Assembly: GCA_016211105.1 (NCBI GenBank) | Contig: JACQSX010000009.1 | Coordinates: forward strand, 1 to 58,451 | DNA: 58,451 nucleotides | From: Acidobacteriota bacterium | GTDB taxonomy: Bacteria; Acidobacteriota; UBA6911; JACQSX01 | Direction: 5' to 3' | In this document: piece by piece, positions 1-58,451 of the stretch | Numbering within the stretch: position 1 is the stretch's first letter | Layout of the letters: each line of letters starts with the position of its first letter | The notes under the pieces: generated by a model | Database searches by the model: none | Told to the model about the DNA's origin: nothing | The model's input: only the letters and a program-made list of their open reading frames with translations | Position numbers and translations under genes: made by a program

Positions 1-375
<375 letters not shown>

Positions 376-554
376 AACTCGTTGAGGCCGGGACTTTGCA
401 GCGCCGGCCTCCGACCGCCTCGTATGCGATCGGAAGCTGGCGCTGCAAGCCATCCAACCCCTTCGCCCGAATCACTTTCGTCCTCGATTCTTCCGAGGTT
501 ACTCGATTCGATCCGGGAGTGTGTGCTTTGTCTGGTTGACCAGATTTTGGGACT

Positions 555-575
555 AAAAAAACTGCCTCCCGGCAG
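555..575 (-). terminator. Terminator-like hairpin inside the rRNA leader
   Basis: On the minus strand CTGCC-GGGA-GGCAG is followed at once by seven T residues. The stem can extend by G-U and A-U pairs into the T run, and the loop is of GNRA type. It lies about 160 nt downstream of the boxA and about 180 nt upstream of mature 16S, so transcription of the rRNA must pass it. It could be an attenuator overridden by Nus-type antitermination, or simply a leader hairpin. Confidence 0.5.
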
Positions 576-718
576 CCTTCTTGTCTTATGGGTTTGATCC
601 GAAGTTCTCGTAGAATCTTCGGCTTGGAGAAGCTCGTCATGTCTGTCCTCAGCTTGAAACCCAATCGAATTTCACTCTCAGGACTTCTTTGACGACTTCT
701 CTGGCTTGCACTACCTAT

Positions 719-730
719 TTGTCAAAGAAC
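719..730 (-). promoter_or_regulatory. boxA-like antitermination element
   Basis: The minus strand reads GTTCTTTGACAA, close to the bacterial rrn boxA consensus. It sits about 15 nt downstream of the -10 of the predicted rrn promoter, where boxA elements are expected. NusB/S10 binding here is inferred from consensus and position only. Confidence 0.65.
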
Positions 731-742
731 TGAAAGAAGTTT

Positions 743-771
743 ATTCTATGCTACCGCCATTGCGATGTCAA
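743..771 (-). promoter_or_regulatory. Strong sigma70-type rrn promoter
   Basis: On the minus strand TTGACA (766-771) is followed by a 17-nt spacer and TAGAAT (743-748). A run of seven A residues lies just upstream of the -35 (plus-strand T run near 777-783), as in UP elements. This fits the main promoter of the 16S operon, with a start point near 735. Confidence 0.8.
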
Positions 772-999
772 CGGCCTTTTTTTGGACCTTCTGAATCTTA
801 CTTTTTCGCATCGCACTGTGCGGCTTTTCAGTGCTTCTTTTAATTAAGATGCCCCCAGACGGAATAGGTTTCAAATCTCTCACTCTCAATGGCTAATTTG
901 GATGGCGGTGACGTCCACGGCTATGTCCACGATTTCGAAAGTCCGCCTCGATACGGTGAGTGGAAGCGACATTCAACCTACGACATTTTTCTCCCCAGG
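772..999. other. Intergenic region between tyrS and the rrn promoter
   Basis: I see no gene. The minus strand has a short hairpin (GCACTG...CAGTGC near 812-833) without a T run, and A-rich blocks upstream of the rrn promoter. No clear terminator for tyrS is visible, so readthrough from tyrS into the rRNA promoter region is possible. Confidence 0.5.
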
Positions 1000-2211
1000 C
1001 TAGTCAATCTTGACCCGCGCCCACTTCAAGCGGCCGCAACGGATGACGTACTGTCCCACGCTCAACTTCAGCGCGACGTCCGACACCTTTGATTGATCGA
1101 CAGAAACCGCGCCGGACTGGATCAGCCGTCGCGCCTGGCTTTTAGATTCCGCCAAAGCAGAGCGTGTCAAGACATCGGCCAAAGAAAGAGGTGCGCCGGT
1201 GAACGAGAATTCAGGCATGACCTCCGGAACTTCGCGCTGCTGGAACTGCCTCCCGAAAGCCTCGGCCGCCGCCCGGGCGGCAACCGGTCCGTGGAAATCG
1301 GACACAATCTGCTCCGCCAGCCTTTGCTTCAGCTCCATGGGATGCAAAGACGGTTTCTCGGACGCGACGTCTCGACGCATCTTCTCGATTTCGCTCGGCG
1401 CCAGATTGGTCAATCGCTCGTAGTAGCGAAACATCAAACCGTCGGAAATAGACATAATCTTGCCGTAGATGGTCTTGGGGTCTTCCTGGATGCCGACGTA
1501 ATTGTTGAGCGACTTGCTCATCTTTTCCACCCCGTCCAAGCCTTCCAGAATCGGCATGGTGAGAATCACCTGCGGCTCCATTCCAAATTCTCGCTGGATG
1601 TCACGGCCCACCAGCAGGTTGAACTTTTGATCGGTACCACCCAACTCGAAATCAGCTTGCAAAACCACACTGTCGTAAGCCTGTGCCAATGGATAAAGCA
1701 ACTCATGGATGCCGATGGACTGCTCCGTCCGGTAGCGGGTGGCGAAGTCATCCCGCTTAAGCATGGCTGCAACCGTGTATTTGGCGCATAGTTTGATCCA
1801 GTCCTGGCTGGTCATGGCGGCAAGCCAGCGGCTGTTGAAATCGATGACGGTCTTCTCTGGATCAAGAATCTTGAAAACCTGTTTCTTGTATGTTTCGGCG
1901 TTCTGCAGGATTTGTTCGGTTGAAAGCGGCGGCCGCGTTTTGGAACGCCCTGTAGGGTCCCCAATAAGGCCGGTGAAATCCCCGATCAAGAAAATCACGC
2001 GGTGGCCTAAATCCTGGAAATGCTGCATCTTGCGAATTAACACTGTGTGGCCAAGATGCAGGTCGGGCGCAGTAGGGTCGAAGCCCACCTTAACCGTCAG
2101 CGGTTGACGCGTTTGCACAGACCGTTGCAACTTCGTTTGCATCTCGGATATCGAGATGATCTCTGCGGCGCCCTTGCAGATGTAGTTGAGTTGTTCCTGC
2201 ACCGATTTCAT
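1000..2211 (-). CDS. tyrS: Tyrosyl-tRNA synthetase
   Basis: Charges tRNA-Tyr with tyrosine in the cytoplasm. The 403-residue protein has the class I signature HLGH (residues 52-55), the KMSKS loop in the sequence [13 protein letters not shown], and a C-terminal S4-like RNA-binding domain ([26 protein letters not shown]). I chose the ATG at 2211 because GAAGG lies 8 nt upstream. An upstream in-frame TTG at 2226 overlaps the purN stop but has no ribosome-binding site. The gene follows purN by a few bases and is probably the last gene of the purine operon. Confidence 0.97.
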
Positions 2212-2222
2212 CGTGGTCGCCT

Positions 2223-2822
2223 TCAAGGCAGAATGCGGACCCGACGCCCTTCCACCTGTACTCTTCGCTCACATAGCAGGCGAATGGCTTCAGGGTAAAT
2301 TCGGTGCTCTTCCTTCAGAATGCGCGCGGACAGGCTTTCCTCGGTGTCATCCGGCAGAACGGAAACCACTGCCTGCAGGATGATGGGGCCGCTGTCCAGA
2401 CCGGTGTCTACAAAATGCACCGTGCAGCCGGAAAATCGAACGCCATGTTGTAGAGCCTGCCGTTGTGCATGCAAACCGGGAAAGGCCGGAAGCAGGGAAG
2501 GATGAATGTTTAAGATCTGGTTCGGAAAGGCATTGACGAACTCCGCACCTAGCAGGCGCATATATCCGGCAAGACAGACATAATCAACGTTGTGGGCGCG
2601 CAATTTCTTAATCACTTCGGCGTCATAGGCGACGCGATCCTTAGCGGTTGGATCAAGGAAGTAACTATTTAAACCCCAGTAGCGCGCTCTCTCTAATCCT
2701 GGTGCGGATGATACGTTGCTAATGACGCATCCAATTTCACAGGGTAACTTTCCAGTAAGCACGTTTTCCGCGATCGCGGCAAAATTGGAACCGCGTCCGG
2801 ACAGGAGGATACCGAGGATCAT
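2223..2822 (-). CDS. purN: Phosphoribosylglycinamide formyltransferase (GART)
   Basis: Transfers the formyl group of 10-formyl-tetrahydrofolate to GAR, the third step of purine synthesis. The 199-residue protein has the family length, the N-terminal phosphate-binding loop SGRGSNF, and the catalytic trio Asn105, His107 (NIHPSLLP) and Asp143 (TGLDSG), in the same places as in the E. coli enzyme. It begins 6 nt after purM and ends against tyrS. Confidence 0.97.
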
Positions 2823-2828
2823 GATGTG

Positions 2829-3866
2829 CTATACATATTGCACGGCCGACTTGCGCGAAGGAACAACTTCTCCCAGTTCGTGGAACGTTGTCCCCCGGGC
2901 GCGCCAAAACCTTTCTATCTCCTTACACCGGACGCGCGGAATGATGACCACCATTCCAATACCCATGTTGAAAATCCGATACATCTCTCGCCGGGGGACA
3001 TCGCCATGTTCTTGGATGAAAGAAAATATCGGCAACGGGGTCCAGGCCTTCAGCGAAATCCGTGCGGCCAAATGCGGGGGCAAGATGCGTGGAACATTTT
3101 CTGTAATGCCACCGCCGGTAATATGCGCTAGTCCATGAATCATCCTTTTTCTGACCAGGGATGCCAAGTCGCCGAAATAACACCGATGCTTGGTGAGCAA
3201 CGCCTGAGAGACCGTCAATTGCAGTTGAGAAACGTAGGAATCCGGTTTCAACTTCAAGCGTTGGAAGAAGACAACCCGCGCCAATGAATAACCATTCGTG
3301 TGCAAACCCCAGGATTCCAAACCATAGATCTGATCCCCACTTTTAATTTTGGATCCATCGATCATGTGTCGTCGTTCTACGACTCCTACGATGCAACCGG
3401 CCAGATCATACTCTCGCCTGCGGTAGAGATCCGGCATCTCTGCAGTCTCTCCGCCGATCAGCGCGCACTCGTTCTCCCGGCATGCCTTGGCGATGCCTGC
3501 GACGACTTGTGCAGCTACGCTTGGATTTAGCCTCCCCATGGCAAAGTAATCAAGGAAAAACAACGGGCGCGCGCCTTGCACCAAAATGTCGTTGACGCAG
3601 TGCGACACGAGATCATAGCCTACAGAATCGTGTTTGTTGGCGGCAATGGCCACCTTGATTTTTGTTCCCACGCCGTCAATGCTAGAAACCAATACGGGTT
3701 CCCTCATGCGCGCGAGCCGGAATAGACCGCCAAAAGAGCCGATCTCCGATAAGACGTTGCGGTTGAAGGTATTGCGCGCCAAGCGCTTAATCCTTGCTTT
3801 AGCTCGGTTGGCACGATCGATATCTACGCCGGCAGATGTGTAAGTGATCGATTGTGGCCGTGGCAT
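2829..3866 (-). CDS. purM: Phosphoribosylformylglycinamidine cyclo-ligase (AIR synthase)
   Basis: Closes the imidazole ring of FGAM with ATP to give AIR. The 345-residue protein shows the PurM hallmarks: the glycine-rich FGGLF segment, VSSIDGVGTK, HCVNDILVQGARPLFFLDYFA (key part VNDILVQGA), and GGETAEMP. It lies 3 nt after purF and 6 nt before purN, so translation is probably coupled. Length and domain order are normal. Confidence 0.97.
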   Translation of the reverse strand: MPRPQSITYTSAGVDIDRANRAKARIKRLARNTFNRNVLSEIGSFGGLFRLARMREPVLVSSIDGVGTKIKVAIAANKHDSVGYDLVSHCVNDILVQGARPLFFLDYFAMGRLNPSVAAQVVAGIAKACRENECALIGGETAEMPDLYRRREYDLAGCIVGVVERRHMIDGSKIKSGDQIYGLESWGLHTNGYSLARVVFFQRLKLKPDSYVSQLQLTVSQALLTKHRCYFGDLASLVRKRMIHGLAHITGGGITENVPRILPPHLAARISLKAWTPLPIFSFIQEHGDVPRREMYRIFNMGIGMVVIIPRVRCKEIERFWRARGTTFHELGEVVPSRKSAVQYV

Positions 3867-3869
3867 CGA

Positions 3870-5300
3870 TCAGGTCTCTTTACGAAATAGGTCTAATTGA
3901 CTGCGACCTGTCTCGATGGGTAAGGGGTATTCCTCGGAAAAGCAGGCGGTACAAAAATTCTTGTGATCTCCGACTGCGCGTTTCAAACCGGCCAAGCTCA
4001 AAAAGTGGAGCGAATCAGCGTGTAGGAATTCCCGAATTTGCTCCACCGTGTGACTGGACGCAATCAGCTCATTCTTAGTGGGCGTGTCGATTCCAAAGTA
4101 GCAAGGAGAAATCGTCGGTGGAGAGCTGATGCGCATGTGCACCTCTTTGGCGCCTGCAGCGCGCACCATTTCCACGATCTTTTGGCTCGTTGTCCCGCGA
4201 ACGATGGAGTCGTCAATCAGGATTACGCGCTTGCCTTGCAGAATTTCCGCTACGGGATTTAACTTAATTTTCACCCCAAAGTGACGGATTGCCTGCTTCG
4301 GTTCGATGAAAGTGCGCCCCACATAATGATTGCGAATTAAGCCGAACCGGAAGGGGATGCCAGACTGATCGGCAAATCCAAGTGCCGCCGTCAGACCGGA
4401 ATCGGGCACGGGCACGACGATATCCGCCTCCACGGCAGCTTCCTGGGCCAGGATGCGCCCCATTTGGTATCGGCTGTTGTTGACGCCCTTCCCGAAGACG
4501 ACACTGTCGGGCCGAGAGAAATAAACATGTTCGAAGATACAGTGGGCAGGTTTTGGCGGCTTGGGAATCATGATCGACTCCAATCGATCTTCGTGCAGGT
4601 CCCACTTGACAATTTCGCTGCACTCTACATCGCGTACCCGGACCGCCCCGATTAGATCGAATGCGCAGGTCTCTGACGAAAAGACCCAACTGTGGTCGAG
4701 CTTACCGATGCTAAGTGGGCGGAAGCCCTGGGGATCCCGAACCGCAAAAATTTTGGTCGGCGTCTGAATCAATAAGGAATATGCCCCTTGTACTACCGAC
4801 AGGGACTCCATCAGCGCCTCTTCAAATGTTTCTTTGCGGGAGCGCGCTATCAAATGCAAGATCACCTCGCTGTCACTGGTCGTCTGAAAGATCGAGCCAT
4901 CCCTTTCCAGTTGGAAGCGCAGTTCGGCTGCATTCAGGAGGTTCCCATTATGGGACAAAGCAATTTGACCACGCCAACCATCGATTAAGATCGGCTGTGC
5001 ATTGCGCGGAAAGCTTGCTCCCTGCGTAGAGTAACGCACGTGGCCGGTGGCGTGAGATCCAATGAGACGCGTCAGTTTACGCTCATCAAAGAAATCCGCC
5101 ACGTGCCCCATTCCTTTTTCCAGATGCAAGCGTCTCCCGTCCGACGTGACAATGCCTGCCGACTCTTGGCCGCGGTGCTGGAGCGCGTATAATCCCAGAT
5201 ACACGTTGCGTGCAGCCTCAGGGTGATTAGTAATCCCGAAAATCCCACAATGGTCCCAGAATTTGTCCGGCTCTACGGTAATTTCAAGTCTTGAATACAT
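3870..5300 (-). CDS. purF: Amidophosphoribosyltransferase
   Basis: Commits PRPP to purine synthesis by adding ammonia from glutamine. The N-terminal Ntn-hydrolase glutaminase starts at Cys18 (DHCGIFGI), so a 17-residue propeptide must be removed, as in the Bacillus-type enzyme. The C-terminal phosphoribosyltransferase domain has the PRPP loop [14 protein letters not shown]. Cysteines near the C-terminus ([12 protein letters not shown] and the CYFGID segment) suggest the oxygen-sensitive [4Fe-4S] form. The start lies 17 nt inside the 3' end of purL. A 476-residue length is normal. Confidence 0.97.
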
Positions 5301-7650
5301 TTTCTAAAGCATCTAGCCAGGCGGCGCGTGCTGTAGCCAGGTTTGTGTCAAACCGAAGCTTTCGCTGCAGGGATAATTTCAGTGTTTCCGGAACGACTTC
5401 GCCGATCTGTTGACAGGGAACGCCCGCAAATTGAGCTTCGCCTACTACCTGCTCGAGCGCGGTTTTTTGGCACGAAACCACGGCCCGCGATGGGGATTCG
5501 CCGAACAGGAATAGATCTGCCCGCAAATTTGTGTCGAAGGAAAGCTTCCAACCTAGGCTTCCTGACAGAAATGACTTTTCCAGCAACGTCATTATTAGGC
5601 CACCCTCAGAGCAGTCATGGGCACTTTGCAGCAGTCGCTGTTTTGCCAGTGTGCGGAGCAGGTCGTGCAGCCTCTTTTCCGCTGCCAGATCGATCTCCGG
5701 GGTGGGACCAAGATCCTGTTGCATGACGTAAGAGACATATTCACTGGCACCGAGCTCGGGTCGGGTGTCTCCCAGCAGCAGCAGAACATCTCCTTCGTTC
5801 TTCAGGCTCGCCGTGACGACTTGTTGACGATCCAGTACGCCGACCATTCCCAGGACCGGTGTCGGGTAAACACCGCGCCCCATAGTTTCATTATAGAAGC
5901 TGACATTTCCCCCGGTAATGGGTGCATCGAAATACTCACAGCCCTGCTTGATTCCTTCAATCGTCTCAATGAACTGCCACATTACTTCCGGGTTTTCCGG
6001 ACTGGCGAAGTTCAAACAGTTGGTAGCTCCCAAAGGCGTCGCTCCAACACAAGCCAGGTTCCTGCAGCTCTCCGCCACCGCCAATAGCGCGCCCTGTCTG
6101 GGACTGAAGTAGCAATAACGAGGATTTCCATCCAGGGTCATTGCCAGGGCCAGAGTCTCAGATTCCTTTAGACGGATCACGGCCGCATCGTGGCCTGGAA
6201 GGACGCAAGTGTTGGTTCTGACCATATGATCGTATTGGCGAAAAATCCAACGACGACTACACATGTTGGGAGTGGAAATGAAATTAAGAATTAGGTCATT
6301 GTAATCGACCGGTTCCGGGATTTGGTCAGTTTCCAGCAGTGGAGCCGTGCGGAGATACTCCGGTTCGCGTGCGGGTCGAGCATAAACGGGAGCTTTCTCG
6401 GTCAGCGCATCATTCGGGATACATGCCACGATGTTTCCCCGATCCGTGACCGTCAGTATTCCGTTCGAGGTGACTTTGCCAATGACCACCGCATCCAGAT
6501 CCCACTTTTGGAACATTCCCAAAACCCTCTCCTCGCGGCCCTTCTCACAAACAAGTAGCATCCGTTCCTGCGATTCGGAAAGCATGATCTCGTAGGGGAT
6601 CATTCCGCGTTCCCGCTGTGGTACCAGCGCCAAGTCAATTTCGATCCCGGTTCCTGCGCGACCACCCATCTCACAAGTAGAGCAAGTGAGGCCCGCGGCA
6701 CCCATGTCCTGAATTCCCAGAATCGCGCCGCTTTCCATGGCCTCCAAACAAGCTTCCAGCAACAGTTTTTCCAAGAATGGATCTCCGACCTGAACTGTGG
6801 GTCGCTTTTTCTTGGAGTCTTCGTCAAACTCGGCGGACGCCATGGTGGCGCCATGGATGCCGTCACGTCCGGTTTTCGCCCCCACATAGATGACCGAATT
6901 GCCCGGCCCTGTGGCTCGGCCGTAAAAAATTCTGTCTTTGCACGCAACTCCCAGACAAAAGACATTGACCAAAGGATTGGAGTCATAGCACGGGTGAAAG
7001 AAAACTTCGCCGCCTACCGTAGGGATTCCGATGCAGTTGCCATAGCCTGCAATACCGGCCACTACGCCTTCGAGAATCATCTGATTACTTGAAAATTGGG
7101 TCTCAGAGGTTGCGTGTCGAGTGTCGGATTTTGGCTTGAGGGTCTTGAGTTCCGGGTTCCTGGCGCGGAATTCACCCGTGCTGCTGTCAGAAACTTGGAT
7201 ATGCTGGGATTGCTTTTCCCCTCGTATTCGTGTCGGTGCCACTTTGCCGCTTGAATACGGCATTCCAAAGTGCAACGAGTTCATAAGTGCAATGGGTCGC
7301 GCCCCCATTGTGAAGATGTCCCGAATGATTCCGCCCACACCAGTGGCCGCACCCTGGTACGGCTCAATGAAAGAGGGATGGTTGTGGGATTCGATCTTGA
7401 AGACGGCAGCCAGCCCGTCTCCAAGATCTACAACCCCAGCATTTTCTCCTGGTCCCTGAATGACGTGAGGACCCCGTGTTGGAAGTCTCTTTAAATAAAT
7501 TCGGGAGCTTTTGTAGCTGCAGTGCTCGGACCACATGACCGAGAAAATCCCCAATTCCGTCAGGTTGGGCTCACGGCCGAGAATTTGTACAATTTGATCG
7601 TACTCGCCCTCGGTGAGGTTATGCTGCTGTAGCAGTTCAGCAATTGCCAT
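5284..7650 (-). CDS. purL: FGAM synthase II, with an unusual in-frame insert
   Basis: The large ATP-dependent subunit of FGAM synthase, working with PurQ (glutaminase) and PurS. Typical segments are present: [58 protein letters not shown] and HDCSEGGL. At 788 residues it is longer than usual for the small type. The excess sits at residues ~131-190 (7081-7260), between NSLHFG and [14 protein letters not shown], where other PurL proteins have about a dozen residues. This insert is low-complexity and charged. The frame is open throughout, so the gene is probably functional. Confidence 0.95.
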
Positions 7651-7659
7651 TCGTCAATG

Positions 7660-8370
7660 TCATCCCGTGGCTGCCATTCGCCGATCCACCCAGTATGCCA
7701 ACGACTGAAACAGGTGTTTGCCGTCTTCACTGCCTAGCGCGAGCTCTGAGGCCCGCTCCGGATGCGGCATCAACGCGAAGACGTTGCCTTGCCCATTGGC
7801 CACACCCGCAATGTTATGGAGCGATCCATTGGGATTAGCGGCGTCAGTGATGTCCCCGTTTGGTTTGCAGTAGCGGAAGATCACCTGTCTGTTGCTTTCA
7901 ATACGATCGAGCAGTTCAGGATCCGCATAGAAATTCCCCTCATTGTGGGCAATAGGAAGGCGCAGCACCTGTCCCGGTTGGCACTGTACGGTCAGCGGCA
8001 GGTTATTGCGCTCGACGCGGACGTAGACATGGTCGCAAATGAACTTCAGACCGCGATTGCGCAACATCACTCCTGGCAACAGCCGCGCTTCCTGCAAAAT
8101 TTGAAATCCGTTGCAAATCCCGAAAACTAGGCCGCCTCGGGCCGCAAACTCCTTGATCCGGTCCATGATCGCGGAAAACTTGGCAATGGCGCCGCAGCGA
8201 AGATAATCTCCGTAGGAAAATCCTCCGGGAAGAATTACGACGTCGGCTTCCTTAAGCGCCGGATCATTGTGCCAAAGAAAAACGCACTCCTGTCCGAACA
8301 CCGTTTTGGTCACAAAGTAGGTGTCATGGTCGCAGTTAGAGCCGGGAAAGACGACGACGCCGACCTTCAT
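7660..8370 (-). CDS. purQ: FGAM synthase I, glutamine amidotransferase subunit
   Basis: Class I glutamine amidotransferase that feeds ammonia to PurL. The 236-residue protein has the oxyanion strand [12 protein letters not shown], the nucleophile Cys86 in [10 protein letters not shown], and the His/Glu pair in MPHPERASE near residue 208. It overlaps purS by 4 nt and lies 9 nt before purL, fitting a translationally coupled complex. Confidence 0.97.
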
Positions 8371-8669
8371 GTTTTGCCGTCGCGTGTGGATTTTGGGGAG
8401 TCGGCGCGCTGTGTCTCCGCAGTACTTTGAGGCACTGGGAGCTGTACCTGAAAATCTTCGATGATGGGGTTGGACAGCACGTCGCGCGAAATCGCTTCTA
8501 CTGTGTCCGGATCCACTGAATTGCCATCGAACTCAAGCTCAAAATATTTGCCCTGGCGGACAGATTGAACGGAGTAGCCTAACTTGTTTAAAGCCCGACG
8601 GATCGTTTCTCCTTGAGGATCGAGAACGCTTTTCTTAAGTTTGACGATAACGAGCGTTTTCATTTCCAT
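8367..8669 (-). CDS. purS: FGAM synthase subunit PurS
   Basis: Small subunit that bridges PurQ and PurL in the three-part FGAM synthase of Gram-positive-type and many other bacteria. The 100-residue protein has the family's beta-alpha-beta core ([17 protein letters not shown], then ALNKLGY, then GKYFELEF) and a short extra C-terminal tail of about 20 polar residues. Two close in-frame ATGs (8669 and 8663) have no clear ribosome-binding site. It is the first pur gene of the operon. Confidence 0.93.
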
Positions 8670-8788
8670 TCAGCTAACAGATCAACAATATCAGTTTTCT
8701 GGACGACGATGGTAATGGTACCGGTTTACACTCCCACCATCGACGGTGGCAACGATCATGGACATGTCCGTCCTTGCCAGGTCTTCCT
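8670..8788. other. Spacer between the microcompartment genes and purS
   Basis: About 120 nt without a gene. I looked for a purine riboswitch or a clear sigma70 promoter and saw neither, so the pur genes may be read from upstream of the BMC genes or from a promoter I cannot recognise. Confidence 0.4.
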
Positions 8789-9061
8789 TCATTTTGAAAG
8801 ATCGACACGATCGACTACCCCCACGACGGCGGCATCCAGAGGAGCTTCAAAAGTACCGGCGGCATGATTTGCCGACCAACCCTCCAAAACGACCAGTACC
8901 CGATCTCCTATGCCGGCGTCCACGGAGTCAACCGCCAAAACCGGTTCCCCCCGAGCGCTGTTGTCCAGGTCCAGCGGTTGCACGAGGAGCAACTTGGTTC
9001 CATGGAATTTCTCGTTCTTCTGCGTGGCAAAAAACTGGGTAATGACTCTGCCGATGAGCAT
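8789..9061 (-). CDS. BMC vertex protein (EutN/CcmL family, pentamer), copy 1
   Basis: A 90-residue EutN/CcmL (Pfam BMC-P) protein; five copies cap a vertex of a microcompartment shell. The family pattern is plain: N-terminal GRVITQFFATQKNEK, the central AVDSVDAGIGDRVLVV, and the C-terminal DAAVVGVVDRVDL. It is the last of three consecutive vertex genes and lies 44 nt after the second. Which of the three sits at which shell position cannot be told from sequence. Confidence 0.93.
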   Translation of the reverse strand: MLIGRVITQFFATQKNEKFHGTKLLLVQPLDLDNSARGEPVLAVDSVDAGIGDRVLVVLEGWSANHAAGTFEAPLDAAVVGVVDRVDLSK

Positions 9062-9105
9062 CCGAGTTCACTGTTCGTTATCGGGGTGGTCCGCGTTTGG
9101 CTACG

Positions 9106-9393
9106 TTACTGGGTGCTACTCCCTGAGGAGTTGAAATTGGCCAGGTCCAAGAGTCCCACGATGGTGCGGTCAGATGGAACATCCGTCGGCAGGAAGGGGA
9201 ACGCAGCCTCCCTGCCGCCAACATAGAAAACTTCTTCCCCAACGCCTGCGCCGACAGAATCAAGAGCGACGAAAGCTTTCCCGTAGAACCGCCCGTGCAT
9301 GTCGATGGGCTTGAGAACTAAAATCTTTTTCCCCTCCAATGTTTGATTCTTCACAGTACATACGATCGTACCAATGATGCGTGCCAGCTTCAT
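9106..9393 (-). CDS. BMC vertex protein (EutN/CcmL family, pentamer), copy 2
   Basis: A 95-residue EutN/CcmL-type vertex protein: MKLARIIGTIVCTVKN at the start, VALDSVGAGVGEEVFYV in the middle and DRTIVGLLDLANF near the end. It is clearly different from its two neighbours, so the three are paralogs of the kind found together in loci with several BMC-P genes, not a recent duplication. Confidence 0.93.
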   Translation of the reverse strand: MKLARIIGTIVCTVKNQTLEGKKILVLKPIDMHGRFYGKAFVALDSVGAGVGEEVFYVGGREAAFPFLPTDVPSDRTIVGLLDLANFNSSGSSTQ

Positions 9394-9486
9394 AGAGTTA
9401 AATCGCGCGTTTCGCGTTCCGCATTGCGACCTTCACATTCTGGTCTCCGAAAACGCAGAATCCAAGGAGTGAAACCGAACATCACT

Positions 9487-9795
9487 CTAACGCTTTGCTT
9501 TGGTAGGTCCTTTTTGCGTTCCAGCCAGCTTTTCAAGCTTCACGGAATCCACGATTCCCACAATCGCCGTGTCTACCGGATGATCTTTCATGCCCGTAGC
9601 AAGGCGGGCAGAACTACCGGATACACAAATGACCGTTTCACCGACACCAGCTCCTACGGTGTCAATAGCAACGGAGTAACTTTCTTCTTCGCCCGCTTCC
9701 GGGTCGAGTGTGCGTACGACAAGCAGCTTCTTGCCCGCAAGCTTTTCATCTTTCCGGGTGGCAACTACCGTGCCAATGACGCGTCCCAAGATCAT
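9487..9795 (-). CDS. BMC vertex protein (EutN/CcmL family, pentamer), copy 3
   Basis: A 102-residue vertex protein with the full family pattern ([45 protein letters not shown]) and a basic C-terminal tail of about 12 residues. Its ATG overlaps the stop codon of the hexamer gene (ATGA), so the two are translationally coupled, which would tie vertex and facet production together. Confidence 0.94.
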
Positions 9796-10082
9796 TTCTT
9801 GGGTGTGATCGGGAGTCTTTCTTCCAGGTTGGAGTGCGGGCGTGGAATGACGTGAACGCTGACCAGTTCGCCAACCCGCCGTGCGGCCGCCGCTCCCGCG
9901 TCCGTAGCTGCCTTGACTGCGGCTACGTCTCCACGGACGATGGCGGTTACCAGGCCCGATCCAATCTTTTCCCAGCCCACCAACGTCACCTGCGCGGCCT
10001 TGACCATTGCGTCGGCTGCCTCAATCATGGCAACCAACCCCTTGGTTTCCACCATGCCAAGCGCTTCCAGTGTTTCAGCCAT
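9792..10082 (-). CDS. BMC hexameric shell protein (BMC-H, PduA/CcmK type)
   Basis: Main facet protein of a microcompartment. The 96-residue BMC-H domain has [19 protein letters not shown] (key part ETKGLVA), a pore segment [16 protein letters not shown] with KIGSG lining the pore, and [16 protein letters not shown] start at the ATG at 10082, which has GGAGG about 4-5 nt upstream; an upstream TTG at 10109 would add nine residues. It lies between the aldolase and the vertex genes. It is the only hexamer gene here, so the shell would need partners from elsewhere or be a simple one. Confidence 0.95.
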
Positions 10083-10143
10083 CGATCCTCCGTAGCTCCC
10101 AGCTTTCAACCGCCAGCCACGGTCGGCGGCGATTGCCAGAAGC

Positions 10144-10908
10144 TTATTTTGTTTTCTCCAAAACCGACTGTATTAGTTGAATTAATTCGGACTTACTAAC
10201 CGTATAGATTTCGTTGGAACCATCAGAGCCCGTAGTACTTGGGCATCCAAGGGCCCGTAGATCCGGCGTTTTTATACCATACTTCTCTCGCACGGCAAAG
10301 AGCTTGTCCAGGTTCTCGTTGGAGATCACAGTCTCCTTTCCGAGGATGCGCGCGATGGTTGCAATGTGAGCCGTATGCTCCAGTGTTTCCATTCGATAGT
10401 AGGCCTCCAGCAGAGTTTGACCGTAAGCGAGCGCGCCATGATTTGCCAGTAGGATGGCATTGTAATGCGGGATGTAATCGCGCAGCGCCACTGCCAACTC
10501 CGGAGTCGTAGGCGTGGCATACTCCGCCAAAGGGATACAGCCAAGTGACAGGACCACTTCCGACAAAATTGGCTTCTTGATGGAAAGGCCTGCGACCGCA
10601 AATGCCGTGGCATACACTGGATGTGCGTGAACCACTCCGTTGATATCAGGCCGGTTGTTGTACACCTCAAGATGCATCGAAATTTCACCGGAAGGTTCTC
10701 GCGATCCCGCAAGTTGATTTCCTTGAAGATCTGTCTTGACGATATCCTCAGTCGTGAGCCGTCCCTTGCACAGGCCCTTGGCGGTCACCAGCACTTCATC
10801 TCCCTCCCGATAACTGATGTTGCCGTCGGTGGAAGAGATAAATCCCCTGGTGTAAATCCACTGACCGATCTCCACGATTTGCTGTTTGCGTAAAAGTTCG
10901 TTGCGCAT
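10144..10908 (-). CDS. Class II aldolase, L-fuculose-phosphate aldolase type, with a possible encapsulation peptide
   Basis: Zinc-dependent aldolase of the FucA/AraD family. Likely ligands are His94 and His96 (VHAHPVY) and His157 (ANHGAL), with catalytic Glu75 (SGEISMH). The family would split L-fuculose-1-phosphate or rhamnulose-1-phosphate into DHAP and L-lactaldehyde. The core ends near residue 215. A Gly/Ser-rich linker and an amphipathic tail ([15 protein letters not shown], ~238-252) follow, as in cargo targeted to microcompartments. It heads the BMC gene set. Sugar specificity is inferred, not shown. Confidence 0.9.
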
Positions 10909-11077
10909 CCCTAAGAGGCGAAGTGTATCAAGATTTCGCGGAGAATTTGAATGCTGAATTGTCGAAAGGCGCCGAAATGTAAAAATTCAAATTCCTCCAG
11001 ACCCAGCTAGATTGGTAAGATCGGATTGCGCGCAATCGCCGGATCTGAGATCCGAAATCTGAAATCCAAACTTCAAG
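10909..11077. promoter_or_regulatory. Divergent region between the BMC operon and ruvA
   Basis: Contains a perfect 14-bp palindrome (GATTGCGCGCAATC, 11024-11037) and four tandem heptamers (11043-11070: ATCTGAG, ATCCGAA, ATCTGAA, ATCCAAA) just before ruvA. The palindrome is a fair operator candidate for the BMC operon. The heptamers look like dispersed intergenic simple repeats. No clear -35/-10 pair was found. Confidence 0.5.
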
Positions 11078-11686
11078 ATGATTGCTCAACTCTCCGGACG
11101 TCTGGTGCTGAAGAAACCAAACCTGATCGTGGTGGATGTTCATGGCGTGGGCTATGAAGTCCACATCCCACTTTCCAGTTTCTATCCTCTCCCGGACACT
11201 GGCAATGATGTTTCGCTCCAAACATACACGCATGTTAGGGAAGACACCCTCTCGCTATTTGGGTTCCTGACGGAGCGGGAACGGCTGATGTTTACCCGGC
11301 TGATTGGTATTGCGGGTATCGGACCGAAGCTGGCAATCACGATTCTATCTGGAATCCCATTGGAGGACTTCGTGGTTGCGGTACAGAAAGGAGACCTCTT
11401 CAAACTGACGACCATTCCAGGTGTGGGGAAGAAAACTGCGGAGCGGATATTGTTGGAGTTGAAAGACAAAGTGGCAGACATCGCGGTGGCCGCCGGAGCT
11501 ACGGAAATTCTCCCACGTACGGTCCAGGATGATGTAATCTCCGCGCTGATGAATCTCGGCTACCAAAGAACGAATGCGGAGAAAGCGGTCAAAACTATTT
11601 TTGAGGACGGTGCGGCTGAATCATCCTTTGAGGTGATTTTGAAGGCCTCGTTGAAAAAATTATCGGGAGAGAAAGGGCCCCGCTGA
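11078..11686 (+). CDS. ruvA: Holliday junction DNA helicase subunit RuvA
   Basis: Binds Holliday junctions and loads RuvB. The 202-residue protein has the N-terminal OB fold ([20 protein letters not shown]), two helix-hairpin-helix motifs ([18 protein letters not shown] and [19 protein letters not shown]) and a C-terminal domain III ([18 protein letters not shown]) that contacts RuvB. It is followed by ruvB within about 20 nt. Confidence 0.97.
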
Positions 11687-11702
11687 GAGGTTATTGCCTG
11701 TC

Positions 11703-12722
11703 ATGCCGGAAGAACGCTTAATGAATCCGGGTCACCTTGATGAGGAAATTGCGTTTGAATCCAATCTGCGTCCTCGCACACTTCAGGAGTATTTCGGACA
11801 GCCTCATGTCAAGGAGAACATGGCGATTTTTGTGCAGGCTGCGCGGCAACGCAAGGAGGCACTCGATCACGTACTGTTATACGGTCCACCAGGATTGGGC
11901 AAAACGACACTTGCCACCATCATTGCCAATGAACTAGGGGTGAATTTCCGATCTACCTCTGGTCCAGTGATTGAAAAGCGGGGAGATCTGGTCGCAATCC
12001 TGACGAACTTGGAACCGAACGACGTTTTGTTCATTGACGAGATTCATCGGCTGCAACCTTCCATTGAAGAGATTCTTTACCCCGCAATGGAGGACTACCA
12101 GATTGATTTGGTCATCGGTGAAGGACCTAGCGCGCGAAGCATCAAATACAATCTCCCGAAGTTCACGCTTGTAGGCGCCACGACCCGGGCCGGTCTGCTG
12201 ACCTCACCGTTGCGAGGACGGTTTGGCATTATTCATCGACTTGACTTTTATGAGGAAGCCGACTTGAAGCGCATTGCTCTCCGTTCTGCCGGGATCTTGA
12301 ATGTGAAGATCGACGACCAGGGAGCGACGGAAATTGCGCGGCGTTCTCGTGGTACTCCACGGATTGCCAATCGGCTGTTACGGCGAGTCCGCGACTACGC
12401 CCAGGTCCGGGCCGACGGGACAATCACCGGGCAGGTCGCAATGCAGGCTCTGGAACTGCTGAAGGTGGATCGTCACGGAATTGATGAAATCGATCAGAAA
12501 TTACTGCTGACCATTATCCACAAGTTTGGCGGTGGCCCGGTGGGCGTCGGAACGATTTCTGCCGCGATCAGCGAAGAGCAAGACGCCATCGAAGACATTT
12601 ATGAACCATACTTGATTCAAATCGGCTTCTTAAACCGCACTCCACGGGGCCGCGTGGCCACGCGTCTTGCATACGATCACTTCGGCTTGGATCCAGCCAA
12701 CCCGCAGCGGGGTCTGTTCTGA
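11703..12722 (+). CDS. ruvB: Holliday junction DNA helicase motor RuvB
   Basis: AAA+ motor for branch migration. Seen: the N-terminal [12 protein letters not shown], Walker [12 protein letters not shown], Walker [11 protein letters not shown], sensor 1 LVGATTRAG, the arginine-finger region SPLRGRFG, and a C-terminal winged helix (INRTPRGR-like [16 protein letters not shown]). Start choice is uncertain: TTG 11694, ATG 11703 or ATG 11721 are all in frame. GAGAGG precedes the first two, and GGAAG lies 8 nt before the third. Confidence 0.97.
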
Positions 12723-12728
12723 AAGTTT

Positions 12729-12761
12729 GCCAGGGGAGGATACAACGCGCGTTCCCCTGGC
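12729..12761 (+). terminator. Hairpin just downstream of ruvB
   Basis: A perfect 9-bp inverted repeat, GCCAGGGGA / TCCCCTGGC (12729-12737 and 12753-12761) with a 15-nt loop. It starts 7 nt after the ruvB stop, in the convergent gap with the NTF2-like gene. No T run follows, so it may be a rho-dependent or RNA-stabilising hairpin and not a true intrinsic terminator. Confidence 0.45.
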
Positions 12762-12826
12762 CGAAGCCACTGCGGACTTTCAGCCAGAAACGCGAGAGAA
12801 CTCTTCCAACTGAGCAATCACAAGTT

Positions 12827-13231
12827 TCACATTTGCGGCGATGTGCCCTGCAGTTGCGCCAACATCGCTGCCATGTCCCAATAAGCCCACACCGTTTGAA
12901 TCTTCCCCTGCTCGGTGATGTCAAAAACATCAATTCCTTCAAAAAAAATTTCGCGACTGTTTTTCCCGACGCCACGACCCGTCCATTTGACCGCTGCGCC
13001 ATTGCCGGCAATAAAGATTTGGTCCTCGGTGAGATTCAGCCTCTGAAATGCGGCTGCGATTCCATTGAAAAACTGGTCGAGTGCCTCCCGACCCCGGATC
13101 GGCGGGTTCCCCACCGGGTCGTGGCTGACGGCGTCTTCTGCAAAAGTCGCCACCCAGGCGCCAGCGTCCATTGCCCGAATCGCCGCAAAGTATTCAGAAA
13201 TGACTTTACGGATGTCTTCCTTTCTCGCCAT
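12827..13231 (-). CDS. NTF2-like (SnoaL/KSI-type) fold protein
   Basis: A 134-residue protein with the nuclear-transport-factor-2 fold pattern: a helix-rich start (VISEYFAAIRAMDAGAWVATFAEDAVSHDP), the strand segment GNPPIRGREALDQFF, and the closing strands EIFFEGIDVFDITEQGKIQTVWAYWD. Members include SnoaL-like cyclases, ketosteroid isomerases and limonene epoxide hydrolases, plus many of unknown activity. Nothing here fixes a substrate, and it stands alone, convergent to ruvB. Confidence 0.8.
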   Translation of the reverse strand: MARKEDIRKVISEYFAAIRAMDAGAWVATFAEDAVSHDPVGNPPIRGREALDQFFNGIAAAFQRLNLTEDQIFIAGNGAAVKWTGRGVGKNSREIFFEGIDVFDITEQGKIQTVWAYWDMAAMLAQLQGTSPQM

Positions 13232-13510
13232 GCGGTTGTCCTCTCTTCGCTATCTCGACTCCCGCGCCATCGCCACTGACTTCGATTTTCTGACCTTCGA
13301 CTTACTTACTGCAGGCGCGTCACGGGCAAGGTCGTAAACCGGCCCGCCTGGGTACTCGATTGAATCGCCGTGGCGACAATCGTTCTCCCTCCCGCGGCCA
13401 CGGTAAGCATTCCTTGAAAATTGCGAGTGTCGGCTTGGGCGCAATTATAAACCTGGCCAAGCAAAAAGGTAATTTTTTCCGCGCACCCTCAAGCCCCAAT
13501 CAGGTCGCAC
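13232..13510. other. Intergenic stretch, nothing recognised
   Basis: About 280 nt between two minus-strand genes. I see no open frame with a credible protein and no RNA fold I recognise. A promoter for the NTF2-like gene should lie here, but no clear -35/-10 pair stands out. Confidence 0.4.
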
Positions 13511-14722
13511 CTATGGCCTCCCGACCATCAGACCCTGGCCGGTCTCCGTTGCTTGTCCCGACAACAGTTGCTTGATGCCTCGCGCCGCCTGCCGGATACG
13601 CTTTTCGTTTTCAACCAGGGCCAGGCGCACATGCTCGTCTCCCGACTCTCCGAAACCAAGGCCGGGGGCGACGGCCACCTTGGCGTGTTGCAGCAAGATC
13701 TTGCTGAACTCCACGGAGCCCACAGAACGAAAGCGTTCTGGAATGCGCGCCCAAACAAACATGGTGGCCCGCGGTTTTTCGATCGGCCAGCCCGCGCGGC
13801 CGAACGATTCAACAAGTACGTCACGACGCTTCCGGTACTGCCCGGCAATCTGCTCGACGTAGTTTTCGCATTCGTTCAAGGCGATGATGGCCGCTATCTG
13901 GATCGGCTGAAAAATTCCATAGTCCAGATAGCTCTTGACTCGGGACAGCGCGGTGATCACCTCGGCATTGCCCAGGCAGAAACCAACGCGCCAACCAGGC
14001 ATGCTGTAACTCTTGGAGAGGGAGAAGATTTCCACCGCGACTTCTTTGGCGCCGTCGATCTCGAGGATACTAGGCGCAGCATAACCATCGAAAACTAAGT
14101 CCGCATAAGCGAAGTCGTGAATTACCAGAACCTCGTGCCTTCGTGCCAGTGCGATCACTTCTCTGAAGAAGTCCCGATCGACGCAGGTACCGGTCGGATT
14201 ATGCGGGAAGGATAGGATCAGCAGCTTGGGCCGGTTTGTCCGAATGCTGTTGGCAATCCCGCTCAGTAAGTGGTCTGAATTTCCCATAGGGAGACGCAGC
14301 AGTTGGCCATCGGCCATCATGGTGGAGAAAATGTGAATGGGATAGGCCGGTTCGGGAACTAGCGCGCGTTCCCCTGGCGCTAGGGTGGTCAACACCAGAT
14401 GGGACAGCCCCTCTTTGGCTCCGATGGTGACGACGACTTCCGATTCGGGATCCAGTGAAACGTCCCATTTACGCTGATAGCGCTGGACGATTGCCTCTCT
14501 CAGCTTAGGAATCCCACGCGACACCGAGTACCTGTGGTTGCGCGGATTTCGCACTGCCTCGATGAGCTTGTTGACAATCGGTTTAGGCGTGGGGATATCG
14601 GGATTCCCCATCCCCAGATCGATGATATCCTCACCCCGCGCCCGCGCTGCTGCCTTCATCTCGTTGATCGTCTTGAAAACATAAGGCGGAAGCTTGTTAC
14701 TCATGTGGAACTGCGTCTTCAA
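13511..14722 (-). CDS. PLP-dependent aminotransferase, AlaC (glutamate-pyruvate) type
   Basis: Class I/II fold-type I aminotransferase, about 403 residues. Seen: [13 protein letters not shown] and [12 protein letters not shown] at the start, the NPTGT cofactor-contact segment, [12 protein letters not shown], and the Schiff-base lysine in [14 protein letters not shown] (Lys237). The pattern matches the AlaC/YfdZ branch, which makes alanine from pyruvate and glutamate; a related lysine-pathway role cannot be excluded. I prefer a TTG start at 14722 with AGGGGG 4 nt upstream; the ATG at 14704 lacks a ribosome-binding site. Confidence 0.88.
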
Positions 14723-14887
14723 TGATCCCCCTTGCGGTCGATTGTGGTTGGGCGATTGGGAACGCGCGCAAAACGGCATGGTGCTTCATCGGCAAGTAAG
14801 TGATTCACGACCGATTTTTTATTGGGAGCCATTTCTCAGGCGTATCGCCTAGCTGGGTTAAGAACTCACCTTCTTAGCCGTATTTGT

Positions 14888-16387
14888 TTACCCCGGCGGT
14901 CGGTCCTTGTTCGCTTTTCTTCGCCAACGTAAAATCGGCTGGCGGGCGGCGCGGGTTTCGTCCAACCGGCGCAGTTTCGTCTTGTGAGGCGCCCGCGCTA
15001 GGATCTCCGGGTTCTCTTCCGCTTCCTTTACAATCGCCTTCATTGCGTCTACGAAAGCATCCAGTTCCTGCAGTCCTTCGCTCTCGGTCGGTTCAATCAT
15101 GATAGCGCCCGGCACGATTAAGGGGAAGTAAATGGTAGGGGGATGAAATCCAAAATCCATGAGGCGTTTGGCGATATCAAACGTCTTCACTCCCTTCTTG
15201 ATCTGAAGCTTGTCGGAGAAGACCACTTCGTGCAGAGAGGCCTCAGAATAGGGGAGATCCAACAAGCCTTGCAATCGATGCCGAATATAATTGGCGTTGA
15301 GAACCGCCGTCTCGGAAATCTCCTTCAAACCACTACTCCCACAACTGAGGATGTAGCAAAGGGCGCGGACGTGCATTCCATAGTTTCCCATGAAAGCGCG
15401 CACGCGCCCGATGCTCTTTGGGCGCTGGAAGTCATAGTAGTAAGTGCCGTCCGCGGTTTTTGCCGCCAGCGGTAGCGGCAGAAAAGGTTCCAGCCTGCTA
15501 CTGACAGCGACCGGTCCGGCGCCCGGACCACCGCCGCCGTGAGGAGTGCTGAAAGTCTTATGCAGGTTCAGGTGCATGACGTCGACACCCATCTCGCCGG
15601 GGCGCGTATATCCCATCAAAGCGTTGAAGTTGGCGCCGTCCATGTAGAGCAGCGCATCTTTCTCATGAAGAATGTCTGCGATTTCTCGGATGCGTCGCTC
15701 AAAGATTCCGAGCGTGTTGGGGTTGGTCAACATCAGACACGCCACGGCATCGTTGACAGTGTCTTTGAATCTTTCAAAATCAATGCGCCCATCTGAATTG
15801 GATGGAATCGATTTGACCTGGTATCCGGCGATGGCGGCGCTCGCCGGATTGGTTCCATGTGCGCTGTCCGGGATCAGCACAAATTTCCTCTTCTGATTTT
15901 TTGCATCGTGGTAGGCGTGTACCATCAGAATGCCCGTCAATTCTCCATGAGCTCCCGCCGCCGGCTGCAGGCAGACGGCGGCCATGCCTGTGATTTCTTT
16001 CAGGAGCTGTTGTAACTCGTACTGAATCTGGATATTACCCTGGGCCAGGGATGGATCCTGTAGGGGATGACAGTTTGAAATGCCTGCGAGTCTCCAAACT
16101 TCTTCATTTAGCTTCGGGTTGTACTTCATGGTGCACGATCCAAGCGGGTACATCCCGATATCGATGTGATGGTTCCAGGTGGAAAGGCGGGTAAAATGCC
16201 GCACTACGTCGAATTCAGAAACTTCGGGGAAGTCCTGGATCTCGTCTCGGAGCAGGGCCTCAGTCAAAACAGATTTCGGGTCCGTGTCGGGAACGTCCAG
16301 TGGAGGCAGAGAATAGGCGACTTTGCCCGGCGCCGAGCGTTCAAAAATTAAATCCTCATTGATATTGACGACTGGACGTGTTCGCAT
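14888..16387 (-). CDS. gcvPB: Glycine dehydrogenase (decarboxylating) subunit 2
   Basis: One half of the two-subunit P-protein of the glycine cleavage system. It decarboxylates glycine and passes the aminomethyl group to GcvH. The PLP lysine is in NLHKTFSTPHGGGGPG, preceded by MDGANFNALMGYTRPGEMG (key part DGANFNA). The 499-residue length is normal. Its start lies 40 nt inside the 3' end of gcvPA, typical of tight coupling of this subunit pair. Confidence 0.97.
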   Translation of the reverse strand: MRTRPVVNINEDLIFERSAPGKVAYSLPPLDVPDTDPKSVLTEALLRDEIQDFPEVSEFDVVRHFTRLSTWNHHIDIGMYPLGSCTMKYNPKLNEEVWRLAGISNCHPLQDPSLAQGNIQIQYELQQLLKEITGMAAVCLQPAAGAHGELTGILMVHAYHDAKNQKRKFVLIPDSAHGTNPASAAIAGYQVKSIPSNSDGRIDFERFKDTVNDAVACLMLTNPNTLGIFERRIREIADILHEKDALLYMDGANFNALMGYTRPGEMGVDVMHLNLHKTFSTPHGGGGPGAGPVAVSSRLEPFLPLPLAAKTADGTYYYDFQRPKSIGRVRAFMGNYGMHVRALCYILSCGSSGLKEISETAVLNANYIRHRLQGLLDLPYSEASLHEVVFSDKLQIKKGVKTFDIAKRLMDFGFHPPTIYFPLIVPGAIMIEPTESEGLQELDAFVDAMKAIVKEAEENPEILARAPHKTKLRRLDETRAARQPILRWRRKANKDRPPG

Positions 16388-17733
16388 CCCTTTTCAGCCT
16401 GAAGTGCCGCAACAAAACGGTCAATCTGCTCGCGCGTGTTTTGGTCGGTGATGCACACCAGCATCTGATTGGCCATTTCAGGATAATCGATCGATAGATC
16501 GTAGCCGCCGATCATATCTAGCTCGGCCAAGTGGGCATTGGTATGAGCAACGGGCCGGGTGAGGTTCACCACAAGCTCATTGAAAAAATTTTTTCCGTAC
16601 GCGACAGAGCAGCCGCCTTGTTCCAGTTGTGTTGCACAGTAGTGAGCCTTACTGAAGTTCTGCCGCGCCAGTTCGCGCATGCCGGATTTGCCCAAGATGC
16701 ACATGAAGATGCTGGACATCAACGCGCACAATGCCTCATTGGTGCAAATATTGGAAGTTGCCTTCTCTCGCCGGATGTGCTGTTCCCGCGTGGCAAGGGT
16801 CAAAACAAATCCACGCTGGCCATCCGCATCGACCGTTTCGCCCACGATGCGTCCTGGCATGTGTCTTTTGAAATCTTCCCGGGTGGAGAAGAAGCCCACG
16901 TAGGGCCCACCAAAACTGAGGGGGAGGCCCAGCGGCTGGGCTTCTCCTACGCAAATATCGGCTCCCAGGGACCCGGGCGCCTGAAGAAGTCCAAGCGCGA
17001 TAGGCTCGGTCACAACAACGATCAACATTGCTCCGCAGCGGTGGGCCAGATTTGCGGCGCTCGCCACGTCCTCGATGTTTCCAAGAAAATTCGGATACTG
17101 CACTACCAAGGCCGCGCTCTGATCGGTCAGCCTCTCTTCCGCGGTACCCAGGTCTGTCAAACCTCCGCCTGTGTAAGGGAGCAGATCCATTCGGTAGTTC
17201 ATATTGCGGGTGTAAGTGGCGATCACGGCGCGGTATTGTGGGTGGATCAAACTGGAAAGCACGAAATGGTTCCGTTGACGGACGCGCTCCGCCATCAGCA
17301 GCGCCTCGGCCAAAGCAGTGCTTCCGTCGTACAACGACGCGTTGGCGACGTCCAGGCCAGTCAATTGGCAGATTAAGGTTTGGAATTCGAAGATACTCTG
17401 CAATGTTCCTTGCGCCACTTCTGGCTGGTAGGGAGTATAAGCGGTATAAAACTCTGCGCGGGAGACTAAGGCGTCGATCACCACCGGCACAAAGTGATTG
17501 TAAGCGCCCGCTCCCAAGAAATAGGCTTTCTCATTGGCGTGAAAATTGCGAAAAGCCACTTGTTTGAAAAACTGCAAAATCTCGGTTTCCGACAGCGGTC
17601 CGGGAATATTGAGCGGCCGGTGCAGACGGATGTTTTCCGGGATGCAGGCGAATAATGCTTCCACGTTCTCCCGACCGATGGTCTGCAGCATCTGCTGTTT
17701 TTCGTCTTGGGTCAGCGAGATATAGCGGAGCAC
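16348..17733 (-). CDS. gcvPA: Glycine dehydrogenase (decarboxylating) subunit 1
   Basis: Partner of GcvPB in the P-protein tetramer. The 461-residue protein has the N-terminal LGAGAYNHFVPVVIDAL, AYTPYQPEVAQGTLQSIFEFQT (key part YTPYQPEVAQG) and DGSTALAEA segments typical of GcvPA. It starts 2 nt after the gcvH stop. The operon order gcvT-gcvH-gcvPA-gcvPB is the standard one. Confidence 0.97.
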   Translation of the reverse strand: MLRYISLTQDEKQQMLQTIGRENVEALFACIPENIRLHRPLNIPGPLSETEILQFFKQVAFRNFHANEKAYFLGAGAYNHFVPVVIDALVSRAEFYTAYTPYQPEVAQGTLQSIFEFQTLICQLTGLDVANASLYDGSTALAEALLMAERVRQRNHFVLSSLIHPQYRAVIATYTRNMNYRMDLLPYTGGGLTDLGTAEERLTDQSAALVVQYPNFLGNIEDVASAANLAHRCGAMLIVVVTEPIALGLLQAPGSLGADICVGEAQPLGLPLSFGGPYVGFFSTREDFKRHMPGRIVGETVDADGQRGFVLTLATREQHIRREKATSNICTNEALCALMSSIFMCILGKSGMRELARQNFSKAHYCATQLEQGGCSVAYGKNFFNELVVNLTRPVAHTNAHLAELDMIGGYDLSIDYPEMANQMLVCITDQNTREQIDRFVAALQAEKGCEHVQSSISMRI

Positions 17734-17735
17734 CT

Positions 17736-18122
17736 CTACTCCTTTTCCTGCTGTGTCAAGGCGGTGTATTCAGACGCAGAGAGGAGGTTCTTCTGTTCCT
17801 GCAGATTACGCAGTTTGATCTTGATCATCCACCCCCCGCCGTAGGGTTCCGAATTGATCATTTCCGGAGTCTCTCTGAGTTTTTCGTTCACATCAATCAC
17901 CTGGCCGGAAACGGGACAGTAAAGCTCGCTGACCGCTTTTACCGACTCGACCGAACCGAAAGCTTCTCCCGCGTTGAAAGAATCACCCACTTTAGGCAAC
18001 TCTACGAATACCACATCTCCCAGTTGGTGCTGGGCGTGATCGGTGATTCCTACCGTGCCAATCTGGTTCTCCACCAGTATCCACTCGTGATCTTTTGTGT
18101 ACCGCAAATCTTCAAGATTCAT
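17736..18122 (-). CDS. gcvH: Glycine cleavage system H protein
   Basis: Lipoyl carrier that shuttles the aminomethyl group between P and T proteins. The 128-residue protein reads MNLEDLRYTKDHEW at its start and carries the lipoylated lysine Lys62 in SVESVKAVSE. The longer open frame to 18254 would add 44 residues without homology, so I use the ATG at 18122. It lies about 140 nt after gcvT, a larger gap than elsewhere in the operon. Confidence 0.96.
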   Translation of the reverse strand: MNLEDLRYTKDHEWILVENQIGTVGITDHAQHQLGDVVFVELPKVGDSFNAGEAFGSVESVKAVSELYCPVSGQVIDVNEKLRETPEMINSEPYGGGWMIKIKLRNLQEQKNLLSASEYTALTQQEKE

Positions 18123-18263
18123 TATCTTTACTTTCCCGCTACCGTTTATCCGAGAAATTCGTGCCGCTACTTCGGGTAAGGATTGGCATACTATCAATTT
18201 CCTCCGGCAAATCACCACGAGTTTTCCAGGCGTTGTCTGATTTTGGAACCGCAATCCGGGATC

Positions 18264-19367
18264 TTACTTGGGGCGCTTGTAGAAGGGAGTCGCCACCACT
18301 CGCGCCTTTAGCTTCTTGCCTCTGACGTCAACAGAAAACTCGTTGCCGAGGGTGCAATGTTCCCAAGGCAAGTAAAGCAGGCCGATGCTCTTTTCCAGGA
18401 ATGGGGCATAGCTGCCACTGCAGACCTGTCCTGCCGGTTTGTCGTTGAGGTATACGGGGTGATGGTCGCGAGCAATGCCCCGGTCGACCATTTCAAAGCC
18501 CACCAATTTTCTCGGCACCCCCTCTCTCTTTTGTCTTTCGAGCACGTCACGGCCGATAAACGAGCCTTTGTGCCACTTGACAATCCATCCGAGATCGGCT
18601 TCCAGGACTGTGGTTGTCTCATCAATATCGTTGCCGTACAGTGCCATTTTCGCCTCCAGGCGCAGCGTATTTCGGGCAGCCAGTCCCGACGGAAGCAACC
18701 CCCGTGGCTTGCCTGCTTCTAAAACGGCGGTCCAGATCTTTTCGGCAAATTCCGGTGGAAAATAGAGCTCAAAACCGTCCTCACCCGTGTAGCCGGTTCG
18801 TGAGATGATGCATGCAACATCTACAAACTTCCCCTCGATAAACCAGTAGCGCCGGATGTCCTCCAGTGGCACGCTTGAAAGAGGCTGCAAGATGCTCAGG
18901 GCTTCAGGCCCCTGGACGGCCAGTTGCGCGTAGCAATCGCTACTGTTTTCTACTGTGACTCGGCCCTGTGCGTGCTCCCAAATCCAGGCAAAGTCCTTTT
19001 CCTGATTGCTGGCGTTGACACAAAGGAAATAGTGATCGACGCCGCGACGATATACCGTGGTGTCGTCGACGAAAGTACCCCGTGGATGCATCAGCGCGGA
19101 ATATTGGACTTGACCAATTTGCAGGGCCGCCACATCGTTGCAGGTCAACTCCTGTAACAGGGAGAGCGCGTCCGGCCCACGGATTTCGATTTCGCCCATG
19201 TGACTCACGTCGAATAGCCCTGCGGCCGTTCTTACCGCAAGGTGTTCCTTGACAGCACTTTCGTACTGCACCGGCATGTCCCAGCCCGCAAAATCGACCA
19301 TGCGTGCCCCCGTCCGCCGATGAATCGGATTCAAGGGGGTTTGTTTCAAGGCGTGATCTTGTCCCAC
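18264..19367 (-). CDS. gcvT: Aminomethyltransferase (glycine cleavage T protein)
   Basis: Releases ammonia and transfers the methylene group to tetrahydrofolate. The 367-residue protein has FAGWDMPVQYES, the folate-site strand DVSHMGEIEIRG and ISRTGYTGEDGFELYFP, plus the C-terminal barrel ending in VATPFYKRPK. The start codon is GTG at 19367. It is the first gene of the gcv operon, with a candidate promoter 175-200 nt upstream. Confidence 0.97.
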   Translation of the reverse strand: MGQDHALKQTPLNPIHRRTGARMVDFAGWDMPVQYESAVKEHLAVRTAAGLFDVSHMGEIEIRGPDALSLLQELTCNDVAALQIGQVQYSALMHPRGTFVDDTTVYRRGVDHYFLCVNASNQEKDFAWIWEHAQGRVTVENSSDCYAQLAVQGPEALSILQPLSSVPLEDIRRYWFIEGKFVDVACIISRTGYTGEDGFELYFPPEFAEKIWTAVLEAGKPRGLLPSGLAARNTLRLEAKMALYGNDIDETTTVLEADLGWIVKWHKGSFIGRDVLERQKREGVPRKLVGFEMVDRGIARDHHPVYLNDKPAGQVCSGSYAPFLEKSIGLLYLPWEHCTLGNEFSVDVRGKKLKARVVATPFYKRPK

Positions 19368-19697
19368 GTCGGATCTCTATCGGGAAAAGAAAATAATGAT
19401 GCAGCGACTGCGCATAAGCGTTGCAAATGGTTGGCCAGGGACGGGAGCGCTCCTGGAGTGAAACATTCTCTCATGTACTCTCATGTAAATTTTCGTCGAG
19501 TCTCATCGGTAGCGGCAATCTTTCGGGGAAGCAAGCAGACACGCTACCACACCGTTTTTCACCGTGTCAAGAAATGCTCACGGCGCAAGCGCGTCGCGCA
19601 AAACTGTTTTCAGCCAATGAGTTAACGAAGGTGAGGAGGGTCCTCCAATCTTCCCGAGCGCGGTGAGCCTGCCGCTGGAAGTACCCCCACAGGCAAA
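19368..19697. other. Leader and promoter region of the gcv operon
   Basis: About 330 nt without a gene, between the VWA protein gene (stop at 19698) and gcvT. It contains a sigma70-type promoter, listed separately. I searched for a glycine riboswitch and did not find its conserved core. A hairpin-like segment (GGCCAGGGACGGGAGCGCTCCTGG region, 19432-19455) lies in the transcribed leader. Confidence 0.5.
19541..19570 (-). promoter_or_regulatory. Sigma70-type promoter of gcvT-gcvH-gcvPA-gcvPB
   Basis: Minus strand TTGACA (19565-19570), 18-nt spacer, TAGCGT (19541-19546). The -35 is a perfect match and the -10 moderate. It would give a 5' leader of about 165 nt before gcvT. Confidence 0.6.
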
Positions 19698-21602
19698 TCA
19701 ACGCCTAGCGGTTTCCATTCGTCTGTCGTCGGGCGCATAGTACCCGAGTCGGGTACGAACCAAGTACTCGGGATGACCCTGGATGCGGACCTGAATGCGT
19801 CGCCATTTCCCGTTCCTGGCGGGATTGGTGGAGGCGTAGCTCAGCGTATACTGGACGCGAAGATCATCAGCAATTTGGGCGTACACCCCTTCCAGATTTT
19901 CAATCTTGCGGGGAGTGTACATCCGGCCTCCCGTCTGCTCTGCGACCATCGCTAGTTCCCGGCGTGCCCGCTCATGGTGTTCCGACTTGCTGCCCTGTCG
20001 GATGCGGATTGAGCGCCGCGTTGTGCCGCCACTGAGGATGTCGGCTAAGATACGACTGAATCCACCTACGGAGACCATCGAGTCTGCCTCTGTATCGAGG
20101 AAAATTGGATAGATAATGGTGTCCACTTCCTGAATTCCGCGCAGCACTTGCTCGAAAGTTCTCGTCGAGCCAAAGCCTCTGCCTTCCATCCGATTGTCCA
20201 CGCCATCGGTGAAAACCCCGATCGCCTTGCGGCCTTCGACGTGCGCCATATATTCGTGGACACTGGTGTCGAGTGCATCGTAGAAAGCGGTTCCCCCGCG
20301 TGAGCGGATGTCTCGTATCGCGCGCCCCGCTTCGGGACGACCCGCGGAAAAATCTGCCAACAAAGCGATGTCGGAGTTGAAAACAGCAACAGCCACTTGA
20401 TCCTGAGGCTTAAGCCGATGCAGAAAGTTGATGGAAGCTTCTTTCATCAGATTGATAAATCCGGAGGTGCTACCGCTGATGTCTAACAACAGCAGCAAAC
20501 TGAAGGGTGCCTCCGTCGTGAGTAATTTTTGCACCTGTTGTTGTTGCCCGTCCTCGTAAACCAAGAACTCTTCTTTATGCAAATTTGCCACGCTGCGATT
20601 GTCTCGGTCACGAACGCTGATGTTAAAATTGATGTAATCCACGCTGGCACGGATGGCGTAACCCGAATCAATGGTCGAACCAATCATTTTATAATTGGCC
20701 TTGCTTGCGGGCATCCCGGAGCCTGACCCGCCTGCGTCCTTTGTTTCGCCAGTGGGATGGGAGGGAGGTGGGTTAACCTCTGCGCCGCCGTTGGCGGCAG
20801 CAGCGACATCGAGATTTTCTTCTGCCGGGAGGTGTGAATTACCGACACTTTCGGCTCTCGCCATTTGTGGCTTACCCAAAGTGGCCAAATCCGTACTTGG
20901 AGCTTGAATCACAATTCTGCCCGTGTCACTGACCAGTCGTAAGGCACTTCCGAAGTTGCCACTTCCCGAATTCAGGACGATTTCTTTGCGCGCATCAAGA
21001 CCGGCGCCGTGTTGTTGTCCATTCAAGAAGAGGGTACCGCCCGTGGCGGCATAAATTCTGAACCTCTCAGAACTCAGTGTGACGTGGATATCACTCCCCT
21101 GGCTCCGAATCTCCACAGTGGATTGCGACTCTGCCAAGCGTAGCCGAATCTCTCCAGAGTCGGACATCGCCTGAATCTTGCCGCTGTTTTCATAGAGGTG
21201 GATATTCCCGACAGCCGTATCCACGGAGACCGGGCCGTTGATGCCATGCAAGAAAACGTCTGCTGCGGATGAGGTGATGGAAACTTGCAAGCTTGCGGGC
21301 ACGTATAGGTCAATGTAAAGCGCGTTTTGGTCTGGGTCTGAAGGGCTGAGTCGCAGTTCTCCTCCAACTTGCGTGATGAAGGGTCTTGGTCCGGCGGCTT
21401 GCTTTGCTCCCACTATATCGATGTAGCGTCTGTTCCAGCCACGCACCCGGATCTGGCCGCCACCGGTTTGAATCTGGAGACGCAGGATGTTGCTGGCATC
21501 GATTGAGTGTGGCAAAGACTCGGTGTTTGCGCCGAGAAGACGAGGCGTAGACGAAAAGACTAGTGCTGAGGCCAGCAAAAGACCGAAGCAGTTTGCGTTC
21601 AT
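19698..21602 (-). CDS. Secreted VWA-domain protein with N-terminal beta-repeat (DUF4097-like) region
   Basis: A 634-residue protein with a signal peptide (hydrophobic residues 5-24). Residues ~30-235 form a repeated beta pattern (INGPVSVDTAVGNIHLYENSGKI, SDSGEIRLRLAES) resembling DUF4097-type adhesin domains. A Gly/Pro/Ser-rich linker follows (~245-300). Residues ~325-610 are a von Willebrand factor A domain of the acidobacterial VWFA-related type, with an intact MIDAS motif DISGSTS (Asp374) and FTDGVDNR. The probable role is extracellular or periplasmic metal-dependent binding. The partner is unknown. Confidence 0.85.
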   Translation of the reverse strand: MNANCFGLLLASALVFSSTPRLLGANTESLPHSIDASNILRLQIQTGGGQIRVRGWNRRYIDIVGAKQAAGPRPFITQVGGELRLSPSDPDQNALYIDLYVPASLQVSITSSAADVFLHGINGPVSVDTAVGNIHLYENSGKIQAMSDSGEIRLRLAESQSTVEIRSQGSDIHVTLSSERFRIYAATGGTLFLNGQQHGAGLDARKEIVLNSGSGNFGSALRLVSDTGRIVIQAPSTDLATLGKPQMARAESVGNSHLPAEENLDVAAAANGGAEVNPPPSHPTGETKDAGGSGSGMPASKANYKMIGSTIDSGYAIRASVDYINFNISVRDRDNRSVANLHKEEFLVYEDGQQQQVQKLLTTEAPFSLLLLLDISGSTSGFINLMKEASINFLHRLKPQDQVAVAVFNSDIALLADFSAGRPEAGRAIRDIRSRGGTAFYDALDTSVHEYMAHVEGRKAIGVFTDGVDNRMEGRGFGSTRTFEQVLRGIQEVDTIIYPIFLDTEADSMVSVGGFSRILADILSGGTTRRSIRIRQGSKSEHHERARRELAMVAEQTGGRMYTPRKIENLEGVYAQIADDLRVQYTLSYASTNPARNGKWRRIQVRIQGHPEYLVRTRLGYYAPDDRRMETARR

Positions 21603-21758
21603 AAGAACGGCCTTTCTTTTCTGTCGTATGTTCGATGGGATAGGCGCGCGAATGTTTCAAAAATTGCCGGAACCATCATGCGCCTGAAGAGCAACGGCAG
21701 GCAACGTTGATAATTATAAAGGCATGGGAGTATTAGCGCTATAGTCGCAGGAAGCGTT
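21603..21758. other. Divergent promoter region between the VWA gene and the TonB-C-like gene
   Basis: About 155 nt. The minus strand has a perfect TATAAT (21713-21718) about 110 nt before the VWA gene, but I see no matching -35 at 17 nt. No other structure stands out. Confidence 0.35.
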
Positions 21759-22682
21759 ATGGCGAACCTGACTCGAATTTATGGAATGTTGCGCGAGCGC
21801 GGGATGAATCGCAAACCTTTCCATTCCTCGATCTTGACATCATTCCATGCCATGTGCATGGGTCTGCTGAAGATCCCGTTTGTGGTCGCAGCCTTCGTTC
21901 TACTGATAGATTTGTGTGCGCCGGCGTCTTTTTCTTTCGTCTATGTCTCGGATCACCGGGTGATCACAATTGAGCCTGTTTCTGAAAATCGGCTGATCTT
22001 GAACGTGATCAATTTAAGTGACGAAGTCCTGGTTGTTCATCCCTATGATGTCCTGTTGCAGGCTGGATCGAAGACGAGCCTAGGACAAGTGTTCCAAAAA
22101 GACGAAAAAGGCGCTGCCGACGTGTTCTATGCGACACGGCTCATCAAACCGCGCGAATTTGTCGGTCTTACGGTGATGGGAGACCTGATGCCGGAGCCGA
22201 GTGCTGTGGTTTTTCGTAGCGCCTCACGCTTTTTCTTCTTGCAAAAGTTAGAAAAGATTGAGTTGGACATTCTAGCGCGGCAAATTACCACAATTGATCT
22301 GCAACGCGAGAACTCTGAATTGGCACTCAAGCATGCAGGGATTATCCAGGGCTACGGAAAATTGGAGTACTATCCCGACGGAGAAACCGAGAACCTCGAT
22401 GGGCAGTTTCCAGAAATCGGGGAGGTACTGCCTCCACTGATCGTGCAAAAGTCGGATCCCAAAGTAATCGGTGCAGTGCTTCCGGGGTCGGAGGTTGAAG
22501 TCAAAGGGTTGGTTTCAAAGAGGGGAGAACTACTGGATGCCCATATCAGTAAAGGGCTGTCACCAGAGGCTGACCGGCGTGCTCTGGCTGTGATTGAAAA
22601 TAGTTGGAAGTTTCTACCTGCCGTCCGAGACGGTGAAGTGCTCGAATCTACGGTGACATTGAGAGTGAGGTTTGTTGAATAG
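21759..22682 (+). CDS. Membrane-anchored protein with a TonB-C-like C-terminus
   Basis: A 307-residue protein of uncertain role. After a basic start there is one hydrophobic segment (GLLKIPFVVAAFVLLIDLC, ~residues 35-53), then a domain I do not recognise (DHRVITIEPVSENRLILNVINLSDEV onward). The last ~75 residues (KVIGAVLPGSEVEVKGLVSKRGELLDAHISKG, then a SWKFLPAVRDGEVLES pattern) match the TonB C-terminal fold. Several in-frame ATGs exist (21759, 21786, 21804, 21852), and the first may not be the true start. It could span the inner membrane and contact a periplasmic partner. Confidence 0.6.
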   Translation: MANLTRIYGMLRERGMNRKPFHSSILTSFHAMCMGLLKIPFVVAAFVLLIDLCAPASFSFVYVSDHRVITIEPVSENRLILNVINLSDEVLVVHPYDVLLQAGSKTSLGQVFQKDEKGAADVFYATRLIKPREFVGLTVMGDLMPEPSAVVFRSASRFFFLQKLEKIELDILARQITTIDLQRENSELALKHAGIIQGYGKLEYYPDGETENLDGQFPEIGEVLPPLIVQKSDPKVIGAVLPGSEVEVKGLVSKRGELLDAHISKGLSPEADRRALAVIENSWKFLPAVRDGEVLESTVTLRVRFVE

Positions 22683-22685
22683 GGA

Positions 22686-22840
22686 TCAGGGGTCACGTAT
22701 CACGTATCAAGTGTTAAGTCGTAGTCTACGACCTTTCACTGACGAACCATGCAGGTCAAGAGTAAAGGTCCAGTCAAACATTACGTATCCCGCCGCTGCC
22801 GTTGATACCTGATACGTGATACTCGATGCCGGCCCCTGAC
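22686..22840. repeat. Imperfect inverted-repeat element between convergent genes
   Basis: Left arm TCAGGGG + CACGTATCACGTATCAAG (22686-22711) and right arm, in inverted orientation, within 22802-22840 (complement reads TCAGGGG...GTATCACGTATCA). Inside lies a perfect 7-bp palindrome GTCGTAG-T-CTACGAC (22718-22732). It fills the whole gap between two convergent genes and carries no frame. It could be a dispersed REP/MITE-like element also acting as a two-way terminator. Confidence 0.6.
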
Positions 22841-22843
22841 TTG

Positions 22844-23614
22844 CTAACGGTTCTTCCATTCGGGTTTTCTTCTCTCCACAAATGCCTGGATTCCTTCACC
22901 TGTGTCTTCCAACAGCATCAGCTCGTCCAGATAGAGTGAACTCACCCGCTCCAGGGTGTCCTGGAATGTCGCCGCGATGCCAATTCGCATTGCCCGAGTG
23001 GCCACACGCAGCACCGCTCCGCTCATGCTGGAGAGTTTGCTCAATAATGCTTCCACCTCCGAGTCTATACTTTCCTGCGAGACTACCTTGCTAACCAGCC
23101 CGTACTGTTGCGCCTTCTGGGAATCGATGCTTTCTCCCAAAAGGAGCACTTCCGCAGCCAGGCGCGCCCCCATCAAACGGGGAAAGTAAACTGCGGCCAG
23201 CGGAGGGAAGACGCCGATCTTGATTTCAGGTTGCCCGAAGACGGAATTCCCTGTGGCGATCACAAAATCGCAAAAGGCGGCCAATTCGCACCCCGCGCCT
23301 AGCGCCATGCCCTGTACAGCAGCCACGGTGGGTATGGATAGATCCTCCAAGGTGCGGAATATCGTCTGAAACTGATCAATCAAGGAAAATACCTTGTCTT
23401 CTGTGTGATCAGCCATCTCCATGCCTGCGCTGAAAGCTTTCTGATCTGAAGAAAAAACCAGCGCCTTTACCTCTTTTGTGTCCGCTAGGCTGTCCAACGC
23501 CCGATTTATTTCGTTCAGCATGGCAGTATTCAAGATATTCAAAGGAGGCCGCGACATCACCAGCCGGGCGATTCCACGATCGATCGAGAATTTCAGATTT
23601 CTGAATGTATTCAT
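22844..23614 (-). CDS. Enoyl-CoA hydratase/isomerase family protein
   Basis: Crotonase-fold enzyme, 256 residues from the ATG at 23614. Seen: MSRPPLNILNTAMLNEI, the oxyanion-hole segment FSAGMEMADH, GMALGAGCELAAFCDFVIAT (key part GAGCELA) and FGQPEIKIGVFPPL. The PPLNILNTAMLNEI pattern resembles cyclohexadiene-carboxyl-CoA hydratases, but so do many uncharacterised members, so the substrate is open. It stands apart from the thiolase/dehydrogenase pair at 43.8-45.9 kb. Confidence 0.85.
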   Translation of the reverse strand: MNTFRNLKFSIDRGIARLVMSRPPLNILNTAMLNEINRALDSLADTKEVKALVFSSDQKAFSAGMEMADHTEDKVFSLIDQFQTIFRTLEDLSIPTVAAVQGMALGAGCELAAFCDFVIATGNSVFGQPEIKIGVFPPLAAVYFPRLMGARLAAEVLLLGESIDSQKAQQYGLVSKVVSQESIDSEVEALLSKLSSMSGAVLRVATRAMRIGIAATFQDTLERVSSLYLDELMLLEDTGEGIQAFVERRKPEWKNR

Positions 23615-23867
23615 CTGAGAGAACCCCCAAATGCTTCGCAAACTGCCTGAATGGGCGGTTTTGTTCCAGAGGCAGGTTGCCGCGGCAAAAAATGGCGAAG
23701 CTCTATCGCAGCGGCGGGAGCCCGCGTTCCTGCCACTGATGACTTGTTGCTTGCCGGCAGCAATCTATCACAGAGGAATGGCGTCCGCTAGCGCCGGACC
23801 AATCATGGCGTCCAAAATCATGTGGGAGTTTGTTGGATGGCAGTGGAATCCTCTCTGTTGGAGGTTC

Positions 23868-25271
23868 ATGAACCTCGCTGAACAGCAACGACATCTGGCC
23901 GACGACCTGTTGGAATTTCTTTCTGAGGCGTCCGAGTTTGTGTTGGTGACGGGACGCCAGTGCTGTCGATTTGCCAGGGGTGACTTTCATTCTTGTCGTT
24001 CCTCGGCCGGCCTTGAATTTAACGTAGGTCCGTTTCGTTTGGTCTTGCAATATCCGGCATGGAGACGAACAACGCATCGGTTCACGTTGGGCTCCCACGC
24101 CCGCGTAGTCCTGCTGAAGCCATCACGCAAGAATGAGCTTTGGTTGCGACGTCAACAATTTCGCTGGCGGTGCGAAGAGCGTGCCGGACAGCAGTGGAAG
24201 TTGATACGCTCCGCTTATTCATCTGCTTGCGGTGGGCCTCTGCTTCATATGGTCCTTAGAAAAGGAAAATGCTGGTTTGTGGCGGTGGCCGCGGGAGACG
24301 AAGAGAACGTGCGCGTGGAAGTAATCCTTTCTCAATTGTTCGCGCTGTGGAGGCGATTTGAATTTTCTGGCGCACGTCGAGTTGAAGCAGGGTTCGTTTT
24401 TGTCCCATATCCATTGGCCGATTTGGCAGCGCGTTTGCTAGACGACTTGCAAGCGCCCGTACGGGTTTATTGTCTGCCCGCGCTGAAGCCGTTCTGTCGT
24501 GCAATGCCGGCCGCTTTTCCGTTATTGTGGCCGTCTCAGCATGTGCGCGCCGAGTTGAGGAGCCTGTATTCGGAGTTTGGCTTTCCGGTTGAAGTGCATG
24601 CTTTGGTCCGCAACGCAAAGAATTGCAGTTTTGAATATTTAGGAATCGCCTTTGCGGTCTTTGACGCCGATCATAGTACCTGGAGATTCCCGCTGCGAGA
24701 TAGTGGCACGGAGCCGGACGGGGACGTAGCCCGTGGCATGGTGCGTCAGGAGTACCAGCGGATTCGGGCAGTTCGTCGAAGCCACGCGCGTTTTCGCACG
24801 GATCCGTGCTATCAGCTCCATTCGGAGCGATGGTTGGAAAGTTTGATCCTACAGGATCCGAAGGTCTTGGACCCGGAGCTGAGGACCTTCCCTATTTATG
24901 CCCAAGTGCCGGCCTATGCGACCCGGCGACGAGTGATCGATTTGGTCGCCGTCACCGAAGGGGGGCGGTTGGTAGTCATCGAGGTAAAAACGCAAAGAGC
25001 CATTGACTTGTTGTTCCAAGGGCTTTCCTATTGGCGCATCGTATTACAGGCGCATCAACAAGATGCGTTTCACCAGAATGGTTATTTCCTGGGCGTGCGA
25101 TTGACCGATGAACCGCCCCTGTTGTACTGCGTGACGCCGCTGCTACTGTTGCACGCGGAGGAGCGCTATCTTGCCCAACGCCTCGGCGCCGCGGTGGAGG
25201 CGTACCTGATCGGGATCAACCATGATTGGAGGAGACGGTTGAAGGTGCTACGAAAAGAACGCCTCTGCTAA
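23868..25271 (+). CDS. Uncharacterised protein with a C-terminal PD-(D/E)XK nuclease-like motif
   Basis: About 467 residues from the ATG at 23868, which has GGAGG just upstream. The frame is open back to 23631 but that part shows no homology pattern. The first ~300 residues are unrecognised and rich in Arg, Trp and Phe. Near the C-terminus Glu324 (ERWLESLI), Asp358 (RRRVIDLVAV) and Glu372-x-Lys374 (VVIEVKTQ) form the E...D...ExK pattern of PD-(D/E)XK nucleases. It might cut DNA or RNA, or only bind. It runs into the RsbRD_N-like gene and the two may be an operon. Confidence 0.6.
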   Translation: MNLAEQQRHLADDLLEFLSEASEFVLVTGRQCCRFARGDFHSCRSSAGLEFNVGPFRLVLQYPAWRRTTHRFTLGSHARVVLLKPSRKNELWLRRQQFRWRCEERAGQQWKLIRSAYSSACGGPLLHMVLRKGKCWFVAVAAGDEENVRVEVILSQLFALWRRFEFSGARRVEAGFVFVPYPLADLAARLLDDLQAPVRVYCLPALKPFCRAMPAAFPLLWPSQHVRAELRSLYSEFGFPVEVHALVRNAKNCSFEYLGIAFAVFDADHSTWRFPLRDSGTEPDGDVARGMVRQEYQRIRAVRRSHARFRTDPCYQLHSERWLESLILQDPKVLDPELRTFPIYAQVPAYATRRRVIDLVAVTEGGRLVVIEVKTQRAIDLLFQGLSYWRIVLQAHQQDAFHQNGYFLGVRLTDEPPLLYCVTPLLLLHAEERYLAQRLGAAVEAYLIGINHDWRRRLKVLRKERLC

Positions 25272-25366
25272 GGGCGCGCGCTATTTGGCTTCTTTCGCGC
25301 TGGGGAGAACCGCGTGTCATTCAAGAGATCCTAAAGGAGTACAATACACCACCAGGAGTGGGTTTT

Positions 25367-25828
25367 ATGATCGCACAGAAACTCATACACTTGATCGAGG
25401 CGCATGCTACTGAGCTTGCCGGGCGCTGGTTACGAGATGTTCAAAAAAACCAAGAGACCCCGACGTACCATCACTTCCCAGAGGACAACTTACACGAGCG
25501 TGCCTATGACGTTTACTGCCAGTTAGGGAAATGGATTGAGACTGAGTCACACCAGCGCCGGATTGGGGAGATCTACACGAAGCTGGGCGCAGAGAGATAC
25601 CGCGAAGGGTTCCGGTTGAGTGAAGTAGTACAGGCCCTCATTCTGACGAAACGCCACCTCTGGATGTTTGTCCTGGAACAGGGTTTTTTCGATTCGGCTC
25701 TGGAGCTTTATCAAGCGCAAGACTTATACAACAGCGTGGATCTTTTCTTTGACCGTGCCATTCATTTCACGGTGCGCGGATTTGAGACGGAAGCCAGGTT
25801 GTATCAAGGCAGCCGGCCGAGTCTTTAG
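25367..25828 (+). CDS. RsbRD N-terminal-like (RsbR co-antagonist type) protein
   Basis: A 153-residue all-helical protein beginning LIHLIEAHATELAGRWLRDV and continuing RAYDVYCQLGKWIE and RYREGFRLSEVVQALILTKRHLW, the pattern of the RsbRD_N domain found at the N-terminus of stressosome RsbR proteins and some histidine kinases. No STAS or kinase domain follows, so this is a stand-alone sensor-like domain. I start at the ATG at 25367 with AGGAG 8 nt upstream; the frame is open upstream to 25226 and overlaps the nuclease-like gene. Confidence 0.7.
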   Translation: MIAQKLIHLIEAHATELAGRWLRDVQKNQETPTYHHFPEDNLHERAYDVYCQLGKWIETESHQRRIGEIYTKLGAERYREGFRLSEVVQALILTKRHLWMFVLEQGFFDSALELYQAQDLYNSVDLFFDRAIHFTVRGFETEARLYQGSRPSL

Positions 25829-25956
25829 CAGGCGGTTGGATTCTTGAAAAATTAGGGTTTTGGGGTGATCGCTACACTGCTGATGCTTTGACATCCTCAT
25901 GCAGAGCATTGCGTGCCAGGGAGGAATTTGGACTTTTGTGGTGTAACGTTGCCAAT

Positions 25957-28821
25957 TCATCGGCTTCCGTTTAGATAGTTCTTCAAACACTGTCCCGTAT
26001 ACGATCTCTCACTCACAACGATATCTTCGGGGCGCCCTGCCGCGACGATCTGTCCTCCATGGTCCCCTCCTTCGGGTCCCAGGTCAATGATCCAGTCGGC
26101 GCACTTAATTACTTCAGGATTGTGTTCAATTACGATCACGGAAGCTCCTTCTTTAATAAGCCTGTCGAACGCCTTCATCAATTTGTTGATGTCGTCAAAG
26201 TGCAGGCCGGTGGTGGGTTCATCAAAGATGAACAGAGGCCTCCTGGAGGTCTTCTTAATCAAGAAAGAAGCGAGCTTGATGCGCTGCGCCTCACCACCGC
26301 TGAGAGTGGTTGAAGATTGTCCCAACCGGAGATAACCCAATCCAACCTCATCCAGGACTTTCAGCTTCTTTACCAGCCGGGTCCGGTGAGAGAAGAAGAA
26401 GATTGCATCGCGGACAGTCATGTTTAGGACGTCATGAATGTTCTTCCCCCGATAGGTCACCTCCAGTACCGAAGGCTTGTATCGCATTCCCTTGCAATCT
26501 TCACAGACCAATTCCACATCCGCCAAAAACTGCATCTCCACGGTGACGGTTCCTGACCCTTCACAACCTTCACACCTCCCACCCGGGACGTTGAAAGAAA
26601 AATGGCCGGGGGCAAAATTCCTCGCTACTGCGCTGCGCGTGGCGGTAAAGACATGTCGAATCTCGTCGAATGCCTTGATATACGTAATGGGATTGGAGCG
26701 CGGGGTTTTCCCAATAGGAGATTGATCCACCAGCAACACTTCAGTAACAAATTTTGCGCCCTCTAATCCCTGGTGGTTGCCGACCGTTTCTTTCCACTCT
26801 CCTTTTTGCCTTTTCAACTCCGCGTACAGCACGTCATGCACGAGGGTGGATTTTCCGCTGCCGGAAACGCCAGTGATACATACCAGTACGTTCAACGGGA
26901 TTCGCACATCCACGTTCTTCAAGTTGTGCGCGCAGGCCCCACGAATGATAATCTCCTGTCCGGTCCCCTGGCGCCTGAATGTCGGCGTCGCAACATGAAG
27001 ATCGGCCCTCAGGTAACGGGCGGTCAGCGATTGGCGGTTGGCCAACAGCGAGGGGTAATCGCCTTCATAGACGACTTCACCGCCCGACTCGCCGGCGCCT
27101 GGTCCGATATCGATAATGTGATCTGCAGACTCAATTATTTCGCGGTCATGTTCCACGACCAGTACCGTATTGCCTGCGCTTCGTAAGTTCTTCAGGATAT
27201 CGATCAGACGACCGCTATCCCGGGGGTGCAATCCAATGCTTGGCTCGTCAAGAACGTAGAGTGCTCCCACGAGTGAGGATCCGAGCGCGGTTGCAAGTTG
27301 GATTCGCTGTGCTTCGCCGCCGCTCAGAGTCGATGCGAGCCGGTCCAGCGTGAGATAGTCGAGGCCAACCCGGAGCAGGAAATCAAGACGCGCGCGAATT
27401 TCGCTAATCAACCGCTCTGCTACGGAGCTTTCCGTTGGTGTTAACTTTAGGTGGGTGAAGAACTCGTCGGCGTCGCGTATCGAGAGGGCCGTAACCTGGG
27501 TGATGCGCTTGTCGCCCAGGTAGACATCGAGCGCTTCGCGGCGCAACCGCTCGCCGCCGCATTCTGGGCAAACCGTATATCCCCGGTATCGGCTGATTAA
27601 AATCCGCACGTGGATCTTGTATTTCTTGGTTTCCAGGTAATCGAAGAATCCTTGGATCCCGGGGAACTTGCCCTCGCCTTCAAAAATTAAACGTCTTTCT
27701 TCGGCAGAAAGGTCACGGTAGGGCGTGCGAATGTCCATCGCTTTTTTCAGAGCGAACTCTTTTAACTTCTTTTGAAAGCCGCGATAGCGGGGTTTTCGCC
27801 AGGGGTCGATGGGATCCTGGTCGATGGAGCGAGAAGGATCTGGCACGATCCGGTTCATGTCTAACGTGATGGTATTGCCAAATCCTTGGCAGACGGGGCA
27901 GGCTCCGTAAGGATTGTTGAAGGAAAAGAGCCTCGGTTCCGGAATCTTATACGGGATGCCACACTGCGGACACTCAAAACGCTCACTGAATCGGATCAAA
28001 GCTCCCCCCTTCAAATCTGGCTGGCTTGTTGTGCATCCTTGCAAGACTGGCGGTAATGGGTCATCGCCGATCACGTAGACCTCTGCCAAACCGTTTCCTT
28101 CCCGGTAGCATTGTTCGAGTGAGTCAGTGAGTCGCTGCCTTTCTGACTGGTGGATCTCAAACCGGTCGACCACGGAGCGATACGACCCGATGGAAAATGA
28201 GGGGATGTCCAGGGAGTCGATTTCAATCACCTGTCCGTCCTTGAAGAGGCGTCGAAATCCCTGCTTTCTTAAGTTATCTAGAATCATGGGCGGTAAAGGT
28301 TGTTCGTCACGATTGGATACCGTGTCACTGTAAAGGTCAAAAGTGCTGCCGCGCAGCGGAAACAGCAGGTAGACCCTTCGTCCTGCCGCTCCTAGGAGTG
28401 CTTCCACGATGCTGTCGATTGAATCCACCTTGACCGGACGGCCGCAGTTGTGGCAGACGGTGCGGCCGATGCGAGCGTAGGTGAGCCGTAAGAAGTCGTA
28501 AATCTCCGTCACCGTCCCCACGGTACTGCGCGGATTTCTAGAGGTGTTCTTTTGACGGATTGCGATGGCTGGGCTAATACCGATGATTTCGTCCACCGCT
28601 GGTTTTTCCATGCGTTCCAGAAACTGTCGAGCGTACGCCGATAGCGACTCCACATAACGTCGTTGTCCCTCGGCATAAAGGGTGTCAAATGCCAAGCTCG
28701 ATTTGCCCGATCCAGAGACGCCGGTCACCACCGTCAATTGATTGATTGGAATGTGGCAGCAGAGTCCTTTCAGGTTATGTACGCGGGCGCCGCGGACAAT
28801 GAGGTAGTCCTTCTGACTCAT
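25957..28821 (-). CDS. uvrA: UvrABC system protein A
   Basis: Damage-recognition ATPase of nucleotide excision repair. About 954 residues with two ABC modules: Walker A GVSGSGKSSLAFD and GVSGSGKSTLVHD, signatures LSGGEAQRIQLA and LSGGEAQRIKLA, the zinc modules (CHNCGRP, CPVCQGFG, CEGCEGSG) and the UvrB-binding region. I use the ATG at 28821 (MSQKDYLIVRGARVHNL); the ORF extends 9 codons further. It has its own promoter at 28857-28886. I see no LexA-type box. Confidence 0.98.
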   Translation of the reverse strand: MSQKDYLIVRGARVHNLKGLCCHIPINQLTVVTGVSGSGKSSLAFDTLYAEGQRRYVESLSAYARQFLERMEKPAVDEIIGISPAIAIRQKNTSRNPRSTVGTVTEIYDFLRLTYARIGRTVCHNCGRPVKVDSIDSIVEALLGAAGRRVYLLFPLRGSTFDLYSDTVSNRDEQPLPPMILDNLRKQGFRRLFKDGQVIEIDSLDIPSFSIGSYRSVVDRFEIHQSERQRLTDSLEQCYREGNGLAEVYVIGDDPLPPVLQGCTTSQPDLKGGALIRFSERFECPQCGIPYKIPEPRLFSFNNPYGACPVCQGFGNTITLDMNRIVPDPSRSIDQDPIDPWRKPRYRGFQKKLKEFALKKAMDIRTPYRDLSAEERRLIFEGEGKFPGIQGFFDYLETKKYKIHVRILISRYRGYTVCPECGGERLRREALDVYLGDKRITQVTALSIRDADEFFTHLKLTPTESSVAERLISEIRARLDFLLRVGLDYLTLDRLASTLSGGEAQRIQLATALGSSLVGALYVLDEPSIGLHPRDSGRLIDILKNLRSAGNTVLVVEHDREIIESADHIIDIGPGAGESGGEVVYEGDYPSLLANRQSLTARYLRADLHVATPTFRRQGTGQEIIIRGACAHNLKNVDVRIPLNVLVCITGVSGSGKSTLVHDVLYAELKRQKGEWKETVGNHQGLEGAKFVTEVLLVDQSPIGKTPRSNPITYIKAFDEIRHVFTATRSAVARNFAPGHFSFNVPGGRCEGCEGSGTVTVEMQFLADVELVCEDCKGMRYKPSVLEVTYRGKNIHDVLNMTVRDAIFFFSHRTRLVKKLKVLDEVGLGYLRLGQSSTTLSGGEAQRIKLASFLIKKTSRRPLFIFDEPTTGLHFDDINKLMKAFDRLIKEGASVIVIEHNPEVIKCADWIIDLGPEGGDHGGQIVAAGRPEDIVVSERSYTGQCLKNYLNGSR

Positions 28822-28856
28822 AAGACAACATACCCAACGGCCATACAAGAATATTT

Positions 28857-28886
28857 AGTCTAGGAAACGGTATTTGGCGCTGTCAA
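28857..28886 (-). promoter_or_regulatory. Sigma70-type promoter of uvrA
   Basis: Minus strand TTGACA (28881-28886), 18-nt spacer, TAGACT (28857-28862), about 36 nt upstream of the chosen uvrA start. Perfect -35 and moderate -10. Confidence 0.6.
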
Positions 28887-28921
28887 TTAAGGAGTGGGGC
28901 TAGGGTAGAAAGGCGCAATGC

Positions 28922-29935
28922 TTATTTTCCGTAAAGCAGGTAACACTTGGCGCACTGCCGGGGATAATTCTCCTCGGAAAATCCGCCTCGAAACTTTAAG
29001 AATTCCGGCGAGTTCCAGATCGTTTCAAAGGTCTCTTTTCTGATGTCGCCGAAAAACAGCGCGCTCGCAGGATACTGAACTCCTTGGAAGTATCGAGCCA
29101 CATGATGCCCGAAGTAGCAGCAGGGAGATACGAGCCCTTCGAAGGAAAAGTAGGCTGACTCTAGCGGAGCTGCCAAGCAGTGTCTCGGCGCCAGACGGTC
29201 GGTAAGGGGCCATTCGGAGTGAATTCGCACCTGAATTTCGAAATTTCTTGAGCATTCAACCAACTTTTCTATATCTCTTTCCAGTCTTCTGAGAGGATCT
29301 CGCCAAAGCCGCGTGCGAACTCGGGGTTCCAGCCTATAGCGAAGGAAGCTCTTCCCCCAATCGGTGTGGTTGGAGATCGCGTTCAGGTGCTTTAAATGAA
29401 GCACCTTGGCGCCCACTTCTTTCATAAAGGGAAGGATGCGTGGAATCTCGGAGGCGTTGTCTTCCTGAATTGTAAAAGCAACAGCCAGTTCTAGGCCTGA
29501 TCGTTTTTCTTCCACCATGCGGCTCAGAGTTTTCAAATTTTCCACGATCCTGCCGAAGCTTGCCCCCACACGGATGCGTTCGAAAGTACCGGCTGTGACG
29601 CCATCGACCGATACGGCCAGGTGGTCCAGTCCGGCTTCAAGGAGCTTGAGGCAATTCGCCTCGGTCAGGGCGGTTCCATTGGTAGTCATGGCGGTGAAGC
29701 ATCCCGCCGGTTTGGCCATCCTGATCATGTCATAGATTTGGGGATGGAGGAGAGATTCACCCCAGCCAGTAAAGTCGACGGTGTGAGCGTAACCCATTGC
29801 ACCGGTGATTCGCCCATAGGTGTCCATCGTCATATCCAGATGAGGATCTTCACTAGAAAACCGAGGGCACATTTCGCAACCGAGGTTGCAGCGAAACGTC
29901 GGCTCCAGATGGAAGGAGAGCGATTTGGACAGCAT
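28922..29935 (-). CDS. Radical SAM/SPASM domain protein
   Basis: A 337-residue radical SAM enzyme. The cluster-binding CX3CX2C is Cys16, Cys20, Cys23 (CNLGCEMC). GWGESLLHPQ and TNGTAL are the usual strands of the partial TIM barrel. The C-terminal third has a cysteine-rich SPASM-type region (HCLAAPLESAYFSFEGLVSPCC and CAKCYLLYGK), which would hold extra Fe-S clusters. SPASM proteins modify peptides or other substrates. No precursor peptide or obvious partner is next to it, so the substrate is unknown. Confidence 0.85.
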   Translation of the reverse strand: MLSKSLSFHLEPTFRCNLGCEMCPRFSSEDPHLDMTMDTYGRITGAMGYAHTVDFTGWGESLLHPQIYDMIRMAKPAGCFTAMTTNGTALTEANCLKLLEAGLDHLAVSVDGVTAGTFERIRVGASFGRIVENLKTLSRMVEEKRSGLELAVAFTIQEDNASEIPRILPFMKEVGAKVLHLKHLNAISNHTDWGKSFLRYRLEPRVRTRLWRDPLRRLERDIEKLVECSRNFEIQVRIHSEWPLTDRLAPRHCLAAPLESAYFSFEGLVSPCCYFGHHVARYFQGVQYPASALFFGDIRKETFETIWNSPEFLKFRGGFSEENYPRQCAKCYLLYGK

Positions 29936-30171
29936 AGCTTATATTTCCAACCGGGAAACACTATAAAGAATTCGGCAAGAACATACAAATGCCGCAGTTC
30001 CCGGCCCTGGGTAAGCCGCCTTGTCGACAACGTGGCTGGCAGTTCTCCTGCGTTAACCCGCCTGGACGTTTCAGCCCTACTCCTACTGCGGGTAGTAACC
30101 CCGTGCTTGCGGGGGCGGAAGGGAATCGGATTTCGGTCCGTGGGGACTTCGTGTGATATCATGCCGACGAC
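29936..30171. other. Divergent intergenic region
   Basis: About 235 nt between the radical SAM gene and the beta-propeller gene. It should hold both promoters. A TGTGATATCAT segment near 30151 could be a -10 for the rightward gene, but I see no good -35. No RNA gene is recognised. Confidence 0.35.
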
Positions 30172-31170
30172 ATGGAGAAGCTCGACATCAAACGGGTCGA
30201 GCCAGGGGTGGCGCTGCCTGGCGGACTGGTTCGGCTCGTTTTGGACGGACCAGATCTCAGTGCGGGAGACCTCGGCGTTTGCTTCAATTCCCACCCAGCG
30301 CTGGTCGTAGGAGCGTCATCCCATTCGATGTTGGTTCGGGTTCCCGTTGTTTCAGGGCTTTGTACTGTCACGTTGACTTGGAAAGGGACCACAAGTTCGT
30401 CGTTCTCTGTTTACGCGGGCCTTCCGATTGCGACCGAAGTCAATCCGGTGGGGAATCCGGCTGCTGACAGGGCGGGCAATATTTATGTAACCTTCAGCGG
30501 ACCGAGGGGGGCGACGGTTCCCTTTTCTGTCTACCGTCTGCCGGCGGGATCGGACGTCAAAGAGCCCTTCTTGACAGACATTGTCAATGCCTCAGGAATC
30601 GCAATTAGCGCAGATGAGATCCTTTATATATCCAGCAGACATACGGGAACGGTCTACAAGTCCACAATGCAGAAGAACGTGGAAAAGTTCGCAGAGAATT
30701 TGGGAATTGCTACCGGTTTGGCCCTGGATTTGAAAGGAAATCTCTACGTGGGGGACCGCGGTGGCGCGATTCACAGACTGGATCCTGCTGCCAAAGACGA
30801 AATCATCTGTGAGATCGAGCCTAGTGTTTCCGCTTTCCATCTGGCGGTGAGGAAAGACGACACTTTGTTTGTAAGCGGCCCGACGCTCGCCACTCAGGAC
30901 AATATTTACGAAATCGGACAGGAGAGGTCGCCCAAGGTTTTCTTTCATGGACTTGGCCGACCTCAGGGAATGACATTTGATTCCTCCGGGCGTCTCCTGG
31001 TCGCAGCAAGTTATCGGGGCCGGCGCGGGATTTTTGCGATTGGCCCGGACCGCCAGATCCAGCAGTTGGTCAGCAGTCCGATGCTTGTAGGGGTGCTCAT
31101 CGCACCCAACGAAGATTTAATCCTGGCGGATTCTGCGAACCTCTATCGCGTACCGGCGGGAAATTGGTGA
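30172..31170 (+). CDS. IPT/TIG-like plus NHL-type beta-propeller protein
   Basis: A 332-residue protein. Residues ~1-85 look like an IPT/TIG immunoglobulin-like domain (VEPGVALPGGLVRLVLDG ... VTLTWKGTTSSSFSVYAG). The rest has propeller-blade repeats of NHL/SMP-30 type (PAADRAGNIYVTFSG, GLALDLKGNLYVGDRGG, GMTFDSSGRLLVA, IAPNEDLILADSANLY). No signal peptide is visible. Probably a binding scaffold; the partner is unknown. No clear ribosome-binding site precedes the ATG. Confidence 0.7.
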   Translation: MEKLDIKRVEPGVALPGGLVRLVLDGPDLSAGDLGVCFNSHPALVVGASSHSMLVRVPVVSGLCTVTLTWKGTTSSSFSVYAGLPIATEVNPVGNPAADRAGNIYVTFSGPRGATVPFSVYRLPAGSDVKEPFLTDIVNASGIAISADEILYISSRHTGTVYKSTMQKNVEKFAENLGIATGLALDLKGNLYVGDRGGAIHRLDPAAKDEIICEIEPSVSAFHLAVRKDDTLFVSGPTLATQDNIYEIGQERSPKVFFHGLGRPQGMTFDSSGRLLVAASYRGRRGIFAIGPDRQIQQLVSSPMLVGVLIAPNEDLILADSANLYRVPAGNW

Positions 31171-31219
31171 GTGACCAACCCGCCGTCGACCTGTTTACCC
31201 CCCCCCCAAACGGTCCGGT

Positions 31220-32362
31220 CTACCTTCCAAACAATAGCTCGGCCAAAATGCGCGGGCTCTCTCGCACGATGCGCCACTTCAGACCGACGTATCCCTGCTT
31301 TCCCGCAACAAATTCATTCTCGATTTTTCGCACTGTTCTACTTTGTTGGGTTAACGACGGCAACATCTCGGCATAACTGCGCTGCCATCTGCCGCCGTAG
31401 TAAAAGCGCTGCTTCAACCGCGCGGAACGGACTAACTCTTCTCCGAAATCTTGCCGCCACAGACGGTCGAATTCCTTCAAGGATTTCTCATGCGCGAACA
31501 ATCCTAATAACCGTGCGCTCCGCAAAGCGAAATAGATCCCTTCCCCTGTAATGGAATCGACAAATCCTGCCGCGTCTCCGATGAGCGCCCAGTTTTCTCC
31601 TGCGCAGCAATTCGATCGCAATGTAGACTCCCGCAAAGTCGGGACCATGGCGCCATAGATCTGGTCTCTTCCCGGAGGGGGTAGTCCGTAATACCGGCGA
31701 AGGAATCGATCCACATACTGCCGCAAAATCTTGGTGGGAGGATGGTTGGCAGTACTGATGATTCCGACGCTGCTGTGCCCTGTGCGCGGGAACGACCAGA
31801 GATAGCCCGGGAAGCCCCGCGGTAGAAATTCCACAATCGCCCGTTGAGGGTGAAATTTGCCTGGAAGGTAATAACCGAAAGTCATCGAGAGGTCCGCCAG
31901 TTCAAAAGGGCGCCAGCAGGTGGCGCGAACGCGACTATGAGTGCCATCGGCGCCAATCAACCAGTCTAAGTGAAAAGTTTCATCGTCTGCGATGACTTCC
32001 CAACCGGAGCCAGAGCGAAAGAGATTCGTAACATGGCGGACCTGGAGGAGAGCTCCCGCCGCCGTGGCTTGATTCATGAGATAAACATCTGATTCTGCGC
32101 GCGCGTAGACATGAAACGGCGCATTCAACGGCAAAACGGCGCTTTGGGAGTCTTGTAGCAGCTCCAGTTCCGTGATCGATGTACAGGGCACGTGCGATTC
32201 CAAGAGTGCGCCCGCGTCCAAGGCGCGCGCCGTGAAACCGCCTCCGCAAGCCTTTTCTCGGCCCAGTTTGTGCTCAAACAGTATCACTTCATGGCCCGAT
32301 TGGGCAAGGAGGGTTGCCGCCAAGCTTCCTGCCGGGCCGGCCCCAATAATTCCAACTCTCAT
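31220..32362 (-). CDS. FAD-dependent oxidoreductase, geranylgeranyl-reductase type
   Basis: A 380-residue flavoprotein: N-terminal Rossmann GIIGAGPAGSLAATLLAQSG, GREKACGGGFTARALDAG (key part KACGGG), and the second FAD contact WALIGDAAGFVDSITGEGI. This set is typical of the geranylgeranyl reductase/halogenase-like branch of FAD enzymes. The substrate could be a polyprenyl lipid but is not shown. It is convergent with the propeller gene and divergent from tgt. Confidence 0.83.
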   Translation of the reverse strand: MRVGIIGAGPAGSLAATLLAQSGHEVILFEHKLGREKACGGGFTARALDAGALLESHVPCTSITELELLQDSQSAVLPLNAPFHVYARAESDVYLMNQATAAGALLQVRHVTNLFRSGSGWEVIADDETFHLDWLIGADGTHSRVRATCWRPFELADLSMTFGYYLPGKFHPQRAIVEFLPRGFPGYLWSFPRTGHSSVGIISTANHPPTKILRQYVDRFLRRYYGLPPPGRDQIYGAMVPTLRESTLRSNCCAGENWALIGDAAGFVDSITGEGIYFALRSARLLGLFAHEKSLKEFDRLWRQDFGEELVRSARLKQRFYYGGRWQRSYAEMLPSLTQQSRTVRKIENEFVAGKQGYVGLKWRIVRESPRILAELLFGR

Positions 32363-32517
32363 TGAGGTGTTATATTAACAAGATCGAGCGTAGAAAGAGG
32401 CAAGAACAGTTGCCAGGGTCGACGGATGGTCTGTCGGTCTGTGGTCCGCTGCCGGCAGGGCGCAACAAGAGACTGCTGACGGTGGAGGGACATTTTTTCG
32501 CCCACTCCCGGCTTGAA

Positions 32518-33666
32518 ATGTTTCAGGTCTTAAAGCAAGACGGCCAAAGCAAGGCGAGGCTAGGGCGGTTGACCCTAAGCCACGGCGTGGTTGACACTCC
32601 GGCGTTTATGCCGGTAGGGACGGCGGCTACGGTAAAAGCCATGCCACATGATTATTTAGAGTCACTGGATTCGCAGATCATCCTTGCCAACACATATCAT
32701 CTCTATCTTCGGCCCGGAGATGAGCGAATCGCGCGTTTAGGGGGCCTGCACAAATTTATGTCCTGGACGCGTTGTATCGTGACCGACAGCGGTGGCTACC
32801 AGATTTTTAGTCAGCGGGATCTAATTTCCGTAAGCCAGGAGGGAGCGCGCTTCAAAAGCCATCTGGATGGTTCCAGGCATTTCTTCACTCCGGAAAAGTC
32901 TATGATGGTGCAACAGCGCCTTGGTGCCGATATCATGACGGTATTGGATGAATGCATTCCTTATCCCTCGACTCATTTTGAAGCCGCAAAATCGTTGGAG
33001 TTGACCCTTCACTGGGCGGAGCGCTGCAAGCGGTCTTACTCTACCCAGATGTCCGGCCGGCAAGCGCTGTTTGGGATCGTCCAGGGAAGCGTGTACCCGG
33101 ATTTGAGGCAGCATGCAGTAGAGCGCTTACAAGAAATCGATTTTGCTGGGTACGCCATTGGAGGGCTGAGCGTGGGCGAGCCCAAAGAGCTCATGTACGA
33201 GGTCACCGCTCAGTGTGGCGAATTGTTGCCGGAGGGTTTCCCCCGCTACTTGATGGGAGTGGGAACTCCGCCGGATCTGCTGGAATGTGTCGCCCTCGGG
33301 GTCGATATGTTCGACTGTGTGCTGCCTACGCGGAACGCGCGCAACGGTTACCTGTTTACCAGCCGAGGACGCCTCTCGATCAAGAACGCCTGCTACGCCG
33401 AAGATGTCCGTCCCATTGATGAGCGCTGCCTGTGCCAGGTTTGTCGACGCTTCTCCCGCTCGTACCTTAGGCATCTGTACATGGCCGGCGAGATTGTATC
33501 CAGCGTGTACAATACCTTGCACAATCTTCACTTTTACCTTGACCTGATGGCAAAAATTCGCGAAAGTATCGCCTCCCAAAATTTCCTCGAATTTAAGAGG
33601 AATTTCTTGGGTGAATATTGTAGTGAGGACGAGACGGTGAGAAGCCGCGATATCTCGTCGATTTGA
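32518..33666 (+). CDS. tgt: Queuine/preQ1 tRNA-ribosyltransferase
   Basis: Exchanges guanine-34 for preQ1 in GUN-anticodon tRNAs. About 382 residues from the ATG at 32518 (MFQVLKQDGQSKARLG). Seen: the substrate pocket VTDSGGYQIFS, the IGGLSVGEPKELMYE segment, the nucleophile region GVDMFDCVLPTRNARNG and the zinc site CLCQVC with a following His. The upstream frame to 32362 is probably leader. It heads a tgt-yajC-secD-secF set. Confidence 0.96.
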   Translation: MFQVLKQDGQSKARLGRLTLSHGVVDTPAFMPVGTAATVKAMPHDYLESLDSQIILANTYHLYLRPGDERIARLGGLHKFMSWTRCIVTDSGGYQIFSQRDLISVSQEGARFKSHLDGSRHFFTPEKSMMVQQRLGADIMTVLDECIPYPSTHFEAAKSLELTLHWAERCKRSYSTQMSGRQALFGIVQGSVYPDLRQHAVERLQEIDFAGYAIGGLSVGEPKELMYEVTAQCGELLPEGFPRYLMGVGTPPDLLECVALGVDMFDCVLPTRNARNGYLFTSRGRLSIKNACYAEDVRPIDERCLCQVCRRFSRSYLRHLYMAGEIVSSVYNTLHNLHFYLDLMAKIRESIASQNFLEFKRNFLGEYCSEDETVRSRDISSI

Positions 33667-33825
33667 TATACTTGAAATTTATTCTGATCCAATGGGTTTG
33701 AAGGCAGCAATGTGGGGAGACCGTGACACCACAATCCACGTTACGTTGTGGCTGTGGCTGCCGGTCGGTTCCTCGCTGGCTGTTTCTACAGGATCAGTGG
33801 TTTAAGCAACAGGAAGGAAGGGGTG

Positions 33826-34137
33826 GTGGGTTCCACGTTGGCGCAGCAGATGCCTACAGGTCAATCAGCTCTCGTCCAATTCCTGCCGATTGTCCTGATC
33901 GCCATCATCTTTTATCTGCTTGTATTTCGCCCGATGAAGAGCCGGCAAAAGAAGGTGGAAACGATGATTGCGAATTTGAAATCAGGAGATCGGGTGATCA
34001 CGACGGGTGGCATTTATGGGACGATTGCCGCGGTAAAGGAAAAGACCTTTTTGCTGCGGATCTCTGAGCAAGTCAAAATTGAAGTCGCAAAGAGCGCCGT
34101 TGCTGGTTTGCAGTCCGAAGGAAATCCCGCGCCCTGA
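33826..34137 (+). CDS. yajC: Preprotein translocase accessory subunit YajC
   Basis: Small membrane protein of the SecDF-YajC complex. One transmembrane helix (FLPIVLIAIIFYLLVFRPM) is followed by RQKKVETMIANLKSGDRVITTGGIYGTI, the family core. I prefer a GTG start at 33826 with AAGGAAG about 5 nt upstream (103 residues); TTG 33838 and ATG 33850 are alternatives, and the frame is open to 33748. It precedes secD by 35 nt. Confidence 0.92.
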   Translation: MGSTLAQQMPTGQSALVQFLPIVLIAIIFYLLVFRPMKSRQKKVETMIANLKSGDRVITTGGIYGTIAAVKEKTFLLRISEQVKIEVAKSAVAGLQSEGNPAP

Positions 34138-34172
34138 GTTTAACAATTACCAGAACATGGACCACGACAGGG

Positions 34173-35765
34173 ATGAGTAAGAAATATTGGTACCGCGTAC
34201 TGATTATCTCTATTGTCCTGGGGGCCAGCGTCTACTTCTTTTATCCTCTTCAGAATAAAATCCGCTTGGGTTTGGACTTGAAGGGGGGCATACACCTCGT
34301 GCTTCAGGTAGTGACTCGGGATGCATTGGAAGCGGAGGCCAATCAAGCTGTGGATCGTTTAAACAGCGAAATGCGGGATAAGAACCTGCTGGGTGCCAGC
34401 GTGACACTGTCAGACTTGGACATTCTGGTTTCGGGAGTGCCTCAGGATCGCGATCAGGCAGTGCGTGATTTGATAGACAGAAACTTCTCCGGGCAATTTG
34501 AGTATCAAGCCAGTTACGTGGGGACTGGGGTGCAGTATCGGCTCCGTTTGATTCCCCAGGCACGGAAGCTGTTGGAACAACAAACCGTACAGCAGGCTTT
34601 GGAGACAATTCGCCGGCGGGTGGATGCCCTAGGGGTCGCGGAGCCCACCCTTCAACTGTATGGCGGGGGCGACGTGACTGACCAGATCATTGCGGAACTG
34701 CCTGGAGTGGATGATCCCGGTCGCTATATAAACATCATCAAAAGTACTGCACAACTGGAATTGAGGCTGCTTTACAGTGATGAAACCGGCGATGCCAAGA
34801 GTGGGCCTTACCCAACGCGAGAAGATGCCCTGCGTGCGTTTAATAATAGCCTGCCTTCTGATTACGAGATTCTTGCCTACCGCGAGAAGGATGCGGAGCG
34901 CCCAACGTATCTGGTGGTTCGGCGAGGGGCCTCACTGACTGGCTTAGACTTGAAAACCGCTCGCCGCGGCCAGGACATTAATGGCGCGGCCCTGGTGAAC
35001 TTTTCACTCAATAGCGCCGGTGTTCAGAAGTTCACCGCCGTGACTGGAGCCAACATCGGCAAGCGACTGGCGATTGTGCTGGATCGAGAAGTGGTGTCGG
35101 CTCCCGTGATCCAGAGCAGAATCGATCAGGAGAGCGCGCAAATCACCGGCCAATTTACCGTTCAACAGGCGGATGACCTGGCGCTGAAACTTCGCAGCGG
35201 CGCATTGCCGGCGTCGATCCGGATCCTGGAGAACCGGGTCGTCGGGCCGTCGCTTGGACTGGATTCGATCCGGCAGGGAATTCTCGCATCGCTTGTCGGC
35301 CTGGCACTCGTGGTGACGGCGATTTTGATCATTTACAAGTTCTCCGGCATGAACGCTTTCGCCACCTTAGTTGTCAACTTGATGATATTGTTGGCGGTTC
35401 TTGGCGCTACCCATGCAACGCTGACATTGCCCGGTATCGCAGGGGTGATTTTGACGATTGGCATGGCGGTAGATTCGAACGTGCTAATTTTTGAGCGCAT
35501 CAAGGAAGAGCTGCGCCTTGGCAAATCGGTGCGCGCGGCCATCGAAGCAGGCTTTGACAGGGTTTTCTCCACCATTATCGATACCCATGTCACCGCCTTG
35601 GTATCTTCCTTTTTTCTCTTCCAGTTTGGAACTGGGCCGGTTCGGGGCTTTGCCGTAACGCTTGCCGTAGGCTTGATTGCCAACATTTTTGCCGCGGTTT
35701 ATGTCTCACGCACGATGTTTGGTCTTCTGATTGAGTTGCGTGGAGGCGAAAAGATTTCGATTTAG
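34173..35765 (+). CDS. secD: Protein translocase subunit SecD
   Basis: RND-type membrane protein that uses the proton gradient to pull exported proteins across. The 530-residue protein has the N-terminal helix and the LGLDLKGGIHLVLQV signature, a large periplasmic P1 domain, and the C-terminal helices with TIGMAVDSNVLIFERIKEEL and AGFDRVFSTIIDTHVT. The order yajC-secD-secF is normal. Confidence 0.97.
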   Translation: MSKKYWYRVLIISIVLGASVYFFYPLQNKIRLGLDLKGGIHLVLQVVTRDALEAEANQAVDRLNSEMRDKNLLGASVTLSDLDILVSGVPQDRDQAVRDLIDRNFSGQFEYQASYVGTGVQYRLRLIPQARKLLEQQTVQQALETIRRRVDALGVAEPTLQLYGGGDVTDQIIAELPGVDDPGRYINIIKSTAQLELRLLYSDETGDAKSGPYPTREDALRAFNNSLPSDYEILAYREKDAERPTYLVVRRGASLTGLDLKTARRGQDINGAALVNFSLNSAGVQKFTAVTGANIGKRLAIVLDREVVSAPVIQSRIDQESAQITGQFTVQQADDLALKLRSGALPASIRILENRVVGPSLGLDSIRQGILASLVGLALVVTAILIIYKFSGMNAFATLVVNLMILLAVLGATHATLTLPGIAGVILTIGMAVDSNVLIFERIKEELRLGKSVRAAIEAGFDRVFSTIIDTHVTALVSSFFLFQFGTGPVRGFAVTLAVGLIANIFAAVYVSRTMFGLLIELRGGEKISI

Positions 35766-35830
35766 GGAACTTCTTCTTTTCTCCGGTGTCGAAAACACGG
35801 AGAGGATGTCTGGGGAGCTATTGATTCTGG

Positions 35831-37021
35831 ATGCAACTATTTAAGGATGTGAACGTCGACTGGATGAGCCTGCGATGGGTGTTTATGGGTCTGTCGATCC
35901 TGTTGACGGTAGCAGGAACCTTCTCACTCTTTATTAAAGGAGGACCGAAGCTGGGGGTGGATTTCACCGGTGGGACTCTCGTCTATGTGCGTTTCGCTAA
36001 GACGCCTGAAATCGAGCGCATTCGAGAGGGGCTGCGAGTCTCCGGGATCCGGGTAGAGGAAGTAACTCGGTACGATGAGCCGGCAAAAAATGAGGTCCAA
36101 ATTAAGTTGGCTCGCATTGAAAGCGAACAGGCCGAGGATTTGAACCTCGGCTCCAATCAGATTTTTGAATCTTTGCGCAAAGTCTTCGACCCCGAAAATG
36201 CCGCATCCGCGAAAGTAGATCTCAGCAATGTGGGCGTGGACAATTTTGCGTCTGCCTTGCAGACCTGGGATCCGGAGAAACTGCAAGGGCGCGTCGGCGC
36301 GAGCGAACACTATGCCCAGTTGGCGCGGGACATCCTCATACTGCGGGCTCAGAAAGGCGGCCTGTTGAGCGATTATGAGCAGCTTCGGGGGATCAGCGTA
36401 CCCCAGCCGGTGATTGACAAACTCAAGCAGGATAGCTATCTCGGCTCTTTTACGGTGCTCAGTGTGGAAAGTGTCGGGCCCAAGGTGGGAAGAGACCTCC
36501 AAAGTCGGGCCCGCGATGCGATTTTGTTCTCGCTGCTCGGCATGCTGGTTTACATCGCATTTCGATTCAAGTTCATTTACGGAGTGGCGGCGATTATCGC
36601 GCTGTTCCATGATGTTTTTATTACGCTCGGATTTTTCTCTCTCACCAATAATGAAATCACGCTGACCGTGGTGGCTGCCCTACTGACATTGACGGGTTAT
36701 TCAATCAACGACACGATTGTCGTTTTTGATCGGATCCGGGAGAACCTCAAAGGCATGCGTCGCGAGGATCTCGAATCGGTGGTGAACATGAGCATTAATC
36801 AGACGCTGAACCGGACGGTGACGACCTCAGGGCTGACGTTCCTTTCCGTGGCGGCAATTTATTTTTTTGGTGGAGAGGTTTTAAGCGGCTTTTCTTTCGC
36901 CTTGGTGATAGGGATTATCGTGGGAACGTATTCTTCAATCGCGATTGCGGCTCCCATGCTGGTCTGGTGGCAAAGCGTCTTGGCTCATAGAAAAGTTGCG
37001 CTGAGAGCCTATCGCGCGTGA
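35831..37021 (+). CDS. secF: Protein translocase subunit SecF
   Basis: Partner of SecD. The 396-residue protein has GVDFTGGTLVYVRF near the N-terminus and the C-terminal RND half with YSINDTIVVFDRIRENLK and INQTLNRTVTTSGLTFL. It is longer than the usual ~310 residues because of an expanded periplasmic part between the first helix and the RND helices (~residues 60-220). It follows secD by 65 nt. Confidence 0.95.
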   Translation: MQLFKDVNVDWMSLRWVFMGLSILLTVAGTFSLFIKGGPKLGVDFTGGTLVYVRFAKTPEIERIREGLRVSGIRVEEVTRYDEPAKNEVQIKLARIESEQAEDLNLGSNQIFESLRKVFDPENAASAKVDLSNVGVDNFASALQTWDPEKLQGRVGASEHYAQLARDILILRAQKGGLLSDYEQLRGISVPQPVIDKLKQDSYLGSFTVLSVESVGPKVGRDLQSRARDAILFSLLGMLVYIAFRFKFIYGVAAIIALFHDVFITLGFFSLTNNEITLTVVAALLTLTGYSINDTIVVFDRIRENLKGMRREDLESVVNMSINQTLNRTVTTSGLTFLSVAAIYFFGGEVLSGFSFALVIGIIVGTYSSIAIAAPMLVWWQSVLAHRKVALRAYRA

Positions 37022-37088
37022 GTTATTGCGGCAAATATGGTATAAATTGAGGCTTCCAAATTTATTAAGTGGGACGCTGGATTTTGTC

Positions 37089-37117
37089 TTGACTTGGGGT
37101 GGGGTGGGTAGTAACAT
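37089..37117 (+). promoter_or_regulatory. Sigma70-type promoter of the tonB-exbB-exbD operon
   Basis: TTGACT (37089-37094), 17-nt spacer, TAACAT (37112-37117), about 65 nt before the tonB start. The spacer is G-rich (GGGG, GGGG and GGG runs) on the plus strand, which is unusual for a promoter spacer. Confidence 0.6.
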
Positions 37118-37182
37118 CTCGCGGTCTTAAAATGCCGGTCCCCCCTGTAAAAGTCGAGACAGAGAAAGGATGACATAGCCGG

Positions 37183-37932
37183 ATGTTTGATAATTTACTT
37201 GAATCATCGCCCAACCGAGAGAAGACGAAGAAGTCTCAGACGATCGTACTTTCTTTGGTCGTCCACTTCATTGTGGTTATTATTCTTGTAATTATCCCCC
37301 TCATCTACTACCAGGTGCTGCCGGAGCAGCAGCTTCTAACGTTTCTGGCTGCGCCGCCGCCGCCGCCTCCACCGCCGCCTCCTCCTCCACCACCCACAGA
37401 GGCGCCTAAAATTCAGCAGCAAGTGATCAAAGAAGTGCGAGTGAGCGGCTTCGAAATACCGCGGGAAATTCCCAAGGAAATCCCCAAGGAGCGCCACGAC
37501 GTACCGGATCTTTCGCAAGTGATTCAGGGAATCAGGAGTGGAGCAATCACCGGCGGAGCGGTGGGCGGGGTGAAAGGTGGAATTCCCGGTGGAGTCCTTG
37601 GGGGAATTCCGACCCCGGCGCCGCCGCCACCTCCGGAGAAGAAAGAGCCACTGCGGGTCGGCGGTAATGTTCAGGCTTCCAAGTTGATGAACAGAGTGGA
37701 GCCCGTCTATCCCGAGTTGGCCAAACGCGCGCGTGTCTCTGGAGTTGTCGTGCTGCAAGTAACCGTCGACGAGCAGGGTAATGTCAGCGAGGTGAAGGTC
37801 ATCAGCGGTCATCAATTGCTAACTGACGGCGCCGTCAACGCGGTGAAACAGTGGAGATACTCGCCCACCCTTCTGAACGGCGAGCCTGTTCCCGTCATCG
37901 CGACGGTTACGGTTCAGTTTGTACTGAAATAA
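37183..37932 (+). CDS. Energy-transducer TonB-family protein
   Basis: A 249-residue TonB-type protein: one N-terminal transmembrane helix (IVLSLVVHFIVVIILVIIPL), a run of fourteen prolines at about residues 57-70, a Gly-rich linker (~residues 125-145), and the C-terminal TonB domain (VEPVYPELAKRARVSGVVVL, then QWRYSPTLLNGEPV). It would carry energy from ExbBD to outer-membrane receptors. The proline run comes from CCN codon repeats near 37351-37397. It leads an exbB-exbD-exbD operon. Confidence 0.93.
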   Translation: MFDNLLESSPNREKTKKSQTIVLSLVVHFIVVIILVIIPLIYYQVLPEQQLLTFLAAPPPPPPPPPPPPPPTEAPKIQQQVIKEVRVSGFEIPREIPKEIPKERHDVPDLSQVIQGIRSGAITGGAVGGVKGGIPGGVLGGIPTPAPPPPPEKKEPLRVGGNVQASKLMNRVEPVYPELAKRARVSGVVVLQVTVDEQGNVSEVKVISGHQLLTDGAVNAVKQWRYSPTLLNGEPVPVIATVTVQFVLK

Positions 37933-37976
37933 ATGGTAACGTTTTAGTTCCTAAAAATTTTGGAGGTGTAACTCAA

Positions 37977-38660
37977 ATGCACGCAAGTGTCGTTTCAATG
38001 TGGGTTCAGATGGGTCTCCTGGCCAAGGGTGTCGTGGTCGTCCTGGGCATTATGTCCATCTGGTCGATTGGGGTCATGGTGGAACGGTTTATCACTTTCC
38101 GCCAGGCGCGCAATCAGTCTCGTGATTTTGCTCCCGCAGTCGCTGAAGCTCTCAAAGAAGGTCGGATCGACGAAGCCATCAGTATTGCGGACCAGCACAA
38201 GAAAAGCCACCTGGCTAAAGTGGTTTCCGCCGGGTTGCAGGAGTTCCAGGCTCACGGAAGCAGTAAAGATATTCCCGGGGAAACGATTGAAGCATCCCGC
38301 AGGGCGCTGGAACGTGCGACCGCGATTGGCATCGAAGAGCTAAAACGCGGCTTGGGCACGCTGGCCACCGTAGGCAGCACCGCTCCATTTGTGGGGTTGT
38401 TTGGGACCACGGTGGGCATCATCAACGCTTTTGCCGGCATGAGCGCTGGTCAAGATACGGGGCTGGCAGCGGTCGCCGGAGGTATTTCCGAGGCGCTGAT
38501 TACGACCGCCTTTGGCTTGTTTGTCGCGATTCCGGCAGTTTGGATGTACAACTACTTTACCGGCAAGATTGAGTCTTTCGTCGTGGAAATGGATAACTCC
38601 AGTTCCGAGTTGATAGACTACTTCTTGAAGCAGAGAGAACGGCGCCATGGGAATGTCTAG
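37977..38660 (+). CDS. exbB: MotA/TolQ/ExbB proton channel protein
   Basis: Inner-membrane proton-channel subunit. 227 residues from the ATG at 37977, which has GGAGGTG 9 nt upstream. Three transmembrane segments are visible: VVVVLGIMSIWSIGVMVERF, LGTLATVGSTAPFVGLFGTTVGI (key part STAPFVGLFGTV) and ALITTAFGLFVAIPAVWMYN. The sequence fits ExbB or TolQ, and the TonB-like neighbour favours ExbB. It overlaps the first exbD gene by 14 nt. Confidence 0.95.
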   Translation: MHASVVSMWVQMGLLAKGVVVVLGIMSIWSIGVMVERFITFRQARNQSRDFAPAVAEALKEGRIDEAISIADQHKKSHLAKVVSAGLQEFQAHGSSKDIPGETIEASRRALERATAIGIEELKRGLGTLATVGSTAPFVGLFGTTVGIINAFAGMSAGQDTGLAAVAGGISEALITTAFGLFVAIPAVWMYNYFTGKIESFVVEMDNSSSELIDYFLKQRERRHGNV

Positions 38661-39102
38661 TGGCGGAGGATCTAAGGTCAGCGGCGTAACGTCGGATATT
38701 AACGTTACGCCGATGGCTGATATTATGTTGGTGTTGCTAATCATCTTCATGATCACGACCCCTCTGTTGCAAGAGGGGGTCTATCTAAATATGGCGAAGG
38801 CTCAGAATGCCCAGGTGGCACAAGGGGCAACCGATGAAGACTCCACTACTATTGCCTTGACGCGTGATGAGAAAGTTTATCTGAATAAAGACGAAGTGAG
38901 CCTCACTCAGTTGCCACAAAAGCTTGCCGATTCGATCGCGAAGGCTCCTGACAAGCCTCTGTTTGTAAAAAGCGACATCGCGGTTAAGTACGGGAGGGTA
39001 GTAGAGGTTGTCAATACTGCCCGAGACACGGGGGTGAAGCGAATCGCCCTGATGGTAGACCGTGAGGAGAAAGCTCCCGGTTCCGCACCAGGAGCGCGCT
39101 GA
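38647..39102 (+). CDS. exbD: Biopolymer transport protein ExbD/TolR, copy 1
   Basis: A 151-residue ExbD/TolR protein: short cytoplasmic start (SDINVTPMADIMLVLLIIFMI, with the conserved Asp facing the channel), one transmembrane helix, then a periplasmic domain. It works with ExbB and the TonB-like protein. Its start lies inside exbB. Confidence 0.94.
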   Translation: MGMSSGGGSKVSGVTSDINVTPMADIMLVLLIIFMITTPLLQEGVYLNMAKAQNAQVAQGATDEDSTTIALTRDEKVYLNKDEVSLTQLPQKLADSIAKAPDKPLFVKSDIAVKYGRVVEVVNTARDTGVKRIALMVDREEKAPGSAPGAR

Positions 39103-39151
39103 AGGACGCATGTTAAACGAAGTCTTAGCTTGATCTTAGGAGTTTATACTT

Positions 39152-39595
39152 ATGGCAATGGCAGTAGGCTCTAGCGGGGGCCCAAAATCTGATATCAATG
39201 TGACTCCCTACATCGACATTCTACTGGTGTTGCTGATCATTTTTATGGTCATCCAACCGATAGATCAGTACGATTTGGAGGCCCGGGTTCCGGAAAGGTC
39301 GCAAGACGAAGAATTACTTAAGCAGAAAGACATCAAAATTGTCACCGATACCATTGTGGTTTCCGTCGATTCCAAGGCCAACCTGATGATCAACGCAGAT
39401 CCAGTCTTGTTGAACCAGTTGGGCCCGCGTTTGTTTGAAATTTACAGCGCTCGTGCTAACAAGAACATGTTCATTCGTGGAGCCAAAGATCTTCCCTTCG
39501 GGACCGTAGTGAAAATCATCGACATTGCCAAAGGTGCAGGAGTGGGCGATGTCGGGCTCATCACCGAGGAAGAAGTACAACAGGCTACCGACTAA
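39152..39595 (+). CDS. Biopolymer transport protein ExbD/TolR, copy 2
   Basis: A second, diverged ExbD/TolR protein of 147 residues (SDINVTPYIDILLVLLIIFMVI). Two exbD genes after one exbB are common in such operons; the two proteins may form a heteromeric pair. It lies 49 nt after the first copy. Confidence 0.94.
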   Translation: MAMAVGSSGGPKSDINVTPYIDILLVLLIIFMVIQPIDQYDLEARVPERSQDEELLKQKDIKIVTDTIVVSVDSKANLMINADPVLLNQLGPRLFEIYSARANKNMFIRGAKDLPFGTVVKIIDIAKGAGVGDVGLITEEEVQQATD

Positions 39596-39623
39596 ATCCT
39601 TTTCGACTTTTGGAGGCACTGAA

Positions 39624-40421
39624 ATGGGAAGGAATGGCAAGCATTTTGCCATGTACGCCCTGCTTATCGTTCTGCTGGTCGCCGGTTCCGGATGCCAGTT
39701 GATCGACAAGCTTAAAGCGCGTGACCGGCTTAATAAAGGTGTTACCGCTTATACGGAAAAGAAGTACGACGAAGCCATCGGGTATTTTGAGGAAGCGATC
39801 CGCCTTGATCCTGATCTCATGGTGGCCAATGTTTATCTGGCGACCACGTACCGTACGATGTTCATCCCTGGGGGGCGTTCTCCGGACAACGATAGGAACG
39901 CGCAGAAGGCGATCGAGATTTACCAGGAAGTTCTAAAGAGGGATCCGAAGGATATTGGTACGATCGCCAGTTTGGCGCGAATTTATGCCGATCTGGAACA
40001 GTACGAAATCGCTAAAGAGTGGTATCGGAAGCGCCTGGAAGCTGACCCCTCGAATCCCGAGCCCCTGTATGGCATTGGCAGCACTGACTACAGTTTGGTC
40101 TCTCCGAGAATTGGCACTACGGGAGAAAAGGTGAAGGATATGCCCGATGCAGAGAGAGCCGATGTGGAGCGCTTGGTGGATGAGGGCATCGATGTGTTGA
40201 AAAAGGCCATGGAGATCAGGCCTAAGTACTCGGATGCCGCTCAGTTCTTAAATCTGCTGTATCGCGAGAAGGCAAAGCTGGTAAGTAAGGAGGAGAAGGA
40301 TCAGTGGCTCAAGGAAGCAGATAAGCTTGCGCTCAACGCGATGGAGTGGCAGAAAGAAGAAAAAGAAGAGGAAGCAAGAGCGCGCAAGAGCATGGGTGGC
40401 GCGGAGGGCAAGACAGAATAA
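39624..40421 (+). CDS. TPR-repeat lipoprotein-like protein
   Basis: 265 residues from the ATG at 39624, which has GGAGG 7 nt upstream. An N-terminal hydrophobic segment ends in LVAGSGC, a weak lipobox. TPR-like helix pairs follow (AYTEKKYDEAIGYFEEAIRLDP, AIEIYQEVLKRDPKDIGTIASLARIYADLEQYEIAKEWY in order). The C-terminus is Lys/Glu-rich. It is the last gene of the tonB operon and probably an envelope scaffold; its exact role is unknown. Confidence 0.83.
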   Translation: MGRNGKHFAMYALLIVLLVAGSGCQLIDKLKARDRLNKGVTAYTEKKYDEAIGYFEEAIRLDPDLMVANVYLATTYRTMFIPGGRSPDNDRNAQKAIEIYQEVLKRDPKDIGTIASLARIYADLEQYEIAKEWYRKRLEADPSNPEPLYGIGSTDYSLVSPRIGTTGEKVKDMPDAERADVERLVDEGIDVLKKAMEIRPKYSDAAQFLNLLYREKAKLVSKEEKDQWLKEADKLALNAMEWQKEEKEEEARARKSMGGAEGKTE

Positions 40422-40446
40422 AGAGCGTGACTGTTTGCAGCTTTTC

Positions 40447-40477
40447 GGGGTGCGATTACCAGACGCGCCCCTTTTTT
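40447..40477 (+). terminator. Intrinsic terminator of the tonB-exbB-exbD-TPR operon
   Basis: An 8-bp stem GGGGTGCG / CGCGCCCC (40447-40454 and 40464-40471, one G-U pair) with a 9-nt loop is followed by six T residues. It lies 26 nt after the TPR gene stop. Confidence 0.85.
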
Positions 40478-40844
40478 ATTGCGTGCCATTCGCCGACGAT
40501 TCACGACCCGTGGTAGATATCGGCAATGGATCGTAAAGCCGCCCTGAAAAATCGTGCGGTTTTACGATTTGCTTACTCTCTCCTATCCGAATTGCCGCGG
40601 CAACGCTACCGATGGCAAGGCGGTTCCCTTTTACATTCTGGAAGTAACGGATATCGCGTCTTGTAATTACAAGGCGCCAACCCGGAACGCCTCAGAAATA
40701 ACCCAGCAATAGGGTCGACGTGAATCTTTGTAAGGTGCTTGAGAGACACATGCGCCGGCCGCAGCCACTTCATCGACTCGGTTCCTTCTGTCGCGGAAAT
40801 CGACAACCTGCGTTCGAGAAGCTTTCGTTCTACAATATAGGAAG
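40478..40844. other. Intergenic region upstream of the RelA/SpoT gene
   Basis: About 365 nt. The only structure I see is an imperfect 13-bp hairpin (ATCGTAAAGCCGC / GCGGTTTTACGAT, 40530-40542 and 40556-40568). A minus-strand open frame crosses here into the RelA gene but shows no protein features. Promoters for the stringent-response gene should lie here, but none is clear. Confidence 0.45.
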
Positions 40845-43007
40845 ATGATCCGCTTCGAGGACCTTGAGGACAAAGTACAACAGTACCATCCGGGTGCGGA
40901 CCTGGAATTGTTGCGACGAGCTTATATCTTTTCCGCGCGCGAGCACAGGGGACAGGTACGCCGATCAGGAGAGCCATATCTATCCCATCCCCTTGAGGTG
41001 GCCAATATCCTGGCGGAGATGAAGTTGGATGTGGTAAGCGTGGCTGTGGGGCTGCTACATGATGTGCTTGAAGATACGCTGACGACGCGTCAGACGCTGC
41101 AGGACCTGTTCGGTGAAGAGGCGGCACATCTGGTGGACGGCGTTACCAAGATCAGCAAAATTCAGTTTTCCAGCAAGGAAGAGAAACAGGCAGAAAACTT
41201 TCGCAAGCTCTTGCTGGCGATGGTCGATGACGTTCGCGTGATTCTGGTCAAACTCGCGGACCGCCTGCACAACATGCGAACCCTGCAATATCTGCCTGTG
41301 GAGAAGCAAAAGCTGATTGCGCAGGAGACGCTTGACATCTATGCCCCCATCGCGCACCGGCTAGGAATGGCGAAGGTACGCGGTGAGCTTGAAGACCTGG
41401 GGTTTAGTTATCTGGATTCTGGGGCCTATAACAACGTATTGCAACAGGTTCGGGAAAAGAAACAATACAGCGATTCATTCATTGCGGAAGTCACCGTACA
41501 GATCGACGAGAAACTTCGAGAACATGGCATCCAAGCTGAGATCCAGGATCGCACCAAGCGAATTTACAGTATCCACAACAAAATGCGTCGTCAGCGGATT
41601 TCTATTGACCAGGTTTATGACTTCATTGCGCTGCGCATAGTCACGGATTCCGTCAAGGATTGCTACTCGGTCCTTGGCATCGTGAACAATCTGTGGAATC
41701 CGGTTCCGGGGCGCATCAAAGACTATATCGCCATGCCGCGTGTGAACGGATACCAGTCCTTGCATACCACCGTGATCGGGAAAAATGGCCAACCCTTTGA
41801 AGTGCAGATTCGGACGCACGAAATGCACAAGGTTGCGGAAGAGGGAATTGCCGCACACTGGAAATACAAGGAAGGCAAGTTTAAAGAAGATCAGCATGAC
41901 CAGCGCCTCGTCTGGGTGCGTCATTTGCTGGAATGGCAGCAGGAAGTAAAAGATCCGCGGCAATTCCTTACCAATTTGAAAATCGATCTTTACCCGGAAG
42001 AAGTGTACATTTTTACTCCGCGTGGCGAGGTGATTACGCTACCTCGCGATGCCACCCCGGTCGATTTTGCTTATGCCGTCCACACCGAAGTGGGACACCG
42101 ATGCACCGGCGCCAAAGTCAACGGCCGTCTGGTGCCGCTGAAATACAAATTGAAGAATGGAGAAATCTGCGAAATTCTGACTGGAACTGAACCGAGACCT
42201 AGCCGCGACTGGCTGTCCCTTGTGAAAACCTCTCGGGCTCGGAACCGAATTCGGAACTGGCTCAATGCCAAACAGAAAGAGCAGGCGGTGGAAGTGGGGA
42301 AAAAGCTGCTGGAAAGAGAAGCCCGTAAATTTAAGGTCAATTTGAAAAAGTTCCTCCAACCGGGAGAGCGGCAGCAAAAGGTGCTGGCGGGCTTTGAGTA
42401 TCAGAAGTTGGAGGACATCTTCTCGGATATCGGATACGGAAAGATTCAGGCGCGCCTGATTCTGGCGGCGATTGAGCCGGATGTGGCCAAAGCGGAGGCC
42501 CGAGAGCTTAAGGAGTCAAAACTGACCTCCGTGGTCAATAAGGTGTTGGGCCGGTCAGATTCGAAGATCAAGGTAAAAGGGCACGATGATCTACTGGTAT
42601 ATCGAGCGAAGTGCTGCAAACCGATTCGGGGCGAAGATGTGGTGGGCTACATCACGGTGGGGAAGGGAATCGCAGTACACGCGGCTCATTGTCCCAACCT
42701 GGAAAATTTGCTGCACAATCCAGAAAGGAGAATCGACGTTGAATGGACCGGTGATGTCGATGGTGAACTATATCCGGTCAGGGTAAGTATTGAGGCGGAG
42801 GATCGTCAGGGTATCCTGGCGGATATTACCGCTGCAGTCGCCAAGGTCAATACCAACATTATCAATGTCAAGGCCACTAGTTGCCACGATCGGCGCGGAA
42901 AGATCAGTATGACACTGGAGATCAAAGACCTGGGACACCTGGATCAGATTCTTGGCTACATCAAGAGTGTGCCGGGGGTTTTTGACGTGGAGCGGCTCAA
43001 ACGATGA
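40845..43007 (+). CDS. Bifunctional (p)ppGpp synthetase/hydrolase, RelA/SpoT family
   Basis: Makes and degrades (p)ppGpp in the stringent response. The 720-residue protein has the full domain order: HD hydrolase with His48 (YLSHPLEV) and His72-Asp73 (LLHDVLEDT), the synthetase domain (RVNGYQSLHTTV, EVQIRTHEMH), a TGS domain (FTPRGEVITLPRDATPVDFAY), a helical region and a C-terminal ACT domain (VRVSIEAEDRQGILADITAAV). Both active sites look intact. It stands alone between a terminated operon and the convergent ridA. Confidence 0.96.
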   Translation: MIRFEDLEDKVQQYHPGADLELLRRAYIFSAREHRGQVRRSGEPYLSHPLEVANILAEMKLDVVSVAVGLLHDVLEDTLTTRQTLQDLFGEEAAHLVDGVTKISKIQFSSKEEKQAENFRKLLLAMVDDVRVILVKLADRLHNMRTLQYLPVEKQKLIAQETLDIYAPIAHRLGMAKVRGELEDLGFSYLDSGAYNNVLQQVREKKQYSDSFIAEVTVQIDEKLREHGIQAEIQDRTKRIYSIHNKMRRQRISIDQVYDFIALRIVTDSVKDCYSVLGIVNNLWNPVPGRIKDYIAMPRVNGYQSLHTTVIGKNGQPFEVQIRTHEMHKVAEEGIAAHWKYKEGKFKEDQHDQRLVWVRHLLEWQQEVKDPRQFLTNLKIDLYPEEVYIFTPRGEVITLPRDATPVDFAYAVHTEVGHRCTGAKVNGRLVPLKYKLKNGEICEILTGTEPRPSRDWLSLVKTSRARNRIRNWLNAKQKEQAVEVGKKLLEREARKFKVNLKKFLQPGERQQKVLAGFEYQKLEDIFSDIGYGKIQARLILAAIEPDVAKAEARELKESKLTSVVNKVLGRSDSKIKVKGHDDLLVYRAKCCKPIRGEDVVGYITVGKGIAVHAAHCPNLENLLHNPERRIDVEWTGDVDGELYPVRVSIEAEDRQGILADITAAVAKVNTNIINVKATSCHDRRGKISMTLEIKDLGHLDQILGYIKSVPGVFDVERLKR

Positions 43008-43030
43008 ATTAACTGGAATGGGTTTTCGAC

Positions 43031-43411
43031 CTATTTCAACGCAATGAGGTCCATTTCGATCAATACGTCCCTGGGCAGGCGCGCCACTTCCACGGCGGCA
43101 CGGGCAGGTGGGTCCTTTTTGAAGTATTCTGCGTACACTCCGTTCATTTCCTGGAAGTGATTCAGGTCCTTCAGATAGATGGTTGTTTTCACGGCCTTAT
43201 CGAGACTGCTGCCTGCCGCATCCAAGATTGCCTTAAGGTTCCTTAAGACTCGATGGGTTTGCTCCGCGATTCCACCTTCAACGAGCTGTCCCGTTTGAGG
43301 GTCCAGTGGGATCTGACCTGAAACAAAGATCATCGAATCGACAACCACTGCCTGCGAATAAGGTCCCAAAGGCTGCGGTGCCTGACTCGTGCTGATAACT
43401 TTTCGGCTCAT
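43031..43411 (-). CDS. RidA-family reactive-intermediate deaminase
   Basis: A 126-residue Rid protein that hydrolyses reactive enamines/imines made by PLP enzymes. Seen: APQPLGPYSQAVVV, FVSGQIPLDPQTGQ, LKDLNHFQEMNGVYAEYF and PARAAVEVARLPRDVLIEMD, including the conserved Arg of the active site (ARAAVEV). It overlaps rpmB by 4 nt (ATGA), so it is co-translated with the ribosomal protein gene. Confidence 0.95.
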   Translation of the reverse strand: MSRKVISTSQAPQPLGPYSQAVVVDSMIFVSGQIPLDPQTGQLVEGGIAEQTHRVLRNLKAILDAAGSSLDKAVKTTIYLKDLNHFQEMNGVYAEYFKKDPPARAAVEVARLPRDVLIEMDLIALK

Positions 43412-43608
43412 TGGGAGAGTATGGGTTTTTGGATTTTCCCGGATCGAATGCAGCGGGTGCAGACCCGGATGCGCCTCGTGACGCCGTCAACCACCGCGCG
43501 GACGTAGTGAAGGTTTGGGTGGAACTTTCGGTTTGTTACGTTGTGCGCGTGACTGATACGGTGCCCGTATTGAGCCTGTTTGCCACAGATGGAACAAGAT
43601 CGTGCCAT
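43408..43608 (-). CDS. rpmB: 50S ribosomal protein L28
   Basis: A 66-residue L28 protein. The zinc-ribbon cysteines of the C+ form are present (CSICGK near the start and CTRCIRSGKI near the end), between the RNA-contact stretch HAHNVTNRKFHPN and VRAVVDGVTRRIRV. Upstream of it lies the divergent region to the thiolase gene. Confidence 0.96.
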   Translation of the reverse strand: MARSCSICGKQAQYGHRISHAHNVTNRKFHPNLHYVRAVVDGVTRRIRVCTRCIRSGKIQKPILSQ

Positions 43609-43793
43609 ATTCTCCCCTAACTTGAACTTGCAAGATTTACACTTCTACCAGTACCACGGCGCCGTTGCTGCCGTCAACTAATTCGCTTGCGGAGGCTTGG
43701 CTTGCGGAGGGTGTTGACAGGCAAATTATTTCTGGTAGAGTCGCCTTCTCCACCCAAAATGGAAAGCGCGTCTTTTCTGAAGGAGAACTTTCC

Positions 43794-44975
43794 ATGCAAG
43801 ATGCATATATCCTTTCTGCCGTACGCACCCCGGTGGGAAAGTTTTTAGGGAGCTTGAAGACTTTTTCCGCCACGCAACTGGGAGCTCTGGTAGTGCGAGA
43901 AGCAGTGCGGCGTTCCGGCCTGCCGCCGGATCAGGTGGAAGAAGTAATCATGGGGAATGTGGTTTCTGGGGGCTTAGGCCAAAATCCGGCCAGGCAAGCT
44001 GCATTAAAGGGCGGTCTCCCAGTGACAGTAGCAGCGATGACGGTCAACAAAGTCTGTGGGTCGGGGTTAAAAGCGGTGGTGTTGGCGGCGCAATCGATTC
44101 ATTGTGAGGCGCAGGACATCGTGGTGGCAGGCGGCATGGAGAGCATGAGCAATGCTCCCTATCTGCTCTCTCAGGTCCGAGAAGGGCAACGCATGGGAAG
44201 TGGGGAATTGATAGATTCGATGATTCATGACGGCCTGTGGGATGCCTATGAAAATTTTCATATGGGTTGTAGCGGCGAAATTGTGTCCGTGAAATATAAG
44301 ATTTCGCGGAGACAACAGGATGAATATGCTCTCGGTAGCCATCAGAGAGCGATCGCTGCCATTCAGTCTGGAAGATTCCAAGAAGAAATCCTCCCGGTTG
44401 AAGTTCCGCAGAAAAAGGGGAGTACGTTGGTTTTCGATACTGACGAAGGGCCTCGTGAAGACACATCCCTGGAGGCGCTGGCGCGTCTAAAGCCTGCGTT
44501 CAAAGCCGATGGTACGGTGACTGCGGGCAATGCGCCAGGAGTGAACGACGGTGCGGCTGCGCTCGTTCTGATCGCGGGAAAAAAGGTCAAGGAGGCAAAT
44601 CTTCGGCCGCTGGCGCGCGTGGTCGCCTATGCTACCAGCGGTATTGAACCTGCCCTGGTGATGATGGCTCCTTTGGAGGCTGTGCGGAAGGTCTGGGCAA
44701 AGACCGGTTGGAAAGCCAGCGATGTAGACTTGTACGAGTTGAATGAAGCGTTCTCGGTGCAATCGGTAGCGCTGATTCGTGAACTCCAGTTGGATCGTGC
44801 GCGTGTCAATGTCAACGGAGGTGCAGTGGCATTAGGCCATCCGATTGGAGCTACCGGTGCTAGGATTCTGGTGACGTTGCTCTGTGCGCTGCAGCAGAGG
44901 GGCAAAAAGCGGGGTATTGCAGCCTTGTGCCTTGGCGGCGGCAATGCGGTAGCGGTAGCCGTGGAGCGGTTATGA
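43794..44975 (+). CDS. Acetyl-CoA C-acetyltransferase (thiolase)
   Basis: Joins or splits acetyl-CoA and acyl-CoA. 393 residues from the ATG at 43794, which has AAGGAG 8 nt upstream; the frame is open to 43665. The acyl-accepting Cys88 is in [11 protein letters not shown], the His of GHPIGATGA is intact, and the second Cys is in CLGGGNAV. It overlaps the 3-hydroxyacyl-CoA dehydrogenase gene by 4 nt, so the two probably form a short acetoacetyl-CoA to 3-hydroxybutyryl-CoA pathway. Confidence 0.95.
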
Positions 44976-45859
44976 TGAGCGTAAAGAAAATCGGAGTGGC
45001 GGGTGCAGGCACGATGGGGAGTGGCATCGCGCAAACGGCCGCATCTGCCGGTCTAGATACGGTAATACGGGATGTCGATCAGAAATTCCTGGATCGGTCT
45101 CGCCAGGCGATCGAGCATAGCCTGCGTAAACTTTTGGATAAGCAAGATCCGCAAAACGCGCCGACACGGTTCCAAGCAGCGATGGCCCGGATCTATTTTT
45201 CCACAAGCTGGAAGGATCTGGCCGATGTGGATTTTGTCATCGAAGCGGTGAATGAAAACTTCGATGTGAAACGCGAAGTTTTCTCGCAACTGGAACAAAT
45301 CACCCGTCCGGACGTCATTTTGGCCAGCAATACCTCCTCGATCTCCATCACTCGGCTTGCAGCCAGCAGCGGCCGCCGGGATCGCTTCATTGGGATGCAT
45401 TTCATGAATCCTGTTCCCCTGATGAAGCTAGTGGAAATAGTCCGCGGACTGCAGACCTCGGAGGAAACGTTGAACACCACGGGGACGTTGGCAGAAAGGT
45501 TAGGGAAAACACCAGTCGAAGTGAACGATTTTCCGGGCTTTGTTTCCAACCGCTTATTAATTCCGATGCTGAATGAAGCGATGTTCGCGCTTTTTGAGGG
45601 AGTGGGATCGGCTGAGTCTATCGATGCGATAATGGAGTTGGGAATGAATCACCCGATGGGGCCCTTACGGCTTGCGGACTTAATCGGGCTGGACGTGTGT
45701 TTGGATATTCTGAATGTGCTGTATGAGGGGTTTCGAGATCCAAAATACAGGCCCTGTCCGCTGTTGGTGAAAATGGTCGCAGCCGGCTACTTGGGAAAGA
45801 AAAGCGGCCGGGGTTTTTATCAATACGATGCGTCATTCGCAAAAAGCCCACGGAGTTAG
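44972..45859 (+). CDS. 3-hydroxybutyryl-CoA dehydrogenase
   Basis: NAD(P)-dependent reduction of acetoacetyl-CoA. 295 residues from the ATG at 44972: the Rossmann [25 protein letters not shown] [24 protein letters not shown], the catalytic His in GMHFMNPVP, and [14 protein letters not shown]. The start overlaps the thiolase stop (ATGATGA). It is followed by recA after 40 nt. Confidence 0.95.
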
Positions 45860-45899
45860 TTATATCTTTGGAAAGCAGAAATGAAATCCGGGAGAAACC

Positions 45900-46940
45900 A
45901 TGAACGATAAGAGCGCAAAGACACGAGCGATTGAGACCGCGCTGACCCAGATTGAACGCCAGTTCGGCAAGGGCTCGATCATGAAGTTAGGGGATCGACC
46001 AGTGCAGGCCGTGCCGGTAATCTCATCAGGATCGCTTGCGGTAGATGCGGCATTGGGAATCGGTGGCTTTCCGAGAGGGCGTGTAGTCGAGGTTTTTGGT
46101 CCGGAATCCAGCGGAAAAACTACGATCGCATTGCAGGTGATCGCTGAAGCCCAACGCCAGGGGGGTAACGCCGCGTTCATTGATGCCGAACATGCAATGG
46201 ATTCGGGTTACGCTAAGAAACTGGGCGTAAATATCGACGAACTTTTGGTGTCGCAGCCAGACAACGGCGAGCAGGCATTGGAAATTGCCGAAGTCTTGGT
46301 TCGCTCGGGCGCCATTGACGTATTGGTCGTAGACTCGGTGGCCGCACTGGTGCCCAAGGCGGAGCTGGAAGGGGAAATGGGCGATTCGCATATGGGGTTG
46401 CAGGCGCGGCTGATGTCTCAGGCGATGCGGAAGCTGACGGGTATTGTGTCAAAGTCGAATACGTGTTTTATATTCATCAATCAGGTGCGTGAGAAGATTG
46501 GAGTGATGTTTGGTAATCCGGAGACGACCACTGGGGGCCGGGCATTAAAATTTTATGCCTCCATCCGTCTGGAGATCCGCCGGATTGCCTCGCTTAAGGA
46601 AGGTGACCAGATCGTGGGAAATCGCACCAAGATCAAGATTGTGAAAAACAAGTTGGCCCCGCCTTTTCGTGAAGCGGAATTCGATATCCTTTATGGTGAG
46701 GGAATTTCACGAGAAGGGGACCTGCTGGATCTTGGGGTAGAAAAGAAGATCATTGAGAAAAGTGGTAGTTGGTTTTCCTTCAATGGAGAACGCCTGGGCC
46801 AAGGGCGTGAAAATGCGCGCCAGTTTTTGCGGGATAATCCGGAAATTTTCAAGAAGCTAGCGATGCGTCTGCGGGAAACGTTGGGGCTGTCGAAACAAGA
46901 GCTGTCTCCCTCTGCTCCTTCAACAAAGTCATCGCTTTGA
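45900..46940 (+). CDS. recA: Recombinase A
   Basis: DNA strand-exchange protein and SOS co-protease. The 346-residue protein has Walker [10 protein letters not shown], Walker [13 protein letters not shown], the L1/L2 loops ([20 protein letters not shown] and [17 protein letters not shown] regions) and the C-terminal domain. GGGAG lies 6 nt upstream. I see no LexA box in the 40 nt before it, so it may be transcribed with the thiolase pair. Confidence 0.98.
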
Positions 46941-47216
46941 AAGTCATACCTCGGAAGTCACGCTGTTTGCTATGATGGGACGCGATGCGGCGGGAAGAGC
47001 GATTCGAGTGGATTGAAAGACAGATCGAATTCGTGGGCGATCAACAGGGTGAATTCTATGCCGATGGTCATGGAGAAGGTCCCTCCGAAAACTAGTCCGA
47101 TTCAGGCCAAAATCTCCCCCGATTGCAGTGTGGAACAGCGCGGATAGGCGTTTTAAGCTCAAGAATAACCACACTTTCGTGGATCTTGCCTTCTTGGAAT
47201 CAGAGGAAATCTCTTG
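46941..47216. other. Intergenic region after recA
   Basis: About 275 nt. A 36-codon ORF (46985-47095, MRREERFEWIERQIEFVGD...) is present on the plus strand, but I recognise nothing in it and would not call it a gene. No terminator of recA is clear. Confidence 0.4.
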
Positions 47217-47972
47217 ATGGCTGGCTTCATACTCATCATTATCGCTGGATTTGCGGCCGGGTTTGTGAATGCGATGGCTGGGGGTGGCTCGTTGCTTAGC
47301 TTTCCTGCTTTGCTTTTCGGTGGAAGGTCAGCCGTCGTTGCAAATGCGACCAACACGGTGGCTCTCTGGCCGGGATCACTCGCCAGTGTTTGGGCCTACC
47401 GTCCGCACATTTTGGCCAGGCGTGACCAAGCCATCGCTCTGGCGACGCCCTCCGTGATTGGAGGGCTCTTGGGGTCAATATTACTTATTCACACACCCGA
47501 GAGAGCCTTTCGCGTCATTGTTCCATACCTCATCTTGCTCGCTTGCGTGTTGCTTCTGGCGCAGGGTCCCGTTGCGCAGTGGGTTGCCCAAAGAACAACC
47601 GTGACTTCAAGGAGAACGCCCCCATTCCTGTGGGTGATCCAGTTTCTCATTTCAATTTATGGTGGCTATTTTGGAGCGGGGATTGGCATCCTCATGCTTG
47701 CTGCGATGGCGATATTCCTGCCTGAGGATCTGCAGTATGCGAATGCATTGAAGGTTCTTTTCGCAATGCTTATCAATGGCATTGCAATGCTTTATTTTAT
47801 TGTTGTCGGAGCGGTGGATCTTGTGGCCGCGGGGATTATGGCTGGCGCCTCGCTGGTGGGCGGGTACGCAGGCGCCCACGCCGCGCAACGGATCTCTCCG
47901 AGGCTGCTTCGCGCTCTGGTTGTGGGTTTCGGTCTACTCGTGGCTCTGCGGTTGCTGAGTACTACGGAGTGA
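47217..47972 (+). CDS. TauE/SafE (TSUP) family transporter
   Basis: A 251-residue membrane protein with the two repeats of the TSUP family: AGFAAGFVNAMAGGGSLLSFPALL near the N-terminus and IQFLISIYGGYFGAGIGILMLA in the second half. About eight hydrophobic segments are visible. Members move sulfite, sulfonates or related anions. The substrate is not set by the context. It overlaps the VanZ-like gene region. Confidence 0.9.
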   Translation: MAGFILIIIAGFAAGFVNAMAGGGSLLSFPALLFGGRSAVVANATNTVALWPGSLASVWAYRPHILARRDQAIALATPSVIGGLLGSILLIHTPERAFRVIVPYLILLACVLLLAQGPVAQWVAQRTTVTSRRTPPFLWVIQFLISIYGGYFGAGIGILMLAAMAIFLPEDLQYANALKVLFAMLINGIAMLYFIVVGAVDLVAAGIMAGASLVGGYAGAHAAQRISPRLLRALVVGFGLLVALRLLSTTE

Positions 47973-47977
47973 TGACA

Positions 47978-48571
47978 ATGAAACGAGGAATTTTTTCATC
48001 TCCGGTGAAGGCATGGATCGCGGTTGCGCTTTACACGCTCTTGTTGTACAGCACTCTCACGCTTGCTTATGACGTTTATGTGGCGATGCTGAATCGACTG
48101 GGGAAGGTGCTCTTTAACCTGATGACATGGATGTATCTGCCGATCGGGTTGGCATTGTTCGCCTTCCTGGTTTTTTTTCTTCCACGGCGACTTGCTTCTT
48201 ATCTCAGTTTTCTCTTCATTTGCCTGGCGCTCGCTTATTCCCTGGAATTTCTGACCGTTCCCGCAAAACGCTTCCACTTTTTCCAATACGGGCCTCTTAC
48301 TGTGCTCGTTTTTGATGCCTTACGTTTTAAGTGCCGCGATCGCTACCTCTACGTGTGGACCTTGACAACAGTCGCTCTGATCGGCGTGGGTGATGAAACT
48401 TTACAAGGTTTGCTGCCCAAGCGTCATTTTGGATTGGTGGACCTGGTTGTTAATTCGGTGGCGGGGTTGCTGACGCTTGCCTTCATCGGGTTTGTGATGC
48501 GAGAAGAGAACTATCCGTGGGGACGCCTTACACGCGAGAAGACTCGAAGGGACGAGATTCCCCGCGCCTAA
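47978..48571 (+). CDS. VanZ-like membrane protein
   Basis: A 197-residue membrane protein from the ATG at 47978, which has GGAG 8 nt upstream; ATG 47972 and GTG 47969 are alternatives. The FHFFQYGPLTVLVFDAL and GVGDETLQGLLPKRHFGLVDLVVNSVAGLL stretches match the VanZ-like fold, with the conserved E/Q and F-x-D pattern. VanZ-like proteins affect envelope drug tolerance in some bacteria, but most have no known role. It is translated right after the TauE/SafE gene. Confidence 0.75.
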   Translation: MKRGIFSSPVKAWIAVALYTLLLYSTLTLAYDVYVAMLNRLGKVLFNLMTWMYLPIGLALFAFLVFFLPRRLASYLSFLFICLALAYSLEFLTVPAKRFHFFQYGPLTVLVFDALRFKCRDRYLYVWTLTTVALIGVGDETLQGLLPKRHFGLVDLVVNSVAGLLTLAFIGFVMREENYPWGRLTREKTRRDEIPRA

Positions 48572-48645
48572 GTACCTCGATTCATAAATACGGTGACGTT
48601 TGCTGATGGCACCAGTCGAGAATCTTTAAGGGTTCAACGCCAGAA

Positions 48646-49332
48646 ATGCTGAAAAGATACGTTTCGAGCTTCATTCCGTGGTGCATGGGAGCTTCTATTT
48701 TTGTCGCCCAGATGGATATGCGACCGAAAGCAGCCGTATCTCCGGAAGAGCAAGGACCTGTCCAAGCCACTGGCAGTCCGTCGCGTGGAGGTTCTCAGGT
48801 TCAGGCTGACAAAGACCACCGGCCCAAGGCCGGAACACCCGGAATTAGGATTGGGAAGCAATCAGGGGATGCGGGGAGTGTAATCTTGGTTCCCGTCAAT
48901 TTCGCTCCCAGCCCGGACGTGCAGTGGGCAGCGCTAGATCTGGAGGTCTCCTATCCCGCGGCTGTTTTGGAGTTCGTAGAGGTGCAAAAGGCCAAGAAGG
49001 TCACGACTGAGAAGAAACTGCAAACTGGGAGTGAGAACGGCTTTGGCAAAGTGAAAATTCGAGTGAGTCCACCCTCCGCCAGCGGGTTGTTCCCTGCCGG
49101 AGTGATTGCGTTTCTGGTGTTTAGAATCAAGGAGAATGCTGCGCCTGGTAAGGTTCGGGTGGCGGCGTCGGCCAGAATCCATGTGACGCAAAGTCTTTCC
49201 TCCCCGCAGGAACAGTTGCATGCGGTTGATGGGTTGGTGGAGGTTCTTCCTCCGCGGCTCGAAGACATCGACAAGAGCGGGATGAATAACCTGAATCCTT
49301 ATGTATCGGCCTGCTTTTTTTACATGCACTAG
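48646..49332 (+). CDS. Cohesin-domain secreted protein
   Basis: A 228-residue protein with a hydrophobic N-terminal segment (weak signal peptide). After a low-complexity linker (~residues 30-75) comes a cohesin-like beta domain: SVILVPVNFAPSPDVQWAALDLEVSYPAAVLEFVEV, then SGLFPAGVIAFLVFRIKENA. Cohesin-like domains bind dockerins in cellulosomes, but in non-cellulolytic bacteria they serve other secreted proteins. No dockerin gene is visible here. It is the last core gene before the island. Confidence 0.65.
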   Translation: MLKRYVSSFIPWCMGASIFVAQMDMRPKAAVSPEEQGPVQATGSPSRGGSQVQADKDHRPKAGTPGIRIGKQSGDAGSVILVPVNFAPSPDVQWAALDLEVSYPAAVLEFVEVQKAKKVTTEKKLQTGSENGFGKVKIRVSPPSASGLFPAGVIAFLVFRIKENAAPGKVRVAASARIHVTQSLSSPQEQLHAVDGLVEVLPPRLEDIDKSGMNNLNPYVSACFFYMH

Positions 49333-49359
49333 CGGCAGGCGCGTAAGTCTTTTAGAATC

Positions 49360-49404
49360 TGGTGGAGACGAAGGGATTCGAACCCTCGACCTTCCGAATG
49401 CGAG
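49360..49404 (-). other. 3' fragment of a tRNA gene, best read as tRNA-Ala(CGC): left attachment site of the island
   Basis: Minus strand, from the anticodon loop to CCA: loop CTCGCAT (anticodon CGC), stem TCGGA, variable loop AGGTC, T-arm GAGGG-TTCGAAT-CCCTT, acceptor strand CGTCTCC, A73 and encoded CCA. Position 70 is T, which fits a G3-U70 pair, the alanine identity element. The 5' half (acceptor strand, D-arm, 5' anticodon stem) is missing, so this is not a working tRNA. Such displaced 3' ends mark integration of islands; the intact tRNA should lie beyond the window's right edge. Confidence 0.7.
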
Positions 49405-49436
49405 TGAGTTCCGGGGCCAAACGCCCCGGCTCACTC
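49402..49436. repeat. 14-bp hairpin fused to the tRNA fragment
   Basis: GAGTGAG + CCGGGGC pairs with GCCCCGG + CTCACTC (two unpaired T on one side, 5-nt loop CAAAC). Its left arm overlaps the last bases of the tRNA fragment. No T run follows on either strand. It could be part of the recombination site or a termination structure at the island edge. Confidence 0.6.
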
Positions 49437-49761
49437 CTGACAACGCTTTAGGCTGAAGCAAGCATCCAGACTGCATTTCACGCGATTATGCCGTTTGTGG
49501 GAGTTATGCCGATGTCAGCGAAAAGCAGGCGATTGTGACGACAAAAGTAACACAAAAACTGACACAGTGGTTAAAAGGCAACATGGGGTACTTGCATTTT
49601 CTTAAAACAAAAATTGCCTTTAAGTCGGAGTCCCGTTCCTCACAGAGTCCGCGAGGAATATCTCTTCTGTGTCGATGTTCGGTTCTTCTTCCTTCTTGAC
49701 ATGTCACCAGTACCAGTTTTTAAATTAATCATCCATTTCCGGCTGAAGGAGGTCAACGCAC
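49437..49761. other. Island left-end non-coding region
   Basis: No gene recognised in about 325 nt. It contains two direct TTATGCCG motifs (49486-49493 and 49504-49511), listed separately. The remainder is AT-richer than the core genome. GAAGGAGGTC just before 49762 is the ribosome-binding site of the next gene. Confidence 0.5.
49486..49512. repeat. Paired TTATGCCG motifs, left copy
   Basis: GATTATGCCG and AGTTATGCCGA in direct orientation, 18 nt apart. The same doublet lies at 58317-58341 at the island's other end, with 17-nt spacing. Two direct core motifs at this spacing resemble arm or core sites of a tyrosine recombinase, but that is inference. Confidence 0.5.
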
Positions 49762-50841
49762 ATGCGCAACATGCGCAAACCTCAATTTTTTAGGCAAGCT
49801 TTTACAAGGCGATACCGGTTTATGCTACCAGTGGTGTGCTGGTTGATCATCGGTTTGCTAATGGGTGGGGCCAAGGTGATGTCAGAGGAACCACGGTTTG
49901 TGGTTTGCTATTTCGACATCGCCTCGAACAAATTCATCGAAAACTGGTGGTCAGGCAATATGCTGCAATGGTGGAAAGATTCTCAGAAGAAGCCTGGTTC
50001 CAAACTTTCGGCGCGAATGGTTCGCTCAATTGCTGAAGCCGATTTCATAGTTATATGGATCGACGCCACGAATTCAGCAACAGTCACTTACACGATTCCT
50101 GTTCAACACCCTATCACGGCGAACGTTAACGTGTTAGGTCCTGGGGGGCTTGGCACAGTGTACGGAACAGTAACGACGAACGAGCAGAGGTCCATGCGGC
50201 TCAATAGTTGGCAAGTTACAGCCAGCGTCCATCTTGCATCAGACGGCAAATTACTTTTCACGCAAACAAAAATCGGAAAGTGGAGGTGGAGCAAACCGGA
50301 TAAAGATGTGCTCCTTGGAGCGCTTAACTTTATTAGCACCAATGGGAAATCTCTCCTTTCAAAACAGTCCGCCGTAGTCAAAGCAGCGGAAGCCTCTAAT
50401 GCTGAAGGAGTCGGCGATACGGTCCAGAACCAAGCGCCCGACCTTCTGCAACGGCCCCAGCATTGGCAGGGCCCACCTCCGCTGCCTCTGCCCACGCCAC
50501 CTCTGCCCCTGACTATCCTGAGTCTAATGAATAAGGGTAGTAAGGCGGATGTAGAAAAACTGTTGGGCGCTCCCAAGAAGATGTTAGGAAACCAGACATT
50601 TGAGTATGAGGACTCTTCGAGAAACTGGGAATGCTATCGCATCAGCTTCGGCGAGAATCAGAAAGTTAGGGCAGTGTTTCTTGTTCCATTTCGCATGACG
50701 GAAAATCAAGCCTTGAAAACGTTCACTGGGACTTGGGAAAGGGTGGCTGTAGGCGATTATCAGTCCATCTATACTTTCCGCTCAGATCGCATCCGCATTC
50801 ACGTTGATGACGGCTTGGTTACAGAGATCGAATACTATTGA
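49762..50841 (+). CDS. Uncharacterised exported protein of the island
   Basis: A 359-residue protein I do not recognise. It has a basic start and a hydrophobic segment (~residues 21-37, LPVVCWLIIGLLMGGA) that may be a signal or anchor, then a beta-rich domain (EEPRFVVCYFDIASNKFIENWW), a Pro-rich linker (~236-250, PPPLPLPTPPLPL) and a C-terminal domain (LLGAPKKMLGNQTFEYEDSS...). A strong GAAGGAGG ribosome-binding site precedes the ATG. Function unknown. Confidence 0.7.
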   Translation: MRNMRKPQFFRQAFTRRYRFMLPVVCWLIIGLLMGGAKVMSEEPRFVVCYFDIASNKFIENWWSGNMLQWWKDSQKKPGSKLSARMVRSIAEADFIVIWIDATNSATVTYTIPVQHPITANVNVLGPGGLGTVYGTVTTNEQRSMRLNSWQVTASVHLASDGKLLFTQTKIGKWRWSKPDKDVLLGALNFISTNGKSLLSKQSAVVKAAEASNAEGVGDTVQNQAPDLLQRPQHWQGPPPLPLPTPPLPLTILSLMNKGSKADVEKLLGAPKKMLGNQTFEYEDSSRNWECYRISFGENQKVRAVFLVPFRMTENQALKTFTGTWERVAVGDYQSIYTFRSDRIRIHVDDGLVTEIEYY

Positions 50842-51096
50842 CTGTCAGTAAGGACAAACGTTGATACGATCAGCGGAACTGCAAAACGGACCAAATCAAC
50901 AAGTGTCAGACCGGTATATACGGGCATCTGCTCACGCGCTGGTTAATCCCATCGCTTAGGATTTCGCCATGCAAGTTTATTATTTTCAATCGCTTAACTG
51001 AGGTTAAGCAAGGGTTAAGGTAGATTAACTTCCGCTGACACCTGCCGAAGTCCCCTTACGGACGTTGAGTCTCCAGGAATTGTCGTTAGTCGCCCG
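50842..51096. other. Convergent spacer with a short inverted repeat
   Basis: About 255 nt between two convergent genes. GCTTAAC-TGAG-GTTAAGC (50992-51009) is a perfect 7-bp inverted repeat, and GGTTAA-type motifs recur up to ~51030. No gene and no clear T-run terminator are seen. Confidence 0.45.
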
Positions 51097-51588
51097 TCAT
51101 CTATACGATGATGATGTTACGGTAGAGAGAGAACCATCGAATTTTACTTTGATGCTTTCGCTCCCACGTGGGCCCTCTGACAACGTAATGTCCACTTCGT
51201 GAGTTCCGCTAATCCCTACCTTGGAGGCCCGCGCAATGAGGGCTGCTACCACCTCTGGATGCAGCGCTGGGCTCCCAAGGAGCCAAGAATAGGAGAGTAC
51301 GAAACAGGGATTTGTCTTCTTGGTCGCAACTCGCACAATGCCCAGTTTGTCGAGGAACGCGTATTGGTCATATCCAACAAACATTGATTCCTCCTTCCTA
51401 AAGTCCAGCTCTTCAAAAAATCCACCTAAGTTTGCTTCTGTGCCATTCTCGATAGCCGCTCTTGCAAGTAGGCAGACTTTGTGAGCTTCTAAATAGGCGT
51501 TTTTGGAAGTAACCTTTTGGGCATTGCTCAAAGATGTCGCAACAAACGTGATGACAAAAAGCGCCGCACTGATTTTTTTCTTTCTCAT
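51097..51588 (-). CDS. Small exported protein of unknown function
   Basis: 163 residues from the ATG at 51588 (MRKKKISAALFVITF), with GGAGG about 10 nt upstream; a GTG at 51612 would add eight residues. A clear signal peptide ends near SLSNAQ. The mature part (~residues 25-163) has two cysteines that could form a disulphide and is otherwise unrecognised. No neighbour points to a role. Confidence 0.65.
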   Translation of the reverse strand: MRKKKISAALFVITFVATSLSNAQKVTSKNAYLEAHKVCLLARAAIENGTEANLGGFFEELDFRKEESMFVGYDQYAFLDKLGIVRVATKKTNPCFVLSYSWLLGSPALHPEVVAALIARASKVGISGTHEVDITLSEGPRGSESIKVKFDGSLSTVTSSSYR

Positions 51589-51770
51589 TGTTTTCTTTCC
51601 TCCATTGTGCACTCCACTACAGGACCATGACTGAGCGTCTCTGCGCGAATCGTGACTGTGGGATGCGCTTCATTTTAGGAGCCAGGCTTTCCGCTGCTGT
51701 GGCCTGACTCCAATTGTTCGTGCTTTTAGACGAGCGTGGCAGAGAAATAGGTTCAGGACATTTTTAATGT

Positions 51771-51799
51771 TTGCTACGATATTCCATATCTGTTATATT
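51771..51799 (+). promoter_or_regulatory. Promoter of the higB remnant/higA pair
   Basis: TTGCTA (51771-51776), 17-nt spacer, TATATT (51794-51799). Two direct ATATTCC motifs (51779-51785 and 51795-51801) bracket the spacer and -10, and a GATAT-TCC-ATATC repeat lies inside. This is the arrangement expected of an autoregulated toxin-antitoxin operon. Confidence 0.55.
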
Positions 51800-51810
51800 C
51801 CACGTTAGGA

Positions 51811-51978
51811 ATGTGGGAAGTTGAGTACACGGACACATTTGAGGAGTGGTGGAACAGCCTTTCAACGGAGGAACAGGAGGACGTAGCAGCAGAGGTGATG
51901 CTGTTGGAGTTAATTGGACCGGCTCTTCGGCGTCCACACTCAGACGTAATCGCCTCGTCGGAAGGAGAGTTTGATTGA
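51811..51978 (+). pseudogene. HigB/RelE-like toxin, truncated
   Basis: A 55-residue ORF (MWEVEYTDTFEEWWNSLS..., RPHSDVIASS) that matches the N-terminal half of phage-derived Gp49-like/HigB toxins, normally about 110 residues. The catalytic C-terminal half is gone, and the frame ends with EGEFD and a TGA next to the antitoxin start. The join suggests an internal deletion, not a simple stop. It could not be an active ribonuclease. It sits directly before the HigA-like gene in the usual toxin-first order. Confidence 0.75.
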
Positions 51979-51980
51979 CG

Positions 51981-52307
51981 ATGGCTAAGAAATTCAGGAC
52001 TTTACTTGAGAAAATGCCGACCGATGCCCGTGCACGAGCGGAGGCCAAGGCAAAGAAGGTGATTGAAGAGATGCCTTTGGATGAATTGCGGCTAGCACGT
52101 GATTTAACTCAGGAGCATCTGGCCAAGATCCTTGGCGTAAAACAGTCAGCGATCTCCAAACTGGAACGGCGGACAGATATGTACGTGAGTACCCTGCAAG
52201 ACATGATCAAGGCAATGGGCGGAACGTTGGAAATCAGAGCCGTTTTTCCAGAAGGGACCGTTCAAATAAACCAGTTTGGTAGGCTTCGTCAGCGCAGGAC
52301 GGTCTAA
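51981..52307 (+). CDS. HigA-like XRE-family antitoxin
   Basis: 108 residues from the ATG at 51981, with GGAGAG about 10 nt upstream. The helix-turn-helix is in LTQEHLAKILGVKQSAISKLERRTDMYVSTLQDMI, typical of HigA-type antitoxins that bind their own promoter. A TTG 6 nt upstream overlaps the toxin stop. With the toxin broken it may persist as an orphan repressor. Confidence 0.85.
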   Translation: MAKKFRTLLEKMPTDARARAEAKAKKVIEEMPLDELRLARDLTQEHLAKILGVKQSAISKLERRTDMYVSTLQDMIKAMGGTLEIRAVFPEGTVQINQFGRLRQRRTV

Positions 52308-52429
52308 CCGGGAGTCCTGAAATCCCGTTTCCCCCGGCACATGAAGGTTAAGTTCTCAACGGGGGAAGTGACCCCACCTGAGCAACAACACCGTCTGCCA
52401 GGGGGTTCGCACAAATTAGAAAAGGGCAT
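52308..52429. other. Short spacer before the island's ATPase module
   Basis: About 120 nt with a small CGGGA...TCCCG hairpin near 52312-52330. AAAAGGG precedes the next ATG. No promoter is clear. Confidence 0.35.
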
Positions 52430-53254
52430 ATGCCAACACCACGTGGCCTTCTCGCGGGAGTGACTGATTACACAGCGGTGTCTCTTGAAGACATTGTGCA
52501 ACACCTCAAGGAGTGGTTATCCAACACAGCGGATGCAATCGCCGCTCTGCGGAAGTCTGTGCTGTTGGCCGAACAAAAGGCCGACATCCTGCCCAGGGAT
52601 ATCATTCCCACGTTCTTGAATCCTTGGATGAAACTGTTCGAGTCGTACCACGCTGAATTTCAGCGCTTAATCGAGGAACTCCCCCGTGGGGTCAGACGGA
52701 GCCACGTGAATGCGGTTCGCCAGCTCTATAAGCGAAGTCAGGCGGAGGAGCTGGCATGCCAATATTTCATCGATTCGTACATGAAAGAGTTTCGGAAAAA
52801 CGATGAAGCCCGGCAACTGGCCGAGCGCATCGACCGGGAGGCCCGCAATCAATTTATCGATTATCGTGACCTCAACGGTGTTGCTGGGCGACTGCATGCC
52901 TTGGTAGGGACCACAATCCAGGAGCAGCCATCATCAAGTCAGGCTGACGGGAAGAAGTTGATTGGTGGTCTCACGGTAGTGCGAAGAGCAGTTTATGAGG
53001 ATTTTAAGAGAGGCGGTCGGTACGCTGGAGATCTCAACAAAGCTGTTTTCAGACTACAAGAGTCTGGCCACAAAATTACGGATCGGCTTCAGGATAGAAT
53101 CGAAGAGAAATTCAAAAAGCGCCCCGAGACTTGGAGGGACGCTGCCAGAATTGGCCCCGCCATTTTCAAGCGCTGGCTCCACGACGGCCAATTTTCCCCA
53201 TTTTTCCCCACCCCGCTTTTTGGCCGCAACACAAAGATAACTAAAGTCCAATAG
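52430..53254 (+). CDS. Helical protein of unknown function, first gene of an ATPase module
   Basis: A 274-residue protein I do not recognise. It is mostly alpha-helical (SLEDIVQHLKEWLSNTADAIAAL, LFESYHAEFQRLIEEL, EARQLAERIDREARNQF), with a basic C-terminus that suggests nucleic-acid or membrane contact. It lies 43 nt before the 81-residue gene and its ATPase, in the same direction, so it is probably their partner. Confidence 0.6.
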   Translation: MPTPRGLLAGVTDYTAVSLEDIVQHLKEWLSNTADAIAALRKSVLLAEQKADILPRDIIPTFLNPWMKLFESYHAEFQRLIEELPRGVRRSHVNAVRQLYKRSQAEELACQYFIDSYMKEFRKNDEARQLAERIDREARNQFIDYRDLNGVAGRLHALVGTTIQEQPSSSQADGKKLIGGLTVVRRAVYEDFKRGGRYAGDLNKAVFRLQESGHKITDRLQDRIEEKFKKRPETWRDAARIGPAIFKRWLHDGQFSPFFPTPLFGRNTKITKVQ

Positions 53255-53269
53255 GTTCGCCGTGTTGGG

Positions 53270-53291
53270 ATTTTCTCAAAAAAGAGAAAAT
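53270..53291 (+). promoter_or_regulatory. Perfect hairpin directly before the 81-residue gene
   Basis: ATTTTCTC-AAAAAA-GAGAAAAT, an 8-bp inverted repeat with a six-A loop, ends 6 nt before the ATG at 53298. It could be an operator for a module repressor or an mRNA hairpin that limits translation of the 81-residue protein. Confidence 0.5.
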
Positions 53292-53297
53292 GTCTTT

Positions 53298-53543
53298 ATG
53301 AACAAAAAAACCTTCAACAACCGAATACACTTCAAAGTACGTGCCCGCGCCGCTTCACGCGGCAAGTGGCCCTTTCTTTACTGCCCTCCAGATGGATTCT
53401 GGAGCCTAGTTTATCATCCATTTCGAGACTTCTTACCATCGAGGAATGCGGCTGCAAACTGCTTTCGCGAATGGCGGCTCATTGAGGAGCTGGCAAAGCG
53501 CATGCCGAGCGGAATAGCTCAGCGGCTGGGGAGGTCGGCATGA
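53298..53543 (+). CDS. 81-residue basic protein coupled to the ATPase
   Basis: 81 residues from the ATG at 53298 (MNKKTFNNRIHFKVRARAAS); the frame is open back to 53262. It is rich in Arg, Phe and Trp and has no domain I know. It overlaps the ATPase start by 4 nt (ATGA), which argues that it is real and made together with the ATPase. Its partner may be the ATPase. Confidence 0.6.
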   Translation: MNKKTFNNRIHFKVRARAASRGKWPFLYCPPDGFWSLVYHPFRDFLPSRNAAANCFREWRLIEELAKRMPSGIAQRLGRSA

Positions 53544-54820
53544 CCATTCTGCGGATACCCAAGCTGTTGAGGTCCGTTCTTGGCAAACCCGCCGCTGAGG
53601 CACCGGTTCCGCCATCCGGCTCAAATTCTCAGGCAGAGGACCCCTTCGCAGCACCAAATGAACTGCTCAACCAGTGGTTCTACAAGCCGGATTTGCAGGC
53701 TATGCGAATTGTACTGGGCACCATCAAGGCTCACTATCTGGATGTCGGTGATCCTCCATGGCTCTTTGTCGTGGCTCCTCCGGGAACTGGAAAAACAACC
53801 ATGAGCATCATGTCTGCTTGCGGTCTACCCGAGGTAATCCAATTAGGAGACCTTAGCGAAAACACGTTTCTCAGCGGGTTCTATCAACACAAAACACCTG
53901 GACTGCTTGAGAAGCTTGGACCAGTTCAACAGAATAGCGATACCTTTATCACAAATGGCAACGCCATTATTTTGGTCAAAGATTTCACCACCGTCCTGTC
54001 CATGCGGCGCGAGAAGCGGGGCGTAATTCTGAGTCAATTGCGAGAAATCCATGATGGGGAATTTAAGAGGGACTTTGGAACCGGTGAGACTAAGATTTGG
54101 AGGGGACGAGTTACTGTAATTGCTGCCGTTACTCCCGTGCTCGATAGACACTACTCCATTTTCTCAACTCTTGGCGAACGCTTCCTTCAAGTTCGCTGGC
54201 GCCGGCCAGACTCCCCCGAAGCAGGTGAGTGGGCCATCCGGCAACAAGGGCACGAGTCGGAAATCCAAAGATTGTGTAAAGGTGTAATCACGACATTGTT
54301 CCAGCAATCCACGAGCACAGCCCCCTTGCTGGCTGACGGCATGGTGAGACGGATTGCTGCCATTGCGGAGGTTGTCTCGTTGTCTAGAACCCACGTTTTT
54401 CGCAACAGCTATGGTGATCGTGAAATTGAGTATGTTCCCGAGGCAGAGGCAAACACTCGCATCTCGAAGGGGCTGGCAGCCATCGCCAGGGGTATTGCGG
54501 CTCTCAATCACCGGGAAAAAGTCACCGAGGAAGACCTACAAGATGCCTTCCGGGTCGCGCTCGACTGCATACCCGATTCAAGGCGTCAGGTATTGGTGGC
54601 CACTATTGCGGGCAAGGCCATCGACTCGCTTCCTCTGCCCCGCACAGTCAGAGAGCGCGCGATAGAGGAACTGCGGGAGCTACGTCTCCTCACCAAGGAC
54701 TCGCCTCCGAAACTTACCGATTCCGTTGCCTCACTCCGGGCAACGGCTCAACTCTGCCCCGATCTGTTCGGGACAGGGGATGAGGCATTGTCCAGAAGTG
54801 TCCGGGATGGATCTATATGA
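53540..54820 (+). CDS. AAA-type ATPase of the island, function unknown
   Basis: A 426-residue ATPase. Walker A is APPGTGKTT (residues 79-87) and the Walker B candidate is AIILVKDFT (142-150), with an Asp-Phe in place of the usual Asp-Glu. Sensor-like VTVIAAVTP and an arginine-rich FSTLGERFLQVRWRR follow, then helices and a winged-helix-like end. The N-terminal ~45 residues are a basic, disordered leader. The frame stays open after the TGA for about 170 codons, without clear homology. Possible roles: replication, transfer or defence of the element. Confidence 0.75.
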   Translation: MTILRIPKLLRSVLGKPAAEAPVPPSGSNSQAEDPFAAPNELLNQWFYKPDLQAMRIVLGTIKAHYLDVGDPPWLFVVAPPGTGKTTMSIMSACGLPEVIQLGDLSENTFLSGFYQHKTPGLLEKLGPVQQNSDTFITNGNAIILVKDFTTVLSMRREKRGVILSQLREIHDGEFKRDFGTGETKIWRGRVTVIAAVTPVLDRHYSIFSTLGERFLQVRWRRPDSPEAGEWAIRQQGHESEIQRLCKGVITTLFQQSTSTAPLLADGMVRRIAAIAEVVSLSRTHVFRNSYGDREIEYVPEAEANTRISKGLAAIARGIAALNHREKVTEEDLQDAFRVALDCIPDSRRQVLVATIAGKAIDSLPLPRTVRERAIEELRELRLLTKDSPPKLTDSVASLRATAQLCPDLFGTGDEALSRSVRDGSI

Positions 54821-54853
54821 CTAAACACTATTTGTCCCGATGTGTCCGGGATG
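54799..54853. repeat. Direct repeat TGTCCGGGATGGA
   Basis: The 13-nt sequence occurs at 54799-54811 and 54841-54853, 42 bp apart, with a partial copy TTGTCCCGA (54832-54840) between. It straddles the ATPase stop codon. Two copies spaced by four helical turns could be an operator or an iteron-like site; it could also come from a local duplication. Confidence 0.45.
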
Positions 54854-55129
54854 GACATATTGAAAGAAAAAGAGAGCTATACCGCTAGGGCGAACACTTT
54901 GGGGCATCACAACACAGCCAATATGTCCTCGCTCGAACGCTTCACATTCTCGCTGTGGGGCCGTTTATGGGAACGACAGGCTACCGCCTTCGGCGGTTCA
55001 GCAACCCTTACTGCACCAAGTCCTGGCTCTGACTTGGCCGTGTCAACCAGGGGGAACGACGCAGTGGGGACTGGGCCGTGGAGTCAGAGGGGCCTGTCGC
55101 ACCCTCCAAGGAGAACTGAGGAAATCAAT
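54854..55129. other. Region without a clear gene
   Basis: About 275 nt. It is open in the same frame as the ATPase, but no protein features are seen. It should hold the promoter of the ribbon-helix-helix gene, but I see no clear -35/-10 pair. Confidence 0.4.
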
Positions 55130-55330
55130 ATGACGACAGAAGAATTACAACTTATGGCAAACAGCGGAAGAACCACCGGTGATTACCGCACCTGCAGAGT
55201 TGAAACTTGGTTGACCACCGATGAACGCGGCTTTCTACGGGCTGTGGCCACAAAGCAAAGGAAGAGCATGTCCGCAGTGTTGCGCCACCTGCTGAATGAA
55301 TACGCTCGCCGAGTACTGCCGCATGAGTGA
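55130..55330 (+). CDS. Ribbon-helix-helix (CopG/Arc-like) DNA-binding protein
   Basis: 66 residues from the ATG at 55130, with GAGG 8 nt upstream. The stretch TCRVETWLTTDERGFLRAVATKQRKSMSAVLRHLLNEYARRVL has the strand-helix-helix pattern of CopG/Arc repressors. It overlaps the excisionase-like gene (ATGAGTGA), so the two are co-translated. A likely repressor of the element's own genes. Confidence 0.65.
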   Translation: MTTEELQLMANSGRTTGDYRTCRVETWLTTDERGFLRAVATKQRKSMSAVLRHLLNEYARRVLPHE

Positions 55331-55550
55331 TAAGCATTTGCTCACAGTGAGCGACGTGGCCGAAATGCTCAGCGTCAAGTCATCTACCATATACGAATGG
55401 GCACGGATGGGCTACATCCCTTCCATTCGTCTAGGGACAGGTAGCGAGAAACCGCGTGTACGTTTCGATAGGATCGAAATTCAACAGTAGCTTGACCAGC
55501 GCAAGAGGGCAGGACGAGCAACACGTTTGCCTGAAAAAGCTGTCGCATAG
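55323..55550 (+). pseudogene. Excisionase/MerR-type helix-turn-helix gene with an in-frame amber codon
   Basis: MSDKHLLTVSDVAEMLSVKSSTIYEWARMGYIPSIRLG is a HTH_17/excisionase domain. The frame meets TAG at 55488-55490 after RIEIQQ, where homologs usually have Trp. It then stays open for 19 codons (LDQRKRAGRATRLPEKAVA) to a normal stop at 55548-55550. So a TGG to TAG change has probably cut a ~75-residue protein to 55 residues. The truncated form may still bind DNA. Confidence 0.7.
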
Positions 55551-55634
55551 TCATATCTCGGCGTGGCAAGCAAAGAGGGACCCTTACTGGGCGGTAAGTG
55601 CTTGGGCAGGTTGTTGAAGCTGTCAACTTTACAC

Positions 55635-55669
55635 TTGACTTCGTCAGAAAAATGATTATAATTTCTGAC
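55635..55669 (+). promoter_or_regulatory. AbiE promoter overlapped by a perfect inverted repeat; leaderless start
   Basis: TTGACT (55635-55640), 16-nt spacer, TATAAT (55657-55662). The inverted repeat GTCAGAAA / TTTCTGAC (55643-55650 and 55662-55669, 11-nt spacer) covers the spacer and -10. The ATG of the antitoxin gene follows at 55670, so the transcript would start at or 1-2 nt from the ATG. AbiEi antitoxins are known to repress their own promoter through inverted repeats. Confidence 0.75.
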
Positions 55670-56263
55670 ATGACTGAACACATTCTAAAGAGACCTAAAG
55701 GGGAACTGTTTACTGCCCGTGAATTTCTCGGCCTAGGAACGCGTGCAGCCGTGGATCAGGCATTATCGCGCCTAGCCAAGTCAGGTCTGATTGTGCGTGT
55801 GACGCGTGGGGTCTATATGCGGCCAAAGGAGAGTCCTTACGTCGGCACAATTATGCCAGAACCGTTCAAGATTGCTGAGGCAGTCGTCAAAGCATCTGGC
55901 GCAACAGTTCAGATAAACGGTGCTGGAGCTGCCCTGCGTCTTGGATTAACCACGCAAGTACCTACCCAACCGGTGTTTTATACAGACGGCCCAAGTAGGC
56001 GGCTTCAGATGGGAAAATTACAAATCGTCCTCAGACGTGTAAGCCCACGGAAGTTAGAGTTGGGAAATAGACCAGCCGGCCTAGCGCTTCTTGCATTGTG
56101 GTATTTGGGTAAGAACGAGGTGACCCCTGCGGTCATCGGAAGTATTCGAAAGAAGCTGCGACCTAAGGAATTCAAAGAATTGAAATCTGCTACGAATGTC
56201 ATGCCAGGATGGATGGCTGACACCTTCCTCCAATACATTCGTGCTGGTGCGCAACATGCCTGA
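55670..56263 (+). CDS. AbiEi-type antitoxin (transcriptional repressor)
   Basis: 197 residues from the ATG at 55670 (MTEHILKRPKGELFTAREFLGLGTRAAVDQALSRLAKSG). The N-terminal winged helix binds DNA. The C-terminal domain neutralises the toxin AbiEii in the type IV toxin-antitoxin system. Features such as GVYMRPKESPYVG and GNRPAGLALLALWYLG fit AbiEi/DUF6088-type antitoxins. It overlaps the toxin gene by 8 nt. The promoter overlaps a perfect inverted repeat. Confidence 0.85.
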   Translation: MTEHILKRPKGELFTAREFLGLGTRAAVDQALSRLAKSGLIVRVTRGVYMRPKESPYVGTIMPEPFKIAEAVVKASGATVQINGAGAALRLGLTTQVPTQPVFYTDGPSRRLQMGKLQIVLRRVSPRKLELGNRPAGLALLALWYLGKNEVTPAVIGSIRKKLRPKEFKELKSATNVMPGWMADTFLQYIRAGAQHA

Positions 56264-57299
56264 AGCATTTCTTCAACTTCCGCGCAAGCGCCAGAAAGAA
56301 ATTCTTGCAACGGTTGCTTCACAAATTGGACTTTCGCCGACCGCTTTGGAGAAAGATGTTTGGTTATGTTGGGTTATCCAGCATCTCTTTGTCACGCCTC
56401 GCCGCTTACCCATGGCCTTAAAGGGGGGCACGTCACTTTCTAAGGTATATGAAGTCATCCATCGATTTTCTGAGGACGTTGATATCACACTGGATTATCG
56501 GACTCTCAATGACGGATTTGATCCGTTCTCGCCAGAGGCATCGGGACAGAAGCGGAGGAAATTTAGAGACCAGTTAGATGCTGGTGTCTTACGCCATGTC
56601 CAGGAGATAGTGTTACCGCATTTCCAAGGCGTTATTGAGAATGAGATTGGAAGCGAGGAATTTACTCTCGAAGTGGGACAGGATAAAAAGGGCGTAACCC
56701 TCAGCCTATCGTACCCTTCTGTACTCGACGAGGCCAGCAGCTATATCAAGAGTCAGGTGCGAGTGGAATTCGGCGGTAGCAATGTCACCGAACCGAGTCG
56801 TGAGTTTGCCATACGTCCATACGTCGCAACCCATTTACCGGCGTTAAGCTTTCCGGAAGCTTCCCCAATTGTGCTCTCCTGCGCAAGGACATTTTGGGAA
56901 AAGGCTACGCTGATACATATGCAATGCAACCGATCTCAGTTGAATCGTAAGGTGGAGCACTTGTCTCGGCACTGGTACGATCTGGCGATGCTCGCAGACC
57001 ATCGCTTAGGAGTTCAGGCGCTAGCTGAAAGATCTCTGTTCCAGGATGTCGTGAAACATAAAAAAGCCTTCTTCTCTAGTAGCTACGCCAACTATGATGA
57101 CTGTCTCAATGGTAAGCTCCGGTTGCTGCCAGACGAAGGGATGCTGAGGGAGCTTAGGACCGACTTCCAGGAGATGTTATCGGCAGGTATGTACTACGGA
57201 ACCCCACCCTTATTTAATAACGTGATAGAGAAACTGAGAACTCTGGAGCGTCAGATCAACTCGACTGAATCTGGAACAACTCTCGCTCCCGCCCCGTAG
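56256..57299 (+). CDS. AbiEii/AbiGii-type nucleotidyltransferase toxin
   Basis: 347 residues from the ATG at 56256; the frame is open to 56196. The catalytic motifs of the nucleotidyltransferase fold are present: LEKDVWLCWV (31-40), GGTSLSKVY (57-65) and the metal-binding SEDVDI (72-77), then Arg/Asp-rich helices. AbiEii gives phage defence by abortive infection or growth arrest and also stabilises plasmids and islands. All key residues look intact, so this pair is probably active. Confidence 0.88.
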   Translation: MPEAFLQLPRKRQKEILATVASQIGLSPTALEKDVWLCWVIQHLFVTPRRLPMALKGGTSLSKVYEVIHRFSEDVDITLDYRTLNDGFDPFSPEASGQKRRKFRDQLDAGVLRHVQEIVLPHFQGVIENEIGSEEFTLEVGQDKKGVTLSLSYPSVLDEASSYIKSQVRVEFGGSNVTEPSREFAIRPYVATHLPALSFPEASPIVLSCARTFWEKATLIHMQCNRSQLNRKVEHLSRHWYDLAMLADHRLGVQALAERSLFQDVVKHKKAFFSSSYANYDDCLNGKLRLLPDEGMLRELRTDFQEMLSAGMYYGTPPLFNNVIEKLRTLERQINSTESGTTLAPAP

Positions 57300-57399
57300 C
57301 ACGGTGGGAAAGGGGGGATCTGACACCGCCACGATTGGCCGAACTAGCGGCTGAGTGCCTGCTGTTGCAGTCAAAAACCAAAAGGAGGAAGAAAGGTGT

Positions 57400-58350
57400 A
57401 TGACAGCCAAGAAATCATCAGACAGGGGCCTGTTCAGGCGCACGGACTCGCCACACTGGTGGATACGCTACTCGGACAAAAACGGGCACATCCGCCGTGA
57501 GAGCACGGGCACAAGTGAGAAGAAGCTGGCCCGTGAGATTCTGGCCAAGAAGCATGTGTTGGTGGCAGAGAATCGGCACCTGGACATCAAGAGAATCCCG
57601 AAGTGTACTTTCTCTGAGTTGTGTGACCGCTACTGGAAGACAGACGGCCAGCACAAACGGATGCACGGACTGGAGGGAATGCTGAAGACTCTTAAACAGC
57701 GCTTCGGATCGCTCCAGCTTATTGAAATCAGCACAGAAAAGGTGGAGCGATTTCTGAGCCATCGGGTAGAGGTTGACAAAGTGTCGCCCGCTACTCGGAA
57801 TCGGGATCGAGCCATTTTGAGCATTCTCTTTAACAAGGCGATCAGGTGGGAATTGCTGGAAGCAAACCCTGTCAAGCCAGTCCAAAAGTTCAAAGAAAAC
57901 AACAAGCGGACTCGATTCCTGGATAGGAATGAGATCGAGCGCCTGCTTACCGCCTGCGAGCCGAAGCCAAAAGATTACAAGAAGGCAAAGCGTGAGAAAC
58001 GCCAGCTTAAGAACCTTGTTTTGATGGCCCTGAATACCGGGATGCGCCGCCAGGAGATTTTTAACCTGAGATGGGAGGATATAGACTTCCGAAACCGCCT
58101 GATCAAGGTTGTGGAATCCAAAAGCGGAAAATCTCGATTCATTCCCATCAACGGCTCAGTGGAAGCTGTGCTTAAGACTCTGCCTTCCAGGTTTAAGAAG
58201 GGACTGGTTTTTCCATCCCTGGTTACAAGCAGCAGGATCACGGATCTGAAGAAATCCTTCCACACCGCCTTGATGGAAGCGAAGATCACCAACTTTACTT
58301 TCCATGATCTGCGACATCATGCCGACTCCCCGATTATGCCGACTCCATGA
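57400..58350 (+). pseudogene. Tyrosine site-specific integrase, truncated at its 3' end
   Basis: A 316-residue frame from the ATG at 57400 (MTAKKSSDRGLFRRTDSPHWW), with AAAGGAGG-like bases upstream. The N-terminal SAM-like and catalytic domains hold Arg216 (TGMRRQEI), Lys244 (SGKSRFIPI) and His302-x-x-Arg305 (FHDLRHH). The second catalytic His/Trp and the tyrosine nucleophile are missing: right after HDLRHH the frame runs into ATGCCGACTCC sequence that belongs to another element. It should be inactive. This was probably the integrase of the island. Confidence 0.8.
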
Positions 58351-58402
58351 CGCGGACCACAGCAGGGGAGGCGCTCGGGTTGCATTCAGAGTCGGCATAA
58401 TC
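58317..58402. mobile_element. End of a second mobile element, with TTATGCCG sites, that interrupts the integrase
   Basis: TCATGCCGACTCC (58317-58329) and TTATGCCGACTCC (58334-58346) lie in direct order, and GATTATGCCGAC (58332-58343) is repeated in perfect inverted orientation at 58391-58402. The integrase homology ends at the first copy. A minus-strand gene ends inside the inverted copy. This looks like the terminus of an inserted recombinase-type element whose body lies beyond the window. Confidence 0.6.
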
Positions 58403-58451
58403 AGAGGCTCTCCAAGAAGGCCAACAGCTTGTCGTCGGGCCGGTAACGTCC
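58401..58451 (-). CDS. C-terminus of a gene running off the window, possibly a recombinase
   Basis: The last 17 codons of a minus-strand frame, reading GRYRPDDKLLAFLESL then TGA. The stop codon lies in the inverted TTATGCCG motif. Such C-termini occur, as far as I recall, in tyrosine recombinases of recombinase-cluster elements, but 16 residues cannot prove it. The rest lies beyond the window. Confidence 0.5.
   Translation of the reverse strand, partial: GRYRPDDKLLAFLESL

Follow-up and report, generated by a model that had tools for sequence, protein, structure and literature searches.

The window, that is the whole stretch of DNA analysed here (58,451 nt), is one entire contig (G000:C47) of a 3.5-Mb genome in 52 contigs. 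At the contig start, a 16S rRNA gene (Rfam RF00177; window 1-375, minus strand) runs off the sequence. Towards the other end lies an island containing two unknown ORFs, an Xre regulator, a 274-aa protein, an ATPase, a small ORF, an HTH_17 protein, the AbiEi/AbiEii genes and an integrase (Table 1).

The left end of the island is marked by a 74-bp repeat, of which a second copy, identical at 74/74 positions, is present on another contig (G000:C26:14519-14592). Both the direct attachment repeats containing a tRNA end and the integrase gene at one end (Phage_integrase, E 5.6e-22) are features of tRNA-targeting integrative elements. The integrase gene is split by an inserted sequence, possibly an IS element, which is also found near the end of C26 (about 14815-14951; inverted repeat GATTATGCCGACTC). 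On C26, a matching C-terminal part, the tail of a tyrosine-integrase-like frame, extends up to the attachment repeat beside the tRNA gene. The simplest reading is a single island running from 49331 to the tRNA gene on C26, with an integrase split later by the insertion; we infer the order across the two contig ends, the pieces staying separate contigs. The empty attachment site was sought in 20 other genomes, where the matches were short stretches only, many of them tRNA. The island proposed in the preliminary description is borne out, and the attachment repeats with their tRNA end define it more closely as an integrative element.

The AbiE genes named in that description are genuine; we regard them, like the unknown ORFs, as cargo. 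Its 'HigA' is an HTH_37/HTH_3 regulator, likely to be the repressor of the element; no candidate HigB frame precedes it (the ORF list holds no plus-strand ORF of at least 60 aa in 51612-51975). No primase was recognised among the scanned ORFs of the window.

Table 1. Features of the island in the window (positions in the 58,451-nt stretch).
Feature	Position	Strand	Basis or remark
Left attachment repeat	49331..49404	-	perfect 74-bp copy: 3' part of tRNA-Ala(CGC) plus 29 nt behind
359-aa ORF, cargo, near left end	49762..50841	+	coding by codon usage; no Pfam match
171-aa ORF, cargo, near left end	51097..51612	-	ORF list, codon usage
Xre/HTH_37 regulator ('HigA')	51975..52307	+	Pfam HTH_37/HTH_3
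274-aa protein without known relatives	52430..53254	+	fills variable slot before ATPase
Perfect 8-bp A+T-rich hairpin, ATTTTCTC-AAAAAA-GAGAAAAT	53270..53291		six bases 5' of the 81-aa ATG
81-aa frame	53298..53543	+	doubtful coding signal; no relatives found
MCM-like AAA+ ATPase, predicted initiator helicase (P0003), 426 aa	53540..54820	+	Pfam, homologues, structure model
Walker A APPGTGKT, residues 79-86	53774..53797	+	K85 invariant
Walker B place K147-D148-F149, family signature	53978..53986	+	alignment
Iteron-like site 1	54753..54773	+	inside ATPase frame
Iteron-like site 2	54787..54807	+	inside ATPase frame
Iteron-like site 3	54831..54851	+	directly behind stop codon
Iteron-like site 4, inverted	54888..54908	-	motif common to L001, L002, L065
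Perfect 10-nt inverted repeat, 54853-54862 / 54919-54928	54853..54928		flanks candidate origin
66-aa ORF	55130..55330	+	ribbon-helix-helix look by eye; no PHROGs match
HTH_17 protein, predicted excisionase/AlpA-type regulator	55296..55490	+	Pfam
AbiEi antitoxin, cargo	55598..56263	+	Pfam, PADLOC
AbiEii toxin, cargo	56196..57299	+	Pfam, PADLOC
Tyrosine integrase	57355..58350	+	Pfam; C-terminus lost to inserted sequence at ~58320
End of inserted repeated sequence with inverted repeats	58321..58451		splits integrase, closes contig

The ATPase and its immediate neighbours

The ATPase had been described as the last gene of a three-gene module. Three frames of 274, 81 and 426 aa do follow one another on the plus strand, the last ending at 54820 and not at 54853 as first given, and the ATGA overlap of the 81-aa and ATPase frames is present (53540-53543). 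The status of the 81-aa gene is doubtful: its codon score is -0.148 and another frame scores higher (-0.068). The 274-aa frame (+0.143) looks coding. The hairpin pointed out before the small gene is indeed perfect and correctly placed, but it does not exceed chance (z -1.59; when its 81-nt stretch was shuffled 200 times, 12 of the products folded equally well), and was rejected as a signal.

In a search of 5.8 billion proteins, the 81-aa frame gave zero matches and the 274-aa protein matched itself alone, it being understood that the search requires shared 5-residue words and that very distant relatives could escape it. In contrast, the ATPase gave at least 442 matches including its own, the 7998 candidates sharing most words having been scored. 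In other islands the slot before the ATPase holds different genes, namely a 450-aa protein in L001, an HTH_17-like gene (by reading) in L002, a CHC2 primase-like gene in L072 and, in L012, a 310-aa protein together with a small 148-aa gene (1287-1733) that matches phrog_154, 'replication initiation protein' (E 1.6e-14). Therefore, the trio is not a unit: sought elsewhere in the same order, the ATPase is conserved and its neighbours are not, the very outcome that the preliminary description had named as counting against it, and the idea of a conserved trio was abandoned.

The ATPase itself carries the intact Walker A motif (GTGKT) already reported. The KDF reported at the Walker B place is there as well, but it is not the product of decay. 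In an alignment of 89 sequences including that of the window, this place reads KDF in 83, KDL in two, KDM in two, ADF in one and SDF in one, with the D invariant (89/89); decay was therefore rejected in favour of a family-wide KDF. The alignment comprises the window protein, 66 of the 119 other listed proteins and 22 locus rows, and leaves out L015, L050, L051, L053, L054, L065, L067, L072 and L073.

The predicted structure of the ATPase matches MCM helicases, the fold matches being MCM rings, and has the fold of an MCM-type AAA+ motor. Strand pairs of the model stand where MCM proteins have the pre-sensor-1 hairpin and the helix-2 insert. The protein is predicted to be a motor with an MCM fold followed by a C-terminal winged helix. 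The model lacks an N-terminal MCM domain, its AAA+ part beginning after only about 30 residues of low confidence, and KDF takes the place of the D-E pair (DEF) at Walker B typical of MCM.

Sequence models gave little. An MCM profile was found neither among the Pfam matches of the window protein (E<=1) nor among those of the 89 aligned sequences (E<=0.01). DUF927 and D5-type models did not match the window protein; DUF3987 was touched by one of the 89 sequences (E 0.0047), and DUF3987/DUF927/VirE-type models were otherwise absent. Matches to the PDB by sequence were all weak (best E 0.042 for the protein, 0.0066 for the profile). No family was found for the ATPase in PHROGs (three stray matches in the 89 sequences), nothing under E 0.02 in NCBIfam, no match of its C-terminal piece by Foldseek at E<=0.001, and none by tblastn in the plasmid and phage collections. 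Word searches of the open-licence literature returned no paper recognisably describing the family.

Relatives in chromosomal islands and in phages

The ATPase family occurs in integrase-bearing bacterial islands and in phages. Chromosomal matches were sporadic, being found in 7/396 genomes of a phylum sample, 4/38 of a class set, and 7/399, 2/41 and 6/257 of further sets; it should be noted that the sets overlap, and that the first two both include the genome of the window. The analysis covered 14 distinct loci (window, L001, L002, L012-L017, L065-L067, L072 and L073), counted without the weak partial matches L060, L061, L070 and L071, without L055 and L064 (the L002 contig again), and without duplicates such as L004, L010, L029, L030 and L033.

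A recombinase was present within the fetched stretch in 12 of the 14 loci, with Pfam support in each. Tyrosine integrases were found in the window, L001, L002, L012, L013, L015, L016, L066, L067, L072 and L073, using an HMM trained on six loci, and every integrase was then confirmed with Pfam. As for the two loci without recombinase, the contig of L014 starts just before the ATPase and that of L017 ends in it. The ATPase relative of L065 (70-4240) is accompanied by a serine recombinase (Pfam) and lies before a ComM/Mg-chelatase-like frame (by reading), which points to a different integration strategy. In 8/14 loci a tRNA gene overlaps the integrase or directly abuts it, with a gap of no more than 50 nt, the case of the window being that on C26, where the attachment repeat covers the tRNA end. 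The tRNAs concerned are Ala, Leu, Arg, Glu, Pro (three times) and one called SeC; the tRNA gene scan found none in the stretches of L001, L014, L017, L065, L067 and L073.

A profile scan of viral contigs yielded 22 loci with 25-40% identity, the near-identical L040 and L041 both being counted. A Toprim/CHC2 primase is encoded upstream of the ATPase or in the same polypeptide in 11 of these, with a spacing from a 7-nt overlap to 727 nt; a 52-aa frame intervenes in L040 and L041, as do other frames in L048, and primase and ATPase form a single polypeptide in L053 and L054. Having served to train the primase HMM, L040, L041 and L046-L049 match it by construction; Pfam supports the assignment above its curated cut-off in L046 and L053 and below it in L054, the others relying on the HMM. 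In two more loci (L043 and L045), a primase gene of archaeo-eukaryotic type overlaps the start of the ATPase gene. An N-terminal extension in L051 looks like a prim-pol by eye, its sole match being a weak one to a phage helicase family. In some loci the ATPase is also accompanied by genes for DNA polymerase A, an SF2 helicase, a PD-(D/E)XK exonuclease or a RecU-like resolvase. Two further peculiarities were observed among the relatives: the phage ATPase of L050 (457-2808) is interrupted within its Walker A (P-loop) by an intein with a LAGLIDADG homing endonuclease, and one relative, P0103, has an HTH_17 (excisionase-type) domain in the precomputed Pfam data.

A replication role, one of three guesses in the preliminary description, is well supported for the ATPase by the MCM-like model, by the primases next to it or fused to it in phages, and by the inverted repeats described below. 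Another of these guesses, defence, found no convincing support. The AbiEi/AbiEii genes in the same island could suggest an anti-phage module, in which the ATPase and its neighbours would sense or block phages, but those neighbours are not conserved, homologues of the ATPase sit in replication regions of phages themselves, and no credible PADLOC match exists in the 89 aligned sequences. The PADLOC matches were all weak (mad8, E 0.0062, over residues 62-94 of the window protein; best E 3e-4 among the 89), so that a defence system was rejected, and we regard this explanation as very improbable indeed.

A role in excision, copy control or recombination of the island, with the repeats beside the gene serving as an operator or recombination-control site instead of an origin, would agree with the recombinases near the ATPase in most chromosomal loci, with HTH_17 proteins nearby or fused (P0103), and with the exonuclease, weakly Sak4-like and resolvase-like genes among the phage neighbours. 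Against it stand the primases of two unrelated classes beside the ATPase and the integrase-like frames found in only 4/22 viral stretches; we judge it improbable.

Within a role in replication, the ATPase might not be the motor, but an initiator or helicase loader (DnaA/DnaC-like), which would melt the origin and recruit the host DnaB. The changed Walker B pair would be compatible with this, as would the island without a recognised primase, for which host factors would serve. In addition, no recognised primase lies beside the ATPase in the phage relatives closest to the window protein (L011 and L034-L037), which are accompanied by exonuclease and weakly Sak4-like genes. The primase fusions in a single chain and the matches to MCM rings fit a motor better, and so does the search for DnaB, which found none in 18 of the 22 viral records, several of them fragments (all 14 controls were positive). 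A loader thus appears unlikely. What the integrase-bearing islands and phage replication modules of this family share is the ATPase, their conserved core.

Candidate origin

A site resembling TGTCCCGAAGTGTTCGG (a consensus drawn by eye) occurs four times across and behind the end of the ATPase gene of the window, three times in direct and once in inverted orientation. The inverted site is found 19-72 nt past the stop codon in the window, L001, L002 and L065. None of 200 dinucleotide-shuffle sets contained a shared 12-, 15- or 18-mer as good, and a matrix built in turn from the other three loci ranked this site best of its locus in 4/4 cases (the window being scanned over 45001-58451), although the sites so tested had been picked by the motif, which was itself first spotted by eye and not chosen blind. 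The second copies ranked 4th in L001 and 2nd in L065, and the three extra sites of the window 3rd to 6th. When the window repeat was sought in nine more distant chromosomal loci, the top site was near the ATPase in L012 only; elsewhere the site there was not the best. Two of the window sites fall inside the ATPase reading frame (54753-54820), where they code for part of the protein's tail (SRSVRDG); this tail may be kept for its DNA and not for its amino acids.

In distant relatives the letters of the repeat differ, and what recurs is the layout, an inverted repeat beside the gene. Under one scoring scheme, inverted repeats scoring at least 13 were found at 9/33 ATPase gene ends vs 2/228 control ORF ends (Fisher p 1.3e-7), and those scoring at least 10 at 15/33 vs 14/228 (p 3.2e-8), both thresholds having been fixed after a first pass; a comparison without threshold gave a Mann-Whitney p of 4.7e-9. 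The 20 loci whose flank had not been printed before the first pass gave 5/20 (p 3.9e-5). The 33 loci do not include L017, whose gene is cut off, nor L040 and L054; the control ends belong to mechanically picked other ORFs of at least 150 aa in the same loci, at most eight per locus and not all real genes, and one of the two matching control ends is that of the primase gene immediately preceding the ATPase in L049. L041, L048 and L049, with none behind the ATPase, carry repeats scoring 15-19 ahead of it (30 starts scanned, without L065 and L014, L013 being too short). Overall, a strong repeat lies beside the gene in 12/33 loci and none was found in the other 21. Between the arms lies a spacer of 25-106 nt (32-62 nt in 9/12); its A+T content exceeds that of the locus in 13 of the 16 loci tabulated.

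Proposed role and comparison with known systems

The best reading of these data, to which we give a probability of about two-thirds, is that the ATPase is the island's own MCM-like initiator helicase, a replication helicase with an adjacent origin. Its C-terminal winged helix would bind the repeated sites at the end of its own gene, and the ATPase would open the A+T-rich DNA at those repeats and unwind the excised island circle for copying. Because no primase is recognised in the window's island, priming would be provided by the host DnaG or by an unrecognised protein, perhaps the 274-aa one. The data establish the family, the tRNA attachment repeats with the integrase, the primases beside or fused to phage relatives and the repeats next to the gene; we infer that the protein assembles into a ring and unwinds DNA, that the repeats act as an origin, and that the element is excised and replicates.

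In addition, we lean slightly towards a broader picture of a portable replicator, that is an undescribed family of MCM-like bacterial helicases, each gene with its own origin beside it, passed between phages and tRNA islands. The origin architecture (an inverted repeat with arms mostly 32-62 nt apart) would be kept, while its letters would change by lineage with the winged helix of the helicase. If true, mobile DNA would have an added route of copying itself, through an MCM-like family that is common in bacterial islands and phages, since bacterial chromosome replication, according to excerpts of PMC5862659, does not use MCM helicases. It would also offer a compact helicase-plus-origin pair open to testing, act as a marker for finding small islands of one class in bacteria that have been little studied, and serve as a natural experiment on the joint change of origins and initiators.

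The Ccr recombinases of staphylococcal SCC elements are of the serine type and act at one fixed site. The window's island has a tyrosine integrase instead and uses tRNA sites; unlike the CCPol-MP-Cch2 operon of SCC, it contains no recognised polymerase gene, and its ATPase has no DUF927 or D5-type match. It resembles the SCC helicase operons (Cch; CCPol-MP-Cch2), as far as these are covered by the partial text of PMC7581432, in being a chromosomal island with a predicted replication helicase. The same portion of that source describes Cch as close to MCM, and Cch2 as binding, through its C-terminal domain, and unwinding a putative origin that immediately follows its own gene.

With MCM helicases, the ATPase shares the predicted motor fold and the association with primases, but it has neither the MCM Pfam match nor the N-terminal domain, and has KDF at Walker B. 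MCM-like proteins are known in phages and bacterial plasmids, and uncharacterised ATPases in the helicase place beside primases have been predicted as helicases (PMC5862659, in the sections available). Like the DUF3987/DUF927/VirE-type helicases of mobile elements treated in those sections (PMC5862659), the ATPase takes the helicase place beside primases; unlike them, it does not match those models, save for the single DUF3987 case.

Another close parallel is the pri-rep-ori arrangement of SaPI and PICI. In the extracts of PMC7581432, the C-terminal domain of SaPI Rep helicases recognises an iteron origin lying just behind the gene, and in those of PMC6092414, two sets of iterons flank an A+T-rich region in the origins of Gram-negative PICIs. 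Unlike these, the island ATPase is unmatched by known models and no primase is recognised in the window; the window repeats, which form a candidate origin, occupy the matching place behind the helicase gene. With a protein that no tested model names, the element of the window fits the known plan of a helicase followed by a downstream origin.
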